Positions 1 through 64,000 of a DNA stretch of 64,000 bases are shown in pieces. Under the pieces are notes generated by a model. It did no database searches and was not told the origin of the DNA. It saw only the letters and a list, made by a program, of their open reading frames with translations. Positions within the stretch are counted from its first letter, which is position 1; each line of letters begins with the position of its first letter. The translations under genes were made by a program, and so were the position numbers. Origin of the DNA: Anaerolineaceae bacterium. Lineage in GTDB: Bacteria > Chloroflexota > Anaerolineae > Anaerolineales > Anaerolineaceae. Where the stretch lies: the NCBI GenBank assembly GCA_016841365.1, contig JAENZI010000006.1, positions 121,398 through 185,397 on the forward strand. The letters run 5' to 3'.

Positions 1-471
1 ATCCTCAATTGTCACCTCTCGCAAACGAGCATGCGCCAGCATGCCGGTGTGTTTACCAGAACAATTATGTCTGAAGGGTGTAGGCGTTTCGCCGGCAAGC
101 TTCATAGCATCCCGGGTTTCAGCATCATAAGGCCAATGAGCACCGCATGCCAGATCTGCTTCTGATGTCCTGATCTTATCATGCATTCTGCGCAAAACCT
201 CAACATGCAGGTCTGTTCCGGCGTGTGAGGCGCACATGATCGCGATCTCCTGGTCTGTAAAGCCAAAGGCAGCATCGCCCTCTCGTTCAATAAAGGGTAA
301 TGCCTGGAATGGTTTCATCGAACTGCGCGGATATGTCAACAGTTCAGGGTTGCCTGCGCCAGCCAACACATTGCCAGCAGCATCAACCACGATGTAAGCA
401 CCATAATGAATCGATTCCACAACCTCTCCCCGGGTCACTTCGACCAGGGGCACACAATCATGCGATTGCAT
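1..471 (-). CDS. L-asparaginase II family protein (3' end outside window)
   Basis: The N-terminal 157 residues are visible; the rest runs off the window. The start of the protein (VEVTRGEVVESIHYGAY, then YPRSSMKPFQALP and CASHAGTDLH) matches the asparaginase II family typified by the Rhizobium etli enzyme, which hydrolyses asparagine to aspartate and ammonia and is unrelated to the E. coli asparaginases. HNCSGKHTGM near the visible end is also typical of the family. The ATG at 471 has a good Shine-Dalgarno (AGAGGAATAAT). It begins one base after the stop codon of the upstream MBL-fold gene, so the two are probably translated from one mRNA. The active enzyme cannot be confirmed because the C-terminal half is missing. 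Confidence 0.85.
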   Translation of the reverse strand, partial: MQSHDCVPLVEVTRGEVVESIHYGAYIVVDAAGNVLAGAGNPELLTYPRSSMKPFQALPFIEREGDAAFGFTDQEIAIMCASHAGTDLHVEVLRRMHDKIRTSEADLACGAHWPYDAETRDAMKLAGETPTPFRHNCSGKHTGMLAHARLREVTIED

Positions 472-472
472 A

Positions 473-1336
473 TTATTCCTCTCCTTTTTCAACAGTCTTC
501 CGACCTGGGTAATGCCGATTCAAATACTGCTCTATCCCCCAGACCAGACGATTGTGATACATTTCCGCAACGCCAGGTTGGTATTCAAACGCCTTCAACA
601 AAGATGGAACTTGATCTACAATCGCTTCAACCGACCAGGTGCCTGACGCCAATTCCGCAACAACAGCTTTAACTTTTTCAAGAAAGCTTATCATCCGGTT
701 GAGCTCGGCAGGGTTGATCACACCCTCTCTACCGCTGACAATCTGGTAATCCTCATAAAATGCGGTTGTCAACCAATCCAGCTCAGACAGCCACCGATCC
801 AAATCAGACCATGCAAAGAAAGGCGGGTGATGGATGATCACGCTGTCGCCAACGAAGAGAACCTTCTTCGAATCGTAGCGCAGCCAGCTCCCTGCGACAT
901 GCGCCCCGGGTTGATGTGAGATTTCAACCGGATCATCATCCAGGTAGACCGTCATCTTGTCAGAGTAAGTTAGATCCAGAACAGGCCAACGGATATTGGC
1001 GGGCAGTTCATAAGGTTCCCAATCCGCACCCGCATCAAAATCTTGCCCGCGAGCGGTCGTTGGGCGGTTGTTCAGAATCTCAAGCGCCCGTTGATGTCCC
1101 ACAACCCGTCTTTCCATCGCCCGAATGCCAAGCGTTCGATCGATGTGGGTATCCAGCATCACCAACAGCTTATCAGCGCCACCGCCCAGGTTGGCAACAT
1201 CAATCCGCCAGGATTGCTGGTCCTGCGCCCGCAACGGCGCATCCACCATTACCACCGTTGATCCAATCCTTAATGCCCCCAGCACAACACCCGGGTAATT
1301 TCGCTCAATATAAATCCCTTCGGCAATTTCTTGCAT
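473..1336 (-). CDS. MBL-fold hydrolase-like protein with degenerate metal site
   Basis: A 287-residue protein with the outline of the metallo-beta-lactamase fold: an N-terminal strand pair (GIYIERNYPGVVLGALRIG), a position corresponding to the HxHxDH metal motif, QPGAHVAGS corresponding to the third metal-binding histidine, and VLFVGDSV corresponding to the bridging aspartate strand. The HxHxDH position reads DTHIDRTLG, so most metal ligands of the first site are lost. Function is unknown; it may bind one metal or none. An ATG at 1336 is preferred over a GTG at 1360 because GGGAAGG lies just upstream of it. It precedes the asparaginase gene by one base, suggesting an operon. Fold assignment is by motif order only. 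Confidence 0.7.
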   Translation of the reverse strand: MQEIAEGIYIERNYPGVVLGALRIGSTVVMVDAPLRAQDQQSWRIDVANLGGGADKLLVMLDTHIDRTLGIRAMERRVVGHQRALEILNNRPTTARGQDFDAGADWEPYELPANIRWPVLDLTYSDKMTVYLDDDPVEISHQPGAHVAGSWLRYDSKKVLFVGDSVIIHHPPFFAWSDLDRWLSELDWLTTAFYEDYQIVSGREGVINPAELNRMISFLEKVKAVVAELASGTWSVEAIVDQVPSLLKAFEYQPGVAEMYHNRLVWGIEQYLNRHYPGRKTVEKGEE

Positions 1337-1422
1337 GAGACCGTCACCTTCCCTAATCACTTTGTCGAAAACTTACTGATTATCCATTATACGATGAATT
1401 ATGTGCCAAAGTTCTCAGCACA

Positions 1423-2130
1423 TCAGGGTCGCTCACAGAGCGGGACTGCCTCCTTGTTTTCCCTTGCATTCAATGCTAACCCAAAATAGGGTGAAGGATC
1501 GAGGGTATTGTTGATCTCCAGTTCATTGAGAAATTTCCCGTTGCCGTCATCCCTCACGATCGAAAAATGCAAATGCACCCCTGTGGGGTTGCCCGGCGTG
1601 CCCGAATAATTCCCCTGATACCCCAAAAGGGTGCCTGCTGGCACATAAACTTCCATTGTTCCAGGCGGGAAGTCATCCACAATTAATGAGTTTCCATCTG
1701 AATCCGCTAAATGCGTGTAATAAGTCCAAATCTGCTGATCAGGTTGTAAGGGGTCCGATGGGATGCGGATAATCAAGGATGATTTCCAATCTGGCATGCG
1801 GGTGAGGTAGCCATCGTAAGCCGCATACACTGGCGTTTCGCCAACATCAGTTCCCCCGAAAATATCAATACCCTGGTGTCGATGTCCTGGGCGGAATGAA
1901 TCATCCCAGATAAAACCGATCATACCCGAAGTCGGGATGGCAAACGGGGCGTCGCCGCAGCGGCTTTGCGCCGGGATCATCATGTCTGCGTTGGCATTCG
2001 GGTTTCTGATAAAAGCGATCACCTTGCGCGTTCTTGAGTCTGGCAAAAAATAGGTTTTATAGAGCATAAAAGCGCCAAACGCCAACAGAACAACGATGAT
2101 GGTAATCAAGATGATCCAGTGTTTTTTCAT
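1423..2130 (-). CDS. Membrane-anchored M23 family metallopeptidase
   Basis: A 235-residue protein with a positively charged N-terminus, one membrane segment (about residues 5-25) and an extracytoplasmic LytM/M23 domain (about 75-215). The zinc ligands are visible: H85 and D89 in HQGID, and H186/H188 in the HLHF motif, with H140 in YYTHL as the additional catalytic histidine. M23 enzymes cut peptide cross-bridges in peptidoglycan or act as activators of amidases; the intact ligand set argues for catalytic activity here. There is no LysM domain, unlike the second M23 protein at 5255-6367. It is separated from the neighbouring asparaginase/MBL pair by 62 bases and could be a single-gene unit. 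Confidence 0.88.
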   Translation of the reverse strand: MKKHWIILITIIVVLLAFGAFMLYKTYFLPDSRTRKVIAFIRNPNANADMMIPAQSRCGDAPFAIPTSGMIGFIWDDSFRPGHRHQGIDIFGGTDVGETPVYAAYDGYLTRMPDWKSSLIIRIPSDPLQPDQQIWTYYTHLADSDGNSLIVDDFPPGTMEVYVPAGTLLGYQGNYSGTPGNPTGVHLHFSIVRDDGNGKFLNELEINNTLDPSPYFGLALNARENKEAVPLCERP

Positions 2131-2191
2131 AACATAACCCTATCACAAAAGATTATTTTCGCCGGCAATTGTAACAGGCTCGGAGAAAACT

Positions 2192-2219
2192 TTGCAAACA
2201 TCTGTAGAATTCTTATATT
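2192..2219 (+). promoter_or_regulatory. Candidate promoter for hsp20
   Basis: TTGCAA and TATATT are separated by 16 bases upstream of the small heat-shock gene. No CIRCE-type inverted repeat is visible, so heat induction through HrcA is not supported by the sequence. Confidence 0.4.
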
Positions 2220-2302
2220 TTTTAAATCTTCTTCAAACAGGCTGTTAACAAAAAAACAATAAGATAGCATTGAAAATAAAACAATAACCAATGGAGGAAA
2301 TG

Positions 2303-2719
2303 ATGACCCTTTATATCAACCCTGTCCGCCGCACAAGCCGACGACGCACACTGGACGAAATCATGCGTGATTATGACCAGGACTATTCGGCAGAATTGAC
2401 CTTCCCAATCGATGTCAAAGCAGACAGCGATTCATTCACCATCTCAGCCTTGCTGCCTGGCATCCATCCAGAAGATCTCGACATTCAAATTGTCAACGAA
2501 ATCGTCACGATTGCCGGCGAATTGCACGCTGACCGCGACGAAGATGGCAGCTACCTCTTGGCAGAACGACCATCAGGCAAATTTCATCGAGTGATCTCGC
2601 TCCCGACACCGCTCAACGCTAATGATGTTGAAGCAAATCTCGAAAATGGTGTGCTGACACTGGTCGTCCCCAAAGCTGAAGAAGCTAAACCGCGCACGAT
2701 TAAGATCAAACAGATATAA
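2303..2719 (+). CDS. Hsp20/alpha-crystallin small heat-shock protein
   Basis: A 138-residue protein with the alpha-crystallin domain (about residues 40-130): the segment FTISALLPGIHPEDLDIQI, the conserved NGVLTLVVPK (A-x-x-x-n-G-v-L motif) and a final IKI tail strand. These chaperones form oligomers that hold unfolding proteins in a refoldable state in the cytoplasm. GGAGG at 2293-2297 sets the start at the second of two tandem ATGs (2303). The gene stands alone, with its own candidate promoter and a hairpin terminator 25 bases after the stop. Length is normal for the family. Confidence 0.93.
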   Translation: MTLYINPVRRTSRRRTLDEIMRDYDQDYSAELTFPIDVKADSDSFTISALLPGIHPEDLDIQIVNEIVTIAGELHADRDEDGSYLLAERPSGKFHRVISLPTPLNANDVEANLENGVLTLVVPKAEEAKPRTIKIKQI

Positions 2720-2744
2720 TTAAAAACCCACCAATCTCATATTT

Positions 2745-2770
2745 GCGGGGCTGTCTCTAAACAGCCCCGC
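2745..2770 (+). terminator. Terminator after hsp20
   Basis: A perfect 10-bp stem (GCGGGGCTGT / ACAGCCCCGC) with a six-base loop. The following T-run is weak (GTTGCTATTT), so termination may be partial. Confidence 0.6.
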
Positions 2771-3240
2771 GTTGCTATTTAATTAGCGTAATCCATTTTC
2801 ATTCAAGATGCTAAAAACATCGCGCTGCGATAAAAACCTCATTTTAATCTATCCCCCAAATAGAAAATTTTCATCAGATTGAAGTTAAGGTTTGAATATC
2901 GTATAATTAAACCATCTCGCAAGATTCATGGGGAGTTGCTTGATGTTCGTCCTTTTTCCCTCATGTCTTGATTTTTCAGGAATTATTAATAACACAAGCA
3001 ATCAACACGCAATCATTAAAATCCTTTCACCAAGATTACCGGTATCATCAGGTTGTTTCATTCCACATCCTTATTCGGGGCACAAGGCACTCCCGGTCCG
3101 CCTTAGCCTCCCTCGGATTGGATAAAATTGCCTGTAATACGTCAATCATCAAAGATCACAGATCGAAACATTTTTAAATAGGTATTGTTCGTAATAAAAA
3201 AACTAATAAAAACAATATTCAAAAAATGAGAGGTGACATG
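2771..3240 (+). other. 470-base gene-poor region with a strong promoter
   Basis: No convincing protein gene is present. The only frames are short, lack Shine-Dalgarno sites and have unnatural composition. The region contains a near-consensus promoter at 2879-2907, which would give a leader of more than 300 nucleotides before the repeat-protein gene, or a separate small RNA. Confidence 0.5.
2879..2907 (+). promoter_or_regulatory. Promoter of long leader before the repeat protein
   Basis: TTGAAG and a perfect TATAAT are separated by 17 bases. Transcription would start near 2914 and run about 325 nucleotides before the start codon at 3241. Confidence 0.6.
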
Positions 3241-4575
3241 ATGAAAAAAAAATCCCTAACAATCATTATTGTGACGATCCTGGCGTTGATGTCACACAGC
3301 ATCACAGCACAGGCGGCGACAATCCCGACCATATCAATCGTTGGTGTAACCAAGGATGAGAAGGTAACAGTTCAAACCCATGACTTCCCTGCCGGAAAGG
3401 ATTTTGAGGTCCGCATGGGGCTTTTGGGCACCAAAGCCATTGGCGGCATCTTAGTAGGTACGGTTGATTCAAGAGATGGCGGAAGTCTGAAATTTACGTT
3501 TGATATCCCCGCCGCCTTATGTTCTAAGAGCGCGATTGCCATCCGTTTTGACTCAACCACAGGCGGATACTACTCATACAACTGGTTCACCAACACCACC
3601 TTTGGCACCCATGAAGGCGGTCTGCCGGCTGACGAACTGACCGGTATGCCCAGTGTGATTGTGGTCTCTGTCAAGAAGGACACCGTTGTGACCGTCAAAG
3701 GCACATCGTTCCCGTCAGACGAGGATTTCGACGTTTTGATGGGTGAATATGACGCGGATCTCGAAGATTTAGTGATGGTCGATACGATCACAGCGGATGA
3801 AAACAACAGGTTCTTGCAGACATTCGACATCCCTGCCAGCCTGCATTCCTCAGACAAACTGACCATTCACTTTGAATCAAAGGACAGCGACAAATTTGCT
3901 TCAGCCGATTTTGCGAATGTGACCGGCGCCTGCGGCGGAACGGGCATCACAGATGGAACGGACAGCTACACAGGTATCCCGACTATTTCAATCACATCGG
4001 TAGAAGAAGATGAAACCGTAACCTTGCAAACCCATAATTTTCCCATGGATAAAGAGTTCGTCGTCCTGATGGGGAAAATCGGCACCAAAGGCGTTGGCGG
4101 CATTGAGGTTGCCAAATTCAACTCTGGCGACGGCGGATCGTTCTCGAAGACATTCGATATCCCGGATTCACTCAAGGGACTATACCAGATCGCCATCCGG
4201 TTGCAGACCAGCGACAACCACTACTATGCCTATAACTGGTTTTTCAACAACACAACCGATGGAACCACCCCTGATGGCTACGCCGGCATCCCGACCTTCA
4301 CAATCATTGGCGTGAAAAAGGGTGAGACCCTCACCATCAAGACCAATAACTTCCCTGCAGATATCGACTTCAAGGTGTTGATGGGCAAAATGGGTACACA
4401 GGGTGTTGATGGCATCCTGGTCGAGACCATCGATTCGGGTACGGGCGGCGCCTTTACCGACACCTTTGACATCCCGGATACTTTGGCTCGGGATGCCAGA
4501 ATCGCGATCCGCCTTCAGGCGACAACTGGCGGATTTTATGCCTACAACTGGTTCTACAACGCGACCTACCCATAG
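3241..4575 (+). CDS. Secreted protein of four tandem ~93-residue repeats
   Basis: A 444-residue exported protein. Residues 1-26 form a Sec signal peptide ending ITAQA. The mature protein is almost entirely four repeats at about 28-120, 135-228, 245-338 and 349-442. Each begins G-[IM]-P-[ST]-x-x-I, has a FP-x-x-x-[DE]-F-x-V-x-MG segment, a T-F-D-IP motif, and (except repeat 2) ends with IAIR followed by Y-x-YNWF-x-N-x-T. Repeat 2 has lost the YNWF ending and is the most divergent. There is no lipobox, sortase signal or membrane anchor, so it is probably released or non-covalently wall-bound. GAGAGGTGAC favours the second of two tandem ATGs. I do not recognise a characterised family; the repeat looks like a beta-sandwich surface module. 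Confidence 0.85.
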   Translation: MKKKSLTIIIVTILALMSHSITAQAATIPTISIVGVTKDEKVTVQTHDFPAGKDFEVRMGLLGTKAIGGILVGTVDSRDGGSLKFTFDIPAALCSKSAIAIRFDSTTGGYYSYNWFTNTTFGTHEGGLPADELTGMPSVIVVSVKKDTVVTVKGTSFPSDEDFDVLMGEYDADLEDLVMVDTITADENNRFLQTFDIPASLHSSDKLTIHFESKDSDKFASADFANVTGACGGTGITDGTDSYTGIPTISITSVEEDETVTLQTHNFPMDKEFVVLMGKIGTKGVGGIEVAKFNSGDGGSFSKTFDIPDSLKGLYQIAIRLQTSDNHYYAYNWFFNNTTDGTTPDGYAGIPTFTIIGVKKGETLTIKTNNFPADIDFKVLMGKMGTQGVDGILVETIDSGTGGAFTDTFDIPDTLARDARIAIRLQATTGGFYAYNWFYNATYP

Positions 4576-4700
4576 AACAAAACCGTAGAATCTGAGCCAG
4601 AACAAGGGAAAAATTATCGGGCAAAATTCGATAAAATTTTAACAAAAACCACTGGTCTCGCGCCTTTTAATGTGGTAATATCCTGTCGAGGTAATCACTT

Positions 4701-5090
4701 ATGGATAATAAAATTACAATCATCGAAGGCCCGACCCCCAGTTTTGACTCGGTTGAGACAGACTTTTTAATTGGGATCAATGGTTGGACGGCAGGATTAA
4801 GTGAAGGCCCCTTCCTCTACGATACCGCCCGCACCACCCTGCGAACATTCAACGGCGCAGCGCTCCTGGAACGATGCCACAAAGCCTGGGCGCAAAAAGC
4901 GACTATGTTCCTGGAATACCGTGACCCCATCGGCATGAAAAAGGAAGTTCCAATCATAGCAGCCCGATCCATCGACTCTGAAGATGGCGACATGCTGGTA
5001 TTGTGGGTCCGGCAAGAATATGAAGAAGATGAAGAGGAAGACTTCGACATCGACTTTGACGATTTCGACGATGACGACTCTGTCTGGTAA
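4701..5090 (+). CDS. Hypothetical small protein with highly acidic tail
   Basis: A 129-residue protein that I do not recognise. Residues 1-105 look like a compact cytoplasmic domain, and the last 24 are almost all Asp and Glu (EEDEEEDFDIDFDDFDDDD) ending SVW. There is no signal peptide or membrane segment. GAGG lies nine bases upstream of the ATG at 4701, and a strong hairpin terminator follows. Acidic tails of this kind occur in nucleic-acid mimics and in proteins that bind basic partners, but nothing here assigns a role. Confidence 0.7.
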   Translation: MDNKITIIEGPTPSFDSVETDFLIGINGWTAGLSEGPFLYDTARTTLRTFNGAALLERCHKAWAQKATMFLEYRDPIGMKKEVPIIAARSIDSEDGDMLVLWVRQEYEEDEEEDFDIDFDDFDDDDSVW

Positions 5091-5112
5091 GTAAAAATAT
5101 TTCGAAGAACAC

Positions 5113-5138
5113 AAAAGCGCCCTAAAAGGGCGCTTTTT
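5113..5138. terminator. Bidirectional terminator between 4701 gene and tRNA-Arg
   Basis: AAAAGCGCCC / GGGCGCTTTT stem with a five-base loop and T-runs on both strands. It can serve the plus-strand acidic protein gene and the minus-strand rho-LysM-tRNA transcript. Confidence 0.85.
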
Positions 5139-5154
5139 GTATTATTCTGATCAA

Positions 5155-5228
5155 TGCTCCAGGAGGGACTCGAACCCCCAACCTAGGCGTTAGGAGTGCC
5201 TTGCTCTGTCCAGTTGAGCTACTGGAGC
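5155..5228 (-). tRNA. tRNA-Arg (anticodon CCT)
   Basis: A 74-base cloverleaf on the minus strand. The acceptor stem GCTCCAG pairs with CTGGAGC, the D stem is GCTC/GAGC, the anticodon loop is CTCCTAA giving CCT, and the T arm is GGGGG-TTCGAGT-CCCTC, with A as discriminator. The anticodon stem has one A/C mismatch next to the loop. The 3' CCA is not encoded. It lies 26 bases downstream of the LysM/M23 gene on the same strand and may be co-transcribed with it. Confidence 0.93.
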
Positions 5229-5254
5229 AAAAATCGAGATGATTATATCACACA

Positions 5255-6367
5255 TCAACCCGGAGGTAATACCGTCCAAGGGTTGAGGAAGCCGCCCAAA
5301 TAGCGCACTTCAAAGTGCAGGTGAGGCCCGGTTGAATTGCCTGTTGAACCTGCATAACCAATCACCATCCCCTGGGAAGCATTAGAACCGCAGGAGACAT
5401 TGATCGAGCTGAGGTGGGCATACAGGGTATGATAGCCATTCTGGTGATCGATCATTACCACATTACCGTAGCCGTTGCTATCCCAACCGGCAAACACCAC
5501 CACGCCTGCATCAGAGGCGTAGATCGGAGCCCCTGTTCCGGCGGCAATATCAATCGCCAGGTGACCGGACCAGAAGTCGTTCCCTGAAAGATAGTGGTTA
5601 TCCGCAGGCCAGATGAAGAATCCGCCGCCATATAGACCTGGACCAGCAACTTCACATCCGCCCGGCAATGTGGCATTCGTGCCAGATCGCCCCACAGCGT
5701 ATGTCGGCACCACCCACTGTTGAAATTCCCGTTCGCCGCCCGGGATCATAACCATCTGTCCGGGTTCAATCTCAGGATTGGTTAAATCCAGGTTGTTACC
5801 AACCCAGTTCATAATATCGTCTTGAGAAGCTCGAAAATCTGCTGCAACCTTCTCCAGGGTATCGCCCTCTTTCCATTCATATAAGATGCCATTGGTCGGC
5901 GGAATTCGTAATTCCTGCCCGACAGAGATGGAGTGAGGATCGTCTTTGAGAACATCATAGTTTGACCATAGCAGGGTCTCAGGCGAAATATTATATTTCT
6001 TCGCAATGCTGAATACTGCGTCTCCCAGTTCAACCTGATAAAGCACAGGTTGGCTGCGAGGGCGAGTCGGCGCAATGGTCTGAGTTTCCGGGTAGCGGGT
6101 CAAGTAACTGTCGTCTTGCTCTGCTGTAAAATAAGGCATACTCGCCAGATCAGTGGCTGAGGCTTCCGAAACAGGGTCTACATCAATCGATTGTGCATCC
6201 CCAGTTCTTTCTGTTAGTTCACGCGCCAAAATTGGCTGCCAGTAGAGGAGAGAAACCAAAACTGCCACTAACACTGCCGTCACCGCCCAGGATAGCCAAT
6301 TTTGCCATTTGCGCGGTTGTTCTTGTTCTTGCGAATCTATCTTTGTATTATTTTCCAAAACAATCAC
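5255..6367 (-). CDS. Membrane-anchored LysM-LysM-M23 peptidoglycan peptidase
   Basis: A 370-residue protein: short cytoplasmic N-terminus, one membrane segment (about 27-44), two LysM domains (about 108-156 and 160-209) that bind peptidoglycan glycan chains, and a C-terminal M23 domain (about 250-365). Zinc ligands H269 and D273 (HLAID) and H349/H351 (HLHF), with H313/H318 between them, are all present, so the enzyme should be active. It resembles NlpD/EnvC-like hydrolases in layout but has a complete active site. The start is a GTG after an AGGTAG site. It begins 19 bases after the rho stop codon on the same strand, so it is likely co-transcribed with rho. Confidence 0.9.
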   Translation of the reverse strand: MIVLENNTKIDSQEQEQPRKWQNWLSWAVTAVLVAVLVSLLYWQPILARELTERTGDAQSIDVDPVSEASATDLASMPYFTAEQDDSYLTRYPETQTIAPTRPRSQPVLYQVELGDAVFSIAKKYNISPETLLWSNYDVLKDDPHSISVGQELRIPPTNGILYEWKEGDTLEKVAADFRASQDDIMNWVGNNLDLTNPEIEPGQMVMIPGGEREFQQWVVPTYAVGRSGTNATLPGGCEVAGPGLYGGGFFIWPADNHYLSGNDFWSGHLAIDIAAGTGAPIYASDAGVVVFAGWDSNGYGNVVMIDHQNGYHTLYAHLSSINVSCGSNASQGMVIGYAGSTGNSTGPHLHFEVRYLGGFLNPWTVLPPG

Positions 6368-6386
6368 CTACCTGTAAAATTAGCCC

Positions 6387-7655
6387 TTAATTGTTAAGCG
6401 TTTCTAAGAATTCCAGGTTCGTTTTTGTGCGAGAAATCTGCTGAACAATGGCTTCCATTGCCACAGCCTGGTCCATACCAGCACCTTGCGGCGGTGAAGC
6501 AATCATCTGCAAATACATTCGTCGCATCAACCAGGCACGCCTCATAATATCTGGTCCAAGCAGCAGGTCTTCACGACGGGTTGATGAACGTTCAATATCG
6601 ATCGCAGGGAAGGTGCGCCGCTCTTGCAGCCGTCTCGAAAGATGCAACTCCATATTACCCGTTCCTTTGAATTCTTCAAAGACGACATCATCCAACCGTG
6701 AACCGGTATCCACAAGCGCTGTGGCGACAATTGTCAAAGAGCCGCCTTCTTCCAGATTACGTGCAGCACCGAAGAAGTTTTTCGGCGGATATAATGCCGA
6801 AGGATCCAAACCGCCAGAGAGCGTACGTCCGGAAGGGTTAACAACCAGGTTGTAAGCACGGGCTAACCTTGTGAGAGAGTCCATTAAGATCACCACATCA
6901 AGCCCGGACTCAACCAGTCTTTTTGAGCGTTCCAGGGCAATTTCTGCCATCCGCACATGGGCTGATACAGGTTCGTCAAAGGTCGAGGCAACCACTTCCG
7001 CTTCCACGGAGCGGTCCATATCTGTCACCTCTTCAGGGCGCTCACCGATCAAAGACATGATCTGGCGCACTTCGGGGTGATTATGGAATATGGCGTTTGC
7101 AATTTCTTTTAGAATGGTGGTTTTACCGGCTTTTGGCGGGGAAACGATCATCCCGCGCTGCCCGCGTCCAACAGGCGCGATCAAATTGATAATGCGGGTT
7201 GAAAGCACCTTGGGATCATATTCTAAATTGAAACGTTGGTCGGGGAAAATCGGGGTAAGTTTGCCAAAATCAGGTCGCTTACGGGCTTCGTCAGGTGTCA
7301 GGCCGTTAACATATTCAACCTTCAACAAGCCATAATGGCGTTCGGATTCGCGTGGTGGTCGCACGTGTCCAATCACCATATCACCAGATCGCAGTTCGTA
7401 TCGGCGTAATTGGGACTGAGAAACATAAACGTCCTCTGAACCGATTCGATAATTTTGGCGTAAGAATCCAATGCCCTCATTCATGATTTCGAGGACGCCG
7501 CCCCGAATTTCAAGCCCTTCGTTTTCTCCTAACGCCCTGGCAACAAGAAGGATCAAGCTTTCTTTCTTATGGCGTTGCGGCCGCGGGATATTTAAATCCT
7601 TGGCCATCGTTCGTAATTCAGTTAATGTTTTTTGTTCTAGGTCAATTATCTCCAT
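6387..7655 (-). CDS. rho: Transcription termination factor Rho
   Basis: A 422-residue Rho hexamer subunit. Residues about 5-45 are the Rho_N helical domain, 50-120 the cold-shock-like primary RNA-binding site (including GIGFLRQNYRIG and SGDMVIGHVRPP), and the rest the RecA-type motor. The Walker A is SPPKAGKTT, the Walker B is LDVVILMDSLTRLARAYN, and the Q-loop region is GTGNMELHLSRRL. Length is standard, with no large insertion in the RNA-binding domain. The ATG at 7655 has only a weak Shine-Dalgarno. A candidate promoter 300 bases upstream gives it an unusually long leader, in keeping with the autoregulated long leaders seen at other bacterial rho genes. The LysM/M23 gene follows by 19 bases. 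Confidence 0.98.
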   Translation of the reverse strand: MEIIDLEQKTLTELRTMAKDLNIPRPQRHKKESLILLVARALGENEGLEIRGGVLEIMNEGIGFLRQNYRIGSEDVYVSQSQLRRYELRSGDMVIGHVRPPRESERHYGLLKVEYVNGLTPDEARKRPDFGKLTPIFPDQRFNLEYDPKVLSTRIINLIAPVGRGQRGMIVSPPKAGKTTILKEIANAIFHNHPEVRQIMSLIGERPEEVTDMDRSVEAEVVASTFDEPVSAHVRMAEIALERSKRLVESGLDVVILMDSLTRLARAYNLVVNPSGRTLSGGLDPSALYPPKNFFGAARNLEEGGSLTIVATALVDTGSRLDDVVFEEFKGTGNMELHLSRRLQERRTFPAIDIERSSTRREDLLLGPDIMRRAWLMRRMYLQMIASPPQGAGMDQAVAMEAIVQQISRTKTNLEFLETLNN

Positions 7656-7952
7656 CGGTCAACTTTTCTCTATTTTTCCTGGTTTTAAGGGTCGATAATA
7701 AATAAATTCTGTGGTCGCACGATCTGCTAACACGTCAAAATATACATCTGCAAAAACAAATGGGAACAGTATCACTTAATCCATAAAAATTAATAATCAA
7801 TTCAATATTAAAAGGTTTTCCCGCGCGCTGATCCAGAATTATTCAGACATATTGGCAGGTTGACAATGATTTCTGTTAAAGGCTTTCGGGAGACAAGTCG
7901 TCCGGACTCAAAAACTCTTGAGCCGGTATTTTCATTCTATTTTTAAGGTTAC
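7656..7952 (-). promoter_or_regulatory. Long 5' leader of rho
   Basis: About 300 nucleotides between the candidate promoter and the rho start codon, with no protein gene. Near its 5' end it can form a hairpin (CCGG-C-TCAA ... TTGA-GT-CCGG on the minus strand, around 7896-7935). Rho autoregulates by terminating within its own leader in E. coli; the same role here is inference. Confidence 0.4.
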
Positions 7953-7958
7953 CCAACA

Positions 7959-7987
7959 ATTATAACAGACTTTAAAACCCCAAACAA
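7959..7987 (-). promoter_or_regulatory. Candidate rho promoter
   Basis: On the minus strand, TTGTTT and a perfect TATAAT are separated by 17 bases, with predicted start near 7952. Confidence 0.55.
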
Positions 7988-8156
7988 GCGATGTTTTTAA
8001 CTCTTTCAAAGCGGTTTATTATATATCATAATACTCGAAAATTTTTAAGGGTCAAGGTCTGTTGAGAAATAATAGATTTTGAAATTCCACGCTGCATTTT
8101 GTGATGTTAATTATTGCTTATAATGAGAGCAAGAAAAATCGTCAGACTGCTTGCTA

Positions 8157-8165
8157 TGCTATAAT
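8157..8165 (+). promoter_or_regulatory. Extended -10 promoter for ftsK
   Basis: TGCTATAAT is a consensus extended -10 element 43 bases before the ftsK start. A second TATAAT lies at 8119-8124. Neither has a convincing -35 hexamer. The remainder of 7990-8150 holds nothing I can name. Confidence 0.45.
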
Positions 8166-8207
8166 CCTTTCCATAAGCAAGCACGATTGACTCACCAGGA
8201 GCCGGGA

Positions 8208-10472
8208 ATGGCACGCCGAAAAACGAAAAAAACCAGATCAACCCAAAGCAAGAAAAGGACCTCAAGCACAAAATCACGAAAGCCCATGCTGGCAGGCATC
8301 CCGCCCCAACGGCGGATAGATATTTTTGCGATTGTGATGATCTTGATCGGCGTGCTGACGTTGATCAGCCTGTTCACACAAACCACCGGCAGCCTTACAG
8401 CGTGGTGGGTGCGTAACTTAAGCGTGGTGATCGGGTGGGGAGTTTACGTTTTACCCGTGGCATTGATCAGCCTGGGCGGATGGATGCTCCTCAGGAATAT
8501 CGCAGAATTTCCCAAGCTCTCCGTTGAACGGGCTGTGGGGATCGTGCTCTTCTTCATAAATCTGCTGGCCTGGTTCCACCTGATCATCAACGGACACTAT
8601 CCCCAGGCAAGCGAGGGCATTGGCGGTGGATACATTGGGGCATTCTTCAAAATTGGCCTGGTTCGCGGATTGGGCAGGCCAGGCGCAATCATTGCCCTGG
8701 TCGCCTGGTTGTTGATCAGCCTGATCCTGACCCTTGACCTTGCCATGGCGACGATCGTTAAGTGGTTAGGGGAACTCGCCACCCAACTCTATCAATTATT
8801 AGAAAATGAACTCAAGAAATTTCAGGCAAACATCCGCAAAAAGAGGGCAGAAAAAACACAGGTTTCCGAACCCAAATCTCATCCCCAATCCGAATCTGCA
8901 GCCAGTCCGCAGCCTACAAAGGCAGAGGCTAAGCCCGATCAAGTCACTGGGGATACCGAGTTAGACCCCAACAGCCTGTACTATAACCAGATGCCACAGC
9001 AACCCGTTTGGGTCTTGCCAGACATATCAGAAATACTTGAACCCAGCATTGAGCTGCCGGATGATGGCGAAAATGACCGCCAGCGTGCACGGGTGATCGA
9101 GGAAACACTACGATCCTTTGGTGCCCCTGCAAAAGTCGTGGATATCCGGCGCGGCCCGACGATCACTTTGTTTGGTGTTGAACCGGCGTTTGTCGAATCA
9201 AGAAGCGGGAAGACCCGGGTGCGTGTTTCAAAGATCACCTCCCTGGCAGATGACCTGGCCTTAGCCCTGGCAGCCTCACGGATCCGCATCCAGGCGCCGG
9301 TGCCCGGTAAAGGATATATCGGCATCGAAGTGCCAAACCAACAGGTGGCTTTGGTCTCACTTCATGATGTGATCTCCAGCCCGGCCTACGCGAATCTCAA
9401 TTCACCCCTCAAAATGGCCTTGGGAAAGGATGTCGCAGGGAAAGCTGTTGCAGCTGACCTGACGGCAATGCCCCACCTGCTGATCGCCGGGACGACCGGT
9501 GCAGGTAAATCTGTCTGCATCAATGATATTTTGTGCTGCTTTTTACTCAACATGACGCCTGACGAATTGCGTTTAGTGCTGGTAGACCCAAAACGGGTGG
9601 AACTGACGGGCTATAACGGCATCCCTCACCTGCTCTCACCGGTGATCGTGGATGCTGAGCACGTCGTCGGCGCACTTCAGTGGATGCTGCGGGAGATGGA
9701 AAACCGCTACCGCAAATTCTCGGAATCAGGAACGCGCAATATCGCGGACTACAATGCCCTATGCGAGCGTAGCCAGCAAAAGAAACTGCCTTACTTGCTG
9801 GTGGTGATCGACGAGCTGGCAGATTTGATGCTCTTAGCACCAGATGAAACTGAACGTGCCATCACTCGCCTGGCGCAGTTAGCCCGCGCCACCGGGATCC
9901 ATCTGATCATAGCTACCCAGCGACCATCCACCGATATTCTGACGGGGTTGATCAAAGCCAACTTCCCGGCACGGATTGCCTTTGCGGTGGCGTCCTCGGT
10001 AGACAGCCGGGTGATCCTTGACCAACCCGGTGCAGAAAGGCTGCTGGGACGCGGCGATATGCTCTTCCAGGCGCCAGATGCCCCGGCACCCGTCCGCATC
10101 CAAACCGCTTACATCTCAGACCAGGAAATCAACCGGTTGGCAAGTTATTGGCGCAGCTTTACCGTCACGCCAGGCGCGCCAGATCGCCCCGATCAATCAG
10201 CCGCTTTCCAAACATCGCGCGGCGTTCCCCTCAAACAAGCCCCATTGTGGGAAGAGATGGAAGAGGAAAAGGATCGTGACCCGAAATTTGACGAGGCTCT
10301 GTCAGTCATCCGAGAAGAAGGCCAGGCGTCGATTTCGATGCTGCAACGCAAAATGCGCATTGGTTACACAAGGGCAGCCCGGATCATCGAAAATATGGAG
10401 GAACGGGGCATTATCAGTGAACCAGACCCCAAAACACAAATTCGAGAAATCCTTAAAAATGAAGACGTTTAA
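8208..10472 (+). CDS. ftsK: DNA translocase FtsK/SpoIIIE
   Basis: A 754-residue protein with a basic N-terminus, four membrane segments in the first ~190 residues, a charged linker of about 100 residues, and the alpha/beta/gamma motor. The motor has Walker A AGTTGAGKS and Walker B LLVVIDELADLM, and the winged-helix gamma domain (about 690-745, ARIIENMEERGI) that reads KOPS-type DNA polarity sequences. It anchors at the division septum and pumps chromosomal DNA. The start is set at the ATG with AGGAG six bases upstream; the reading frame extends further but without support. The linker is much shorter than in E. coli FtsK and closer to SpoIIIE. Confidence 0.96.
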   Translation: MARRKTKKTRSTQSKKRTSSTKSRKPMLAGIPPQRRIDIFAIVMILIGVLTLISLFTQTTGSLTAWWVRNLSVVIGWGVYVLPVALISLGGWMLLRNIAEFPKLSVERAVGIVLFFINLLAWFHLIINGHYPQASEGIGGGYIGAFFKIGLVRGLGRPGAIIALVAWLLISLILTLDLAMATIVKWLGELATQLYQLLENELKKFQANIRKKRAEKTQVSEPKSHPQSESAASPQPTKAEAKPDQVTGDTELDPNSLYYNQMPQQPVWVLPDISEILEPSIELPDDGENDRQRARVIEETLRSFGAPAKVVDIRRGPTITLFGVEPAFVESRSGKTRVRVSKITSLADDLALALAASRIRIQAPVPGKGYIGIEVPNQQVALVSLHDVISSPAYANLNSPLKMALGKDVAGKAVAADLTAMPHLLIAGTTGAGKSVCINDILCCFLLNMTPDELRLVLVDPKRVELTGYNGIPHLLSPVIVDAEHVVGALQWMLREMENRYRKFSESGTRNIADYNALCERSQQKKLPYLLVVIDELADLMLLAPDETERAITRLAQLARATGIHLIIATQRPSTDILTGLIKANFPARIAFAVASSVDSRVILDQPGAERLLGRGDMLFQAPDAPAPVRIQTAYISDQEINRLASYWRSFTVTPGAPDRPDQSAAFQTSRGVPLKQAPLWEEMEEEKDRDPKFDEALSVIREEGQASISMLQRKMRIGYTRAARIIENMEERGIISEPDPKTQIREILKNEDV

Positions 10473-10579
10473 TGGGCTGATGGAACCCTCCAGATTCAAA
10501 TTGACAATTGCCCCTAAACCGGTACAATAGAATAAGCTGATTATCATCCTGAAGGATGAAAACCATTTAAGTTTGAGGG

Positions 10580-10608
10580 TTGCCAAGCAGAAACTTAACC
10601 CTTATAAT
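10580..10608 (+). promoter_or_regulatory. Promoter for S1-domain protein
   Basis: TTGCCA (5 of 6 matches) and perfect TATAAT with a 17-base spacer, 35 bases before the start codon. Confidence 0.65.
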
Positions 10609-10642
10609 CAGTGAGAAATTCAACTCTGGAGTTATATATTTT

Positions 10643-12202
10643 ATGGACCAAAAAGAAGTAGTGAAGTCGATGGGGGAAGAAGCAAACCAGGAAGAGCCAA
10701 TGAACAAGATGGAAGCCCTGTTAGCAGAGGAAGGTCTCACGATAGAATTTCCAAAACGCGGCGAAATCCGCAAGGGAACCATTGCCAGCGTCAACGAGAG
10801 TCAAATCCTCGTCAGCGTTGGCGCGAAATCAGAAGGTATCCTGGCTGGTAAAGAACTTGATTCGATTGATGATGAAACAAAAGAATCGTTCAAAGTCGGA
10901 GATGAGATCACAGTGTATGTCGTTACGCCTGAAGATTCAAACGGCAACCTGGTGCTCTCCTATACCCGAGCCATGGAAGAAGAAAATTGGCAAACGGCCG
11001 AAGAACTGCTGGAATCTGAAGATTCCTTCAATTCGAAGATCGAAGGTTACAACAAAGGCGGCTTGCTGGTTCCATTGGGAACCATCCGCGGCTTTGTGCC
11101 TGCCTCTCAAATCGGCCTTGGCCGACGGCTGACCATCACCGGTAATTCGCCTGAAGAGCGATATGCTGAGATGGTTGGTGAGGAAATTGAGGTCTGCGTG
11201 ATCGAAGTTGATCGTGATCGCCGCCGCTTGATCCTTTCAGAACGTGCTGCCAGCAGCGAAACACGCGATTCCATCAAGGAACGAGTGATCGATGAGCTGG
11301 AAGAGGGTGAAATCCGCACCGGTCGTGTGACCAGCCTGGCAGATTTCGGCGCATTCGTCAATATCAATGGCGCTGACGGTCTCGTCCACCTCTCAGAACT
11401 GTCCTGGGATCATGTCAATCATCCCAGTGAAGTGCTGGAAGTTGGACAGGAGATCAAGGTCAAGGTTATTAGTGTTGATATCGACCGTAAACGAATTGGC
11501 CTTTCCATCCGCCGTCTGAAGGATGACCCATGGGATGAGCAGATCGAAAGCCTGACAGAAGGCCAGCTCGTTGAAGGCAAGATCACACGTCTGACCAATT
11601 TCGGCGCTTTTGCCCGCTTGCTTCTGGATGACGTTGAAGGTGATCTTGAGGGTTTGATCCACATCTCCGAGATCAGCGAACGACGCATTGAACACCCCAA
11701 AGAGATCCTCCACGAAGAGGATGTCGTCACACTGCGCGTCATCAAAATCGAAGAAGACACGCATCGTATCGGTTTGAGCATGCGCAGAGTGGATTCACCT
11801 GCGTACACCGATCTTGACTGGAAGACCCTGACGGACGAGTTTGACGTCGAAGAACTCTCTGAAGAACTTGCTGAAGAGGTTTCAGAAGAAACAGCAGCCG
11901 AAGCTGACGCAGTTGAAACAGAAGCAGAAGATGTTAACGCTGAGGTTCAAGAAGTTGTAGAAGTAGTTGAAACTGAGGCTGAAGAGGTTTCTGAAGAAGC
12001 TGAGGCAGAGGTTGAAGAAGTTGCAGAAGAAGAAACAACTGAATCAGAACCTGAAGCTGAGGTTGAAGAGGTTGTAGAAGAAGAGACAGCCGAATCAGAA
12101 CCTGAAGCAGAAGCTGAAGAAACCGTCGAAGAAACAGCTGAACCGGAAGCGGAAGAAACAGAAGAACCTGCTGAAGAAGAAGCTGAAGAAAAAGACGAGT
12201 AA
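10643..12202 (+). CDS. rpsA: Ribosomal protein S1-like protein with acidic C-terminal tail
   Basis: A 519-residue protein with four S1 (OB-fold) repeats in roughly the first 400 residues. Repeats 3 and 4 are textbook (RTGRVTSLADFGAFVNI and EGKITRLTNFGAFARL, each ending IGLS-[IM]-RR), while repeats 1 and 2 are more divergent. It should bind mRNA at the 30S subunit. The last ~115 residues are a low-complexity Glu-rich tail with imperfect repeats of EEVSEEAEAEVEEV type. A start at 10643 fits the promoter; a later ATG at 10700, preceded by AGGAAGAG, is a real alternative that would remove 19 residues. Four-domain S1 proteins are usual in lineages outside the Proteobacteria. The 24-base palindrome after the stop may end the message. 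Confidence 0.88.
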   Translation: MDQKEVVKSMGEEANQEEPMNKMEALLAEEGLTIEFPKRGEIRKGTIASVNESQILVSVGAKSEGILAGKELDSIDDETKESFKVGDEITVYVVTPEDSNGNLVLSYTRAMEEENWQTAEELLESEDSFNSKIEGYNKGGLLVPLGTIRGFVPASQIGLGRRLTITGNSPEERYAEMVGEEIEVCVIEVDRDRRRLILSERAASSETRDSIKERVIDELEEGEIRTGRVTSLADFGAFVNINGADGLVHLSELSWDHVNHPSEVLEVGQEIKVKVISVDIDRKRIGLSIRRLKDDPWDEQIESLTEGQLVEGKITRLTNFGAFARLLLDDVEGDLEGLIHISEISERRIEHPKEILHEEDVVTLRVIKIEEDTHRIGLSMRRVDSPAYTDLDWKTLTDEFDVEELSEELAEEVSEETAAEADAVETEAEDVNAEVQEVVEVVETEAEEVSEEAEAEVEEVAEEETTESEPEAEVEEVVEEETAESEPEAEAEETVEETAEPEAEETEEPAEEEAEEKDE

Positions 12203-12216
12203 TCCCAATCAAATCA

Positions 12217-12240
12217 GGCGCACCGGTTAACCGGTGCGCC
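12217..12240. repeat. 24-base perfect palindrome after rpsA
   Basis: GGCGCACCGGTT followed by its exact reverse complement. It could act as a hairpin terminator or mRNA stabiliser for the S1 gene, but it lacks a T-run. It ends 20 bases before the dipeptidase start codon, so it may also sit in that gene's leader. Confidence 0.6.
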
Positions 12241-12260
12241 ATGCATTTAAGCAAATCCAT

Positions 12261-13355
12261 ATGATCATTGATTCTCACGAAGACCTTGCCTGGAATATCG
12301 TCAACCTTCGGCGTGACTATTCAAAATCCGCGTACGAGATTCGCAGAGCAGAACAAAATACACCCATCCCAGCCTACAACGGGAACACCCTGTTGGGGTT
12401 GCCGCAATATCAAGAAGCCCGGGTTGCGATTGTATTCAGCACCCTGTATTGCGCACCGCGCAGGCTCGACCAGGGGAAATATCCTGTCAGCCTTTACGAA
12501 ACACCCGATGAAGCCCACAAATGTTATCGCGATAATCTCGATGCCTATCTGCGATTAACAGATGAGCATCCAGATAAGTTCCGTCTGATCCTCAACCAGC
12601 CGAACCTTGATCAACATCTTGTGATTTGGCAAGATCATCTTGAAAAGCCTGCGGAAACACCGCCACCTGTTGGGTTGGTGATCCTGATGGAAGGCGCTGA
12701 AGGCGTCAGAGAACCCGCTGAAGTCGAACGGTGGTATGAATGGGGCGTTAGGATGATCGGCCCAGCCTGGGCGGGCAACCGCTATTGCGGCGGCACCCGC
12801 GAACCGGGCCCATTGACCAAAGAAGGCTATGCCCTTTTGGATCACATGGCAAGCCTGAACATGATCCTTGATATCAGCCATATGGACCACCAATCGGCAC
12901 GTCAATCCTTAGACACTTACGAAGGTCAGGTGATTGCCTCCCACGCCAACGCCGAAGCTCTGATCAAGGGTATCCCCATCAACCGCCACTTAAAGGACGA
13001 AACTATCCATCAATTGATTGAACGCGATGGTGTCATGGGCATTGTGCCTCTGAATGCCTTCCTTAACTGGGGCTGGCGGGATGAGGGCGGACGGGCTGCG
13101 ATGAGCCTTGACCCCATCATTGCGCAGATCGACCATGTGTGCCAGATAGCCGGTAACACGCACCATGTAGGTTTAGGCACTGACTTTGATGGCGGTTTTG
13201 GCGTAGAATCTGTGCCGCCAGAAATTGACACGATTGCAGACCTGCCCAAACTCGCCCCCAAATTGGCTGAAAAAGGTTACAATCAAGTAGATATCAACAG
13301 AATCTTCAGCGGCAACTGGCTCAGGATATTAAAAGGCAACCTGCCTAACTCATGA
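12261..13355 (+). CDS. Membrane dipeptidase (peptidase M19, renal dipeptidase family)
   Basis: A 364-residue TIM-barrel metallopeptidase. The binuclear zinc ligands are recognisable: H6 and D8 in SHEDLAWN, the bridging glutamate in LMEGAEGV, histidines in DISHMD and ASHANAEAL, and the GLGTDFDGG segment near the end. Family members hydrolyse dipeptides, including those with D-residues. There is no signal peptide, so despite the family name it is cytoplasmic here. The ATG at 12261 gives the normal length; no clear Shine-Dalgarno is present. The next gene overlaps its stop codon by ATGA, so the pair is translationally coupled. Confidence 0.92.
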   Translation: MIIDSHEDLAWNIVNLRRDYSKSAYEIRRAEQNTPIPAYNGNTLLGLPQYQEARVAIVFSTLYCAPRRLDQGKYPVSLYETPDEAHKCYRDNLDAYLRLTDEHPDKFRLILNQPNLDQHLVIWQDHLEKPAETPPPVGLVILMEGAEGVREPAEVERWYEWGVRMIGPAWAGNRYCGGTREPGPLTKEGYALLDHMASLNMILDISHMDHQSARQSLDTYEGQVIASHANAEALIKGIPINRHLKDETIHQLIERDGVMGIVPLNAFLNWGWRDEGGRAAMSLDPIIAQIDHVCQIAGNTHHVGLGTDFDGGFGVESVPPEIDTIADLPKLAPKLAEKGYNQVDINRIFSGNWLRILKGNLPNS

Positions 13356-13927
13356 CAGATCAAGAATCCCCCCCAATCATAGATACAGACCCTCAGGTTG
13401 ATTTTCCCCAAGCGGAGGATGAGCCTTCAGAAATCACCCAAATGCCAACCCGCAGCTCAGTGCGCTTTGGGCTTGCGTTGGCTGTGGTGGGTTACCTGAT
13501 GTTCCTGCTTGGTGCACGCCCCAGCATTTTTGGGCTTGACCGCAGCCGCGTGATTGGTTTCGTTCAGATTTCAGTTTTTCTGGTTGGACTGGCAATCATC
13601 ATCATTGGCAGCTACCTGGCGCTGAATTCTTATTGGCGTGACGCAAAAAAGACCATTGCTGCCGATATCGGTTCACGTCTGATCAGCACGGGATATGTCA
13701 TATGCGTGTTTACAAGCATGGCAGACATCTTCGGGATGGGCAGTCACCGTCTGCCGGATGTCTTCTTCGGTCCGCTGCAGGCTCGCGGCATGAGCATCGG
13801 CATGATCACAATCGCAATTGGTTTCCTGCTCATGATCCGTTACAAACACCCGGAGGAAATAGAGGATCAAACACCAAAATTCCCACAACAGCCCAACGGT
13901 GATCCTTCAGACCCAGTTCCTGAATAA
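13352..13927 (+). CDS. Hypothetical four-helix membrane protein
   Basis: A 191-residue protein with an acidic, proline-rich N-terminal tail (about 1-35), four predicted membrane segments (about 38-54, 67-92, 108-126 and 145-165) and an acidic C-terminal tail. I do not recognise the family. Its start overlaps the dipeptidase stop codon by four bases (ATGA), so the two are made together, but nothing in the sequence shows a functional link. Confidence 0.78.
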   Translation: MTDQESPPIIDTDPQVDFPQAEDEPSEITQMPTRSSVRFGLALAVVGYLMFLLGARPSIFGLDRSRVIGFVQISVFLVGLAIIIIGSYLALNSYWRDAKKTIAADIGSRLISTGYVICVFTSMADIFGMGSHRLPDVFFGPLQARGMSIGMITIAIGFLLMIRYKHPEEIEDQTPKFPQQPNGDPSDPVPE

Positions 13928-13947
13928 AAAATCTCCCAATTAGATTA

Positions 13948-15288
13948 TTAATTTTCCTCAATCACTCGCAGCATCACTTCGTTTGAATCGAACTTATATT
14001 CTTCCAGACCCAAATCAGCAGCAATCCGCGCTTCAGCATCCCACAATTTTTGTAAGCCCTCAAAATTCACAACTTTTGTCTTAGCACTTCCTATACGGGA
14101 TAAAACATCTTCCATATCCTCATCGGTGGATGACTTCAGCGTTTGTAAATATTGAAGCACTGCTTTTGCGCCGCGTTCGGCATCCTTGCGTGCTAACCCA
14201 ACCACCCCTTCGCTGGCTAATCGCGCCCAGCCAGAAACAAAAATGTCCTCACACTGTGCGCACAACTCCGGGTTGTAGACCTCATAAGAGATCCCATCCA
14301 CCGGGAAGCGCGGTTCGGGGTTGGTGACATACGTGCCATGCCCAACTGGTAAGCCGAAGCCTTCATCCACCCGTGAACCGATAGAAAAAATGACCGTATC
14401 CACAGGCACCGTCTCTATTTCCCCTGTCCCGCGCGCAGAGATCACTTCTCCATTCCGAACCAGACGGTTTCGCTCAAACACAATTGCGCGAACACGTCCG
14501 CCCGCATCACCAATCAACCGTCTCGGCGACCGTAGAAATTGCATTCCAAACTTAAGCCCCGAATCGCAGCGCTCTGCCCGGTTATGTGCTTCTTCAAGGA
14601 GTGCATAGAATTCGCCGACATCCCCTCCTGCATTTTCCACCTCACACGCTGCCTGGTTAACTGCCTGTTCAATTGCCGGCAAATCCAAGCAGTCCGCCAC
14701 CGGTGCCAGTGTTAGTTTATCAAATTTAACCTGTGTCGGCCCCCGGCGTGCAAACGCGGTCACAGTCTGGACTGTGTTTTCATATCTCAGGTAATGCACA
14801 ATATCCAGCATCACGTTGCCAACGCCAATAATTGCTACTTGAGAACCTATCTTAATCTCAGCCAGATTTCGCTCAGGCAACTGGTTATAGTGAAAAACCA
14901 CATCATTTGCCTGGTATACCCCATCCAGGTTCTCCCCCGGGATGCCCAGCCAGCTATTTTCTTGCGCACCAGTGGTCACCATAATCGCCTGAAAGCCCAT
15001 TCCGCGTAAATCATCCAGCTTTATGTCACCTGCCCGCCCAATCGAAACATTACCCTGATAAGTCACCCCAGGCATGCTCAAAATCCGCTTGAATTGGGCT
15101 TTCAAGCCCAACCGCATCTTATGTTTATCCGGGAAAATGCCGTATTCCGCCAGCCCACCGGGTTTAATATCCCGATTGAATAGCACGACCTTCATACCCT
15201 GCCTTGCCAAATATTGGGATGCATATAATCCTGCCGGGCCGGCACCGATAACGGCTACCAAATGACGTGGATGACCTGATTCAACCAT
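13948..15288 (-). CDS. FAD/NAD(P)-binding oxidoreductase, ferredoxin-NADP reductase (FprA/adrenodoxin reductase) type
   Basis: A 446-residue flavoprotein. An FAD-binding Rossmann motif (VIGAGPAGLYASQYLA) opens the protein, followed by KPGGLAEYGIFPDKH, the hallmark of the adrenodoxin-reductase/glutamate-synthase-beta group, a second dinucleotide motif (AIIGVGNVMLDIVHYL) for NAD(P)H, and a C-terminal FAD contact (IFVSGWARLASEGVVGLARKD). It most likely passes electrons between NADPH and a ferredoxin. There is no Fe-S cysteine cluster, so it is not the GltD type. GAGGTCAGTT supports ATG 15288 over an upstream GTG. It is divergent from the M16 protease pair and ends convergently with the membrane-protein gene 20 bases away. 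Confidence 0.85.
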   Translation of the reverse strand: MVESGHPRHLVAVIGAGPAGLYASQYLARQGMKVVLFNRDIKPGGLAEYGIFPDKHKMRLGLKAQFKRILSMPGVTYQGNVSIGRAGDIKLDDLRGMGFQAIMVTTGAQENSWLGIPGENLDGVYQANDVVFHYNQLPERNLAEIKIGSQVAIIGVGNVMLDIVHYLRYENTVQTVTAFARRGPTQVKFDKLTLAPVADCLDLPAIEQAVNQAACEVENAGGDVGEFYALLEEAHNRAERCDSGLKFGMQFLRSPRRLIGDAGGRVRAIVFERNRLVRNGEVISARGTGEIETVPVDTVIFSIGSRVDEGFGLPVGHGTYVTNPEPRFPVDGISYEVYNPELCAQCEDIFVSGWARLASEGVVGLARKDAERGAKAVLQYLQTLKSSTDEDMEDVLSRIGSAKTKVVNFEGLQKLWDAEARIAADLGLEEYKFDSNEVMLRVIEEN

Positions 15289-15426
15289 AACTGACCTCAC
15301 CAATAAAATCTTTTTACACGTTGATTAATTGAACCTGTTCTCGGGTACAATAATCCAACGAATTATACTGGATTTGGTGTGGATTATCCCCTCACTGAAA
15401 TAATCATTATTTACAAGAGCTACTTT

Positions 15427-16713
15427 ATGACAAAAACATCCCAATTTTATCCCCTGCCCAATGGACTGACTGTTCACCTGAAAGAAATCCACACCGCCCC
15501 TATCATCAGCACCTGGGTATGGTATCGGGTTGGGTCCCGCAACGAACAGGTCGGGAAGACAGGCATCTCACACTGGGTAGAGCATATGCAATTCAAAGGC
15601 ACCCAGGAATTCCCCGCCAGCTATCTCGACCGTGAGATATCACGCGTCGGCGGAACGTGGAATGCGATGACCTACATGGACTGGACAACCTACTACGAAA
15701 CCCTGCCAGCCCACGTTTTTGAGATCAGCTTACAATCCGAAGCGGACCGGATGACCAACAGCCTGTTTGACCCTAAGGAAGTTGAACTGGAACGGAATGT
15801 TGTCATCTCCGAACGCGAAGGCAATGAAAATGAACCGCTTTTTCTGCTGAACGAAGCGGTGCAATTAGAGGCTTTTGCAGATCATCCCTACCGCTACGAA
15901 GTGATCGGCCTAAAAGATGACCTTCACACCATCACGCGGGATGACCTTTATCAGCACTACCGAAATTATTACCGCCCCGAAAACGCCGTGTTAGCGGTTG
16001 CAGGTGATTTCGAGATATCTGCCATGAAAAAGAAAATCGAAAATTATTTTGGTACTATTCCAAACAGGCAGGTGGATGAACACACAGTCGCACAGGACCC
16101 ACCGCTGGGGGGTGAAAAAAGGGTCTCCGTATCCGGCCCCGGCGAAACCAGTTTCGTCCAAATCAGTTACCGGGCGCCTGCCGCCAGCAACCCCGACTTT
16201 TTTATTCTTACCGTGTTAGATAGCCTGCTGACCGGCCCAAGCAGTTTGAATATGTTTGGTTCCGGCGGTACTTCCAATAAAACCAGCCGGCTTTACCGCG
16301 CCCTGGTCGAGAATGAAATCGCGGTTTCGTGCCATGGCGGCTTGCAGGCAACGAAGGACCCCTTCTTATATCACACCCTTCTGACAGTACATCCAGCACA
16401 CACACCTGAAGAGGTTTTATCGGCAGTTGACCAGGAGATTAAAAAGGTGCTAGATTCCCCTGTCTCATCTGCGGAGATTGAAAGAGCCATCAAGCAAGCC
16501 AAAGCCCTGTTTGCCTACAGCAGTGAAAATATCTCAAACCAGGCATTCTGGCTGGGTTACACTGAAATGTTTGACAGCTATGACTGGTTCGAGAATTATA
16601 TCGATCATCTCTTACAGGTCACGCCAGAAAAGGTGCTTGAAATTGCCCGCAACTACTTAAATTTAGATAACCGTGTGGTGGGTTTTTACACCCCAGAAGA
16701 AAGCCAGGCTTAA
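15427..16713 (+). CDS. M16 family zinc peptidase (catalytic subunit)
   Basis: A 428-residue M16B-type protease with the inverted zinc motif HxxEH (HWVEH) followed about 75 residues later by the third ligand region (EREGNENEP). R/Y substrate-binding residues typical of the C-terminal half are present (TSRLYRALVE). The enzyme degrades short or unfolded peptides inside a clamshell made of two homologous halves; in bacteria these are often two separate proteins. The next gene, two bases downstream, supplies the second half. The start at 15427 matches family N-termini. No signal peptide is present, so it is cytoplasmic. Confidence 0.92.
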   Translation: MTKTSQFYPLPNGLTVHLKEIHTAPIISTWVWYRVGSRNEQVGKTGISHWVEHMQFKGTQEFPASYLDREISRVGGTWNAMTYMDWTTYYETLPAHVFEISLQSEADRMTNSLFDPKEVELERNVVISEREGNENEPLFLLNEAVQLEAFADHPYRYEVIGLKDDLHTITRDDLYQHYRNYYRPENAVLAVAGDFEISAMKKKIENYFGTIPNRQVDEHTVAQDPPLGGEKRVSVSGPGETSFVQISYRAPAASNPDFFILTVLDSLLTGPSSLNMFGSGGTSNKTSRLYRALVENEIAVSCHGGLQATKDPFLYHTLLTVHPAHTPEEVLSAVDQEIKKVLDSPVSSAEIERAIKQAKALFAYSSENISNQAFWLGYTEMFDSYDWFENYIDHLLQVTPEKVLEIARNYLNLDNRVVGFYTPEESQA

Positions 16714-16715
16714 CC

Positions 16716-18002
16716 ATGACAAAACCTGTCTACAACAAACATCGCAATGCCCTGCCCGGCCCGGATGACATCACCCGGGTGGTACTTGAAAATGGGATTA
16801 CGGTGTTGGCACGCACCAATTTCAACAGCCCCACCCTTTCGATCAAAGGGTATCTTCACAGCGGCAGCCTGTTTGACCCGGTTGAGAAACTCGGCATCAG
16901 TTACCTGACGGCAAACGGCCTGATGACTGGCACAGCGGCGCATGATTTCCAGGGGTTATATAACGAGGTCGAGAGCATCGGCGCCCGGTTGAATTTCTCT
17001 TCTGGCACATTGACCACGTCATTCAGCGCGCACTGCCTGAGCGAAGACCTGAGGTTGATCATGGGCTTAATCGCAGAATGCTTGCGGACTCCCTCATTCC
17101 CCGAGAAAGAGTTCAACCGGCAAAAAACGCAACTGCTGACCGGTTTGGCAATCCGGGCACAGGATACGGCCGCGATGTCGTCCATCCTGTTCGACCAGAT
17201 CATCTATGCGGATCATCCGTACCAATACCCCGAAGAGGGCTACCCGGAGACGGTACAACGAATTGAACGTATAGATCTGGTCGAGTTTTATCAACGCACC
17301 TACGGTCCGAAAAATATGGTGGTCGTCATCGTCGGCGCCGTCCAGCCGGAAGAGGCGATCCAGGCTGTTAAGAGTACTCTTGGTGACTGGCACAATCCCC
17401 AACAGGTACCTCTGCCAAATATTCCGGATGCAATGCCCATTCAAAAGACCACCAAAAAAGCGCTCAGTATCCCTGGCAAGTCTCAGGCAGACATTGTCTT
17501 AGGCAGTCTTGCACCTGAGCGGCTTTCCCCCGACTATTTTACCTTGCGGCTTGCCAATAACATTCTGGGTGAATTTGGCATGATGGGGCGGATCGGGCAC
17601 AGTGTGCGCGAAGAGGCTGGTTTAGCCTACTATGCCTATTCTTCCCTGAGCCTCAACCTTGGCCCCGGTGCATGGGAGATGATCGCAGGCGTCAACCCCA
17701 ATAATATCGACCAGGCCATTGCGTTGATGGAGGAGGAAATCAGAAAGTTCGTCACCGATCCCGTAACAGAAGAAGAACTTTCAGACAGCAAATCCTACTT
17801 CCTCGGGCGGATGCCCCTCATGCTTGAATCAAACAGCGGCGTGGCAATCTCGTTATTGAACATGGAACACTTTAATTTGGGTCTGGATTATTTCCTCAAG
17901 TATCCGCAGGAAATCCAGGCAGTCACAGCCGAAGACATCCTCATCACCAGCCGCAAATACCTCGACCCGGATCGATTGGCTGTGGCAATTGCTGGACCGT
18001 AA
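16716..18002 (+). CDS. M16 family peptidase-like protein (non-catalytic partner)
   Basis: A 428-residue homologue of the preceding protease, but the zinc motif is missing: the equivalent helix reads LTANGLMTGT instead of HxxEH. The C-terminal half keeps the substrate-binding features (GRIGHSVREEAGLAYYAYS). Such inactive partners pair with the catalytic subunit, as in mitochondrial processing peptidase and the bacterial two-subunit M16 proteases. The two-base gap to the upstream gene and equal length support a heterodimer made in equal amounts. acpS follows nine bases later. Confidence 0.9.
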   Translation: MTKPVYNKHRNALPGPDDITRVVLENGITVLARTNFNSPTLSIKGYLHSGSLFDPVEKLGISYLTANGLMTGTAAHDFQGLYNEVESIGARLNFSSGTLTTSFSAHCLSEDLRLIMGLIAECLRTPSFPEKEFNRQKTQLLTGLAIRAQDTAAMSSILFDQIIYADHPYQYPEEGYPETVQRIERIDLVEFYQRTYGPKNMVVVIVGAVQPEEAIQAVKSTLGDWHNPQQVPLPNIPDAMPIQKTTKKALSIPGKSQADIVLGSLAPERLSPDYFTLRLANNILGEFGMMGRIGHSVREEAGLAYYAYSSLSLNLGPGAWEMIAGVNPNNIDQAIALMEEEIRKFVTDPVTEEELSDSKSYFLGRMPLMLESNSGVAISLLNMEHFNLGLDYFLKYPQEIQAVTAEDILITSRKYLDPDRLAVAIAGP

Positions 18003-18011
18003 GGAATCACG

Positions 18012-18380
18012 ATGAAAATCAGCAGTGGTATCGACAGCATTGAAATCTCGCGCCTTGCAGAAATCAACTCATCCATCCGCAAGCGCTTTATTGCCCGCGT
18101 GTTCACACCCGCCGAAATTGCGCAAGCCCGTGACAGAAACGATGCGCTCAGCGGCCTGTTTGCCGCTAAAGAGTCCGTCTCAAAAGCTTTAGGGACGGGA
18201 ATCGGGCGTGTGCACTGGCAGGATATTGAGATTCTGCACCTGCCAACCGGGCAGCCATCTTTAAAATTACACGGAAATGCAAAATTTGTTGCCGATCAGC
18301 TCGGTTTGAGTGATTGGTCTGTGAGCATCAGCCACGACCGCACCAAGGCGGTCGCCATCGCCGTTGCCATCGGCACCTGA
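18012..18380 (+). CDS. acpS: Holo-[acyl-carrier-protein] synthase
   Basis: A 122-residue enzyme that transfers 4'-phosphopantetheine from CoA to a serine of acyl carrier protein. The magnesium and CoA motifs are all present: GIDSIEISR at the N-terminus, LFAAKESVSKALGTG in the middle, HWQDIEIL, and the closing SVSISHDRTKAVAIAV. Length is normal. It sits at the end of the M16 protease operon, nine bases after the second subunit; the link appears to be shared expression rather than shared function. Confidence 0.96.
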   Translation: MKISSGIDSIEISRLAEINSSIRKRFIARVFTPAEIAQARDRNDALSGLFAAKESVSKALGTGIGRVHWQDIEILHLPTGQPSLKLHGNAKFVADQLGLSDWSVSISHDRTKAVAIAVAIGT

Positions 18381-18437
18381 ACCGTGATGCCGCGCTGCCC
18401 ACTAACAAATTCACCCGTTATGTATTAAAATACGGTT

Positions 18438-19109
18438 ATGAATTTATTAACGGTCAGCGACAAAGAGTGCAATCGAGTTTACAGCCCGCAAATCAAGGGG
18501 CGATTTAAGGATGTCGATCTGGCCATCGGCTGCGGGGACCTCTCCTATTTCTATCTCGAATACATCATCAGTTCTCTCGATATCCCCCTGTATTTTGTGC
18601 GCGGTAATCACGCCTCAGAGGTTGAATACGGTTACGGCGGATTTCGTACAGCACCCTGGGGTGCGGTTGATCTGCATAAAAAAGTCCTGCGGGATTCTGA
18701 AACAGGACTTCTGTTAGCCGGGATTGAGGGCAGCCTGAACTACAACCAGGGCGACCATCAGTACACTCAATGGCAAATGTGGATGATGACCCTTCAACTG
18801 GTCCCAGCGCTGATCTGGAACAAAATTCGTTACGGGCGATTTTTGGATGTCTTTATCACGCATGCCCCGCCCTGGGGGATTCACGATCAGGAAGACCGGG
18901 CGCATCAAGGGGTGAAAGCGTTCAAATGGCTGATACGTACCTTTCAGCCAGCGTATCACATCCATGGGCATATCCACGTTTACCACCCCGGCGTGATCAC
19001 TGAAACCACACTTGGCAACACACAGGTTATCAACACTTACGGCTTTCGTAAAATAAAGTTTGAGGGGGAGAAACAAGCGCGTCCCCTGGCAGAGCAGTTA
19101 AAAAATTAA
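18438..19109 (+). CDS. Calcineurin-like metallophosphoesterase
   Basis: A 223-residue phosphoesterase with most of the superfamily motifs: GCGDLS (motif II), VRGNHA (motif III), THAPPWG (motif IV) and HGHIHVY (motif V). The first motif, normally DxH, reads SDKE, so the first histidine is replaced by glutamate, a variant seen in one cytoplasmic branch of the family. Substrate is unknown. The start codon has no strong Shine-Dalgarno, and the gene is separated from acpS by 57 bases. No terminator is visible after it. Confidence 0.85.
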   Translation: MNLLTVSDKECNRVYSPQIKGRFKDVDLAIGCGDLSYFYLEYIISSLDIPLYFVRGNHASEVEYGYGGFRTAPWGAVDLHKKVLRDSETGLLLAGIEGSLNYNQGDHQYTQWQMWMMTLQLVPALIWNKIRYGRFLDVFITHAPPWGIHDQEDRAHQGVKAFKWLIRTFQPAYHIHGHIHVYHPGVITETTLGNTQVINTYGFRKIKFEGEKQARPLAEQLKN

Positions 19110-19215
19110 TTCCTCCCTCTTGTTTACCAATTTTCCAATTCTCTCAGGTAAATAATCCGCTATCCGTCATTCTTCCGCGTTGTCAAATGGCTAAGATGCA
19201 TGTACACAGTGCAAA

Positions 19216-19458
19216 TTATTGCGTTGTCGCTTTCTGAAGTTCAACACCAATCCAAATATGGTTCGGCAGCATGCTAGGCGTCGTGCAGATATAGATCTCA
19301 CCTGAGGGAAAGCCAGCATCCCTGATCATACTGGGATGAACATAGCATTGGTTAGGTTCCTGCCCATACTTGGTTTTGTAATAGGCTGCAGCCTTCATTA
19401 TCTTAGAGATCAGGTCAGATTTTGGATCATTATCAAACCATAACATACCAATGTCCAT
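19216..19458 (-). CDS. Conserved small protein in operon with SOS-type promoter
   Basis: An 80-residue protein that I do not recognise by function. It starts MDIGMLWFDNDPK and has a helical centre (KIMKAAAYYKTKYGQEP) and a hydrophobic C-terminal half. It has no signal peptide and no DNA-binding motif that I can see. The ATG at 19458 is preferred, with GAGGTG just upstream; GTG 19464 is an alternative. It starts 19 bases after the stop of the P-loop ATPase gene on the same strand and should share its promoter, so the two probably act together. Confidence 0.72.
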   Translation of the reverse strand: MDIGMLWFDNDPKSDLISKIMKAAAYYKTKYGQEPNQCYVHPSMIRDAGFPSGEIYICTTPSMLPNHIWIGVELQKATTQ

Positions 19459-19477
19459 TATCACCTCACAATCAGGG

Positions 19478-20299
19478 TCATCCTCCTAATAATGGCAGAC
19501 GATAAGTCAGCCATTGCGATCCGGTCCAGGCTCGAAAAACATTATGGGAAAGGTCTTTCAACAATGCGCCAGGCTGCAGGGTGAGTGTTTCAGCCTGTTT
19601 TAAATTGCGGGTCCTCCCCAGGATGCGAGTGCGGAAGGGTTCCAGCCAATAGCCCAATTCAAGCGCATAACTGGCTTTGATCGCCGCGACCACCCAGATA
19701 TTAGATTGCGCCCCGTAAGATAGCAGCCAGCGCAAATTGACCTGGGCTTCTAAACTCAAACCTTCCACATAATTCAGATCGTCCAAAACAAACAAAATGT
19801 CAGGCCCGGTCTGTCGGCTTTCACGGCGCGCTTCAGCAAGATCTGTCAGGCTGTCGATCAAATCTTCAGCCCGTTTGTCGTACCAGGCAAAACAGCCCTG
19901 GAAATACATTTTCTGCGTGGATTGCAGGCAGATTCGGCCCCAGTCCTCAGGGTGATGAGTCAGAACCGCAATTTGCAGCTGGTGGGGCGCACAGGTGCTG
20001 ATTGCGCTGTCCACCATCACCTGGAGCTGATGCGTTTTACCGCAACCCTCATCGCCAGAAACCAGGATTGCACCGAGTTCAGGGTCTGTCAGTGATAGAA
20101 AAAACGGCATCCGATCTGAGCAGCGCCCTAACAGCACCGATTGCGCCGGCACGGGGCGTGTTTCTGCCAGAATTGAACCGACCGTATCTGGCTTTGACAT
20201 TAACTTTGTAGATCCAAACCGATTGTGACGGATTTTTAATCCCATCGACAAGTGTTGATAAGGTTTGATGGTGTTCACATACAGATTTGAGGTACCCAT
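19478..20299 (-). CDS. P-loop ATPase, FtsK/HerA-like, under SOS-type control
   Basis: A 273-residue protein with Walker A GDEGCGKT (residues 82-89) and a Walker B ILFVLDDLN (D173/D174). The spacing and the helix after Walker A resemble the FtsK/HerA/TraG branch of P-loop motors, though it is far shorter than a translocase and has no membrane segment. No helicase motifs beyond the P-loop core are visible. The ATG at 20299 has CGGAG six bases upstream. The promoter overlaps two GAAC-N4-GTTC operators (see those entries), the pattern of a DNA-damage-induced gene. A role in DNA repair, DNA processing or defence is inference from promoter and fold. Confidence 0.75.
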   Translation of the reverse strand: MGTSNLYVNTIKPYQHLSMGLKIRHNRFGSTKLMSKPDTVGSILAETRPVPAQSVLLGRCSDRMPFFLSLTDPELGAILVSGDEGCGKTHQLQVMVDSAISTCAPHQLQIAVLTHHPEDWGRICLQSTQKMYFQGCFAWYDKRAEDLIDSLTDLAEARRESRQTGPDILFVLDDLNYVEGLSLEAQVNLRWLLSYGAQSNIWVVAAIKASYALELGYWLEPFRTRILGRTRNLKQAETLTLQPGALLKDLSHNVFRAWTGSQWLTYRLPLLGG

Positions 20300-20324
20300 G
20301 TTTTGCTCCGTTTTCCAGTAATTC

Positions 20325-20336
20325 GAACTTATGTTC
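20325..20336. promoter_or_regulatory. SOS-type operator, downstream copy
   Basis: GAACTTATGTTC fits GAAC-N4-GTTC, the core of the LexA box used by Gram-positive bacteria. It lies just downstream of the -10 element, across the predicted transcription start. Confidence 0.7.
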
Positions 20337-20338
20337 TA

Positions 20339-20366
20339 ATTATACAGAACTTTTGTTCTATGTCAA
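20339..20366 (-). promoter_or_regulatory. Promoter of the SOS-type ATPase operon
   Basis: On the minus strand, perfect TTGACA and perfect TATAAT are separated by 16 bases. The spacer is occupied by one operator, so a bound repressor would block polymerase. It is the best-matching promoter in the window. Confidence 0.78.
20347..20358. promoter_or_regulatory. SOS-type operator, upstream copy
   Basis: GAACTTTTGTTC, again GAAC-N4-GTTC, located inside the promoter spacer. Its centre is 22 bases, about two helical turns, from the other copy, so two repressor dimers would sit on one face of the DNA. Confidence 0.72.
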
Positions 20367-20411
20367 GTGTTTTTCTGATTTTTCTTTGACCTACTTTAGA
20401 AAATTCCCATC

Positions 20412-20440
20412 TGCACACATCACAAAAATTGTGGTATAAA
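20412..20440 (+). promoter_or_regulatory. Candidate promoter of glnA leader
   Basis: TGCACA and TATAAA separated by 17 bases, with an extended -10 (TGG before TATAAA). Predicted start near 20447, giving a leader of about 365 nucleotides that contains the ribozyme-like element. Confidence 0.5.
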
Positions 20441-20500
20441 CCATTTTGTCAATGATGATCGTCAGGTTCAGGCGATCAAACAATGGAATAAGCGGAAATC

Positions 20501-20707
20501 AAGCGGCTGACTCTCATCCAATCATTAGATGAGACGACGAGGTGGAGGTTCCTCCCTGCAAAGGGAGTGCTAACCCGTTTTTACGGGAAAAATCGAACGA
20601 TCAGCGGAAGCCTCCTGGATCTGACACAGGTCCAAGTTTTCCCAATTCATCAAAGTGGATGCTCAAAACTGGATGGCGACATTCAGGACAAAACAACCAT
20701 CGTGTAG
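20501..20707 (+). ncRNA. glmS-ribozyme-like RNA in the glnA leader
   Basis: The sequence follows the glmS ribozyme core in order. AAGCGGCTGA holds a candidate A/G cleavage site at 20502/20503. A 7-bp P1 stem pairs TCTCATC with GATGAGA (20512-20534). Then come GACGAGG and TGGAGGTT (20536-20550), ATCGA (20592-20596) and ATCAGCGGAAGCCTCC (20600-20615). GGAGG pairs with CCTCC as P2, and GCTGA (20506-20510) with TCAGC (20601-20605) in the place of P2.1. P3 is a GGATC/GGTCC hairpin; its loop ACAC can pair with GTGT at 20702-20705 as P3.1. P4 is a 7-bp stem with a GCGA loop (20669-20686). A 40-base insertion (20551-20590) forms two hairpins of its own. glmS ribozymes are self-cleaving RNAs that use glucosamine-6-phosphate and normally precede glmS; here the next gene is glnA. 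Confidence 0.65.
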
Positions 20708-20813
20708 CAAACGCCCATGCTTGCAGCTATCGGCGTATGCATGATGTTATTCCTGTTTTGAATGCCAATCACCTGATGGTACACCCAATCTATTTTAAGT
20801 TATGGAGGTTGTG

Positions 20814-22154
20814 ATGAACGGTGATGATGTCATCAAAAGGATTAAAGAGGACGATGTAAAGTTCATCTCTTTCCAGTTCACAGATGTGAACGGCGTGGTT
20901 AAGAGTGTGGATGGATCGCTCTCGCAGGTTGAAAAAGCACTGAAAGACGGCATTTGGTTTGATGGTTCCTCGGTAGAAGGCTTCGCCCGCATCCAGGAAA
21001 GCGATATGCACCTGGTGATTGACCCCGATACTTATGCTGTATTACCCTGGACACCTAAGGAGATGCGCCGGGCACGCGTCCTGTGCGACATTTACCTGCC
21101 AAATGGGCAGCCTTTCTCAGGTGACCCACGCGGTGTGCTCAAACGGCGCCTGGCAAAGATGAAAGAAGAACGGAATTTCATTTTCAATGTCGGCCCAGAG
21201 CCCGAGTTCTTCCTTTTCCTGCAAAACGGAAGGGATACAATCCACCCGGTTCCGCATGATGTCGGCGGCTATTTTGATTTTTCTGCAGACGATGAAGCCG
21301 TCCAGGTCAGAACAGAGTTGATGCAAGCCCTGACAGAAATGGGTCTCGAAATCGAAGTCGGGCACCATGAAGTCGCATTAGGACAGCATGAGATCGACTT
21401 CCGCTTTGCCGATGCCCTTAAAACAGCAGATAATGTATTGACCCTGAAGTATGCGGTCAAAGCCATTGCAGCCCAACACGGTCTGATCGCATCCTTTATG
21501 CCCAAGCCCGTATTTGGGATCAACGGATCGGGCATGCACTGCCATCAATCCATTTTCAGCCCAGAAGGCGAAAACCTGTTTTACGACTCCCAGGATCCTT
21601 ACCAGCTCTCAACCCTGGCGCGGCATTTCATCGCTGGTCAGCTCTTGCATGCCAGAGCGCTTTCTGCGATTGTCGCCCCAACCGTCAACTCCTACAAACG
21701 TCTCGTCCCGGGCTACGAAGCGCCGGTGTATATCGGCTGGGCACAGGTCAACCGCTCCGCACTGATCCGCATCCCCCAACCCTACCCAGATAAACCAGAC
21801 ACCGTACGGCTTGAGCTGCGCTTCCCGGATCCCTCTGCCAACCCCTACCTGGCTTTCAACGCCATGCTGGCAGCCGGGCTTGACGGCGTCGACCGGCAGC
21901 TAACTTGTCCCGAACCGCTGAACCGTCTGAACGTCTATGACCTGTCAGAAGAAGCCCGCCAGGAACTCGGCATTGAGATGCTTCCAGGTTCTCTGTTCGA
22001 AGCGCTGACCGCGTTTGAAGCAGACGAGATGCTGCAAGATGCCCTGGGAGAAAGCCTGACGGATGCTTTCATGAAATCACGCCGGGCAGAGTGGGAAGAA
22101 TTCCGCACCCATGTGACAGATTGGGAGTTGAACCGCTATCTAACAACAGCATAA
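20814..22154 (+). CDS. glnA: Glutamine synthetase, type I
   Basis: A 446-residue GSI subunit that makes glutamine from glutamate, ammonia and ATP as a cytoplasmic dodecamer. Visible landmarks are WFDGSSVEGFARIQESDM at the N-terminal domain, the ATP/metal site VGPEPEFFLF, the glutamate-binding NGSGMHCHQS, and LRFPDPSANPYLAF. The length fits the shorter GSI-alpha group, which is usually controlled by feedback rather than adenylylation. GGAGG at 20804-20808 fixes ATG 20814. The leader of about 365 nucleotides carries a glmS-ribozyme-like element ending about 105 nucleotides before the start, so expression is likely set at the mRNA level. A terminator follows. Confidence 0.97.
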   Translation: MNGDDVIKRIKEDDVKFISFQFTDVNGVVKSVDGSLSQVEKALKDGIWFDGSSVEGFARIQESDMHLVIDPDTYAVLPWTPKEMRRARVLCDIYLPNGQPFSGDPRGVLKRRLAKMKEERNFIFNVGPEPEFFLFLQNGRDTIHPVPHDVGGYFDFSADDEAVQVRTELMQALTEMGLEIEVGHHEVALGQHEIDFRFADALKTADNVLTLKYAVKAIAAQHGLIASFMPKPVFGINGSGMHCHQSIFSPEGENLFYDSQDPYQLSTLARHFIAGQLLHARALSAIVAPTVNSYKRLVPGYEAPVYIGWAQVNRSALIRIPQPYPDKPDTVRLELRFPDPSANPYLAFNAMLAAGLDGVDRQLTCPEPLNRLNVYDLSEEARQELGIEMLPGSLFEALTAFEADEMLQDALGESLTDAFMKSRRAEWEEFRTHVTDWELNRYLTTA

Positions 22155-22180
22155 GGTCCAAAATATTAATCATTAAAAAC

Positions 22181-22214
22181 AGAACCCACGCGAATGCGTG
22201 GGTTCTTTGTGTTT
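22181..22214. terminator. Terminator between convergent glnA and phosphodiesterase
   Basis: An 11-bp perfect stem (AGAACCCACGC / GCGTGGGTTCT) with a four-base loop, followed by TTGTGTTT on the plus strand and a T-rich run on the minus strand. Confidence 0.85.
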
Positions 22215-22287
22215 GAAATGAGATGATTATTCAATGGGGCTGGCCCAGAACAGAGCAACCCAAGCACTGTCAATACATCAAACCAAT

Positions 22288-23586
22288 TTACTGACGGATC
22301 CGACTCAGCGGCAACGCATAGAAGGGAACCAGCATCTCTTCATCGCTGAGACCGCCGTGACGCCCTGCCAGGGGGTTGGGTTTAGGAGCCCACCACAGGT
22401 AGGCATCGCCTTTCGAAACAGCAATCAGATCGCCCAACCGATCTCGTGAGGTTGGTTTATGGGGTTCCTCACCGAATAAACCTGCCTCTAAAACCGCATC
22501 GGGATCCAACAATATAAAGTCATCCGGCCAGGTTTGCGCAAAATAATCCCGCACATCTGCAACCCGCCCGGGCTTGATGAACAAGAAAGCTAAACGGTTT
22601 TCGCAGGTCGGCTGCATCACCAGGTTGTCTACCAAATCCGGGTGATTTGCCAGGTCATACTTGTCGTATTTCGGGGTAACCTTTGACCCATGGTCGCCAG
22701 TCAGAATCAACAAAGTTTCATTGGCGGCTTCATCGGAGATCTGATTAAAAAATGCTTTCTCAAACAATTGTGAGAAGGCATCAAATTGCAGTGCTACCCG
22801 GGGGTTCTCTGCGTTGTAACGGTGCATGAGCGAATCCACATCGCTGTAATACACATAGATGTACTCCGGCACATGGGGCTGCAGGTTGACATGCTGCGCC
22901 AGGCTTACGCACAAATCTGCTTCATCCACAAAGGTTTGAATGTCCACTTCCTCCATCTGCATGGTTGACAAGCCCGAACGGGCAATCCCGGAATGGATGA
23001 AGGTCATCGGCCGCACGCCATGCTGCCGGAGGTGCGGCCCCAGTAATGGCTGGCCAACGAAGGTATGCGGGTCGAAACCAGAACGCACCAATCCACCGGT
23101 ATCGCCCCGGCTGGTCGCCGCTGAGTGAAGGATGTTGTTCATGATCATCCCAAACTCTCTGGCCCACATTTCATAGCCGATGATGCCGTGGGCTGCCGGT
23201 CCCTGCCCGGTCCACAATGTCGTCAGGGCGGATGCCGTCGTGCTCGGGCAAACGCTTGTAATCGGGCTGTAGACTGCCCGATCAAAGTATCGCCGCCATA
23301 CCAAATCCTGGTTTGCTTTCATCAATCGCTCGAGCAGTTTTGTGCCCAGCGCATCAACCAGCAGCAAGATCACCTTGGTGTAAGGACCGTTCAACTGATC
23401 TAAAATCAAACTATCTAAAGCCGGTTTGCCAAAATCCGGCACGCCAAGCAGACTTGCAATCGTACCCGGGATATTGACCAGGGATAGGCCATCATATTTC
23501 GGCAGGGTCATGTCACTGTCCAGCGGGATGGTGGAAATCTGGTTGGATTTAATTTTCGGGAGTAATCGTGAAGTTAGATCAGGCAT
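22288..23586 (-). CDS. Alkaline-phosphatase superfamily phosphodiesterase/nucleotide pyrophosphatase
   Basis: A 432-residue protein of the type I phosphodiesterase/nucleotide pyrophosphatase family. The two-metal site residues are recognisable: VDALG (first aspartate), CPSTTASALT (nucleophile Thr/Ser), YYSDVDSLMHRY (Asp and His), TGDHGS (Asp-His pair) and AGRHGGLS (last histidine). There is no signal peptide or membrane anchor, so it acts in the cytoplasm, unlike many eukaryotic relatives. Substrate may be a nucleotide sugar, a dinucleotide or another phosphodiester. The ATG has AGGA upstream. It lies 111 bases downstream of a nucleoside phosphorylase on the same strand, which supports a nucleotide-salvage role. 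Confidence 0.87.
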   Translation of the reverse strand: MPDLTSRLLPKIKSNQISTIPLDSDMTLPKYDGLSLVNIPGTIASLLGVPDFGKPALDSLILDQLNGPYTKVILLLVDALGTKLLERLMKANQDLVWRRYFDRAVYSPITSVCPSTTASALTTLWTGQGPAAHGIIGYEMWAREFGMIMNNILHSAATSRGDTGGLVRSGFDPHTFVGQPLLGPHLRQHGVRPMTFIHSGIARSGLSTMQMEEVDIQTFVDEADLCVSLAQHVNLQPHVPEYIYVYYSDVDSLMHRYNAENPRVALQFDAFSQLFEKAFFNQISDEAANETLLILTGDHGSKVTPKYDKYDLANHPDLVDNLVMQPTCENRLAFLFIKPGRVADVRDYFAQTWPDDFILLDPDAVLEAGLFGEEPHKPTSRDRLGDLIAVSKGDAYLWWAPKPNPLAGRHGGLSDEEMLVPFYALPLSRIRQ

Positions 23587-23697
23587 GAAAAATCCTCGAG
23601 GTGTAAATTAGTTGATAATCAAATTCAAACATCATTCTACCCCAACCCGGGAGCGGCCTATCAGATCAGCCTTTACGGAAATTATTGTAATAATGTA

Positions 23698-24465
23698 TTA
23701 GAGCGCAAATGCCGCTTCTGCTGCCAACCAGAACAAGTTGCGCCGGATGTCAGAACGTGAGGTCCAGGTTCTGCCGTCCCACTCGCCAGGGATGACCGCA
23801 TCACCTCCATACAGGATTTGACCAAAATCAACACCTCTGAATTCTGCCACGGCAAAGAACGCGGCTGCTTCCATTTCAACAGCCAGACAGCCTTCCGCAA
23901 GGTACCGTTTCACCTTTTCAGGCGTTTCTCGATAAATTGCATCAGTCGTCCACGTTTTCGTGAGCATGTAATCCAGGTTGTGCCGCTGCATAACACTTTC
24001 AATCGCTGCCAATGCACGCGGGTTTTGAGCCACCTCACGTGATGGCGGCAGGTAGTGGTAAGACGTGCCCTCGTCCCGAATGGCAGCCACCGGAACCAGC
24101 AGGTGCCCCACTGCGATGGTCTTATCCAGCACGCCGCACCCCCCGCAGGCAATAAATTTCCGGCTGCCGCGTGCAATCGCCTCTTCCAGCAAGGCGCTTG
24201 CCAGTGGCGCGCCAATTCCCGGATGGAAGAAAGCCAACCGCCTTCCCTCAAAATCCACCTCATACAGCGGGTGATGCCCCATCTCCGATACGGATCTGGC
24301 AATCACCCTGGCCTGGTGCGTTTCGACCAGCCAGTCAATCACCTCAGAAAAGAAGCAGACCACACAATGTTCCGGCACATCACCCGGTTTGATGAGAGAT
24401 GCAGGCTCTAATATCGCCCGTCGGGTTCCGTCAAATTCTAATATCGGATATTTTGCTTCGTTCAT
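23698..24465 (-). CDS. Nucleoside phosphorylase (uridine/purine phosphorylase family)
   Basis: A 255-residue enzyme of the PNP/UDP phosphorylase fold. The phosphate-binding segment lies around FHPGIGAPLASALLEE, the conserved IACGGCGVLD follows, and the ribose/base site AVEMEAAAFFAVAEF (with the E-M-E motif) is clear. It cleaves nucleosides with phosphate to give a base and (deoxy)ribose-1-phosphate. Base preference cannot be read with confidence, though the EMEAAA context is often uridine-type. GAGGTGCGTAG precedes the ATG. The phosphodiesterase gene follows, and a nucleoside-type importer lies elsewhere in the window, consistent with nucleoside scavenging. Confidence 0.9.
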   Translation of the reverse strand: MNEAKYPILEFDGTRRAILEPASLIKPGDVPEHCVVCFFSEVIDWLVETHQARVIARSVSEMGHHPLYEVDFEGRRLAFFHPGIGAPLASALLEEAIARGSRKFIACGGCGVLDKTIAVGHLLVPVAAIRDEGTSYHYLPPSREVAQNPRALAAIESVMQRHNLDYMLTKTWTTDAIYRETPEKVKRYLAEGCLAVEMEAAAFFAVAEFRGVDFGQILYGGDAVIPGEWDGRTWTSRSDIRRNLFWLAAEAAFAL

Positions 24466-24639
24466 CTACGCACCTCACATCTACCGGTCAACATCAAAAG
24501 CAGCACCTGTGACCGTCACGAAAATATGACCAATAATTGGAGCAAGTATAAATGATTTTTCGCCGAAGTTGGTAACCAACCAGACTCTGGTGTAAAATGG
24601 TATCTACCAATCCACCTTTGCAAATCAGGATGATTCAAA

Positions 24640-26109
24640 ATGTCAGAAGCACACGACCAGACCGGCCAAAACAACGCTGAAAATTTCAATTTAGACTTCG
24701 GCCATGAAATCGAAATGGAAGATGCTGGTTTTGCATTCCGCCCGATCGAGGGCTTTGAGCTTGAAATCGACGAATCGATCTACATGTATTCAGAAGGCGG
24801 CAATGTCGAAATCTTCATGCTTGGCGGCCTCATTGAAGGTGATGTGTCAATTGCTGAGCTGAATGACAGCCTGGCTGCTGATTTTATGCGCAACGTGGGG
24901 GAGTTTGACTTGGTCGAAGCGGGAAAAGACACCATCCAGGGCATCACCGGGTTTATGGATGATATCCACTTCTCCAATGCGGACGAAGAAGGCGGGGGCA
25001 AAGCCCTGATCTGCTCACCATACATCAACCAATATTTCTTCATCCTGGTCGTCACCTCTGCAGATTATTGGCAAAAGGAAGGTCATAAGCTTTTCGATGC
25101 AGTTAAAGATCAAGTTCATTTTCATCCCTTGCTCACACAAAACAATGATGAAAAAATCATCCAGAAACACCCCGATCTAACCCTGGAAACCTATCAGGAC
25201 ATTTTACCTGATGAAGATTTTTTGCTCACCATCGAAAAGGGTGACTCTTCTTTCCTTTTAGCAGCACGCACCTTCACTGCCGATGAACAAGTAGCAATCG
25301 CCGAAATCGTTGGGCCAGGTGAACAACAGTTGTATACCTACGATCCTCAATCCGGGCAATTTTCAAGCTCAATTGCCCCCCAACCGCTGATCAGCACTAA
25401 AGGGGAAGTTGTCTTTGTCTATCCCAACGGCGACCAGCAATCACTGCGTCACGGCGATTATCGCTTCAACTTCGCGACACAAGACGGATCACCGCTGCAA
25501 GAGGTACAGATCATCATCCGAACCAGTAGAGCCCTCGAGCTTCAAAAACTCGACCTCAACTTCTGGTTTGCCAGCCACGATCCCCGCTTGTTAGAACCGG
25601 ATTACCCGGAGCAATTCGTCAAGCAAATCTCAAAAGTTTTGGAACCAAAACTTTCACCACTGAACCTGGCACCAGGGAAGGTCGCCTATTTTCATCCCAC
25701 ACAGGAAGAATTGGAAAATTTCGCTTCGGTTGACATTGAAAACGACCTTGCGGATTGCAGCTATATGATCGCTGAAAGCGTTGAGAATAACCGCGCCCTG
25801 AATATCGGGCTGGTCGAGCACCTATTGCAGGGCACAGCCCCAGATATCTCCGAAATCCCCGCTGTGAGTTGCGGTTCACCAGGGATGATCATCGCGCCTT
25901 CTTCTCCCCACGCGTGCATCCTGATCAATTGGTCGTTCTTTCAGGGGGATTTAGAACAGATGGCAGAAGCCATAATTCAGCAGATGGTGATCTTCAGTGG
26001 CGTGAATCCGTTGGGACTGAATCAGCAAGATCAATCAGAGGTGCAGGCTCTAAACCGCGAGGTTGCCTGGCGCTTGCGGCGCCACCCGCTGTTCTATGAT
26101 GCTGAATGA
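24640..26109 (+). CDS. Hypothetical protein of 489 residues, unrecognised
   Basis: I do not recognise this family. The protein is acidic, soluble and without signal peptide, membrane segment or repeats. Residues about 25-180 form an alpha/beta domain (GFELEIDESIYMYSEGG, VEIFMLGGLIEG) and the rest includes a second domain with many aromatic and acidic residues. The last ~60 residues (from INWSFFQGDLEQMAEAIIQQ) look helical, and the protein ends WRLRRHPLFYDAE. It stands alone on its strand. Its 3' end overlaps the end of the DNA methyltransferase gene by 16 bases in a tail-to-tail arrangement. Confidence 0.75.
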   Translation: MSEAHDQTGQNNAENFNLDFGHEIEMEDAGFAFRPIEGFELEIDESIYMYSEGGNVEIFMLGGLIEGDVSIAELNDSLAADFMRNVGEFDLVEAGKDTIQGITGFMDDIHFSNADEEGGGKALICSPYINQYFFILVVTSADYWQKEGHKLFDAVKDQVHFHPLLTQNNDEKIIQKHPDLTLETYQDILPDEDFLLTIEKGDSSFLLAARTFTADEQVAIAEIVGPGEQQLYTYDPQSGQFSSSIAPQPLISTKGEVVFVYPNGDQQSLRHGDYRFNFATQDGSPLQEVQIIIRTSRALELQKLDLNFWFASHDPRLLEPDYPEQFVKQISKVLEPKLSPLNLAPGKVAYFHPTQEELENFASVDIENDLADCSYMIAESVENNRALNIGLVEHLLQGTAPDISEIPAVSCGSPGMIIAPSSPHACILINWSFFQGDLEQMAEAIIQQMVIFSGVNPLGLNQQDQSEVQALNREVAWRLRRHPLFYDAE

Positions 26110-26948
26110 GTGGTCTGATCCTCCCATTCAATTGAGTCTATCCCGTCAAACCGCTTTTTCATCACTGCAATCGCCTGCGGATTATTATCCACCAGGATAA
26201 ATTGCCTACCTAAATCGAGACAAACCTCTCCCACCGTCCCGCTGCCGGCAAAAAAATCAAGCACTAAATCGCCCGGGTTTGATGATACGCTGATGATCCT
26301 GCGCAAGACACCTACCGGTTTTTGAGTAGGATAACCCGTTTTTTCCTTGCTGTTTGTGCCCACTATGGTATGCCACCAGGTATCGGTCGGGAATTTACCC
26401 CGGGCAGCTTTCTCTTTGCCTACCAAACCTGGCGCCATATAGGGGATCCGGTCAACCTCTTCTCTGTTGAAAGTGTATTGGTCAGGATCTTTGACATAGA
26501 ACAAGATATTATCATGCTTGGCAGGCCAGCGGGTCTTCGATCTGCCGCCGAAATCATACGCCCAAATAATTTCATTTATAAAAGACTCTCTGCCAAAAAT
26601 TTCATCCAGCAACACTTTGCAATAATGCACTTCACGGTAATCAATATGGAAATACAAACTCCCGTCCGGTTTTAGCAACCGGTAAGCCTCCTGTAAACGC
26701 GGCTCTAAGAATCCCAGGTAGTCATCAAAATTATCACGATAGGCACGCTCACCTAAAACGGTGGTCTGGTAGCGATTCCCGCCAAAGCCCACCCGGTCGC
26801 CTTCACTGTCCTTTTCTACCGTAATTTGCTTACGCGATTGGCTCTTCCCAGTATTGAACGGCGGATCAATGTAGATCAGATCCACCGATTCCTCTTCCAT
26901 CTTCGTTAATACATCCAGGTTGTCAGCAAAATAGATTTTATTTTTCAT
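26094..26948 (-). CDS. Site-specific DNA methyltransferase (beta class, orphan)
   Basis: A 284-residue amino-methyltransferase. The catalytic motif IV (LIYIDPPFNTGKS) comes first and the AdoMet-binding motif I (LVLDFFAGSGTVGEV) last, which is the beta-class order of CcrM-like and many type II enzymes. YPTQKPVGVLRRII is the usual motif before motif I. DPPF suggests adenine-N6 methylation, though N4-cytosine cannot be excluded. No restriction endonuclease or specificity subunit is next to it, so it is either an orphan epigenetic regulator or a remnant of a restriction system. It is transcribed divergently from padR, and its stop overlaps the neighbouring gene's end. Confidence 0.92.
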   Translation of the reverse strand: MKNKIYFADNLDVLTKMEEESVDLIYIDPPFNTGKSQSRKQITVEKDSEGDRVGFGGNRYQTTVLGERAYRDNFDDYLGFLEPRLQEAYRLLKPDGSLYFHIDYREVHYCKVLLDEIFGRESFINEIIWAYDFGGRSKTRWPAKHDNILFYVKDPDQYTFNREEVDRIPYMAPGLVGKEKAARGKFPTDTWWHTIVGTNSKEKTGYPTQKPVGVLRRIISVSSNPGDLVLDFFAGSGTVGEVCLDLGRQFILVDNNPQAIAVMKKRFDGIDSIEWEDQTTHSAS

Positions 26949-27065
26949 AACCCCATTTTAACATCAAATCTAAAGGCGTTGGCTTGACCTCACGCAATCA
27001 AACTTGATCCTAAAAAGGCTCACAATTTTAATACTCCACACCAACCTTAAAATATCATCAATCTC

Positions 27066-27094
27066 TTGACATACTATGTGATATACACTATACT
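27066..27094 (+). promoter_or_regulatory. Promoter of padR operon
   Basis: Perfect TTGACA and TATACT separated by 17 bases. A second TATAAT at 27106-27111 lies closer to the gene. Confidence 0.7.
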
Positions 27095-27120
27095 CTTATG
27101 TATCATATAATGTATAGTAT
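27071..27120. promoter_or_regulatory. Dyad-rich operator region for PadR
   Basis: ATACTAT (27071-27077) and its reverse complement ATAGTAT (27114-27120) flank the core promoter, and a smaller near-palindrome GTGATATACAC covers the -10. PadR regulators typically repress their own operon through such AT-rich dyads; binding here is inferred. Confidence 0.5.
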
Positions 27121-27138
27121 GTTGAAAGGCGTTACAAA

Positions 27139-27477
27139 ATGACAGATGACACCATACAAACCCAAACCCAAAACCTGGTGCAGGAATTGCGCCGGGGGGT
27201 GATCATTCTCGCCGTTCTCAGTCAGCTCCACGAAGAACAATATGGCTACTCACTGATGAAGCGGCTTGAAGATCAGGGGATGCAGGTAGACCAGGGCACC
27301 CTTTACCCCCTGCTGCGCCGGCTTGAAGAGCAAGAATTGCTCGAGAGCAACTGGCGTGTTGAATCCTCCCGTCCCCGCCGATATTACGCCCTGAGTGATT
27401 TCGGCAAAAAGGTCTTGCAAGAAATGACCAACGAATGGTCACGGATCAAGACCACAGTTGATGAATTATTAGCATAA
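27139..27477 (+). CDS. PadR family transcriptional regulator
   Basis: A 112-residue winged-helix regulator. The PadR core is plain: RRGVIILAVLSQLHEEQYGYSL, then QVDQGTLYPLLRRLEEQELL as the recognition helix and wing entry, and RPRRYYALSDFGKKVL as the wing. It has the short C-terminal helix of the PadR-s2 subgroup, used for dimerisation. It is followed three bases later by a membrane protein with a PadR-associated HAAS domain, the classic two-gene arrangement in which PadR represses its own membrane partner. The promoter is embedded in inverted repeats. Confidence 0.95.
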   Translation: MTDDTIQTQTQNLVQELRRGVIILAVLSQLHEEQYGYSLMKRLEDQGMQVDQGTLYPLLRRLEEQELLESNWRVESSRPRRYYALSDFGKKVLQEMTNEWSRIKTTVDELLA

Positions 27478-27480
27478 GAA

Positions 27481-28521
27481 ATGGAGAACAAAATGAAATT
27501 AATTGATTTATATTTAGAAGATATCCGCAAACGTCTGCCCCCACGCAACCGGGAAGACATCCTCAATGAGATCCATTCCACACTAATGGATATGATTGAA
27601 GACCGAAACCCTCGTGCTGGAGAGCCTCATGACGAAGAGACTGTCAAATCCGTTCTGAAGGAATTTGGTTCTCCCCGCAAAGTCGCTCAGCAATATTCGC
27701 GGCACAATTATCTGATTGGCCCCGAAATGTTCCCCACCTACTTGCAGGTGTTAAAGATCGTGTTGATCGTCATCGCCGGGTTAAACCTGTTCGGCATCAT
27801 CATGGCCATCGTCGGGCAGACTGGCGTCGGTGAAAGCATGTTCGAGGCGATTGCTGAAGTTTTCGCCGGGCTGTTTAGCAGCTTGTTTAGCGGGTTTGGC
27901 GTGGTGACGCTTGTGTTTGCCAGCATCGAGCGAACCGTACCCGAACAGGTAAAAATTAAGGTTGAACAGGATTGGTCACCCGACGATCTATTAGAACAGG
28001 AAGACCGCCATACAATCAAGATCACCGAATTGGCACTTGAGATCACTTTTACCCTGGTCTTTATTGTCCTGATCAATTTCTTCCTCGACCGGATCGGGAT
28101 TTACTACTTAGGCGAGTCAGGTTGGGTATCAGCCCCCATCCTGAACGAGAATTTCTTGCGCTACATCCCCTGGATCACGGCTGTACAGGTATTGAGCATC
28201 ATCCTGGCGCTTTATCTCATCCGCCGGGGCTACCGGGATAAAATTTCGGCGCTTGCCAAGTTGTTCATCAATGCCTTTTCAATCGCCCTTAATTTTGCGA
28301 TCCTGACCGGACCGGACGTCATCACCATCACCCAATCTGCGTGGCAGGCCCTCAACTTCGATCTGGCGATCACCGCTGAGCAGCTCACCCGGGGCATGAA
28401 CATCGGGCTGGACGTCATCCTGGGGTTAGCCATTTTTGGGCTCGTCGTCGAATCCATCAAACTGATCTACGAGTCCTTTATCAAAGGCTCCCATACCAGG
28501 ATCGAAATCGAAACAGATTAA
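27481..28521 (+). CDS. HAAS-domain membrane protein paired with PadR
   Basis: A 346-residue membrane protein. Residues about 1-85 match the HAAS domain (helices around YLEDIRKRLPPRNREDILNEI and VKSVLKEFGSPRKVAQQY), a cytoplasmic helical domain found almost always beside PadR genes. Six or so membrane segments follow (about 90-330). These modules are thought to sense membrane or envelope conditions, but no ligand is known here. The start at 27481 gives a 3-base gap to padR; a second ATG four codons later (27493) is also possible. A strong terminator ends the operon. Confidence 0.82.
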   Translation: MENKMKLIDLYLEDIRKRLPPRNREDILNEIHSTLMDMIEDRNPRAGEPHDEETVKSVLKEFGSPRKVAQQYSRHNYLIGPEMFPTYLQVLKIVLIVIAGLNLFGIIMAIVGQTGVGESMFEAIAEVFAGLFSSLFSGFGVVTLVFASIERTVPEQVKIKVEQDWSPDDLLEQEDRHTIKITELALEITFTLVFIVLINFFLDRIGIYYLGESGWVSAPILNENFLRYIPWITAVQVLSIILALYLIRRGYRDKISALAKLFINAFSIALNFAILTGPDVITITQSAWQALNFDLAITAEQLTRGMNIGLDVILGLAIFGLVVESIKLIYESFIKGSHTRIEIETD

Positions 28522-28548
28522 CACTAACCCCAATCCCCATCACAGCAA

Positions 28549-28585
28549 AAGCTGCACCGACTTAGCGGTGCAGCTTTTTTTATTT
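28549..28585 (+). terminator. Terminator of the padR operon
   Basis: An 11-bp perfect stem (AAGCTGCACCG / CGGTGCAGCTT) with a six-base loop and a run of T residues. Confidence 0.9.
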
Positions 28586-28598
28586 AGGATTGCGTTTT

Positions 28599-28627
28599 TT
28601 GAGTTTTGGATGAGTTTCTGTTATAAT
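28599..28627 (+). promoter_or_regulatory. Promoter of acidic lipoprotein gene
   Basis: TTGAGT and perfect TATAAT with a 17-base spacer. Confidence 0.6.
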
Positions 28628-28673
28628 TATGACATTAAAGATAATAATTATAATAATAAAAGGAGCAGAACCC

Positions 28674-29591
28674 ATGCGCAAAAAATTTCTTCCGTTGTTT
28701 CTGATCATCAGCGCGGTGTTTTTATTTGGCTGCGGCTTAACCGACATCTTTGCAGATGAAGCAGAGCAAGCCGTTGATACGATCATCGACGAGGTCAGCT
28801 CAATAGAGCTCTCCAAAACAGAAGAACCCCCTCAACCCCAGGCAACAGAACCCACCGAAGCAGTCTCTAATACAGAGGAGGTTGAGGCATCAGTAGAAGA
28901 CTCAAGTACAGAGGATGATTCTGTCATTTCTCTCACCAATGCCAGTGCTTGCTATCATCCCTATTTTCCGATCTCAGATGGCGCAACATGGACCTTTGAC
29001 GATGCCGAGAGCGGCGGATATACCCTCGAGATCGCCGAAACCGAAGAGGACGCCTTCACCATGATCCAAACTTTGGAGAGTGAAGACACGATCTTCACCG
29101 TTGATTGGATCTGTTCGGATGAGGGTTTGCTGAGAGGCAGCTTTGGGCAGGTGGATCTTTTCAGCCAGGCAGCGGGAGAAGAGGAATCAGAATTTGAGTT
29201 CGAAACGCTCATCTGGGAAGGCGAAACCCTGCCATCCCCCGAACTGATGGCGTTAGGTCACACATGGACATCGGAATATCAGCTTGCCGGCGAAATGGAT
29301 CTGGATAGTTTCGCTGGCACAATGGAGGTGACGGTGAGCATTGACCATGAAATTGGCGCCATCGAAGAGGTCACCGTCCCAGCAGGGACATTTGAAGAAG
29401 CCGTGCGGGTGGACAGCATCGGACAGATCGAAATGGTCATGATGATGGGCGAGATGTCCACGCCGTTCAGCGGCACCACATTCAATTACAGCACCTGGTA
29501 TGTAGAAGGCATCGGGATGGTGAAATCCAGCAACGATTATGCCGGTACCCTTTCTGTGGTTGAATTAGTCGATTCTTCCCTGATCGAATAA
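28674..29591 (+). CDS. Acidic lipoprotein of unknown function
   Basis: A 305-residue lipoprotein. The signal peptide ends in the lipobox LFGC, with the lipidated cysteine near residue 20. A Glu/Pro/Thr-rich spacer of about 80 residues follows, then a beta-rich domain from about 95 to the end that begins CYHPYFPISDGATWTF and contains VPAGTFEEAVRVD. That arrangement resembles beta-barrel or lipocalin-like domains in other envelope lipoproteins, but I do not recognise the family. The ATG at 28674 has AGGAG upstream; the frame extends further upstream without support. It is likely exposed on the outer side of the single membrane. Confidence 0.8.
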   Translation: MRKKFLPLFLIISAVFLFGCGLTDIFADEAEQAVDTIIDEVSSIELSKTEEPPQPQATEPTEAVSNTEEVEASVEDSSTEDDSVISLTNASACYHPYFPISDGATWTFDDAESGGYTLEIAETEEDAFTMIQTLESEDTIFTVDWICSDEGLLRGSFGQVDLFSQAAGEEESEFEFETLIWEGETLPSPELMALGHTWTSEYQLAGEMDLDSFAGTMEVTVSIDHEIGAIEEVTVPAGTFEEAVRVDSIGQIEMVMMMGEMSTPFSGTTFNYSTWYVEGIGMVKSSNDYAGTLSVVELVDSSLIE

Positions 29592-29728
29592 GAAAGCAAG
29601 TCTTTTACAACCAATAAAAGGTGCTCCAAACATGAAGTCCTAAGCTCGTCACCAGGAAACCGCTGTTCAACAAGCACAATCGCGGTATACTTGTAAAAAA
29701 TACCCATATATGTAAAAAGGAGCGCGTG

Positions 29729-30088
29729 ATGGGACATATTCCAGAAGATGACAATTTTGATGAATTCATGAATGCATCCGCCGAAGAGTGGAGCAAACCT
29801 GAAGAACCCCTGCCGCATCCCAGCCCACCCCCAGAAGAAACCGATCGCTGGGGCTCACCCACGGCAGACAAAGAGGTACTTGATGACCCAAATCGCTGGG
29901 GGTCTGAACAACCCGAAAAACCAAAGCCTGTTATGGCGACCCCAGAGGGTAAAAAGTCATCCAAATGGTGGTCGATCCCCTTGGTGGTGATCATCGTCTC
30001 CTGTCTGTGTATTGCCATCGCTTGTTTTGGGCTTTACTATCTTGGCACAGAAGTGTTTGAGTGGATTGATCTTTCTGCCTGGTTCTAA
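29729..30088 (+). CDS. Tail-anchored-like single-membrane protein
   Basis: A 119-residue protein with an acidic, proline-rich cytoplasmic region (about 1-75) containing two copies of a DRWGS/NRWGS element, a membrane helix (about 82-103) and a short external tail. AGGAG lies six bases upstream of the ATG at 29729, which is preferred over a GTG one codon earlier. The two D/N-RWGS repeats look like short binding motifs. I do not recognise the family. A terminator follows, shared with the convergent polyphosphate kinase gene. Confidence 0.78.
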   Translation: MGHIPEDDNFDEFMNASAEEWSKPEEPLPHPSPPPEETDRWGSPTADKEVLDDPNRWGSEQPEKPKPVMATPEGKKSSKWWSIPLVVIIVSCLCIAIACFGLYYLGTEVFEWIDLSAWF

Positions 30089-30107
30089 TTTCATAAACAT
30101 AAAAAAC

Positions 30108-30148
30108 AAGCCCACGCTTTAATTTAAAGGCGTGGGCTTTTTTTCTTT
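30108..30148. terminator. Bidirectional terminator, 29729 gene and ppk
   Basis: AAGCCCACGC / GCGTGGGCTT stem with T-runs on both strands, placed between two convergent genes. Confidence 0.88.
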
Positions 30149-30154
30149 TGATAG

Positions 30155-32287
30155 TTAACGCTGGTTCAAAAACCAGCGCTGGACATCGATCAACTCGCCT
30201 TTATCTGGCTCTTGTGCATAATCATAATCCCCATCGGATTGCATCTCCCAGGCCTTAATCTTCTTTTTCAGGTAAATTTCCAGCACATCATCCCGTAGAT
30301 GCCGGATCAGTTCTTCACTTTCTACAGGGAAAAGCACTTCCACCCGCTGATTCAGGTTGCGCGGCATCAAATCTGCGCTGCCCATATAAATAATCTCTTT
30401 GCCGTGATTATGGAAGTAATAAATCCGGCTATGCTCCAAAAAGCGCCCCACCACACTGATCACCCGGATATTGTCACTCAACCCTGCCACGCCCGGAAGC
30501 AAACAGCAGATGCCCCTCACAATCAGGTCAACCTGCACACCTGCCTGCGACGCCTGGTATAGGCTCCGAATCAAGCCCTCATCCACCAGTGCATTCATCT
30601 TCAAGATGATCCTGCCGTCACCATGCTTTTTATGGTTGGCAATTTCCTGCCTGATCAAATCCTGAAATTCCTCACGCATCTGCACCGGCGCTACCATTAA
30701 TTTCCTGTAATCCTCTTTGGAAGAATACCCTGTCAGGAAGTTGAAAAGGTCTGTGGCGTCTGCGCCGATAGCATCGTCGCAGGTGAACATCCCGATATCT
30801 TCATAGAGCTGTGCGGTAATGTGATTGTAATTCCCGGTCGCCATGTGCACATATCGGCGGATATGCTCATCCTCTTTACGTACTACCAGGGCGATCTTGG
30901 AATGCGTCTTCAACCCCATCAAGCCATATGTGACATGCACGCCCTCCTGCTCAAGCAATTTTGCCCATTCGATATTACTTTCCTCGTCAAACCGGGCTTT
31001 TAGCTCGACCAAAACGGCGACCTGCTTGCCATAATCCCGCCGGGCCTGAAGCAGTGCCTTCACAACAGGGGAATTTCGGCCAACGCGGTAAAGTGTTTGT
31101 TTGATCGCCAGCACATCTGGATCAATTGCGGCGTGGTGCAAAAAATCCACCACCGGGTCAAATGACTCATAAGGGTGATGCAGCATGATATCACTGCGGC
31201 GGATGGCGGCAAAAAATTGCTCGGGCGTATGGTCACGTTCCATCTTTAGTGCCTGAGGTGTAACCGGGGAAAATTGGGGAAATTTCAGGTCTGGCCGATC
31301 CACCTGTGAAATTTGCACCAGGTGGCGCAAAACGATCACCCGTTCGTAGGTGTAAATGAATTGAGGATCAACATTCAGGTTGTCCACCAAAATTTTCAAT
31401 ACGTAATCCGGCATGTCTTTATTGACTAACAGCCGAACTACCGAACCAAATCGGCGCCTGCGCACGCTCTCTTCCATGACTTCCAACAAGTCCATCACTT
31501 CCAAACCCTGCAGTTCCACTTCTGCATTGCGCACAACATGGAAGGGATGCGCTTCAAGCACCTTCATGCCCGGGAAGAGATCACCCAGATTCTCTAGGAT
31601 CACATCACAGATCCACACAAAAGCGTGTTTCTTGACGCGTTTTGCACGGGGCGATGCGTCATAGGCGGCTTTGTGCACTGGTAAAAAGTGCGGCAGAGAA
31701 CCGGGCACCTTCAGGCGGGCAAAATGCCGCATACCGTTCGGGTCTTCCACCAGAACTGCCAGGTTGTAGCTCAAATTTGAGATGTATGGGAACGGATGCC
31801 CCGGGTCAAAAGCCAGCGGGGTCAGCACCGGGAAGATCACCTCTTTGTAATAGGCGTTCACCCGTGCTCGCTGTGCTTTATTCAGGTCAGCATAGTGATA
31901 GATATCGATCCCCGCTTGAGTAAGCAGAGGGTGAAGCTCATCCTCGAAACATTCCTGTGCATCCCGGATCAATTTATGCGCTTCTTTGCGGATTTCCTGC
32001 AACTGCATCTGCGGGGTGAGATTTTCAAAATAAAAATGGCCTTTCTTTGTTGTATTTTCCATGGTTAGGCCGCCTACCCGCACCATGAAAAACTCATCCA
32101 TGATCGAACCCAAAAGTCCCAGAAAACGCACCCGTTCCAGCAACGGATTCTCCGGGTTCATCGCCTCGAAAAGCACACGACGCTGGAATTTTAACATCGA
32201 TAATTCCCGGTTGATGTAATTCATCGGGTCATCAATCAACGCTGAATGCGATTCGAGATTTTGTTTAACATCCTTTTTTGGATTCAT
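30155..32287 (-). CDS. ppk1: Polyphosphate kinase 1
   Basis: A 710-residue PPK1 that reversibly makes inorganic polyphosphate from ATP. The N-domain starts INRELSMLKFQRRVL, followed by the dimerisation/H domain and two phospholipase-D-like catalytic domains. The first has the phospho-accepting histidine in GLMGLKTHSKIALVVR, and the second has YYFHNHGKEIIYMGSADLMP with the second conserved histidine. Length is standard. GAGGG supports ATG 32287. It lies divergently next to a P-loop kinase gene and, beyond that, inorganic pyrophosphatase, giving a small phosphate-metabolism cluster. Confidence 0.97.
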   Translation of the reverse strand: MNPKKDVKQNLESHSALIDDPMNYINRELSMLKFQRRVLFEAMNPENPLLERVRFLGLLGSIMDEFFMVRVGGLTMENTTKKGHFYFENLTPQMQLQEIRKEAHKLIRDAQECFEDELHPLLTQAGIDIYHYADLNKAQRARVNAYYKEVIFPVLTPLAFDPGHPFPYISNLSYNLAVLVEDPNGMRHFARLKVPGSLPHFLPVHKAAYDASPRAKRVKKHAFVWICDVILENLGDLFPGMKVLEAHPFHVVRNAEVELQGLEVMDLLEVMEESVRRRRFGSVVRLLVNKDMPDYVLKILVDNLNVDPQFIYTYERVIVLRHLVQISQVDRPDLKFPQFSPVTPQALKMERDHTPEQFFAAIRRSDIMLHHPYESFDPVVDFLHHAAIDPDVLAIKQTLYRVGRNSPVVKALLQARRDYGKQVAVLVELKARFDEESNIEWAKLLEQEGVHVTYGLMGLKTHSKIALVVRKEDEHIRRYVHMATGNYNHITAQLYEDIGMFTCDDAIGADATDLFNFLTGYSSKEDYRKLMVAPVQMREEFQDLIRQEIANHKKHGDGRIILKMNALVDEGLIRSLYQASQAGVQVDLIVRGICCLLPGVAGLSDNIRVISVVGRFLEHSRIYYFHNHGKEIIYMGSADLMPRNLNQRVEVLFPVESEELIRHLRDDVLEIYLKKKIKAWEMQSDGDYDYAQEPDKGELIDVQRWFLNQR

Positions 32288-32378
32288 ACACCATACCCTC
32301 ACACAAACCACAATTGCCCAGTAACTTAGTATACAACATTTCCCGTTTGCGCTCTCATAAGAGGGCTATAATTGACTC

Positions 32379-33063
32379 ATGCAGCCCAAGCAGTTGATAG
32401 ACAAACTGGCAGATATGATCAGCGATCACACCCTATCCCAACCCATTTCGGGTGGCGATTGACGGCGCCGATGCGGCAGGGAAAACAACACTTGCTGATT
32501 CATTGGCGTCAGCGTTGAGCGCAAAACAGCGCGAGGTAGTTCGCATCAGTGCTGATGATTTTCATCTCCCCAGACACATCCGCTATCAACAAGGCAGCCT
32601 CTCACCTGAAGGGTTTTATGAGGATTCGTTTAACTACCCAGCACTGATCAACGATGTTTTGCAACCCTTAGGTCCGCATGGCAGCCGTCAATACCGGCTG
32701 GCGGTATTCGACCTGCAAGCAGACAAACCTAACGCTGCACCACTAAGATCAGCCAGCGTTAATGCAATCCTGCTCATGGACGGCATCTTTCTGCTGCGCC
32801 CCGAATTATTGTCTTACTGGGACCTGACCATTCACCTCGTGGTCGACCTTGCCACCAGCGCGGCACGCGGCATCGCCCGGGATGCAGATCAGATTGGCGA
32901 TATTGCACTCGCAACAGCACGCTACCAGCAACGTTACATCCCCGGACAGATGCTTTATCACCGCAGGGCAAACCCGCTTGACAAAGCCGACATCCTCATT
33001 GACAATAGTGATCTAGAAGTGCCTGAAATTATCCGATTTCCGGAGTTTACCTCCGCAAAATAA
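32379..33063 (+). CDS. Uridine kinase-like P-loop kinase with apparent frameshift
   Basis: From a GTG at 32452 one frame gives 203 residues starting MAIDGADAAGKTTLAD, with the P-loop GADAAGKTT, the DDFHLP substrate-site segment and the ILLMDGIFLL strand of the uridine kinase/phosphoribulokinase fold. This start is implausible: it has no Shine-Dalgarno and cuts off the first beta strand. In another frame, ATG 32379 encodes MQPKQLIDKLADMISDHTL, which looks like the missing N-terminal helix, but it stops at 32462. The two frames join around 32440, where the second frame reads PFRVAIDGAD, so one extra base in CAACCCATTTCGGG would explain it. Either a sequence error, a recent mutation, or +1 frameshifting. 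The kinase domain itself is intact. Confidence 0.65.
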
Positions 33064-33087
33064 AAGATAAGAAAAGGAAGAAATATT

Positions 33088-33714
33088 ATGGAGAAACCGT
33101 CAAACTTTCCCTCCCCGTTTTATCGCTGGCGTCCTCATCCCTGGCATGGACTTGAAGTCGGCCCCGAACCGCCAATCCGGGTGCATGCCTACATTGAAAT
33201 GACTCCCTTTGACTACATCAAATATGAAGTCCACAAAGTAACCGGTTACTTGTATGTAGACCGTCCCCAACGCACCTCTGCCCTACCGCCAACATTATAC
33301 GGCCTTATCCCGCGCACCTATTGCGACGCGAGAGTAAAAAGCCTTTCAGAAAATGCCAAACGCGGTGATGGCGACCCACTTGACATTTGTGTGGTGAGTG
33401 AGCGCCCGATTGACCGGTCGGAAATTTTGCTGAATGCCGTGGTGGTCGGCGTCATCCAACTTTTGGATCATGAAGAGGCAGACGATAAAATTGTCGCCGT
33501 CCTGGAAAACGACCTGATCTATGGGCACATCCGGGATATCGACGAATTGCCAAAGGTGCTGGTTGAGCGTATGCAGCATTACTTTAAAACCTATAAGATG
33601 ATCCCCGGGGAGGAGCCCGCCATCAAACTGCTTGGAACTTCTGGCGTTAAAAAAGCCAAAAAGATCGTTGAGGCAGCCATGGAAGATTATAATGATGCAT
33701 TCGGGCGGATGTAG
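33088..33714 (+). CDS. ppa: Inorganic pyrophosphatase, class I
   Basis: A 208-residue soluble pyrophosphatase. The metal-binding signature [11 protein letters not shown] is intact, along with the substrate contacts in [13 protein letters not shown] and the YFKTYK motif near the C-terminus. It hydrolyses pyrophosphate to drive biosynthesis. GAAGGAAGA precedes the ATG. It sits 24 bases downstream of the uridine-kinase-like gene and close to polyphosphate kinase, an arrangement that groups phosphate-handling genes. Confidence 0.94.
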
Positions 33715-33761
33715 TTTATTGCATAATAGAATAATATCCCTGAATTGCCATCAAAAAATGC

Positions 33762-33790
33762 TTGTTGAGTTTTCGGCTTCAAGTTAGAAT
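33762..33790 (+). promoter_or_regulatory. Candidate promoter for trmD
   Basis: TTGTTG and TAGAAT with a 17-base spacer, directly before the trmD start; the message would be nearly leaderless. Confidence 0.45.
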
Positions 33791-33796
33791 TCAGAC

Positions 33797-34537
33797 ATGC
33801 GTTTTGATATCTTTTCGTTATTCCCCGAAGTATTCGACTCTTATCTCAACACGAGCATCCTTAAACGAGCGCAGGATTCAGGCGCTCTGGATGTTCATAC
33901 CTACAACATCCGCGATTGGGCGACCGACAAACACCATACCACTGACGACACGCCGTATGGCGGCGGCGGGGGAATGGTGATGAAACCCGAACCGTTGTTC
34001 GCCGCGATCGAAACCGTGCTTGGCGACCCGCCGCCCTGCCCAGTGATTCTGCTCACCCCCCAGGGGCGGCGATTCAATCAGGATATCGCCTTTGAATTAG
34101 CCAACCATGACCGGCTGGCACTGCTATGCGGCCGTTACGAGAGCGTGGATGAACGCATCCGCCAGCATCTCGTCACAGACTCCATTTCTATCGGTGATTA
34201 TGTGCTGACCGGCGGCGAACTTCCTGCGCTGGTGCTGGTAGATGCAGTCACACGACTGCTGCCCGGTGTTTTAGGCGATCCGGATGCCGCCATGGATGAT
34301 TCCCATGCCACAGGCCTTCTTGAATACCCTCATTACACCCGCCCGCCCGAGTTTCGCAATTGGACCATCCCGGATGTGCTCCTCTCTGGCAATCATGCAG
34401 AAATCGACCGCTGGCGGCGGCAGGAAGCCCTCAGGCGGACCCTCAACCTCAGACCCGATCTCCTGGAGACAGCAGACCTCCAGGAAGACGATATAGCTTA
34501 CCTAAAATCTTTAGGATACACCCCAAAAAATTCATAA
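33797..34537 (+). CDS. trmD: tRNA (guanine37-N1)-methyltransferase
   Basis: A 246-residue SPOUT methyltransferase that makes m1G37 next to the anticodon, preventing frameshifts. The N-terminus [13 protein letters not shown] is diagnostic. The trefoil-knot AdoMet site is visible as [13 protein letters not shown] and [18 protein letters not shown], and the [12 protein letters not shown] loop precedes it. The C-terminal tRNA-binding helix is complete. It is separated from the usual rimM-trmD-rplS cluster, as no ribosomal partner is beside it. Confidence 0.97.
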
Positions 34538-34567
34538 ACCTCTAACCGCATCATTAATGGAGAAATA

Positions 34568-35842
34568 ATGCAACCTAAACGTCTGAACTACGGAAAAACA
34601 TTTTTGTTAGGCTTTGGCTTTTTCGGCGTGAGTGTCATTTGGGCAACCTATAATGCCTTTGTGCCGCTGTTCTTAGCCAATAAATTCGATGTGCGACCGG
34701 GTTTCATCGGCCTGTTCATGACCCTGGACAACATCGCTGCGCTGTTCATCCAACCTGCGGTTGGCGCCTGGTCTGATCGCCTGCGCACGAAGATCGGCCG
34801 ACGCCTGCCGTTCATCCTGATCGGTGCGCCAATCGGCGCTGTAGCTTTTGGTATTATCCCACTCGCTGCAGCTTTACCGCTGTTTGTCGCCTGCACCGTC
34901 ACCCTGATCTTATCTATGGCGATCTGGCGCACACCCGTTGTCGCACTGATGCCCGATATCACACCCTCAAAATTCCGCTCTCAAGCCAATGGCGTGATCA
35001 ACTTTATGGGCGGCGTGGGGGCAATCATCTCTTTCCTGGTCGGCGCCAAACTTTACGACATCAACCCCGCCTATCCCTTCTGGTTGGGGTCGGGTTTGGT
35101 CATCCTTGCCGCACTACTGGTGTTCATCTTCATTAAAGAACCCAAAGTCTATGAGGAAAACCCGGAAGCAGAACGCCCCAATATGTTCAAAAGCCTGCAA
35201 TCTATCCTCAAAGAAAAAGATAAAAGTGCAATTCGCATCTTTTTGGCGATCATGTTCTGGTTCATCGCCTACAATGCGATTGAAGCCTTCTTCACCCTGT
35301 ATGCCAACAAGCACCTGGGGCTGCCCGAATCTGATGGTGCCCGGTTGTTGAGCCAGCTTTCACTGCTTTTTGTTATATTTGCATTACCATCAGGCTTTTT
35401 GGGCGGCAAGATCGGCCGGCGCAAGACGATCGCCACGGGCATCTTGCTCATGTCGATCTGTATGCTGCTGATGGCTGTCCTGCCTGTTCCAGTGCTCACC
35501 AACCTGTTATTCAGTGTGCCGGTCTTGGGTGATGTGCCGGTGGTTGGCTTGATCCTGATGTTTGCGGGCATCGCCTGGGCTTTCATCAACATCAACTCCT
35601 TGCCGATGGTTGTAGACCTGACAGATGCCGTACATATTGGCACCTATACCGGCCTCTACTATCTCTTCTCGACCCTGGCAGCCATTCTCGGACCCAACAT
35701 CAACGGTTGGCTGGTCGAAGGGGCGGGTGGCAACTATTCTGTGATCATGTTCATCGGCCCAGTCTTCATGCTCCTGGCGTTGTGGATGATCCTCGGCACA
35801 AAACGCGGTGAAGCCAATTCGAAACCGATCTTCGAAGAATAA
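34568..35842 (+). CDS. MFS transporter (SLC45/GPH-like)
   Basis: A 424-residue permease with 12 predicted membrane segments. The cytoplasmic loop between segments 2 and 3 carries GAWSDRLRTKIGRRLPFIL, the MFS A-motif in the form found in sucrose-type (SLC45) and GPH-like carriers, and a second copy GGKIGRRKTI lies between segments 8 and 9. Substrate is probably a sugar or glycoside, symported with a cation; specificity cannot be read. GGAGAAATA precedes the ATG. It lies 30 bases after trmD, with a separate promoter before the next gene, so it may be co-transcribed with trmD. Confidence 0.85.
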   Translation: MQPKRLNYGKTFLLGFGFFGVSVIWATYNAFVPLFLANKFDVRPGFIGLFMTLDNIAALFIQPAVGAWSDRLRTKIGRRLPFILIGAPIGAVAFGIIPLAAALPLFVACTVTLILSMAIWRTPVVALMPDITPSKFRSQANGVINFMGGVGAIISFLVGAKLYDINPAYPFWLGSGLVILAALLVFIFIKEPKVYEENPEAERPNMFKSLQSILKEKDKSAIRIFLAIMFWFIAYNAIEAFFTLYANKHLGLPESDGARLLSQLSLLFVIFALPSGFLGGKIGRRKTIATGILLMSICMLLMAVLPVPVLTNLLFSVPVLGDVPVVGLILMFAGIAWAFININSLPMVVDLTDAVHIGTYTGLYYLFSTLAAILGPNINGWLVEGAGGNYSVIMFIGPVFMLLALWMILGTKRGEANSKPIFEE

Positions 35843-35873
35843 AGTTGGTTTTGTTAAAATTCAGATGAAGGTC

Positions 35874-35902
35874 TTGTGTCTACATATGAATGACATTATA
35901 CT
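35874..35902 (+). promoter_or_regulatory. Promoter of the importer operon
   Basis: TTGTGT and TATACT with a 17-base spacer, followed by an untranslated region of about 55 bases with a very strong AGGAGGAG site. Confidence 0.5.
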
Positions 35903-35965
35903 TAAGAGAGTGGCTTACATTAGCCACAAAAAGAATTCCAAAATTCCTATAGGAGGAGTAAGCAT

Positions 35966-38125
35966 ATGTCTAAGAAACTTTTATTAATCTTGACTGTTTT
36001 GGTTATCAGCAGCATGTTCTTTGCTGCCTGTGCACCCACGACAGAAGAGCCCGAAGTAGAGGAACCGACTGAAGAAGTATCGGAACCCGAAGAGCCAGCA
36101 GAAGAACTGGCAGTTGGTATCGTGCTTCCGACGAGAGATGAGCCACGCTGGATCCAGGACCAAACCCGTTTCCAGGAGAAACTCACAGAACTTGGTTACG
36201 ACGTTGAGATCCTTTTCAGCCAGGCAGATCCCTCACAGGAAAAAGCCAATGTTGACACACTGATCACCAAGGGCGTCGAAGTCATCATCTTGTGCCCGCA
36301 TGACAGTGCAGCAGCCGCTGCTTCAGCAGAAGCTGCCCGAGAAGCAGGCGTGACGATCATTTCATACGACCGCCTGATCACGGACACCGATGCTGTTGAC
36401 TACTACGTCACATTCGACAGCGTTGCCGTAGGTGAAGCACAGGCACAATACCTGGTTGACCAGGCTGAGGGTGAAGGTAATCCCCTCTATCTGTATGCCG
36501 GCGCTGCCACCGATAACAATGCCTTCCTGTTCTTCGAGGGTGCCTGGAACGTCCTGCAGCCCAAGGTTGCAGATGGCACATTCTACATCGTCAACTCCAG
36601 CGAAGCCGTCGCATTACAGGACAAGGCCGAACTGACTCGTGACGAGATGGGCCAAATTATCAGCCAGATCACAACCAACTGGGACTTCGATGATGCCAAG
36701 AGCCTGGCCGAAGCGAACCTGACCACTGCACCCGCAGAGGATAAGGGCGAAGTCTTCATCCTGGCACCAAATGACGGCACCGCACGCGCCATCGCAGATG
36801 CCTTCGCAGCAGACACCGATGTCTCCAATTACTTTGTCACCGGTCAGGATGCTGAGATTGCTTCCGTTCAATACATCATTGACGGCAAACAGTCCATGAC
36901 AGTCCTGAAAGACGTCCGCATGCTCGTTGACGACGCCATCGAAATGGCTGCCTCCGTGGTTGAAGGCGAAGATGTTGAGACCACTGGCGAATATGACAAC
37001 GGCGTGATCATGGTTCCTGCCAAGCAGTCCGAAGTGATCACCGTCACCCAAGAAAATGTTGTTTCGGCAATCGTTGACTCCGGCTACTGGCCAGCCAGTG
37101 AATTCACCGGCTTGGACGAATTAGGCGCTGAAGAACCTGAGGAAGAAGAAGTTGCTGAAGAACCTGCGCTTGACGGCTCAGATGTGTATGTCTGCCAAAT
37201 CACCGACACTGGTGGTATTGACGACAAATCCTTCAACCAGACAGCGTGGAATGGTATCCTGGGCGCAGAAGAAGCCTGGGGCATTCAGACCAACTACCTC
37301 GAATCACAGGAAGTTGCTGACTACGAGAAGAACTTGAACGCCTTTATCGATGAAGAATGTGACCTGATCATCACCGTCGGCTTCCTGATCGGCGATGCTA
37401 CTGCAGCCGCCGCAGCAGCGAACCCCGATGTCAATTTCTCAATCGTCGACTACGCTTATGATCCTGCCATCGACAATGTTGTTGGACAGATTTTTGAAAC
37501 CGACGAAGCAGCATACCTTGCTGGTTACGCCGCAGCCGCTCTGACCCAAACGGGTAAAGTCGGCACCTTCGGCGGTCTGCCAATCCCCACAGTGACCATC
37601 TTCATGGATGGCTTCGCCAAGGGTGTGGCAAAATACAACGAAGTTAAAGGCACAGAAGTTGAAGTTCTCGGTTGGGATCTTGAGGATCCAGATGCCGGTC
37701 TGTTCAGTATGTCATTTGACGACCAGCAGAAAGGCCGCGAATTGGCTATCTCCCTGATGGATGAGGGTGCAGACATCATCATGCCCGTTGCTGGCCCCGT
37801 TGGTTTGGGTGCCGCAGCAGCCATTCAGGAACGCGGTAACGCATGGGTGATCGGCGTTGACTCCGACTGGTTCTTGACCAGCCCGGAATATGCCGACATC
37901 ATTCTCACCTCCGTCATGAAGTTGATGGACTCGACCACCATGATGGTGATTGAAGATGTCATCACAGATACGTTCGAAGGTGGCGTAATCGTTGGTACAC
38001 TTGCCAATGAAGGTGTTGCCCTGGCTCCCTTCCATGATGCAGAAGACCTTGTCTCTGATGAACTCCAGGCTGAACTTGATCAGCTCAAAGCGGATATCAT
38101 CGCTGGAGAAATCATTTTAGACTGA
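35966..38125 (+). CDS. Double substrate-binding lipoprotein: sugar-type domain fused to BMP domain
   Basis: A 719-residue lipoprotein (lipobox FFAAC, cysteine near residue 22), about twice the usual size of a binding protein. After an acidic linker, residues about 48-375 match xylose/ribose-type periplasmic binding proteins (AVGIVLPTRDEPRW, then IILCPHDSAAAAA and ISYDRLI). A second acidic linker (EEPEEEEVAEEP, about 390-402) leads to a BMP/Med-type domain (about 405-715) with VCQITDTGGIDDKSFNQ at its start, normally a nucleoside binder. Both domains appear complete. The downstream ATPase and two permeases form a BMP-type importer, so one membrane-tethered protein may capture two ligand classes for one pump. 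Strong SD (AGGAGGAG). Confidence 0.9.
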   Translation: MSKKLLLILTVLVISSMFFAACAPTTEEPEVEEPTEEVSEPEEPAEELAVGIVLPTRDEPRWIQDQTRFQEKLTELGYDVEILFSQADPSQEKANVDTLITKGVEVIILCPHDSAAAAASAEAAREAGVTIISYDRLITDTDAVDYYVTFDSVAVGEAQAQYLVDQAEGEGNPLYLYAGAATDNNAFLFFEGAWNVLQPKVADGTFYIVNSSEAVALQDKAELTRDEMGQIISQITTNWDFDDAKSLAEANLTTAPAEDKGEVFILAPNDGTARAIADAFAADTDVSNYFVTGQDAEIASVQYIIDGKQSMTVLKDVRMLVDDAIEMAASVVEGEDVETTGEYDNGVIMVPAKQSEVITVTQENVVSAIVDSGYWPASEFTGLDELGAEEPEEEEVAEEPALDGSDVYVCQITDTGGIDDKSFNQTAWNGILGAEEAWGIQTNYLESQEVADYEKNLNAFIDEECDLIITVGFLIGDATAAAAAANPDVNFSIVDYAYDPAIDNVVGQIFETDEAAYLAGYAAAALTQTGKVGTFGGLPIPTVTIFMDGFAKGVAKYNEVKGTEVEVLGWDLEDPDAGLFSMSFDDQQKGRELAISLMDEGADIIMPVAGPVGLGAAAAIQERGNAWVIGVDSDWFLTSPEYADIILTSVMKLMDSTTMMVIEDVITDTFEGGVIVGTLANEGVALAPFHDAEDLVSDELQAELDQLKADIIAGEIILD

Positions 38126-38141
38126 GGTTACAGTAACGATC

Positions 38142-38178
38142 ATTCGGGTTGGAGGAAATCCTCCAACCCGAATTTTTT
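38142..38178 (+). terminator. Terminator between binding protein and importer genes
   Basis: A 14-bp perfect stem with an AAAT loop and six T residues. It would end most transcripts after the binding protein, so that it outnumbers the permease subunits, a common arrangement. Confidence 0.92.
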
Positions 38179-38209
38179 AAGAACATCCTAATTATGAAAC
38201 GGGGTTGAC

Positions 38210-39769
38210 ATGACACCCATTCTTCAACTCAAGGGGATCACAAAGCAATTCCCTGGCGTTCTCGCCAACGATCATATTGATTTGACCCTTAATAAGGGTG
38301 AAATTCTAGCCCTGCTCGGTGAAAATGGCGCAGGCAAAACGACACTTATGAACATCCTGTACGGCCTTTATCAACCTGATGAAGGCGAAATTTTGATCGA
38401 AGGCAAACAATTAATTGTTGATTCCCCCACAGATGCCATCAAAGCAGGAATCGGCATGGTGCATCAACACTTTATGCTCATCCCGGTCTTCACCGTCACC
38501 GAAAATGTGATGCTGGGTGACGAAACCATCAAATATGGCGACTTTTTAGACCGTCAGCGTGCCGCGGATCGTATTATCGAGATTTCCGAAACATATAACC
38601 TTGCCGTCGATCCAAATGATTACATCAGAGACCTGCCGGTTGGTGTGCAACAGCGCGTTGAAATTATTAAATTATTATTCAGAGAAGCAGAAATCCTGAT
38701 ATTCGATGAACCCACTGCCGTCCTGACTCCGCAAGAAGCAGATGAGCTTTTTTCGATTATGCGCTCACTGGCAGAACAGGGCAAATCCATCATCTTTATT
38801 ACCCACAAACTGCGCGAGGTTTTAGCCATCGCTGATCGGATCATGGTCATCCGGCGCGGCGCCATGGTTGGTGAAACAACACCTGAAGAAGCGGATAAGA
38901 ATTCGCTGGCTGCCATGATGGTTGGCCGTGCGGTAGACCTGGAAGTTGATAAAACAGATAAAGAACCCGGCGAATTAATCCTCTCAATCAAAGACCTGGT
39001 GGTCGCCGATAAATTCCAAAACATTGTTGTTGATAACGTCTCACTTGATGTCCATGCAGGCGAGATTGTGGGTGTGGCTGGCGTGCAGGGTAATGGACAA
39101 ACAGAGTTTGTCGAAGCAGTTACTGGCCTGAGGAAATCCGCTGAAGGGACAATCACCTTGCTGGGTGAGGATGTTACCAAAGCCACACCGCGCCAGATCA
39201 CTGAAATGGGGTCAGCCCATGTTCCTGAAGACCGTCAAATAGACGGCCTTGTACTGCCCTTCCCCGTCGCTGAAAACCTCGTTCTGTGCACTTATTACAA
39301 AGAACCATTTTCAAAGGGCGTGATCCTTCAATACAAAACCATCCTCAATCATGCCGAACAACTCATCGAGGATTTTGACATACGCACACCCAGCCCGCTC
39401 ACACCGGTCAGCTCGTTATCAGGCGGCAACCAGCAAAAAGTAATCATCGCCAGGGAACTATCCCGGCCAATCCAACTGCTGGTGGCTTCCCAACCAACAC
39501 GTGGTCTGGATGTTGGGTCTATCGAATATATCCACAAACGCATTGTGCAAAAACGCGATGAAGGCAGCGCCGTATTGTTGATCTCACCCGAATTGGATGA
39601 AATCATGGAACTCTCAGACCGCATCGTTGTTATGTATCGGGGAAAGATCATCGCAAATCTGCCGAATAAGGGTGTGACAAAAGAGCAGGTTGGCTTGCTT
39701 ATGGCAGGTGTGACGCCAGAAGAAGCCTTATCTGAAGACCAGGCAAAAATTACAGAACCTGCAAATTAA
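38210..39769 (+). CDS. BMP/simple-sugar-type ABC importer ATPase (two NBDs)
   Basis: A 519-residue tandem ATPase of the sugar/nucleoside importer type. NBD1 has Walker A GENGAGKTT, a signature region reading LPVGVQQRVEI and Walker B ILIFDEPTAVL. NBD2 has a degenerate Walker A (GVQGNGQTEF, lysine missing) but a good signature LSGGNQQKVIIAREL; its Walker B is altered (LLVASQPTRGLD). This one-strong, one-weak arrangement is usual in RbsA/NupA-like proteins. It powers the two permeases that follow, and the double binding lipoprotein is its likely partner. Confidence 0.95.
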   Translation: MTPILQLKGITKQFPGVLANDHIDLTLNKGEILALLGENGAGKTTLMNILYGLYQPDEGEILIEGKQLIVDSPTDAIKAGIGMVHQHFMLIPVFTVTENVMLGDETIKYGDFLDRQRAADRIIEISETYNLAVDPNDYIRDLPVGVQQRVEIIKLLFREAEILIFDEPTAVLTPQEADELFSIMRSLAEQGKSIIFITHKLREVLAIADRIMVIRRGAMVGETTPEEADKNSLAAMMVGRAVDLEVDKTDKEPGELILSIKDLVVADKFQNIVVDNVSLDVHAGEIVGVAGVQGNGQTEFVEAVTGLRKSAEGTITLLGEDVTKATPRQITEMGSAHVPEDRQIDGLVLPFPVAENLVLCTYYKEPFSKGVILQYKTILNHAEQLIEDFDIRTPSPLTPVSSLSGGNQQKVIIARELSRPIQLLVASQPTRGLDVGSIEYIHKRIVQKRDEGSAVLLISPELDEIMELSDRIVVMYRGKIIANLPNKGVTKEQVGLLMAGVTPEEALSEDQAKITEPAN

Positions 39770-39781
39770 GGAGGTGTTCCT

Positions 39782-41056
39782 TTGGATCAAGATATTCAAA
39801 ATAAACCAGAAAAAAATCCCGATCAGCCCGAAGAAGTTCTCAAAGATCAAGAAAAACACAAAGGCAACTTTTGGTCGAAAATTTCCATACCGCTGCTCGC
39901 CATCGTTACTGGTCTGCTAATTGGGGCAATCCTGATTGCTGCAACCAGCCCTGCCGTTTATGACGCTTTTGGCGAATCCTTCTGGAGCGGGATCAAAACG
40001 GCTTTTAGCGAAATCTTTATTTCTTATAAAGCACTATTCACCGGATCCATTGGCGATCCAGTCCGCATTTTCAATGCGATCGCCTCAGGAGAAAAACAAG
40101 CCATTTATGAGGCAATCAACCCCTTCCTCGAAAGCCTTGTGCAAGCAACCCCCTACATCTTCGCAGGTCTGGCTGTTGCCCTCGGTTTCAGAGCCGGCCT
40201 GTTCAATATCGGTGTTGAAGGTCAGTTATTCATCGGTGCAGCATGTGCCACATTCGTCGGCTATGCCGTCAAAGGGCTGCCCTGGATCATCCACATGCCC
40301 CTGGCATTTATCGCCGGTGGTTTGGGTGGGGCACTATGGGGGTTCATCGCTGGCTTCCTCAAGGCAAAAACCGGTGCGCATGAGGTGATCAACACCATCA
40401 TGTTAAACTGGATCGCCTTTCGGTTGACTGAATGGCTGCTCTCAGGCCCAATGACCCGCCCGGGTTCGGGTGGGATGCCCATCAGCCCTATCATTGAAGA
40501 AAGTGCACAAATCCCGCAATTCTTCCCCTCACCCGTTCGCTTCCATCTCGGTTTCTTCATCGCCCTGGCATTCGCCTGGCTGATCTGGTGGATCCTGTTC
40601 AAGACCAAGTGGGGGCTGAACATGCGCACGGTGGGAACCAACCCCCGTGCCGCCAAATATGCCGGTCTGAATGTCAACACAACCACCATGATCGGGATGG
40701 CGCTCTCCGGTGCGCTGGCCGGTTTGGCAGGCTCGATTCAAATCCTCGCCGTCAACCGCAGTATGGCACTGGGGCTTTCCTCAGGTTATGGGTTTGACAG
40801 CATCGCCCTGGCGCTGATAGGCAACAATCATCCATTAGGTGTTGTGCTCTCGTCCATCCTGTTCGGCACGCTCAGAAATGGTGCCACACGCATGATGGTT
40901 GTTTCAAAGATCCCGATTGACATCGTGAGCGTCATCCAGGCGATCATCCTGATGTTTGTGGCAGCGCCGGCGATCATCCGTGCGCTATATCGCTTACGCA
41001 AACCCAAACAAGAGGAAACGACCGTCTTTGTGAGTGGTTGGGGAGGAGGTCAATAA
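39782..41056 (+). CDS. BMP-type ABC importer permease 1
   Basis: A 424-residue permease of the branched/simple-sugar superfamily (NupP/YufP type). A cytoplasmic N-terminus of about 40 charged residues is followed by 8-10 membrane segments; the conserved coupling region reads GLFNIGVEGQLFIGA, and a second family stretch is MALSGALAGLAGSIQI. The start codon is a TTG with AGGAGGTG placed correctly upstream. Its stop codon overlaps the ATG of the next permease by one base (TAATG), so the two should be made in equal amounts. Confidence 0.92.
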   Translation: MDQDIQNKPEKNPDQPEEVLKDQEKHKGNFWSKISIPLLAIVTGLLIGAILIAATSPAVYDAFGESFWSGIKTAFSEIFISYKALFTGSIGDPVRIFNAIASGEKQAIYEAINPFLESLVQATPYIFAGLAVALGFRAGLFNIGVEGQLFIGAACATFVGYAVKGLPWIIHMPLAFIAGGLGGALWGFIAGFLKAKTGAHEVINTIMLNWIAFRLTEWLLSGPMTRPGSGGMPISPIIEESAQIPQFFPSPVRFHLGFFIALAFAWLIWWILFKTKWGLNMRTVGTNPRAAKYAGLNVNTTTMIGMALSGALAGLAGSIQILAVNRSMALGLSSGYGFDSIALALIGNNHPLGVVLSSILFGTLRNGATRMMVVSKIPIDIVSVIQAIILMFVAAPAIIRALYRLRKPKQEETTVFVSGWGGGQ

Positions 41057-42333
41057 TGTCAACCTCAACACAAGCAGTAACACATCGTAGAATATCTGAA
41101 ATATCTCCAACCAGGAAGATTGTGATGGGGATCATCGAACTCTTGATCAGCCTGTTAATCTTTTTGGTGTTCGTGCGCACTGTCGCGCCAGATGTGGTCA
41201 CCACGTTTGTGATGACACCGGGTGGCATCGACATCGGTACAATCGGTGATTGGATCCTCCCAAGCCGGCTGACGCTGATCATTTTAGGCGTTCTGTGTCT
41301 GCTGATCAGCATCTTTCAACTGATCAAAGGGTTTGGCCGGGGCACAAACGGCATGGTTGGCTTATGCGCACTTTTGCTGATCTTCGGGTTCCTCACGTGG
41401 CAGGCATCGGATCGATCGCTTAACCTCGCCGGAATGCTGACCAGCGCCGTGCTGCTGGCTGTCCCCATCACATTGGGGGCGTTCTCGGGGTTGATCTCTG
41501 AACGTGCTGGTGTGATCAATATTGCCATCGAAGGCATGATGCTGATGGCAAGCATGGTCGGCGCGCTAATTGGCAGCATCACTCAGAATGCCTGGGTGGG
41601 TTTGCTTGGTGCAATCGGTGCTGCAGTACTGCTGGCATTGATCCACGCAGTGCTATCCATTAAATATAAGATCAACCAGGTCATATCAGGGACGGTGATC
41701 AACATCTTCTCGGCTGGGATGACGGCCTTCATCTCACAGAAATTTTTACAGACCAACCAGGCGCTCAACAGGCCGCCATTGTTTCCCCGTGTTCCCATTC
41801 CAGGTTTGGCGCATATTCCTGTCGTCGGACCGATATTGTTTAATACCAACATGTTTGTCTATCTCATGTTCGCATTCCTGATCATCCTACAAGTCGCTCT
41901 ATTCTCGACCCGCTGGGGGCTCAGGCACCGCGCGGTCGGCGAACATCCCAAAGCCGCCGATACGCTGGGCATCAATGTGATCCGCACCCGCTACACCGCC
42001 GTGCTGCTTAGCGGCATTGTGGCAGGCGTAGCCGGCGCATTCTTCACCCTGGGTTCTGTGGGCCGCTTCGATGAAGGCATCACTGCTGGCAAGGGCTTCA
42101 TTGGCCTGGCAGCTATGATCTTCGGCAACTGGAACCCGATTGGGTCTCTCGGCGCAGGATTGTTGTTTGGCTTTGCTGATGCGATCGGATCGAAACTATC
42201 CCTTCTGGGCAGTAAGATTCCCGCCCAATTCATGGCCATGGCACCTTACCTGATCACCATGATCGTGTTAGCCGGGTTTATCGGCAGAGGCCAGGCGCCA
42301 GCAGCCGATGGCGAACCCTACGACAAAGAATAA
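41056..42333 (+). CDS. BMP-type ABC importer permease 2
   Basis: A 425-residue permease paralogous to the preceding one, with the family motif GVINIAIEGMMLMASM and the closing ITAGKGFIGLAAMIFG. It has an additional N-terminal hydrophobic region before the core, giving about 10 membrane segments. It should form the heterodimeric pore with permease 1. GAGGAGG within the end of the upstream gene serves as its Shine-Dalgarno. A terminator follows 27 bases after the stop, closing the operon. Confidence 0.92.
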   Translation: MSTSTQAVTHRRISEISPTRKIVMGIIELLISLLIFLVFVRTVAPDVVTTFVMTPGGIDIGTIGDWILPSRLTLIILGVLCLLISIFQLIKGFGRGTNGMVGLCALLLIFGFLTWQASDRSLNLAGMLTSAVLLAVPITLGAFSGLISERAGVINIAIEGMMLMASMVGALIGSITQNAWVGLLGAIGAAVLLALIHAVLSIKYKINQVISGTVINIFSAGMTAFISQKFLQTNQALNRPPLFPRVPIPGLAHIPVVGPILFNTNMFVYLMFAFLIILQVALFSTRWGLRHRAVGEHPKAADTLGINVIRTRYTAVLLSGIVAGVAGAFFTLGSVGRFDEGITAGKGFIGLAAMIFGNWNPIGSLGAGLLFGFADAIGSKLSLLGSKIPAQFMAMAPYLITMIVLAGFIGRGQAPAADGEPYDKE

Positions 42334-42360
42334 TCTCGGATTAACCAATCTAACCAACAA

Positions 42361-42396
42361 AACACCTTTCCTGATAATCAGGGCGGGTGTTTTTTG
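42361..42396 (+). terminator. Terminator of the importer operon
   Basis: AACACC / GGTGTT outer stem, CCTGA / TCAGG inner stem, then a T-run. It abuts the regulatory region of the following gene. Confidence 0.82.
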
Positions 42397-42397
42397 T

Positions 42398-42419
42398 TGT
42401 GAGTATAATAAATCTCACA
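42398..42419. promoter_or_regulatory. Inverted repeat around the -10 of the NifS-SelD gene
   Basis: TGTGAG and CTCACA flank a TATAAT (42404-42409), the likely -10 element. A regulator binding here would control the gene; the -35 would lie inside the upstream terminator and is weak. Confidence 0.35.
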
Positions 42420-42443
42420 GGGTTGCCCACTTAAGGAGGATCC

Positions 42444-44666
42444 ATGCCCGAAAACATGCCAATTTATCTTGATTACAACGCCACCACCCCTATCGCTAAA
42501 GAGGTTGCCGATGCAATGGCGCCCTTCCTTTACGGGCATTTCGGCAATCCCTCCAGCAGCCATCCTTTTGGCGTGCAGGCAAAATTAGCCATCGAAAATG
42601 CTCGCAAACAGGTTGCAGATATCCTCAATTGCCATCCTTACGAAATTTACTTCACCAGCGGCGGCACTGAGAGCAACAACTTCGCAATCCGCGGCTATGC
42701 CATGGCAAACCGGCACAAGGGAAAGCACATCATCACCAGCGCGATCGAACATCCAGCTGTTCTGGAGGTATGCCGCTATCTCGAAACCCAGGGCTTCAGC
42801 ATCACCTACCTACCTGTCGATAAATACGGCCAGGTTGACCCTGGCGAGCTTAAAAAGCACCTCACACCGGACACGATCCTGGTCAGCATTATGCACGCCA
42901 ACAACGAAGTAGGCACGATACAACCCATCCGGGCTTTAGCCGATCTGGCGCATGGAGTCGGCGCTGTGTTCCATACCGACGCAGCCCAATCGGTGGGGAA
43001 ATGGCCGGTGGACGTGAGGGATTTAGGTGTGGACATGCTCTCCATCGCGGGGCATAAACTTTACGCGCCAAAAGGTGTTGGTGCGCTTTATGTGCATGAG
43101 GGCTTGCAGCTTGAAAAGTTGATGTTTGGCGCAGATCACGAATCCAACAAGCGACCGGGCACTGAAAACGTGCTGGAGATCGTCGGCCTTGGCAAGGCAT
43201 GCGAAATTGCCAAGCGAGACCTTGAACGCAATATCTCTCACTTCACCCGCATGCGTGACCGTCTGCACGAGGGTCTGCAGGACGCTCTGCCAGAAGGTAG
43301 CTTTATCCTCAACGGCCACCCGGAGCAGCGCTTACCTAATACACTCAGCCTGGGTTTCTACATGGTAGAAGCCAATACCCTGCTTTCTGAGATCGGAGAC
43401 CAAGTTGCCGCATCTGCTGGGGCGGCGTGCCACTCAGATGAGATCGATCTTTCTCATGTGCTTGAGGCAATGGGCGTGCCGGTTGATTACGCCATGGGTA
43501 CCATTCGGTTTTCAGTTGGCCGCGGCACCACGGAAGAAGAAATCGATCGGGCAGTTCAGGTGCTGACCAAATCGCTCAGCGCTCTGATCCCCCAGATGGC
43601 ATCCGAGGAATCTCAGAAACCAGATGATGTGGGTGAGATAAAACTCACCAGGTATACCCACGGCTTAGGCTGCGCCTGCAAGCTGAGGCCGCAGGCACTC
43701 GAAAAAGTGCTGGCAAACATGCCCCTAATCGCTGATCCCAATGCGTTAGTGGATGCGTCCACCAACGACGATGCTGCTGTTTATCTCATCAACGAAACAC
43801 AAGCCATTGTGCAAACTGTAGATTTTTTCACACCGATTGTGGACGATCCCTACTGGTTCGGCGCCATTTCTGCTGCCAATTCGATCTCAGATATCTACGC
43901 GATGGGCGGGACGCCGCTATTCGCACTGAACATCGTCGGTTTTCCCTCCAACCGGCTTCCGCTGAGTGTGTTGGAGCAGATCCTGCGTGGTGCTCAGGAT
44001 AAAGCCCAGGAGGCTGGAATCGCCATCCTTGGCGGGCACACCGTGGATGACAGTGAGCCGAAATACGGCATGGCGGTTACAGGTATCGTCCATCCAGAGA
44101 AGATTTTGCGCAACAGCACAGCCCGACCCGGCGATGTGCTGATCCTTACCAAACCCCTCGGTTTGGGTATCTTGACAACAGCCCTCAAACAAGGCTTATT
44201 AGATCCATCCATTGAAGAGAAAATCATTCGGCTGATGGCAAAATTAAACAAGGACGCGGCTGAAAGCATGCACGAGGTTAATGTTTCAGCCTGCACCGAT
44301 ATTACAGGTTTTGGATTTTTAGGCCACTTGCATGAAATGACTGCCGGGTCAAAAGTGACGGCGGAAATCAACTTGGCGGCAATGCCCGTCCTTGAAGAGG
44401 CGCGCGAAATGGCTGCGATGGATATCATCCCGGGAGGGTCCCTCAATAACCTTGATTTTATTTCACCCCATGTCTCGTTTACAAATGAGGTTTCACGTGT
44501 AGACCGCATCATCCTGGCAGATGCGCAAACCTCTGGCGGATTGCTGATCAGCCTGCCCGAAGATCAGGCAGATATATTTTTGGCGAGCTTGAGCCAAAAA
44601 GGGATAGTGTCTGCTGTGGTCGGAAGAATTACGAATATGGGTGAAGGAAAAATAATTGTAAAATAA
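42444..44666 (+). CDS. Cysteine desulfurase (NifS-like) fused to selenide, water dikinase (SelD)
   Basis: A 740-residue fusion. Residues about 1-385 are a PLP-dependent desulfurase: PLP lysine K205 in SIAGHKLYAPKG and catalytic cysteine C329 in SAGAACHSDE. Residues about 398-740 are SelD, which makes selenophosphate from selenide and ATP: LTRYTHGLGCACKL aligns with the start of E. coli SelD, so C410, C412 and K413 match its C17, C19 and K20. A desulfurase can release selenium from selenocysteine and hand it to SelD, so the fusion suggests channelling. The cysteine position is Cys, not selenocysteine. The product feeds selenoprotein or 2-selenouridine synthesis; neither is encoded in this window. 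AAGGAGG lies five bases upstream of the ATG. Confidence 0.95.
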   Translation: MPENMPIYLDYNATTPIAKEVADAMAPFLYGHFGNPSSSHPFGVQAKLAIENARKQVADILNCHPYEIYFTSGGTESNNFAIRGYAMANRHKGKHIITSAIEHPAVLEVCRYLETQGFSITYLPVDKYGQVDPGELKKHLTPDTILVSIMHANNEVGTIQPIRALADLAHGVGAVFHTDAAQSVGKWPVDVRDLGVDMLSIAGHKLYAPKGVGALYVHEGLQLEKLMFGADHESNKRPGTENVLEIVGLGKACEIAKRDLERNISHFTRMRDRLHEGLQDALPEGSFILNGHPEQRLPNTLSLGFYMVEANTLLSEIGDQVAASAGAACHSDEIDLSHVLEAMGVPVDYAMGTIRFSVGRGTTEEEIDRAVQVLTKSLSALIPQMASEESQKPDDVGEIKLTRYTHGLGCACKLRPQALEKVLANMPLIADPNALVDASTNDDAAVYLINETQAIVQTVDFFTPIVDDPYWFGAISAANSISDIYAMGGTPLFALNIVGFPSNRLPLSVLEQILRGAQDKAQEAGIAILGGHTVDDSEPKYGMAVTGIVHPEKILRNSTARPGDVLILTKPLGLGILTTALKQGLLDPSIEEKIIRLMAKLNKDAAESMHEVNVSACTDITGFGFLGHLHEMTAGSKVTAEINLAAMPVLEEAREMAAMDIIPGGSLNNLDFISPHVSFTNEVSRVDRIILADAQTSGGLLISLPEDQADIFLASLSQKGIVSAVVGRITNMGEGKIIVK

Positions 44667-44740
44667 AGCCGGGTAGTGCAATTTAACAGGCTCTTTTGTA
44701 CAAAGAGAATTGAAACACAATAAATAAGGAGAGATGATAA

Positions 44741-45331
44741 ATGGATAACAAAGGCTCAATTCATCCCCCGCAACCCATCCCCTACCCCCACAACAACATC
44801 ATGAAACAGCTTTATCGCTTCCCGATTCTGCTCTACAGATTGGGTTTGGGAAAACAAATTGGTCAATATATTCTGATCATATCCACCAATGGGCGCAAGA
44901 CCGGAAAAGTACATCGAACCCCTGTCGAATTTCACCGCCATCAGGGCAGAATTTATGTGATTAGCGGTTTCGGTGAACAACCGGATTGGTATCGCAACCT
45001 TCAAGCCAATCCGCATGTGACGCTCAACACAGATCGTGGTATCATCTATGCGCTTGCACGCAAGCCTCAGGGTCAGCATGAATGGGACGCTGTTCTCAAC
45101 TATCTACGCACCAGCCCAATCACAAACCTGAGCCAGCAAGGCTTGATCAATCGGCTTGATGATCCCGAGGTACTCAAACAAATCCAGCAATGGCCGGTGA
45201 TGACATTTGATCCTGCTAATGAAGAAGGCCCGTCTCCTTTGACGGCCGATCTGGTTTGGGCATGGCCGTTGATCCTGTTGATCGCTGCGCTTAATATCTT
45301 GATCGCCTGGCTGGCAACACGAGACAAGTAA
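44741..45331 (+). CDS. DDN-family (F420-dependent nitroreductase-like) protein with C-terminal membrane helix
   Basis: A 196-residue protein. Residues about 20-135 match the deazaflavin-dependent nitroreductase (DDN) family: LIISTNGRKTGKVHRTPVEF and the closing GFGEQPDWYRNLQANPHV are diagnostic. Family members use the deazaflavin F420, or sometimes FMN or heme, to reduce quinones or other substrates. A membrane helix sits at the C-terminus (about 172-192), anchoring it to the membrane, which fits a quinone substrate. AGGAGA lies nine bases upstream of the ATG. No F420 biosynthesis gene is in the window. Confidence 0.88.
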   Translation: MDNKGSIHPPQPIPYPHNNIMKQLYRFPILLYRLGLGKQIGQYILIISTNGRKTGKVHRTPVEFHRHQGRIYVISGFGEQPDWYRNLQANPHVTLNTDRGIIYALARKPQGQHEWDAVLNYLRTSPITNLSQQGLINRLDDPEVLKQIQQWPVMTFDPANEEGPSPLTADLVWAWPLILLIAALNILIAWLATRDK

Positions 45332-45523
45332 ATCCCTTCTTGGTTGTAGTTGCAAAGCACGGACTGACAAGCCAAGATTATTTAGGGCTGAGAATCGCAG
45401 TTGAAATTTGATGGCCTGTGTATAAAATTAAAACAAAAGACCTGATAAAATCTATCCTGGCGTGCCAGAAATCATCCTATATTAAGTTATATCGTCATTT
45501 ATAGAGAGAGAAAGAGGAAAAAC

Positions 45524-46435
45524 ATGACAATCATTAATGTAACCGATATATCAAAGCGGTTTGGTAACACCCAGGCAGTTGATCACCTCAGTTTTGAGGT
45601 CAACCCTGGTGAGATCTTTGGGTTACTGGGGCCGAACGGCGCCGGGAAAACAACTTCGATCCGCATGATCCTGAATATCTTCCAGCCTGATTCGGGCAAA
45701 ATCTCTGTGCTGGATGGCCCAATGACTGAAGAGAAAAAGAACCACATAGGCTACCTGCCAGAAGAGCGCGGCTTGTATCAGGATATCCCCTTGGAACGCT
45801 GCCTTGTTTTCCTGGCAACCCTCAAGGGCATGGAGGAGCATACCGCCAAAGCAGAACTGGAAGATTATTTAAAGCGGTTTGACCTGTATGAATTTCGCGA
45901 CAAAAAGGTCAAAGAGCTCAGCAAAGGGATGCAGCAAAAGGCGCAGCTCATTTCAACTTTGGTGCACGATCCTCAGTTGGTCATCATTGACGAACCTTTT
46001 ACCTCGCTTGACCCGGTGAATACGGAAATGGTCAAAGACCTGCTGGAGCAAAAACGTGATGAGGGTAAAGCGATCATCATGTCCACCCATCAAATGAACC
46101 AGGTTGAAGAACTCTGCGACCGCATCCTGCTGATCGACCATGGTCAGCGCGTTCTGTACGGCACCTTGCAGGAGATTCAGAACAAATTCGCCTCTCGCGA
46201 TATTCTGGTCACACCACTTAACACCATGCCAGAGTCCATTAAGGGTGTTCGAGAAATTAAGAAATTAAATGGGCGTTACTTCCTGGCTTTAGAAGAGGAA
46301 GCAGAGCCCAACCAGATCCTCAAATCCCTGATCAATGCAGGTGTGGAATTGACCGAGTTCGAAATTGCTGTCCCGCCGCTGAATGAGATCTTTATTCAGG
46401 TGGTCAAAAAGCAGGAGGCAGTCAAACATGACTAA
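45524..46435 (+). CDS. ABC transporter ATPase (NatA/DRR-like)
   Basis: A 303-residue single NBD with Walker A GPNGAGKTT, signature LSKGMQQKAQLI, Walker B LVIIDEPFTSLD and the switch histidine in STHQMNQ. The extra ~80 C-terminal residues form the small domain seen in NatA-type exporters. It is followed by two ABC-2 permeases with overlapping start codons, so all three genes form one export system, possibly for sodium, lipids or toxic compounds. A single-NBD protein must form a homodimer or pair with itself across the complex. Confidence 0.94.
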   Translation: MTIINVTDISKRFGNTQAVDHLSFEVNPGEIFGLLGPNGAGKTTSIRMILNIFQPDSGKISVLDGPMTEEKKNHIGYLPEERGLYQDIPLERCLVFLATLKGMEEHTAKAELEDYLKRFDLYEFRDKKVKELSKGMQQKAQLISTLVHDPQLVIIDEPFTSLDPVNTEMVKDLLEQKRDEGKAIIMSTHQMNQVEELCDRILLIDHGQRVLYGTLQEIQNKFASRDILVTPLNTMPESIKGVREIKKLNGRYFLALEEEAEPNQILKSLINAGVELTEFEIAVPPLNEIFIQVVKKQEAVKHD

Positions 46436-47642
46436 GATTTGGAAGATCATCAAATATGAATATACGCGCCATGTCTTTCAAAAGCGCTTTTTGTTCAGCC
46501 TGCTCAGCCTGCCTGTCTTCGTCCTCGTGATGGTTGGGGTGGCTTTTATTGCTGCCTTCTTTTCAATCGATACCAGCCCGGTTGGCTATATGGACCCTGG
46601 CGGGATGCTCGAGAACGCCGTCAGGGAAGAAATGGATGACAGCATCTTCGACCCGCAAATTGAATTTCTGCCATACCAAGACTTGGCGCAAGCCGAAGCA
46701 GATCTGCAGGCAGGTGATATCCAGGCGTACTACATCTTGCCAGAATCGTATGAACAGGCATTGCAGGTGGAATTGGTCTTCTACGATGAACCTGCCGGAG
46801 AAATTCAAAGCCAGTTCAATGATTTTCTGACGGACAACCTTACTTTGCATGATAACCTTGACCCTCAAATTGAAGCGCGGCTCGAAGATGGCAGCCTAAT
46901 CACCATGAAAGCAGTAGATGGCAGCCGCGAAATGCGCCAGGATCAATGGTTCGTGGTGCTCATCCCAATCATCGCCGGCATCATGTTCTTTGTGGTCATC
47001 ATGACCAGCGGCGGTTACTTACTCCAGGCGGTTGTGGAAGAAAAAGAAAACCGGACGATGGAAATTGTGATCACCTCGGTGTCACCCAACCAGTTGATGA
47101 CCGGCAAGATCATCGGCAATATCGCCGTCGGTCTGACCCAGCTCGTCGCCTGGTTGATCTTTGCCTGGATCGGGCTTAAAGTGGGCGGCCAATTTTGGCC
47201 TGTCTTGCAAGATTTCTCTTTACCGGCAAACTATGTCGCCGTTCTATTATTAGTCTTGCTCCCCTCTTTTGTGATGATTGCAGCCTTGATGGCGGCCATT
47301 GGTGCCACAATGACAGAGCTGCGTGAAGCACAACAGGTGCAGGGACTGTTTTCACTGACCATCATGGTGCCCTACTACCTGTCATCATCACTCATGATGA
47401 ACCCCAACAGCCCACTGGCAATTGGCTTGAGCTACTTCCCGTTAACCGCACCGGTGACGATATTGATGCGGTTTTCATCTACCGTCATCCCGGTTTGGCA
47501 GATTGCCATTCACATCTTACTCCTGATCGCCTTTGCTGCTGCTGCCATTTGGTTTTCGGGGCGCGCCTTCAGAATGGGCATGTTGCGATACGGTAAGAAA
47601 CTATCACTTAAAGAAATTTTCGGAAAGGGTGTGGAAAAATGA
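46428..47642 (+). CDS. ABC-2 family permease (NatB-like) 1
   Basis: A 404-residue permease with an N-terminal membrane segment, a large external domain (about 45-175), and five more membrane segments; the segment before the fold, EEKENRTMEIVITSVSPNQLMTG (in shortened form EKENRTMEIVITS), is characteristic of NatB-like exporters. Its ATG overlaps the end of the ATPase gene by eight bases. It likely pairs with the following permease as a heterodimer. Confidence 0.88.
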   Translation: MTKIWKIIKYEYTRHVFQKRFLFSLLSLPVFVLVMVGVAFIAAFFSIDTSPVGYMDPGGMLENAVREEMDDSIFDPQIEFLPYQDLAQAEADLQAGDIQAYYILPESYEQALQVELVFYDEPAGEIQSQFNDFLTDNLTLHDNLDPQIEARLEDGSLITMKAVDGSREMRQDQWFVVLIPIIAGIMFFVVIMTSGGYLLQAVVEEKENRTMEIVITSVSPNQLMTGKIIGNIAVGLTQLVAWLIFAWIGLKVGGQFWPVLQDFSLPANYVAVLLLVLLPSFVMIAALMAAIGATMTELREAQQVQGLFSLTIMVPYYLSSSLMMNPNSPLAIGLSYFPLTAPVTILMRFSSTVIPVWQIAIHILLLIAFAAAAIWFSGRAFRMGMLRYGKKLSLKEIFGKGVEK

Positions 47643-48895
47643 ACAAAATTTGGATCGTATTTAAAACAGAGTTCATCAACACCATTACACGCCGCTCCTT
47701 TTTATTGACCCTGATCCTTGTTCCACTGGTTCCTGCCCTGATTTTGGGTGCCATCTCGTTATTTGATGTGGATATTTCCCAAGGGCAGGAAGAAGAAACA
47801 ACACTATTAGAAAACGAGATATCTGAAGGATATATTGACCAGGCAGGCATCATCAAAGAATTGCCTGCGTGGATCACTGAGGAACGCCTGGTTGAATTCA
47901 ACTCAGTTGAAGAAGCTCAACAAGCCATCACCTCTGGGGAGATCACGGGCTATTATATTGTTTTCGAGGATTATCTTGAAAGCGGTGAAATCACCTATGT
48001 GACTGAGGATTTCAGCCCTATGACGGCGATGGAAACCACAGGCACCCTTGAGATGGTTATTGAATACAACCTGATAGGGGCAGACCAGGTACGTTATGAA
48101 ACTTACCTCAACCCCATCCAGGTGGAATATGTGAACCTATCTCCTGAGAATATTGACCAGGATGATGACAACATGTTCGCTTTCTATGTGCCCTATGGGG
48201 TAACGATGTTGTTCTACATTGTGATCATCACTTCCGCCAGCTTGATGATGAATAGTGTTGCCAAAGAAAAAGAAAACCGGGTCATGGAGATCTTGATGAG
48301 CTCGATCAAGCCCAATCAACTCCTGGCTGGCAAAATCCTTGGCCTCGGATTGGTCGGCCTGGTGCAGATGGTCGTGTGGTTGGGTTCAGCATTTGTTATG
48401 CTGCGTTTAGGCGGCACCACGCTGAACATCCCACCTAATTTACAGCTCCCTCCGGCAATCCTCTATTGGGGCATTCCGTTCTTCATCCTGGGTTATTTGT
48501 TGTATGCAGCTATCATGGCAGGTGTAGGCGCACTGGTCCCCAATATCAAAGAGGCCAGCCAGGCGACGTTCATCATCATCCTGCCGATCCTGATACCCCT
48601 CGTGTTGGTGAGCGCCATCATTGAATCCCCGGATGCAGCGCTGCCTACCATTCTGAGCCTGATCCCATTCACTGCACCCAACACAATCATGACACGCATC
48701 GCTGTTACCCAGGTGCCGATCTGGCAGATCCTGTTATCCCTTGGTCTGCTGATCATCACCGTCATCCTCGTGATCCGCGCCGTGGCAGGGATGTTCAGGG
48801 CAAGCTTACTATTGACCGGGCAAAAATTTAAAATCGGGTTGTATCTAAAAGCACTCTTAGGAAAAGACCTCGAAACAAAAGAAACAACAGGCTGA
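47639..48895 (+). CDS. ABC-2 family permease (NatB-like) 2
   Basis: A 418-residue paralogue of the preceding permease with the same layout: one membrane segment, an external domain of about 150 residues, and five segments including the EKENRVMEILMSSIKPNQL element. The ATGA overlap with permease 1 shows coupled translation. A strong terminator follows. Two different permeases rather than one suggest an asymmetric export channel. Confidence 0.88.
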   Translation: MNKIWIVFKTEFINTITRRSFLLTLILVPLVPALILGAISLFDVDISQGQEEETTLLENEISEGYIDQAGIIKELPAWITEERLVEFNSVEEAQQAITSGEITGYYIVFEDYLESGEITYVTEDFSPMTAMETTGTLEMVIEYNLIGADQVRYETYLNPIQVEYVNLSPENIDQDDDNMFAFYVPYGVTMLFYIVIITSASLMMNSVAKEKENRVMEILMSSIKPNQLLAGKILGLGLVGLVQMVVWLGSAFVMLRLGGTTLNIPPNLQLPPAILYWGIPFFILGYLLYAAIMAGVGALVPNIKEASQATFIIILPILIPLVLVSAIIESPDAALPTILSLIPFTAPNTIMTRIAVTQVPIWQILLSLGLLIITVILVIRAVAGMFRASLLLTGQKFKIGLYLKALLGKDLETKETTG

Positions 48896-48913
48896 ATCCA
48901 TCAAGACCTAACG

Positions 48914-48949
48914 AAGCGGCGTTGGCACTGGTCAATGCCGCTTTTTTTA
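48914..48949 (+). terminator. Terminator of the exporter operon
   Basis: An 11-bp stem (AAGCGGCGTTG / CAATGCCGCTT, one G-T pair) with a T-run. Confidence 0.85.
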
Positions 48950-49031
48950 TTCCTCACTGAATCAATAAATTTGGAACTAATTTGGGTGATATTTCGTCTA
49001 ATATAAAGAACAAGCACTTGAGAAAAAGTGA

Positions 49032-49061
49032 TTGAAAACTTGACAACGCAAGTGATTTCAA
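49032..49061. repeat. Imperfect inverted repeat before the NBR1-Ig lipoprotein
   Basis: TTGAAAACTTG pairs with CAAGT-GA-TTTCAA across a six-base loop. It includes a TTGACA. It could be an operator or leader hairpin; no matched -10 at the usual distance was found. Confidence 0.3.
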
Positions 49062-49126
49062 AAATAAACAAAATATTATATAATTTAAGTATTGCAATAG
49101 AAGCAACTATTGCCAGGAGAAGAATC

Positions 49127-50290
49127 ATGAATAAGAAAATCCTCATCTTCAGTTTTGTTTTAGTTTTCAGCATTCTGCTGACCGGGTGTAACTTCCCGGG
49201 TCAGGCAGAACCAACAACGCAGGTGGATATGCTCAACACCGCTGCGGCGCAAACCATTCAGGCGCAGCAAACCATCATCGCGCAGACCAGTCAACCCAAT
49301 GAACCGTGGGCAACGGCTACATCCCTGCCGGTGATCACTCAGGAAGGTGTCACACCGGAGGCGACAACCGCCATCCCGACCTTTACAGCGCAGCCCACTG
49401 CGACCAGTGTCCCGGTCAATACGGCAACGCCGACACCCTATGTTGAATGCAATGTCGCAGGTTTCGTCTCTGAAACCATCCCCGATGGCACAGATTTTGA
49501 TCCTGGTGAGTCTTTCACCAAAACCTGGACGTTGAAAAACACTGGGTCATGCACCTGGAACCAGGATTATGATGTGGTCTTCTATGATGGCTACGCCATG
49601 AATGCCCCCGCCGCAAAGCAGCTCACCACCGGCACAGTCGCACCCGGGCAATCCATTACAATCTCTCTTGACCTGAAAGCCCCGCTGGCTGCTGGCCGCC
49701 ATCGCGGCGACTTCAAACTGCGCAATGCAAATGGCGTATTGTTCGGGATCGGATCCGATCATAAGACCTTCTGGGTTCAAATTGATGTGGAAGGTACCCT
49801 GTATGATTTCGCCAAGAACTACTGCGCTTCTGGTGCGGTGTGGTCGAGCGGTGCAGGAACCTTACCCTGCCCGGGCAGCTCTGGCGATAGCCGAGGATGG
49901 GTTTTCAGAATTGACAACCCCCGCCTCGAAAACCTGGTCGTGGATGACGAACCCGGCCTGCAGGTTCAGCCGCAGATGGTCAATAATGGATGGATCAAGG
50001 GTGTTTACCCCAAGATCACGGTCACAGAAGGTGTTTACTTCAAAGCCATTGTCGGATGTTACGGCGGAACCAAGTGCGATGTGAATTTCAAGCTGAATTA
50101 CAAGGTCGACGGCGGCACCGAAAAGACATTGGCCACCTGGCACGAAATCCAGGACGGTAAATTCAACAAGGTGAGCGTAGACCTGAGCAGCCTGGCTGGT
50201 GAAGATGTTCAATTTATCCTCTTCCTGCAGGCGAATGGCAACGCTGACAACGACAAAGCCCTGTGGTTTGCACCAAGAATCGAACCCTAA
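49127..50290 (+). CDS. Lipoprotein with NBR1-type Ig domain
   Basis: A 387-residue lipoprotein (lipobox LLTGC). A Thr/Pro-rich linker follows residues about 25-105. The next domain (about 108-225) has the NBR1 Ig-like pattern: DFDPGESFTKTWTLKNTGSCTW, then AAGRHRGDFKLRN (quoted in parts), a beta sandwich found in eukaryotic NBR1 and in many bacterial surface proteins. A second beta-rich domain (about 230-387) contains WVFRIDNPRLENL and KAIVGCYGGTKCDVNF with paired cysteines. It is probably a surface-exposed adhesion or binding protein. AGGAG lies upstream of the ATG at 49127. A similar lipoprotein follows at 50471. Confidence 0.85.
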   Translation: MNKKILIFSFVLVFSILLTGCNFPGQAEPTTQVDMLNTAAAQTIQAQQTIIAQTSQPNEPWATATSLPVITQEGVTPEATTAIPTFTAQPTATSVPVNTATPTPYVECNVAGFVSETIPDGTDFDPGESFTKTWTLKNTGSCTWNQDYDVVFYDGYAMNAPAAKQLTTGTVAPGQSITISLDLKAPLAAGRHRGDFKLRNANGVLFGIGSDHKTFWVQIDVEGTLYDFAKNYCASGAVWSSGAGTLPCPGSSGDSRGWVFRIDNPRLENLVVDDEPGLQVQPQMVNNGWIKGVYPKITVTEGVYFKAIVGCYGGTKCDVNFKLNYKVDGGTEKTLATWHEIQDGKFNKVSVDLSSLAGEDVQFILFLQANGNADNDKALWFAPRIEP

Positions 50291-50310
50291 TGCTAAATCC
50301 ATAACGAATG

Positions 50311-50346
50311 AGCCGGCAAGAGAGTCCCTCCTGCCGGCTTTTGCTT
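50311..50346 (+). terminator. Terminator after the NBR1-Ig lipoprotein
   Basis: AGCCGGCA / TGCCGGCT stem with a 13-base loop and a T-rich tail. Confidence 0.75.
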
Positions 50347-50390
50347 TGCCTGCTTGTTCCACTCCAAAACAACCAATATCACATCCTAAC

Positions 50391-50418
50391 TTGACTTTTT
50401 TCGCCCATCACCTAAAAT
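50391..50418 (+). promoter_or_regulatory. Candidate promoter of the second lipoprotein
   Basis: TTGACT and TAAAAT with a 16-base spacer. Confidence 0.5.
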
Positions 50419-50470
50419 TGAAGGTTGACCAACTCATAAATAAACCGTTGGTCCGGAGGTAATAATTAAT

Positions 50471-51160
50471 ATGACAACGAAAACAAAAACAATGATTTTA
50501 GTTCTGCTGGCAATGCTGATCTCTGCAATGATCATCTCTGCCTGCGGGCCAAAAGAACCCGAAGTAGATATCGACGCCCAAAAGACCGGTTTTGCACAGA
50601 CGGCAGACGTCCAGGCATCAATGACGGCTGAAGCACGCCCCACGGCGACCGAAACGCCTGAACCATCACCAACTTTCACCAGCACCCCTGAACAATCGCC
50701 GACGCCAGAAGTAACCGCAACGGAGGCGGGTACAGCCACATCAACAGCTGCGGCAAGCGGTGCGGATGTTGCTGCATGGCGTGCGAACGATCCGCCAGAC
50801 AACACAGTATTTGCCCCCGGCGAGGAATTCACCGTCACCTGGACCATCGAAAACGTCGGCACATCCACCTGGACGAAGGATTATTACATCGAATTCACCT
50901 CAGGCGAACAAATGGGTGCCGAAGAACAGGTTTTCCTTCCCTATGCCGTCCCGCCAGGAACGAATGTGCAGATCAGCGTTGATTTTGTTGCACCTGACAC
51001 CACCGGTGAAAAACGCAGTGACTGGAAGTTGTTCAACGCCAACGATGTTTCTTTCTATGATTTTTATATCATCATTGAGGTCTCAGAATCTGGCGACAGC
51101 GAACCTGATGCCCCAACAGCCACAGCCGAACCAACACCAACAGCAACAACTGCGCCCTAA
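50471..51160 (+). CDS. Small lipoprotein with NBR1-type Ig domain and Thr/Pro linkers
   Basis: A 229-residue lipoprotein (lipobox IISAC). It has a first Thr/Pro-rich linker (about 50-95, pattern PTATETPEPSP), one NBR1-like Ig domain (about 98-205, with FAPGEEFTVTWTIENVGTSTW), and a second Thr/Pro tail. It is a shorter version of the preceding lipoprotein and probably arose by duplication. The Thr/Pro linkers are likely glycosylated or extended spacers through the cell wall. Its partners are unknown. GGAGG lies upstream of the ATG. Confidence 0.85.
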   Translation: MTTKTKTMILVLLAMLISAMIISACGPKEPEVDIDAQKTGFAQTADVQASMTAEARPTATETPEPSPTFTSTPEQSPTPEVTATEAGTATSTAAASGADVAAWRANDPPDNTVFAPGEEFTVTWTIENVGTSTWTKDYYIEFTSGEQMGAEEQVFLPYAVPPGTNVQISVDFVAPDTTGEKRSDWKLFNANDVSFYDFYIIIEVSESGDSEPDAPTATAEPTPTATTAP

Positions 51161-51172
51161 TTGATCAATTAG

Positions 51173-52228
51173 ATGGTTGACTTACTCCCGCTAAAAGAAA
51201 CCATAAAAACCGAGGCAAAACGCCTCGGTTTTAACCATATCGGCATTGCACCCTGCGCACCTGCACCGCACTATCGACAATTTCTTGAGTGGGTTACAGA
51301 AGACCACCACGCCGCGATGGACTATCTTGCCCGGGAAGACACGCTGGCAAAACGGGCAGATCCGGCGCTCATCCTGGAAGGCTGCCAGCGTGTGATCTGC
51401 CTGACGATGCCATATCAGGTGCCTCAAGCGGGATGGGACATAACCTTCCCAGGGAAAGGCAGAGTGTCGGCCTATGCCGTCACACAAGATTATCATCAGG
51501 TCATCTGGGAAAAATTACGCCAGCTTGAAGATTTCATCGCTGAACGTGCCGGCCCAGATGTGCGGACCAAGTCCTATACCGATACCGGGCCAATTCTCGA
51601 ACGTGACTTTGCCGCCACAGCCGGGATCGGTATTGCAGGCAAGAATAGCTGCTTGCTCATTCAGGGTGAAGGCTCTTATTTTTTCCTGGCTGAAGTATTG
51701 ACTGATCTCGAACTGCCTGTGGATGCACCTTACACGCGTGATTTGTGCGGAAGCTGCACTAGGTGCATTGACACCTGCCCCACCGCCTGCATCCTGCCCA
51801 ACCTAACCATCGCCACCGAACGCTGTATCAGTTACCTGACAATCGAGCACCGTGGCGTGACTTCGGACGAACGCAAAGCCGAAATTGGCACTTGGCTCTT
51901 CGGTTGTGATATCTGCCAAATGGTCTGCCCCCATAACGCCTTTCCTGAACACCAGGTGAGCCCGTTGGGTGAAGCGCTCCTCCCCGAACAGATTGACCTG
52001 ATCAGCCTGTTTGCGCTGGATGAAGAGGCGTTTGACGAAAAATTTGGCGAAACCCCGCTTGCACGCACAAAACGCATCGGCTTGCTCCGCAATGCCGCCA
52101 TCGTCCTGGGTAACCAGGTTGAAACTAAAGCTTTACCCGCACTCCAGAATGCCCTATCCCAGGAGACTGACCCCGGGTTACTGGACGCTTGCCGCTGGGC
52201 GATCGCCAAGATTAATCACACAAATTAA
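51173..52228 (+). CDS. queG: Epoxyqueuosine reductase
   Basis: A 351-residue cobalamin-dependent reductase that makes the last step of queuosine in tRNA. Two ferredoxin-type Fe-S clusters are visible: LCGSCTRCIDTCPTACI and the later CDICQMVCP. The N-terminal cobalamin domain starts GFNHIGIAPCAPA, and a HEAT-like helical domain closes the protein. The catalytic aspartate region is SYTDTGPILERDFAATAGIG. It is followed six bases later by a dihydrouridine synthase gene, forming a two-gene tRNA-modification operon. Confidence 0.95.
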   Translation: MVDLLPLKETIKTEAKRLGFNHIGIAPCAPAPHYRQFLEWVTEDHHAAMDYLAREDTLAKRADPALILEGCQRVICLTMPYQVPQAGWDITFPGKGRVSAYAVTQDYHQVIWEKLRQLEDFIAERAGPDVRTKSYTDTGPILERDFAATAGIGIAGKNSCLLIQGEGSYFFLAEVLTDLELPVDAPYTRDLCGSCTRCIDTCPTACILPNLTIATERCISYLTIEHRGVTSDERKAEIGTWLFGCDICQMVCPHNAFPEHQVSPLGEALLPEQIDLISLFALDEEAFDEKFGETPLARTKRIGLLRNAAIVLGNQVETKALPALQNALSQETDPGLLDACRWAIAKINHTN

Positions 52229-52234
52229 AGCCCT

Positions 52235-53197
52235 ATGCCTAATAACGAGACACCTGAATTTAAAATCGGAAACCTACCCATCTATGGCGACTTAATCTTA
52301 GCGCCGATGGATGGCATCACGGATAAACCCTTTCGCTCTTTGTGCCGCAAGCTCGGGTCTGCCATCAGCGTGACTGAATTCATCAACGCTTTGGATGTGC
52401 TCACTCATCATCACCGCTACCATCACCGTCTGGCATTTGATCCCGCGCAACGTCCTCTCAGCCTTCAATTCTTGGGGGATCATGCAGAGCAAATCCTTGA
52501 TGCCGCCTGGCAAATCGTACCAAAAATCCAACCTGACATAATCGATATCAACCTGGGATGTCAATCCAAAAACGTCACCTCCCGTGGGGCTGGCGCAGCT
52601 CTGCTGAAGACCCCAGAGAAGATCGCAAAAATCTTTCGTTTAATGACCGATGCCTTCGACCAGCCGATCACGGGCAAAATCCGCCTGGGTTGGAATGATG
52701 ACAATCTGAATTACTTACATGTGGCAAAGATCATTCAAGATAACGGCGGTGCGATGGTCGCTGTGCATGGGCGAACCCGCCGGCAAGCTTACCGCGGCGA
52801 TGCCCGCTGGGCGCCTATTCGGGAAGTCAAACAAGCGCTTACCATCCCGGTGATTGGGAATGGGGATGTGCGAACCGTCGCAGATATTGAACGCATTAAA
52901 GCACAGACTGGCTGTGACGGGGTGATGATCGGACGCGCTGCCGTGGGCAATCCATGGATATTCAGCCGCCTTGATCGAGAACAAGTGCCACCCGAACTGG
53001 TGCATCAAACCATCATCCAGCACTTCAAACAGATGCTCGAATTTTACGGCGAACGTGGTGTGATCACATTTCGCAAATATCTTAAAGCCTATCTCAAACC
53101 CTATGCGCTGCCGCGTGAAACGCTCCTTGAGCTGCTCAAGAGCAAAGAACCAGAATTTGTCCGCAGCCGTGTAGCAGACATCTTAACCCCTCAATAA
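52235..53197 (+). CDS. dus: tRNA-dihydrouridine synthase
   Basis: A 320-residue FMN-dependent enzyme that reduces uridine to dihydrouridine in tRNA. The TIM-barrel starts LILAPMDGITDKPFRSLCR, the catalytic cysteine is in INLGCQSKNVTSRGAGAALL (the usual GCP is GCQ here), and the FMN phosphate site is GNGDVRTVADI. The helical C-terminal domain is complete. It is most like DusB. It lies six bases after queG, so both modifications share one mRNA. Confidence 0.93.
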   Translation: MPNNETPEFKIGNLPIYGDLILAPMDGITDKPFRSLCRKLGSAISVTEFINALDVLTHHHRYHHRLAFDPAQRPLSLQFLGDHAEQILDAAWQIVPKIQPDIIDINLGCQSKNVTSRGAGAALLKTPEKIAKIFRLMTDAFDQPITGKIRLGWNDDNLNYLHVAKIIQDNGGAMVAVHGRTRRQAYRGDARWAPIREVKQALTIPVIGNGDVRTVADIERIKAQTGCDGVMIGRAAVGNPWIFSRLDREQVPPELVHQTIIQHFKQMLEFYGERGVITFRKYLKAYLKPYALPRETLLELLKSKEPEFVRSRVADILTPQ

Positions 53198-53306
53198 TTG
53201 AAAAGCCAAAAACATCAACCGCTATAAGGGCAGAAAAACCAGCTTGTGAAGCCTGTCTTAACCCACAAACCTCAGGATAACTTTTTCACGAGACTATCTG
53301 CCCCAG

Positions 53307-53334
53307 TTGCTTAATTAATCGCGTCTGGTATAAT
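53307..53334 (+). promoter_or_regulatory. Promoter of rpsO-pnp
   Basis: TTGCTT and an extended -10 (TGG-TATAAT) with a 16-base spacer, about 85 bases before rpsO. Confidence 0.6.
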
Positions 53335-53420
53335 TTTTAACAGTGACTGGTCCTGTTCCTGGTTTCGGCTGGGGGCACGGAGACCTGCAAAAAAATCAAA
53401 ATACAAGGAGTAGCAGTGTC

Positions 53421-53693
53421 ATGGCTTTAGACAAAGAAAGCAAACAAGAGATCATCGAAGAATACAAACGACATGGTGACGACACAGGGTCACCGGAGGT
53501 TCAAATCGCGATTCTTTCCAAACGGATTACAGAATTGACCGATCACCTCCGTGTAAACAAGCACGATGAAAGTTCACGCCGCGGGTTGCTCAAACTTGTT
53601 GGGCGCCGCCGCCGTTTACTTTCCTATCTGCGCCGAAAAGACTATCAGAGTTACCTGGCGCTTACCGAAAAACTCAAGATTCGCAAAAAATAA
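53421..53693 (+). CDS. rpsO: 30S ribosomal protein S15
   Basis: A 90-residue ribosomal protein. The 16S rRNA-binding helices are diagnostic: [19 protein letters not shown] and [21 protein letters not shown]. It binds the three-way junction of 16S rRNA, and in several bacteria its own leader. AGGAG supports ATG 53421, although a longer frame exists. It is followed by pnp, the classic rpsO-pnp order. Confidence 0.98.
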
Positions 53694-53825
53694 TATTTTT
53701 GTACTTGAATTCGTTCGTAATTAAACCGCAGATCAAACTGATTGCAGAGCCTAACTGGCGTCTTAAAGTGACTCCGCACCGCTTTTTTCTGCGGTAGTAT
53801 TATTTAAGCACATTTATTCCGCCGG

Positions 53826-53879
53826 TCGGGAATTGAAAATTGCTGAGGATTGGCACCTCACCGGTTTTCAGTCCCTGAC
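53826..53879 (+). promoter_or_regulatory. Structured leader before pnp
   Basis: A long imperfect hairpin forms from TCGGGA-TTGAAAA and TTTTCAG-TCCC, with GAGG/CCTC at the tip. An alternative pairing (CCGGT 53822-53826 with ACCGG 53860-53864) would exclude it. In E. coli, PNPase and RNase III control pnp through such a hairpin; the same here is inference. Another small hairpin, CCGCA/TGCGG, lies at about 53774-53796. Confidence 0.45.
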
Positions 53880-53912
53880 TGGGCGGGCAATTAGACGAAG
53901 GGATACTTTAAC

Positions 53913-56105
53913 ATGCAACAAAATGCAAAGATTTACCGAACAAAACTCGGTGATAAGGATATTATCATCGAAACCGGCAAGCTGGCTGGACAAGCTGGCG
54001 GTGCCGTAACCATCCGACAGGGAGACAGCCTGATCTTCTCTGCAGCCACCATGGGTGGTGTGCGTGAAGGGCTGGATTTCTTCCCGTTGACCGTTGATTA
54101 TGAAGAACGTATGTATGCCGGCGGTCGCATCCCCGGTTCGTTCTTCCGGCGTGAGGGCCGCCCCCGCGGCGAAGCAGTGCTTACCGCCCGTATGGCAGAC
54201 CGCCCTATCCGCCCCCTGTTCCCAGATGGCATGCGCAATGAAGTACAGGTGATGCTCATGTCCTTCTCTGCCGATACAGAAAACCCGCTGGATATCTTGG
54301 CCATCAATGGCGCTTCCGCTGCATTGATGATCTCGGATATTCCCTGGGCTGGCCCAATCGGCGCAGTCCGCATTGGCTATCTAAACGACGAATTGATCGT
54401 CAACCCCACCTTCAGCGAGATGGAAGAATCCAAGCTGGATCTGATCGTGGCTGGCACAAAAGAAGCCATCGCCATGGTTGAGGCCGGCGCTGATGAGGTT
54501 TCAGAAGAGGTTATGGTTCAGGCGCTTGAGCTCGCCCATAAATCCATTCAACCGATTATCGAACTCCAGGAGCAAATGGCTCGCGAGATCGGCAAAGAAA
54601 AACGAGAAGTGGAACGTGTCGTCACGGAAACAAGCCTGATTGACCAGGTGCATGCCGCCATCAAAGACCGCATGCTCGAAATCCTCAACAAACCCTATAC
54701 CAAAGAAAACCTGTATGGCGGCATCAGTGAACTCAAAGACGCCATCATCGACGAGATGACCGCTGGTAAAGTGGACGAACTGAGTGAATCAGAACTCAAA
54801 TCGCTTAAAAAAGAAGTTGGCAACGCCTTTGAAGAGGCTGAAAAAACCATCATCCGCGAGCGCATTCTGAATGAACGCAAACGCCCAGACGGCCGTACGC
54901 CTGATCAAATCCGTGATATTTGGTGCGAGATCAACATCAGCCCCCGTGCACACGGCTCAGGCCTGTTCACACGCGGTGAGACGCAAGTCCTCACCCTGGC
55001 CACCCTCGGTACCCCCCGGGATGCCAAAGAATTGGACAATCTGATCCCCACGGAGCAGAAAAAGCGCTATATGCATCACTACAACTTCCCGCCATTCTGC
55101 ACCGGTGAAACCGGCCGGATTTATACCTCCCGCCGAGAAATCGGTCATGGTATGCTGGCTGAACGCGCACTTGAGCCCATGCTCCCGGCCGAAAAAGATT
55201 TCCCATACACCCTGCGTTTGGTTTCTGAGGTGATGTCCTCCAACGGCTCATCCTCCATGGCCTCCACCTGCGGCTCAACGCTCGCATTGATGGACACCGG
55301 TGTGCCGATCAAGCGCCCCGTTTCTGGTGTGGCAATGGGCATGGTCAAAGAGAACGAAAATTATGTCATCCTGACCGACATCCTCGGCATGGAAGACCAC
55401 CTTGGCGACCTTGACTTCAAAGTCACCGGGACAACCGAGGGCATTACAGCCTTGCAGATGGACATCAAAATTGGCGGTATCACCACCGAGATCATGTCAG
55501 AAGCCCTTGAACAGGCACGACATGCCCGGCTGCACATTCTGGATATCATGCTTCAAACCATCGATAAACCCCGTGCAGACATCAAAGATCACGCCCCCCG
55601 CATTGAAATCATCAAGGTGCCCGTAGAAAAAATCGGCGCAGTGATCGGTAAAGGCGGAGAAACCATCCGCGATATTCAGGAAGAAACCGGCACTCGCATC
55701 GAAATTGAAGATGACGGCACGATATTCATCTCATCGACCACTGGCGAAGGCTACAAAGCTGCCCGTGAGCGCATTGAACGCCTGACAGAAGAAGTTGAAG
55801 TTGGGCGCATCTACACCGGGAAAGTCGTACGGACAACAGACTTCGGCGCTTTCGTCGAAATTTTGCCCGGCACAGACGGCCTGGTGCACATCTCGCAGCT
55901 GGATACCAGCCACGTGAAGAGCGTTACGGATGTGGTCAATGTCGGCGACGAAATCACCGTGATGGTCACCAATGTCGATAATCAGGGACGTGTCCGCCTT
56001 TCCCGCCAGGCACTACTTGAGGGTTGGACCCTCGAAGAAGCCCAGGCACAGGATAGCGGCGGAAAGAAGAGCTCCGGCGGCGGCAATCGAGGCCGAAGGC
56101 GCTAA
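53913..56105 (+). CDS. pnp: Polyribonucleotide nucleotidyltransferase (PNPase)
   Basis: A 730-residue exoribonuclease. It has two RNase PH domains (about 1-150 and 330-545), an intervening helical domain, a KH domain (around [17 protein letters not shown]) and an S1 domain (from [20 protein letters not shown]). FRREGRP and the phosphate-binding [14 protein letters not shown] segment are typical. It degrades RNA 3'-to-5' using phosphate and can polymerise in reverse. It follows rpsO after a 219-base leader with alternative hairpins. Confidence 0.98.
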
Positions 56106-56130
56106 TACCCTTTTGATCAATGAGAAATTG

Positions 56131-56163
56131 AAACTGCCCTGGAATCATCAGGGCAGTTTTTTT
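56131..56163 (+). terminator. Terminator of pnp
   Basis: An 11-bp stem (AAACTGCCCTG / CAGGGCAGTTT) and a T-run. Confidence 0.88.
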
Positions 56164-56255
56164 GATTCTCTAATCCATTGATCGCGCAATTGTTTGTCAG
56201 TGGGGCAATTATATAAATTCTTTTCCGAAATAATGCCGAATAGCATTGAAGATAT

Positions 56256-56990
56256 TTATTTCTTTCGGCCTTTACCCCGCCGCAACTTCTGATAGGCCTT
56301 ATCCAGTTCAGCCAATATCTGATCTTCGCGTTTTGCGACATAAGCCAGGATGGTGATCTCATCCCCCATCGTCGCCTTGCCGGCAACTTCCATCCGCTTA
56401 CGATCCTGTCCCCGAATCTTTGTCAGGGAATGCACCATGCCCTGCACCTGGATCAGGTCAGACTTAGAATCGAGCTTGAAAGCAAGATGCACCGCATCCA
56501 GCCGGTTGAACGGGGCATCTTCCGGGACAGATACCGCTACATGGATCTGGTTTTCTTCCAATACAGCGATTTCGATCATTTTAACGGTCAGGTCTTCCAT
56601 ATTATCTGCGCTGATTTCTACCCTCACTGATTTTTCAGGGGCGACCCACGAATTCAATAGATCCGGCGTGATGCTTTTAGGGATTTTCAACCTCTTCAAC
56701 ATCACGACCTGGTTGGTGTAATCAATGGATACTGGATATGCTCGGACCAGCGACGGCAAAGTTTTGCTCTCTATGTAGGTGCGCCGTTCCTCTTTGATAC
56801 ACACCGCCTGGTATGGATGGACGATCAACCCGACATAGGCAGGATGGATCATCGCAACCTCTGCTTCAAATGTGATGGGCACACCCTGGTAGGTGTTATA
56901 CAGCATCACAGGCCGCTGCTCGTTGAGATGTGCTCTGAGATGCGAAAGGATCATTTCTGTGCTGACCTCATCTGCAGTTTGTTTTGCCAT
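56256..56990 (-). CDS. Hypothetical protein, possibly PilZ/YcgR-like
   Basis: A 244-residue cytoplasmic protein rich in beta strands. The N-terminal half (RPVMLYNTYQGVPITFEAEV) resembles the YcgR-like/PilZN domain that precedes c-di-GMP-binding PilZ domains, and the C-terminal half resembles a PilZ beta barrel. The R-x-x-x-R motif needed to bind c-di-GMP is not convincing (the nearest is QDRKRMEV), so binding is doubtful. The C-terminus is very basic (KLRRGKGRKK). GGAAGTGAG precedes the ATG. It may be a degenerate PilZ protein or unrelated. Confidence 0.55.
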   Translation of the reverse strand: MAKQTADEVSTEMILSHLRAHLNEQRPVMLYNTYQGVPITFEAEVAMIHPAYVGLIVHPYQAVCIKEERRTYIESKTLPSLVRAYPVSIDYTNQVVMLKRLKIPKSITPDLLNSWVAPEKSVRVEISADNMEDLTVKMIEIAVLEENQIHVAVSVPEDAPFNRLDAVHLAFKLDSKSDLIQVQGMVHSLTKIRGQDRKRMEVAGKATMGDEITILAYVAKREDQILAELDKAYQKLRRGKGRKK

Positions 56991-57018
56991 ATCTCACTTC
57001 CTTTCACACCCTCAGGGC

Positions 57019-58569
57019 TTACCCTTTAGGACTGGTAGGCAACTTGGGCATTTCTGGCCCAGGTATACCCAATCGGTCAGCCAGCGCAGCGCTCAGAGCG
57101 GTTCGATCATCCCAGCCGTATTCCACATGTCCAAAACACATCGACTGTTCATGACCCTTACCGCACAGGATCACCAGATCACCCGGTTCAGCTCGTGCCA
57201 CCGCCATCCGAATCGCCGTGCCTCGGTCAGGTTCCAGCCAAAAATCACGATTCTGCTCGCCGCCACTCCGTTGTGCACCCTGCGCCATATCCGCCAAGAT
57301 CCCATCCAGCGATTCCGTGCGGGGGTCTTCGGCAGTCAGGATGATTTCGTCCGCTAATTTCACAGCGATCTCAGGCATCAACATCCGTTTTTCAACATCA
57401 CGCAAGCCCGCTGAGCCAAACACCGCAATGACCTTCCCATCCGTTAACTCCCGTGCGGTGGTCAATGCCTGCCTGATTGCGTTGGGTGTGTGGGCGAAAT
57501 CAACGATGGCCAAAAAATCCTGCCCGAGGTCAATCCGTTCCATCCTGCCGGGTACAGTCGGTACCGATTCAAAAGCGCGCTGCACATCAGCAATGGACAC
57601 ACCCAACCCGCCCGCCGTCAATCCAACCGCGGCCAGGCTGTTATACACATTGTAGCGCCCAATCAGGGGTGTGCGGATCAAGAAAGCATCTCCCAAACCG
57701 TGCACCACAAACCGCAATTCGCTAGGTGTATTTTCCACCTCATCTGCCCAAACATCGCCACCAGTAGCAAGGCTATACGAAAGCTCCTGTGCAGGCGTGA
57801 TCGAATGCAAATAGGCATAGGATTCATCGTCTTTGTTCAAAACCGCCAGTTTTTCGACATATTTTGTGCTATTGGGATTTACAACAAGCGCCTCAATCAA
57901 CTTGCCTTTCGCCTGCAGATATCCCTCATAAGTGCGGTGATAGTCAAGGTGTTCATGGGTCACATTGGTGACGGCTGCCAGGTCATAATCTACACCCGCT
58001 ACACGTTTTTGCGCCAGTCCGTGAGAGGTCGTCTCCAGGACGACATGGGTCAGCCCGGCATCGCGCATTTGCGCCAGGTAGCGCTGAATATCGGGCGCTT
58101 CAGGTGTGGTTACATGAAAACCAGTGTCGAGCATCTCATCCCCGATCACGGCATTCACCGTTGAGATCATCCCTACCTGAAACCCAGCTGTTTTGAGGAT
58201 GTGAAAAACAAGGTTGGTGGTGGTCGTTTTTCCATCTGTCCCTGTCACACCAATCACGACCAAATCCCGTGAGGGATGACCGTAAAAAGCTGAGGAAAAT
58301 TTTGCCAGCGCCAGCCGGTCATCGCCTTTGATGTGAACATAGGGCACAGGCAATGAAATCGGCGCACGTGTGCCGATCACAGCAGATGCGCCCTGCTCAA
58401 CGGCTGTCATCACAAATTGATGTCCATCAAAATTCTCACCGACCAGCGCAAAGAAGATATCCCCGGGTTTGACATTGCGTGAATCCCACGAAATGCCTGA
58501 GATTTCAGTATCCTGATAGCGATTAACCACCAGATCAGACATCTCAGCCAGGCAATCTTTTAGCAGCAT
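57019..58569 (-). CDS. murE: UDP-N-acetylmuramoyl-tripeptide synthetase (MurE)
   Basis: A 516-residue Mur ligase that adds the third residue to the peptidoglycan stem peptide. The N-terminal UDP-binding domain has ISWDSRNVKPGDIFFALVG, the ATP site is VTGTDGKTTTTNL, the substrate region VTNVTHEHLDYH, and the carbamylated lysine lies in YLQAKGKLIEAL. The specificity loop reads TAEDPRTE where meso-diaminopimelate enzymes have DNPR; the asparagine is replaced by aspartate, so the third residue may not be diaminopimelate. Start chosen at ATG 58569 by comparison with family N-termini. There is no mur cluster next to it. Confidence 0.93.
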   Translation of the reverse strand: MLLKDCLAEMSDLVVNRYQDTEISGISWDSRNVKPGDIFFALVGENFDGHQFVMTAVEQGASAVIGTRAPISLPVPYVHIKGDDRLALAKFSSAFYGHPSRDLVVIGVTGTDGKTTTTNLVFHILKTAGFQVGMISTVNAVIGDEMLDTGFHVTTPEAPDIQRYLAQMRDAGLTHVVLETTSHGLAQKRVAGVDYDLAAVTNVTHEHLDYHRTYEGYLQAKGKLIEALVVNPNSTKYVEKLAVLNKDDESYAYLHSITPAQELSYSLATGGDVWADEVENTPSELRFVVHGLGDAFLIRTPLIGRYNVYNSLAAVGLTAGGLGVSIADVQRAFESVPTVPGRMERIDLGQDFLAIVDFAHTPNAIRQALTTARELTDGKVIAVFGSAGLRDVEKRMLMPEIAVKLADEIILTAEDPRTESLDGILADMAQGAQRSGGEQNRDFWLEPDRGTAIRMAVARAEPGDLVILCGKGHEQSMCFGHVEYGWDDRTALSAALADRLGIPGPEMPKLPTSPKG

Positions 58570-58759
58570 TTTTCGATTTGAGGACAAAAGGAAGACCTTA
58601 CCTTTCAAGAGTTCAAAACAATCTTACTGATATGATACTATAACCTGAACCCGTGATTCAAACAAGTAAAATTTTTAAATCCCCCACTTTTTGCGTTATG
58701 TCAAGAATCACCCAAATTTAATTGCCAATAATTGGGTAAATTTTTAAATCTAAAACACC

Positions 58760-59092
58760 CTATTCTTCCAATTCACCCGGTCGTGTTCCGCTGCCATCTA
58801 CAGGTTTTGCCTCGGCATCAATAATCCGATCAGCCTCCGGCTTATGTGAGCGTTTCAGCGTCCGGCGAACCATCAGATATACCGCCCCCATCGTCAATGG
58901 CAGGCTGGCTGCCAGCAGGATCAAGGTCCAGCGCGGGAATATGCCCTGTCTGACATCGAGCAAAAAACCGACCGCCAGCGCGGTGCCGGCTAATAATAAG
59001 GTGAGACAGCCAGCCTTCAGGGTCACAAAACCCATCCGACGGGCATTTCGCATCGGTGATTCTGTTCGTTGAGGGTCATTCGGATTATTCAT
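58760..59092 (-). CDS. Small two-helix membrane protein, possibly AtpZ/AtpI-like
   Basis: A 110-residue protein with two membrane segments (about 25-45 and 55-75) joined by a short turn, and charged tails. LDVRQGIFPRWTLIL loosely resembles the second half of the AtpZ/AtpI family that sits before F-type ATP synthase operons, but no ATPase genes are in this window. GGGCAACGATCT contains a weak Shine-Dalgarno. Function is unknown. Confidence 0.5.
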   Translation of the reverse strand: MNNPNDPQRTESPMRNARRMGFVTLKAGCLTLLLAGTALAVGFLLDVRQGIFPRWTLILLAASLPLTMGAVYLMVRRTLKRSHKPEADRIIDAEAKPVDGSGTRPGELEE

Positions 59093-59164
59093 AGATCGTT
59101 GCCCTTCTCAATCAAAATTATAAAGTAACAACTCATCAATATTGTAGTCGTATAGAATTAAATT

Positions 59165-59779
59165 CTACCGCGCCTGTAAGAATCTGCCCCACAGAAAGAA
59201 AACGCCCCACAATGCCAATCCGACAAAACCAAACCACAACGCCAACCCTGACCCTGCACCCCACAAGTCGATGACACGAATATCTATATCAACAACAGCC
59301 ACAGGGATAGGCACCACTTCGTTGTTTGCCTCATCATAAAACCCAAATGAGACCAGCACCTTGGCGTCAAATTCGCCCTGCTGGGAGGCGTTGACAGACC
59401 GGATGACAGTCAGATCTGAATCGGGTGCAATGTTATACTGGGTGCGCCCTGCAGGTTCTATCTGCAGATTTTTTGCTGCCATCTCAATCATCACAATCTG
59501 CACAGCTTGCACCTCAGGCTGAATATCAGGCTCTGCCGTTGGGGTCAGAAACACATGGATTGAACCGCTGTCTCCCAGTCGAAACCAGCGCGGCCACGAA
59601 ATGCTCAGCGCATAATCAGCCAGGCTGGCATAGCCAGCGCCCGTCGGTGCACCAGGCAGCACCCCTTCAGGGATGGTGAATTGCACAGCATCCGTGGAAG
59701 AAGGCCAAACTGCCCAACCGATGTGAAACAACCCAATCCCAAAAAAGACCAGGCTCAACCCGATCAGGAACTTGCTCAC
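59165..59779 (-). CDS. Membrane protein with external beta domain
   Basis: A 204-residue protein with one N-terminal and one C-terminal membrane segment (about 5-25 and 175-198) and an external, beta-rich region between them containing ADYALSISWPRWFRLGDSG. Its start is uncertain: GTG 59779, eight bases after the stop of the small upstream gene, is preferred; longer forms overlap it. It belongs to a three-gene unit with the lactate permease. I do not recognise the family. Confidence 0.6.
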   Translation of the reverse strand: MSKFLIGLSLVFFGIGLFHIGWAVWPSSTDAVQFTIPEGVLPGAPTGAGYASLADYALSISWPRWFRLGDSGSIHVFLTPTAEPDIQPEVQAVQIVMIEMAAKNLQIEPAGRTQYNIAPDSDLTVIRSVNASQQGEFDAKVLVSFGFYDEANNEVVPIPVAVVDIDIRVIDLWGAGSGLALWFGFVGLALWGVFFLWGRFLQAR

Positions 59780-59787
59780 CCCGGGCT

Positions 59788-59964
59788 TTACTTCAGCCAC
59801 ACCAAAACACCCATGCTCGCCACAAATAACAGCGCGAACGCCCATGCGCCAAACGTGCTGCCGCGAGATTGCGCAAAGTAGATGGCAAAGGGCAGGATGA
59901 TGTGAAGCCCAAAAAGCACCACCTTGAACTTGAGATTGTCAGCTTTTCTCTTTTTAATCAACAT
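59788..59964 (-). CDS. 58-residue membrane protein
   Basis: A small protein with a basic N-terminus (MLIKKRKADNLKFK) and two hydrophobic segments. GGAGA precedes the ATG at 59964. It lies 10 bases after the L-lactate permease stop and eight bases before the next gene, so the three are one operon. Function is unknown. Confidence 0.65.
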   Translation of the reverse strand: MLIKKRKADNLKFKVVLFGLHIILPFAIYFAQSRGSTFGAWAFALLFVASMGVLVWLK

Positions 59965-59974
59965 ACACTGTCTC

Positions 59975-61555
59975 CTATGATGCCATATGAATGATGAAAG
60001 CCACAAGCGCCACTGAACCGATGGTGATCAGTCCATAGCCCAGCAATTTGCGCATCACCCGGCCCTCTTCGCCAGAAAGCCCAACGGTGCTGCACCCCAC
60101 AATCACCTTGGCTGGCGCCAGCACGCTGCCTAAAGAGGCACCTGCAGTTTGTGCCGCCAAAATCAAGGGCACACTCAGATTTAGCAATTGTGCTGAGTTC
60201 TGCTGCAATACCGCAAACAACACATTGGAATTTGTGTTGCTGCCGGTGATGAAGGCGCCTAAGGCGCCAATGAACGGCGCGATAATGGGGTAGAGATCCC
60301 GGCTAAAGGATGCACTCAGCCCCTCAGCCAGCAGGTAGGTCATTCCGCTGTGAAGCATAATCGATGCCACGCCCACCATCGCTAAAATACCCAAACTGGA
60401 ATTGACCCCGCTTTTGACAACCTGTTTGAAGATCCGCTTGAGCGCGCCAGGCGACAAGTAGCCGATCGACCGGTAGACGATCAACGAAATCAGGCAGGTA
60501 TAAAACAAAATTGCACCGGGATGCGCAAACAAATTGATCACCCTGCCGTTGCCTGCAGCCGTCACCCAGCCAAAACGGGTAACCACCTCAGGAAAGGCAA
60601 GAGTCAACTTAACCTGGCTGAGAAAATCTTCAATTGGTTTGATCAGGTTGACGCCAAATGCCAGCACAACCAGCAAACCGTATCCAAACAGAGACATCCA
60701 CAAATTGCGTGGTTTTCCCTCGGGCTCATCTTCCTCAATCGGGAGCGCTTCGATAGTATGTTGATTGCGATAACGCGGCAGGCGCACCATCAAGAAACCC
60801 ACGATCAGACCGACCACACCTGCACCGGTACTGCCCAACGTCCAGATCCCATTGGTGGCAAGCAAATACTGCACGGTGCCCATCACCAGGCTCAAGATAA
60901 ACACGGGGCCGATCGCTCGTTTCAGGCTCTTCCAACCATTGCCGATCACTGCCACCAGCAAACCGCTGGGGAAGGCAGAAATCCCCGTCAGCAGGGCAGA
61001 AAGCGGCGCCAGTTCCTCGCCTGAAAGACCCGTGACGGCGATCAGGGTTTGGAACGAAGTCGCCAGCGAGCCAAATGTGACCGCCCACCCATCGCCCATC
61101 GATGCCATGGCAACCGCCTGGATGGGAGTAAATCCCAATCCGACCAGCATCGGGGCACATACGGCAACCGGAACGCCAAAGCCGCCCATCCCTTGCAAAA
61201 AAGTGACCATCAGCCAGCCGATCAACAAAGATTGCATTACACGGTCTTCGGTCAAACCGGGCAGTGCCTTCCCGATCATACGGATCGCGCCGGCTTCTCG
61301 GGTGATATTGAACAATAGGAGTGCTGTCCAGATGATCAGCAGCACATCCAGGCTGAGCAACACCGCTTTCGTCTGGGCAACCGCCAACAAGTCAAACCCT
61401 GCGCCGAAGAACAACACCGCAATCAGCACCGCAGCAAACCAACCCATGCCGCCTGCCCGGCTGCCGCCCCAACGAAAAGCAAGCATCAACACAACCACCA
61501 CCACTAAGGGCAAAAGCGCCAGCAGCCAGTTCCAAATTGATAATGATAAATCCAT
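59975..61555 (-). CDS. lctP: L-lactate permease family protein
   Basis: A 526-residue transporter with about 13 membrane segments, matching the LctP/LldP family by the segments QGMGGFGVPVAVCAPMLVGLGF and ITGSNTNSNVLFAVLQQN, which carry the conserved glycine- and asparagine-rich signatures. It takes up lactate, and sometimes glycolate, with protons. The ATG at 61555 has AGAGGA upstream. No lactate dehydrogenase gene is adjacent, but two small membrane proteins are in the same operon. Confidence 0.9.
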   Translation of the reverse strand: MDLSLSIWNWLLALLPLVVVVVLMLAFRWGGSRAGGMGWFAAVLIAVLFFGAGFDLLAVAQTKAVLLSLDVLLIIWTALLLFNITREAGAIRMIGKALPGLTEDRVMQSLLIGWLMVTFLQGMGGFGVPVAVCAPMLVGLGFTPIQAVAMASMGDGWAVTFGSLATSFQTLIAVTGLSGEELAPLSALLTGISAFPSGLLVAVIGNGWKSLKRAIGPVFILSLVMGTVQYLLATNGIWTLGSTGAGVVGLIVGFLMVRLPRYRNQHTIEALPIEEDEPEGKPRNLWMSLFGYGLLVVLAFGVNLIKPIEDFLSQVKLTLAFPEVVTRFGWVTAAGNGRVINLFAHPGAILFYTCLISLIVYRSIGYLSPGALKRIFKQVVKSGVNSSLGILAMVGVASIMLHSGMTYLLAEGLSASFSRDLYPIIAPFIGALGAFITGSNTNSNVLFAVLQQNSAQLLNLSVPLILAAQTAGASLGSVLAPAKVIVGCSTVGLSGEEGRVMRKLLGYGLITIGSVALVAFIIHMAS

Positions 61556-61610
61556 TTTCAAAATCCTCTAATCGTCATTTTTCTGATAATTTCTGCGGTA
61601 AATTAGATTA

Positions 61611-63758
61611 TTATTTCAGGGTAAACCCACCACCTGTAATTGTAAACCGCGCAGACTGCACGCCCGGTGTGCCCGGTTGGCCGCCGCCAGCAAAGACGGT
61701 GAAATCACCGGGCTCTACCAGCCATCTGCTACTGTCATCCACACAGGCAAGCTGCTCAGGTTGGATCTCAAATTTCAGGTGGGTCTCAGACCCGGGTGCC
61801 AGACGTACCCGCCAGAACCCTACCAGGCTATGCCGGGGTATCGGAAACGAAGCAACTTCATCTCGCAAATAGATCTGCACGACTTCGTCACCCGCGACCT
61901 GTCCGGTGTTCCTCACTCTGCAGTTGACATGCACAGTTTCGAGTCCGGATATGTAATCATGGCTCAGCGAAAGGTCAGTCGTTTCGAATGTCGTGTAACT
62001 CAGTCCATAACCAAATGGATACAACACTTCCCCGTCAAAGTACCGGTAGGTGCGTCCATCCATGTCATACGCCTCAAATGGCGGGAGTTGATCCACAGAT
62101 TTATAAAACGTGACCGGCAACCGGCCGCCCGGGTTGGTGTCGCCAAATAAAACCTCAGCCACCGCCCTGCCGCCGGATTGCCCCGGGTACCACGCTTCAA
62201 TGATCGCCGGGATATGTTCGTCCGCCCAGTTGATGGCAATGGAACTCCCATTCAGGAGGACAAGCACTACCGGGGTCCCGGTTTCAGCAACAGCTCTTAG
62301 CAGGGCTTCCTGTTCACCTGGCAGGTCAATCTCCGTCCGGTCGCCCTGGGTGATCTCATCCTCAGCCAAGCCGGCTTGCTGCCCCTCCTCGCCTTCTACC
62401 TTTTGGGAAAGCCCCAGCACCACCACAGCCACATCTGCATCCCGTGCATTATCCAGGGCTGCTTCAAACCCATCCTGACCGATTTCCGTTATCCCACACC
62501 CTTGTGCGTAAGACACCTCAATCGTAGGTGAGACCAATGTCCTGATCCCATCCAAAACCGTGATCGACTCACTGGGGGTGCCGGCATAATTCCCGCACAG
62601 GACCAGTTCATCATCCGCATTAGGACCAATCACAGCAATTCTCTTCAAGTTCTTGGTTAGCGGCAAGAAATTATCGTCGTTCTTGAGCAGCACAATTGAT
62701 TGACGGGCTGCCTCAAGTGCCAATGCCTGGTTGGCCGGGGAGTTAATTACCTCGACCGGGATGTGAGCGTAGGGCACCTGTTCTTCAGGGTCAAACATTC
62801 CCAGCCGGAAACGAACCGCAAACAAATACGTCAACGCCTCGTCAATATCGCGCTCAGAGAGCAGCCCCCGCCCAACCGCAGCCAGCAGGTGTTCATAGGT
62901 GGACCCGCAATTCAAATTACAGCCTGCTGTGAGCGCCATTGCAGCCGCTTCCTCAGGCGTGGGAACAAGTTTATGATGCTTGTAAATGTCCTCAATCGCA
63001 CAGCAGTCCGAAACAATATACCCGTCAAACCCCCAGTTCTTCCGCAGAATATCCTGCAATAGCGTGGGGCTTGCGCAGCACGCCTCGCCATTGGTACGGT
63101 TATAGGCACCCATCACACCCGCCACCTTCGCCTCTTTTACCAGGGCTTTGAAGGCAGGTAAATATGTCATCCATAAATCACGCTGACTCACTTCAGCATT
63201 GAACGCATGACGCAGCGCTTCAGGCCCGCTGTGGACGGCGTAATGCTTGGCACAGGCGGCTGTTTTGAGATAGCGGGGATCATCACCCTGCAAACCGCGC
63301 ACAAACTGGACCCCTAACCGGGTCGTAAGGTAAGGGTCTTCGCCGTAGGTCTCCTGCCCCCGCCCCCAGCGCGGATCCCTGAAAATGTTGATATTGGGCG
63401 ACCAAAACGTCAGTCCGGTATAGCGATCATGCACACCTTCACGCAGCGCCTGGTGATGCTTGGCTCGGCCTTCATCAGAAATCACGTTTGCGATCTGATG
63501 AACCAGGTCTTCATTAAAGGTGGCCGCCATGCCAATCGCCTGCGGGAAAACGGTTGCGATCCCAGCGCGTGCCACGCCGTGCAAAGCCTCATTCCACCAG
63601 TTGTAGGGCGGGATGCCCAAACGGTCAACACCGGGCGCATCATCCATCAATTGAGAGACCTTTTCAGCCAGCGTCATCCTGGCGATCAGGTCCTGCGCGC
63701 GCACCTCGGGTGAAAACTCAGGGTTCAAATAGAGCGGTTGCATATTGTCGTCTGCCAT
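61611..63758 (-). CDS. Glycoside hydrolase family 3 (beta-glucosidase/beta-xylosidase)
   Basis: A 715-residue GH3 enzyme. Domain 1 is a TIM barrel with the sequence ALHGVARAG and the pattern SPNINIFRDPRWGRGQETYGED, which is typical of the plant-type xylosidase/glucosidase branch. The nucleophile lies in IVSDCCAIEDI, the alpha/beta sandwich follows, and a fibronectin-III-like domain (from VLYPFGYGLSYTTFE) closes it. There is no signal peptide, so it acts on imported oligosaccharides. GGAG precedes the ATG. A -10 like element (TATAAT on the minus strand) is upstream. Specificity for glucose or xylose cannot be read reliably. Confidence 0.94.
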   Translation of the reverse strand: MADDNMQPLYLNPEFSPEVRAQDLIARMTLAEKVSQLMDDAPGVDRLGIPPYNWWNEALHGVARAGIATVFPQAIGMAATFNEDLVHQIANVISDEGRAKHHQALREGVHDRYTGLTFWSPNINIFRDPRWGRGQETYGEDPYLTTRLGVQFVRGLQGDDPRYLKTAACAKHYAVHSGPEALRHAFNAEVSQRDLWMTYLPAFKALVKEAKVAGVMGAYNRTNGEACCASPTLLQDILRKNWGFDGYIVSDCCAIEDIYKHHKLVPTPEEAAAMALTAGCNLNCGSTYEHLLAAVGRGLLSERDIDEALTYLFAVRFRLGMFDPEEQVPYAHIPVEVINSPANQALALEAARQSIVLLKNDDNFLPLTKNLKRIAVIGPNADDELVLCGNYAGTPSESITVLDGIRTLVSPTIEVSYAQGCGITEIGQDGFEAALDNARDADVAVVVLGLSQKVEGEEGQQAGLAEDEITQGDRTEIDLPGEQEALLRAVAETGTPVVLVLLNGSSIAINWADEHIPAIIEAWYPGQSGGRAVAEVLFGDTNPGGRLPVTFYKSVDQLPPFEAYDMDGRTYRYFDGEVLYPFGYGLSYTTFETTDLSLSHDYISGLETVHVNCRVRNTGQVAGDEVVQIYLRDEVASFPIPRHSLVGFWRVRLAPGSETHLKFEIQPEQLACVDDSSRWLVEPGDFTVFAGGGQPGTPGVQSARFTITGGGFTLK

Positions 63759-63874
63759 CCAAATGCTCTCCTCAAAAGTATTGTTATATTATACGCGAGT
63801 TTGACCGCCGTCCTGCCCCAATTTTTGCGGTAAACATCATAGAAAAGGTGTGTCTTATTGCATCTTTCTGCACC

Positions 63875-63902
63875 TTCACAAGTAAATAATCAATGGTAAA
63901 AT
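63875..63902 (+). promoter_or_regulatory. Candidate promoter of tRNA-Leu
   Basis: TTCACA and an extended -10 (TGG-TAAAAT) with a 16-base spacer, 14 bases before the tRNA. Confidence 0.45.
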
Positions 63903-63915
63903 TATGGATGCTTTA

Positions 63916-63998
63916 GGGGCAGTGGCGGAATGGCAGACGCAACGGACTTAAAATCCGTCGGTAGTAGTACCGTGTGGGTTCGACTCCCACCTGCCCTA
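63916..63998 (+). tRNA. tRNA-Leu (anticodon TAA)
   Basis: An 83-base class II tRNA. The acceptor stem GGGGCAG pairs with CTGCCCT (one G-T), the anticodon stem ACGGA/TCCGT holds the loop CTTAAAA giving TAA, a long variable arm is present, and the T arm GTGGG-TTCGACT-CCCAC is perfect. The discriminator is A. CCA is not encoded. Confidence 0.95.
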
Positions 63999-64000
63999 TA

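Follow-up and report, generated by a model that had tools for sequence, protein, structure and literature searches.

A glmS-family ribozyme before a glutamine synthetase gene, and a likely nitrogen-assimilation regulon of related ribozymes in Anaerolineales

A glmS-ribozyme-like RNA in front of a glutamine synthetase gene raises the question of what such an RNA could control there. The glmS ribozyme is a textbook ribozyme riboswitch tied to one gene, the family elsewhere stands before an amino-sugar gene, and a 2011 survey by McCown and others reportedly placed all but two of 463 glmS ribozymes in glmS mRNAs. The RNA lies in a 64,000-nucleotide stretch of an Anaerolineaceae genome (the window) and was proposed in a preliminary description made from the DNA letters. 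A covariance search upheld the proposal: nucleotides 20491-20710 (+) match the Rfam glmS model, RF00234, end to end (model positions 1-167) with 47.7 bits (E = 5.5e-8 for the whole window against 4227 Rfam families), above the gathering score of 37 bits, and the only other Rfam matches above cut-off in the window are two tRNAs. By sequence and predicted structure, it belongs to the glmS ribozymes. A 90-aa open reading frame (20542-20814) overlaps it, but a protein-coding origin of its conservation was rejected because insertions, deletions and compensatory changes favour an RNA.

The downstream gene, glnA (20814-22154, +; ATG at 20814, preceded by the Shine-Dalgarno sequence GGAGG at 20804-20808), encodes, as had been stated, a glutamine synthetase, and a true type I enzyme of 446 aa (TIGR00653, 552.3 bits against a cut-off of 429; among solved structures the closest sequences are those of glutamine synthetases, best E = 1e-151). 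It is the sole PF00120 match in the 2.86 Mb genome, which is estimated to be 98% complete. The window copy therefore does not occupy a glmS 5' UTR; the glmS circuit is elsewhere in the genome, where a second RF00234 match (37.6 bits) stands immediately before glmS.

Local alignment to RF00234 predicts cleavage between A(-1) and G1, that is, A20502 and G20503 (+). The AA/GCGG site suggested earlier thus stands, while the ambiguity attributed to a second AAGCGG at 20490-20495 does not, since that copy is absent at this place from the other 28 glnA-linked leaders described below and falls within the strand of a helix that we call P0. The plus-strand anatomy comprises the P2.2 5' strand CGGCUG (20504-20509, by pairing register), the P1 hairpin (20512-20518 with 20528-20534, by alignment and by pairing in 29 copies; A8, at the base of P1, is unpaired in the alignment of this copy), the P2.1 5' strand CGA (20538-20540) and 3' strand UCG (20593-20595, part of the cofactor pocket by homology; PMC7125110, in excerpt), the P2 strands GGAGG (20544-20548) and CCUCC (20611-20615), the P2.2 3' strand CAGCG (20602-20606, by pairing register), the P3 hairpin (20617-20633) with the P3.1 loop strand ACAC (20624-20627), an interrupted P4 outer stem (20655-20661 with 20694-20700), a P4 inner stem (20669-20675 with 20680-20686) closed by a GCGA loop (20676-20679), and the P3.1 3' strand GUGU (20702-20705); the P2.1 5' strand, P2, P4 and the P3.1 3' strand are assigned from pairing in 29 copies. 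Two inserted hairpins lie within P2 (20552-20556 with 20563-20567, and CCCG/CGGG at 20574-20587), with two-sided changes in 4/5 and 4/4 pairs, respectively. They correspond to the 40-base insertion noted before; it is present but not peculiar to this copy, and as a glnA-specific trait the hairpins were rejected, because by eye the glmS-linked ribozymes of relatives carry them too.

To place the window copy among its relatives, RF00234 was searched against 61 genomes (the window's genome plus 60 relatives: 15 from the genus, 21 from the family and 24 from the order), some of them incomplete and with search filters that lose weak matches. There were 73 matches in 50 genomes (25-55 bits, above cut-off in 21 genomes), and all 73 precede glmS (44) or glnA (29) on the same strand within 300 bases; glnA leaders were thus matched in 29 of the 61 genomes. 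Both copies were found in 23 genomes, only a glmS-linked copy in 21, only a glnA-linked copy in 6 and neither in 11. One genome with no RF00234 match (G018) scored 145 bits with the glnA-linked model R1 described below. Among 14 control genomes, only Bacillus subtilis and Deinobacterium chartae gave matches.

The structure drawn on the window's own sequence was then applied to the 29 glnA-linked ribozymes. Pairing was kept in 91.9% of cells, compared with 79.4% in shuffles and 36-42% in slid controls. Covariation in relatives, which the preliminary description had named as a check, was also found: two-sided changes occurred in 38 of 55 pairs, a count reached by 0 of 500 shuffles but inflated by kinship and based on a structure derived from one member of the set. 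The paired fraction was 100% for P2, 97.7% for P2.1, 97.1% for P3, 91.6% and 83.0% for the inner and outer parts of P4, and only 72.6% for P3.1. All 6 pairs of P3, and pairs in P4 inner, P4 outer and P3.1, changed on both sides, which bears out the P3.1 (ACAC/GUGU) and the GCGA-capped P4 read from the single sequence. A(-1) is present in 28/29 copies, and GCG, G1, C2, G3, the P2.1 5' strand, the P2.2 second strand and G56 in 29/29 (in the window C2-G56 is 20504/20606), as are ACGAGG, the P2.1 CG and CAGCGG. Residues 28-30 are CGA in 29/29, and residues 43-45 are UCG in 27/29, with U43 varying and CG kept in 29/29. Residues 28-30, 43-45 and 56 form the cofactor pocket and active site (numbering as in PMC7125110, in excerpt), and the window's copy retains the cleavage-site and pocket bases that were checked.

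The helix P2.2 departs from the canonical core in a specific way. The double pseudoknot of P2, P2.1 and P2.2, with a bulge in P2.2, is present, and in the window P2.2 pairs as C2-G56, G3-C55, C5-G54, U6-A53 and G7-C52, with G4 (G20506) bulged. The complementarity of GCTGA and TCAGC reported previously is real, but its register is not the family's. All 29 glnA-linked copies can form five P2.2 pairs, and the bulged base is position 4 in 27 of them and position 5 in 2; because four of the five pairs never vary within this set, covariation there cannot support P2.2. Position 4 is G, A or U in the 29 glnA-linked copies, never the canonical C, whereas C4 is present in all 44 glmS-linked copies. Of the latter, 38 form five P2.2 pairs and 6 form four; among the 38, the bulge is at position 5 in 22 and at position 6 in 2, and pairing alone leaves its position open in 14. 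Bases 4-6, readable in 87 of 90 loci found with R1, are GCU (61), ACU (14), UAU (11) or UCU (1). In vitro, C4G was termed highly detrimental in the measured core, and C4A was rescued ~24-fold by A6C, presumably with position 4 bulged (PMC7125110, in excerpt). At the level of sequence, the natural glnA-linked clade displays the P2.2 arrangement deduced from those mutants. The loss of C4 counts against an active ribozyme, and the glnA-linked copies are predicted to be active on the strength of the shifted bulge. Outside the order, one family has A4 in its glmS-linked copies too (AGCGACAG, L246, L254, L260), so a change at position 4 alone is no marker of the glnA link.

In a tree of 73 cores (123 columns), the glnA-linked and glmS-linked ribozymes are split on one branch (support 100/99, and 99% of 200 bootstrap trees), although resolution is poor at the finer forks and the tree program gave a warning about long branches meeting. 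The glnA-linked ribozymes are, on these sequences, one clade, and since a single well-supported branch separates them from the glmS-linked line, the two seem to be old paralogues. Position 26 is G in 44/44 glmS-linked and 19/29 glnA-linked copies, and apart from it the core bases are otherwise alike between the clades. By a crude pattern, a P4-like hairpin was seen in 28/29 glnA-linked and 12/44 glmS-linked copies, which suggests a reduced periphery in the glmS-linked line.

Variant riboswitches with changed ligands exist, and the nitrogen-linked clade might likewise have kept the glmS fold while its ligand changed (for example to another amine), or lost cleavage and become a plain aptamer. 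The long branch that parts it from the glmS-linked copies would fit such a history, as would the differences at position 4 of P2.2 and at position 26, the latter in a triple with P2.2. Of the readings other than our own this one survives best, but we regard it as unlikely, because the invariant or nearly invariant bases listed above (G1, C2, G3, the P2.1 5' strand, the P2.2 second strand and U43) are those of the active site and pocket (PMC7125110, in excerpt), and because the shifted bulge preserves five P2.2 pairs in every copy. Nor is another expression platform visible: the idea of an intrinsic terminator, or of a special downstream fold, was rejected because 20300-20830 holds no terminator-like site and the stretch from ribozyme to start codon shows no unusual fold (z = -0.01).

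A further helix, P0, involves the strand that a cleavage reaction would release. Nucleotides -14 to -2, numbered from the cleavage site, are unpaired in the RF00234 structure line but complementary to the joint between P3 and P4; in the window, the predicted partners, from a permutation pairing test, are GGAAA (20494-20498, +), close on the 5' side of the cleavage site, and UUUCC (20638-20642, +). Across 131 ribozymes (the 29 glnA-linked, the 44 glmS-linked and 58 from the class survey), the mean Watson-Crick stem was 6.56 with a ribozyme's own partner and 4.95 with swapped partners, and 0 of 2000 permutations reached as high. In the glnA-linked set alone the stem test again gave 0/2000, and an energy test was weaker (58/2000); in some copies the best stem lies outside the P3-P4 joint. 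A further 86 ribozymes from the pattern set described below (15 identical to members of the first set and 3 lacking flanks were dropped) again gave 0/2000, and controls in that set showed no comparable excess for a strand farther upstream (164/2000) or a region farther downstream (1817/2000). The signal was absent from 23 loci outside the class, where the site was located by a crude pattern (879/2000). The predicted P0 is thus common to glnA-linked and glmS-linked copies of the class, and we know of no description of such a helix.

The DNA around the leader was searched for other signals. On the plus strand of 20300-20830 no sigma-70-like site was detected; two were found, both on the minus strand. 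By eye, TTGACA-like boxes lie upstream of the ribozyme in several relatives, an ACAA(C/T)TGAATA-like conserved stretch stands ~15-25 bases before the cleavage site in glnA-linked loci, and TTGACA/TA...T promoter-like pairs are found farther upstream in seven (L052, L061, L081, L082, L087, L089 and L094); the conserved stretch and the upstream pairs together suggest that the leader 5' of the ribozyme is short and conserved. Separately, the minus strand holds a perfect TTGACA-16-TATAAT promoter (20366-20339) next to two GAAC-N4-GTTC boxes (20325-20336 and 20347-20358), which resemble Bacillus-type LexA (SOS) operators, and these precede a P-loop ATPase-like gene at 19478-20299 (-).

How might the ribozyme act on glnA? 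The RNA would be transcribed together with glnA, glucosamine-6-phosphate (GlcN6P) would serve as ligand and cofactor, and its binding would trigger self-cleavage at A20502/G20503; the product with a 5'-OH would be decayed by RNase J, which the genome encodes (TIGR00649, 577 bits), and glnA expression would be repressed. GlmS makes GlcN6P from glutamine, so GlcN6P would report sufficiency of glutamine and fructose-6-phosphate, and at a high level both the glnA and the glmS mRNA would be cut. We put the probability of this main reading, in which a glmS-family RNA before the only glutamine synthetase gene found undergoes GlcN6P-triggered self-cleavage that likely lowers glnA expression, at roughly 0.8. 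The earlier suggestion that amino-sugar levels shut down glutamine synthesis is supported as a predicted role and fits the anatomy. Because lowering the only glutamine synthetase at high GlcN6P could be costly, repression may be partial. The genome has a single weak match to P-II (24-28 bits) and one partial, weak match to glutamate synthase (34.6 bits), so one may guess that the ribozyme ranks among the main controls on ammonia assimilation here.

The direction of control in this scheme is a prediction, and 5' processing can stabilise mRNAs in some systems. A working ribozyme whose cleavage raised expression, or served only in 5' processing, would make GlcN6P an activator of nitrogen assimilation. 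We consider this very improbable, since in the known glmS riboswitch RNase J1 degrades the cleaved mRNA (PMC7125110, in excerpt) and an RNase J is encoded here.

In the class, RF00234 matched 77 of 150 genomes. Of 75 loci read (one of the same order), 66 lie within 300 bases of glmS. Among the remaining nine, with genes named by eye, glmS is the second gene in 2, an FAD-oxidase-like gene follows in 1, the stretch ends in 2, and 4 are led by an aminotransferase gene (glmS is ~2.4 kb on in 1 of these and the stretch is too short in 3). In the last group (L235, L239, L241 and L272) the ribozyme stands before a DegT-like gene, and in L272 an oxidoreductase-like gene follows before glmS; such a ribozyme may lead an amino-sugar operon. 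In L247 (genome G093) the FAD-linked oxidase-like gene comes directly after the ribozyme, and the genome's other copy precedes glmS. In the phylum, 36 of 121 genomes matched, and of 27 new loci (two of the same order, with five further matches left out) 26 precede glmS and 1 is unplaced. Across the order, class and phylum loci read, the glnA link was seen only within the order Anaerolineales.

Within the order, two further surveys indicated what the glnA-type ribozymes precede. The first used a glnA-type DNA pattern with one genome per species, and some of its records are the same genomes as in the 61-genome and R1 surveys. It gave at least 119 stretches, 104 of them with the second core strand. 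Eleven of the 119 listed have room for that strand but lack it and look like chance; six of these eleven are titled as other phyla. Among the 104 loci listed, glnA comes within 750 bases in 66, farther on behind an Ada-like gene in 14 and after an EamA-like gene in 1; glutamate synthase follows directly in 8 and past at least one small gene in 2; the stretch ends early in 11, and 2 are orphans. The AraC-HTH/Ada-like gene was rejected as a separate target, because a same-strand glnA follows it in 14 of 18 loci and the stretch ends early in the other 4. An EamA-like permease gene (by eye) lies between it and glnA in three loci read fully, and in L177, L180 and L194 the order of ribozyme, AraC-HTH/O6-methylguanine methyltransferase-like gene (DNA-repair-like; a name from Pfam on the L187 copy), EamA-like permease and glnA is operon-like. 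Complete glnA-type ribozymes with no evident co-directional downstream gene within reach were seen in L140 (Longilinea arvoryzae KOME-1) and L204; these are possibly relics or processing sites.

The second survey used model R1, built from the glnA-linked core of 27 of the 29 sequences (two long ones were omitted). R1 matched 215 of 251 genomes of the order, a figure that is not a glnA-linked count since R1 also catches glmS-linked copies at lower scores. We read 90 loci: of the 97 matches listed at E <= 3.3e-24 we took 89, and we added another that scored 88.5 bits; the 8 left out comprise 5 already placed before glnA and 3 others, and 6 of the 90 repeat loci of the 61-genome survey. Downstream, glnA lies within 650 bases in 58 and farther on in 9 (8 of them behind an Ada-like gene), glutamate synthase lies within 650 bases in 16 and at 691-1133 bases in 3, an Ada-like gene is followed by the end of the stretch in 1, and 3 belong to none of these classes. 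Of these three, L370 meets the end of the stretch, L361 has two small genes like those before glutamate synthase in L364 but lacks the synthase, and in L368 an ammonium transporter gene (PF00909, 349 bits over the part searched) comes before a P-II gene (PF00543, 93 bits), the amtB-glnK link being this one locus. In all, 87 of the 90 loci have a GS, GOGAT or AmtB gene downstream. Glutamate synthase genes were located by tblastn, and Pfam covered a single locus, L161 (PF01645 for the first gene, at 22.3 bits with a cut-off of 20.4, and for the second, at 299; GXGXG for the third, at 39.5). The isolates Bellilinea caldifistulae GOMI-1, Levilinea saccharolytica KIBI-1 and Pelolinea submarina MO-CFX1 also carry the ribozyme before glnA.

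Amino-sugar control of nitrogen gains weight from the fact that the same ribozyme clade leads glutamate synthase and, at one locus, amtB-glnK; in such relatives high GlcN6P would lead to cutting of those mRNAs as well. That the RNAs are functionless relics or chance matches is scarcely credible, for the modest RF00234 scores, above cut-off in about a third of the 61 genomes, and the two orphan copies are set against covariation, order-wide conservation, a fixed gene context and a single clade. We consider it probable, with less confidence than we have in the reading of the window copy, that a paralogous lineage with a shifted bulge made GlcN6P a nitrogen signal across Anaerolineales, forming a ribozyme regulon of glutamine synthetase, glutamate synthase and AmtB plus P-II genes in which P0 would tie down the cleaved-off strand.

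What is likely new, then, is both the variant of this known ribozyme and its regulon, the mRNAs of nitrogen assimilation, predicted to be cleaved in response to GlcN6P. A separate clade of glmS ribozymes stands before ammonia-assimilation genes in many genomes of one bacterial order, and if the reading is true, RNA catalysis couples amino-sugar supply with the control of nitrogen. The alternative structure deduced from in vitro mutants (PMC7125110, in excerpt) has a natural parallel in the P2.2 bulge shift, and P0 is a covarying helix containing the leaving strand, so the shift and P0 are both open to direct test. Our literature search found no paper joining glmS ribozymes to glnA or glutamine synthetase, Chloroflexi or Anaerolinea, and where excerpts of four papers name the target of glmS ribozymes, it is glmS (PMC3766115, PMC2258182, PMC11602151 and PMC11477304).

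The glutamine riboswitch RF01739 is likewise a glnA-named leader RNA, with glutamine as its ligand (PMC3766115, in excerpt), but it has no match in the window at the gathering score and none at E up to 5 in 20200-21000. With RF00234 ribozymes such as those of Bacillus subtilis and Thermoanaerobacter tengcongensis, the window copy shares the cleavage dinucleotide, P1, the P2/P2.1/P2.2 double pseudoknot, P3, P3.1 and P4 with a GNRA loop. The glmS-linked ribozyme of the same genome (G000:C3:168403-168620) resembles it in core, inserted hairpins and P0 but has a CGCC/GGCG P2.2, no P4 recognised by eye, and a place in the other clade. Whereas RF00234 glmS ribozymes precede glmS, the window copy precedes glnA; compared with the known glmS ribozyme, its P2.2 bulge lies at position 4 and not at 6, its P2 holds two additional hairpins, and its 5' product strand takes part in an extra predicted helix, P0.
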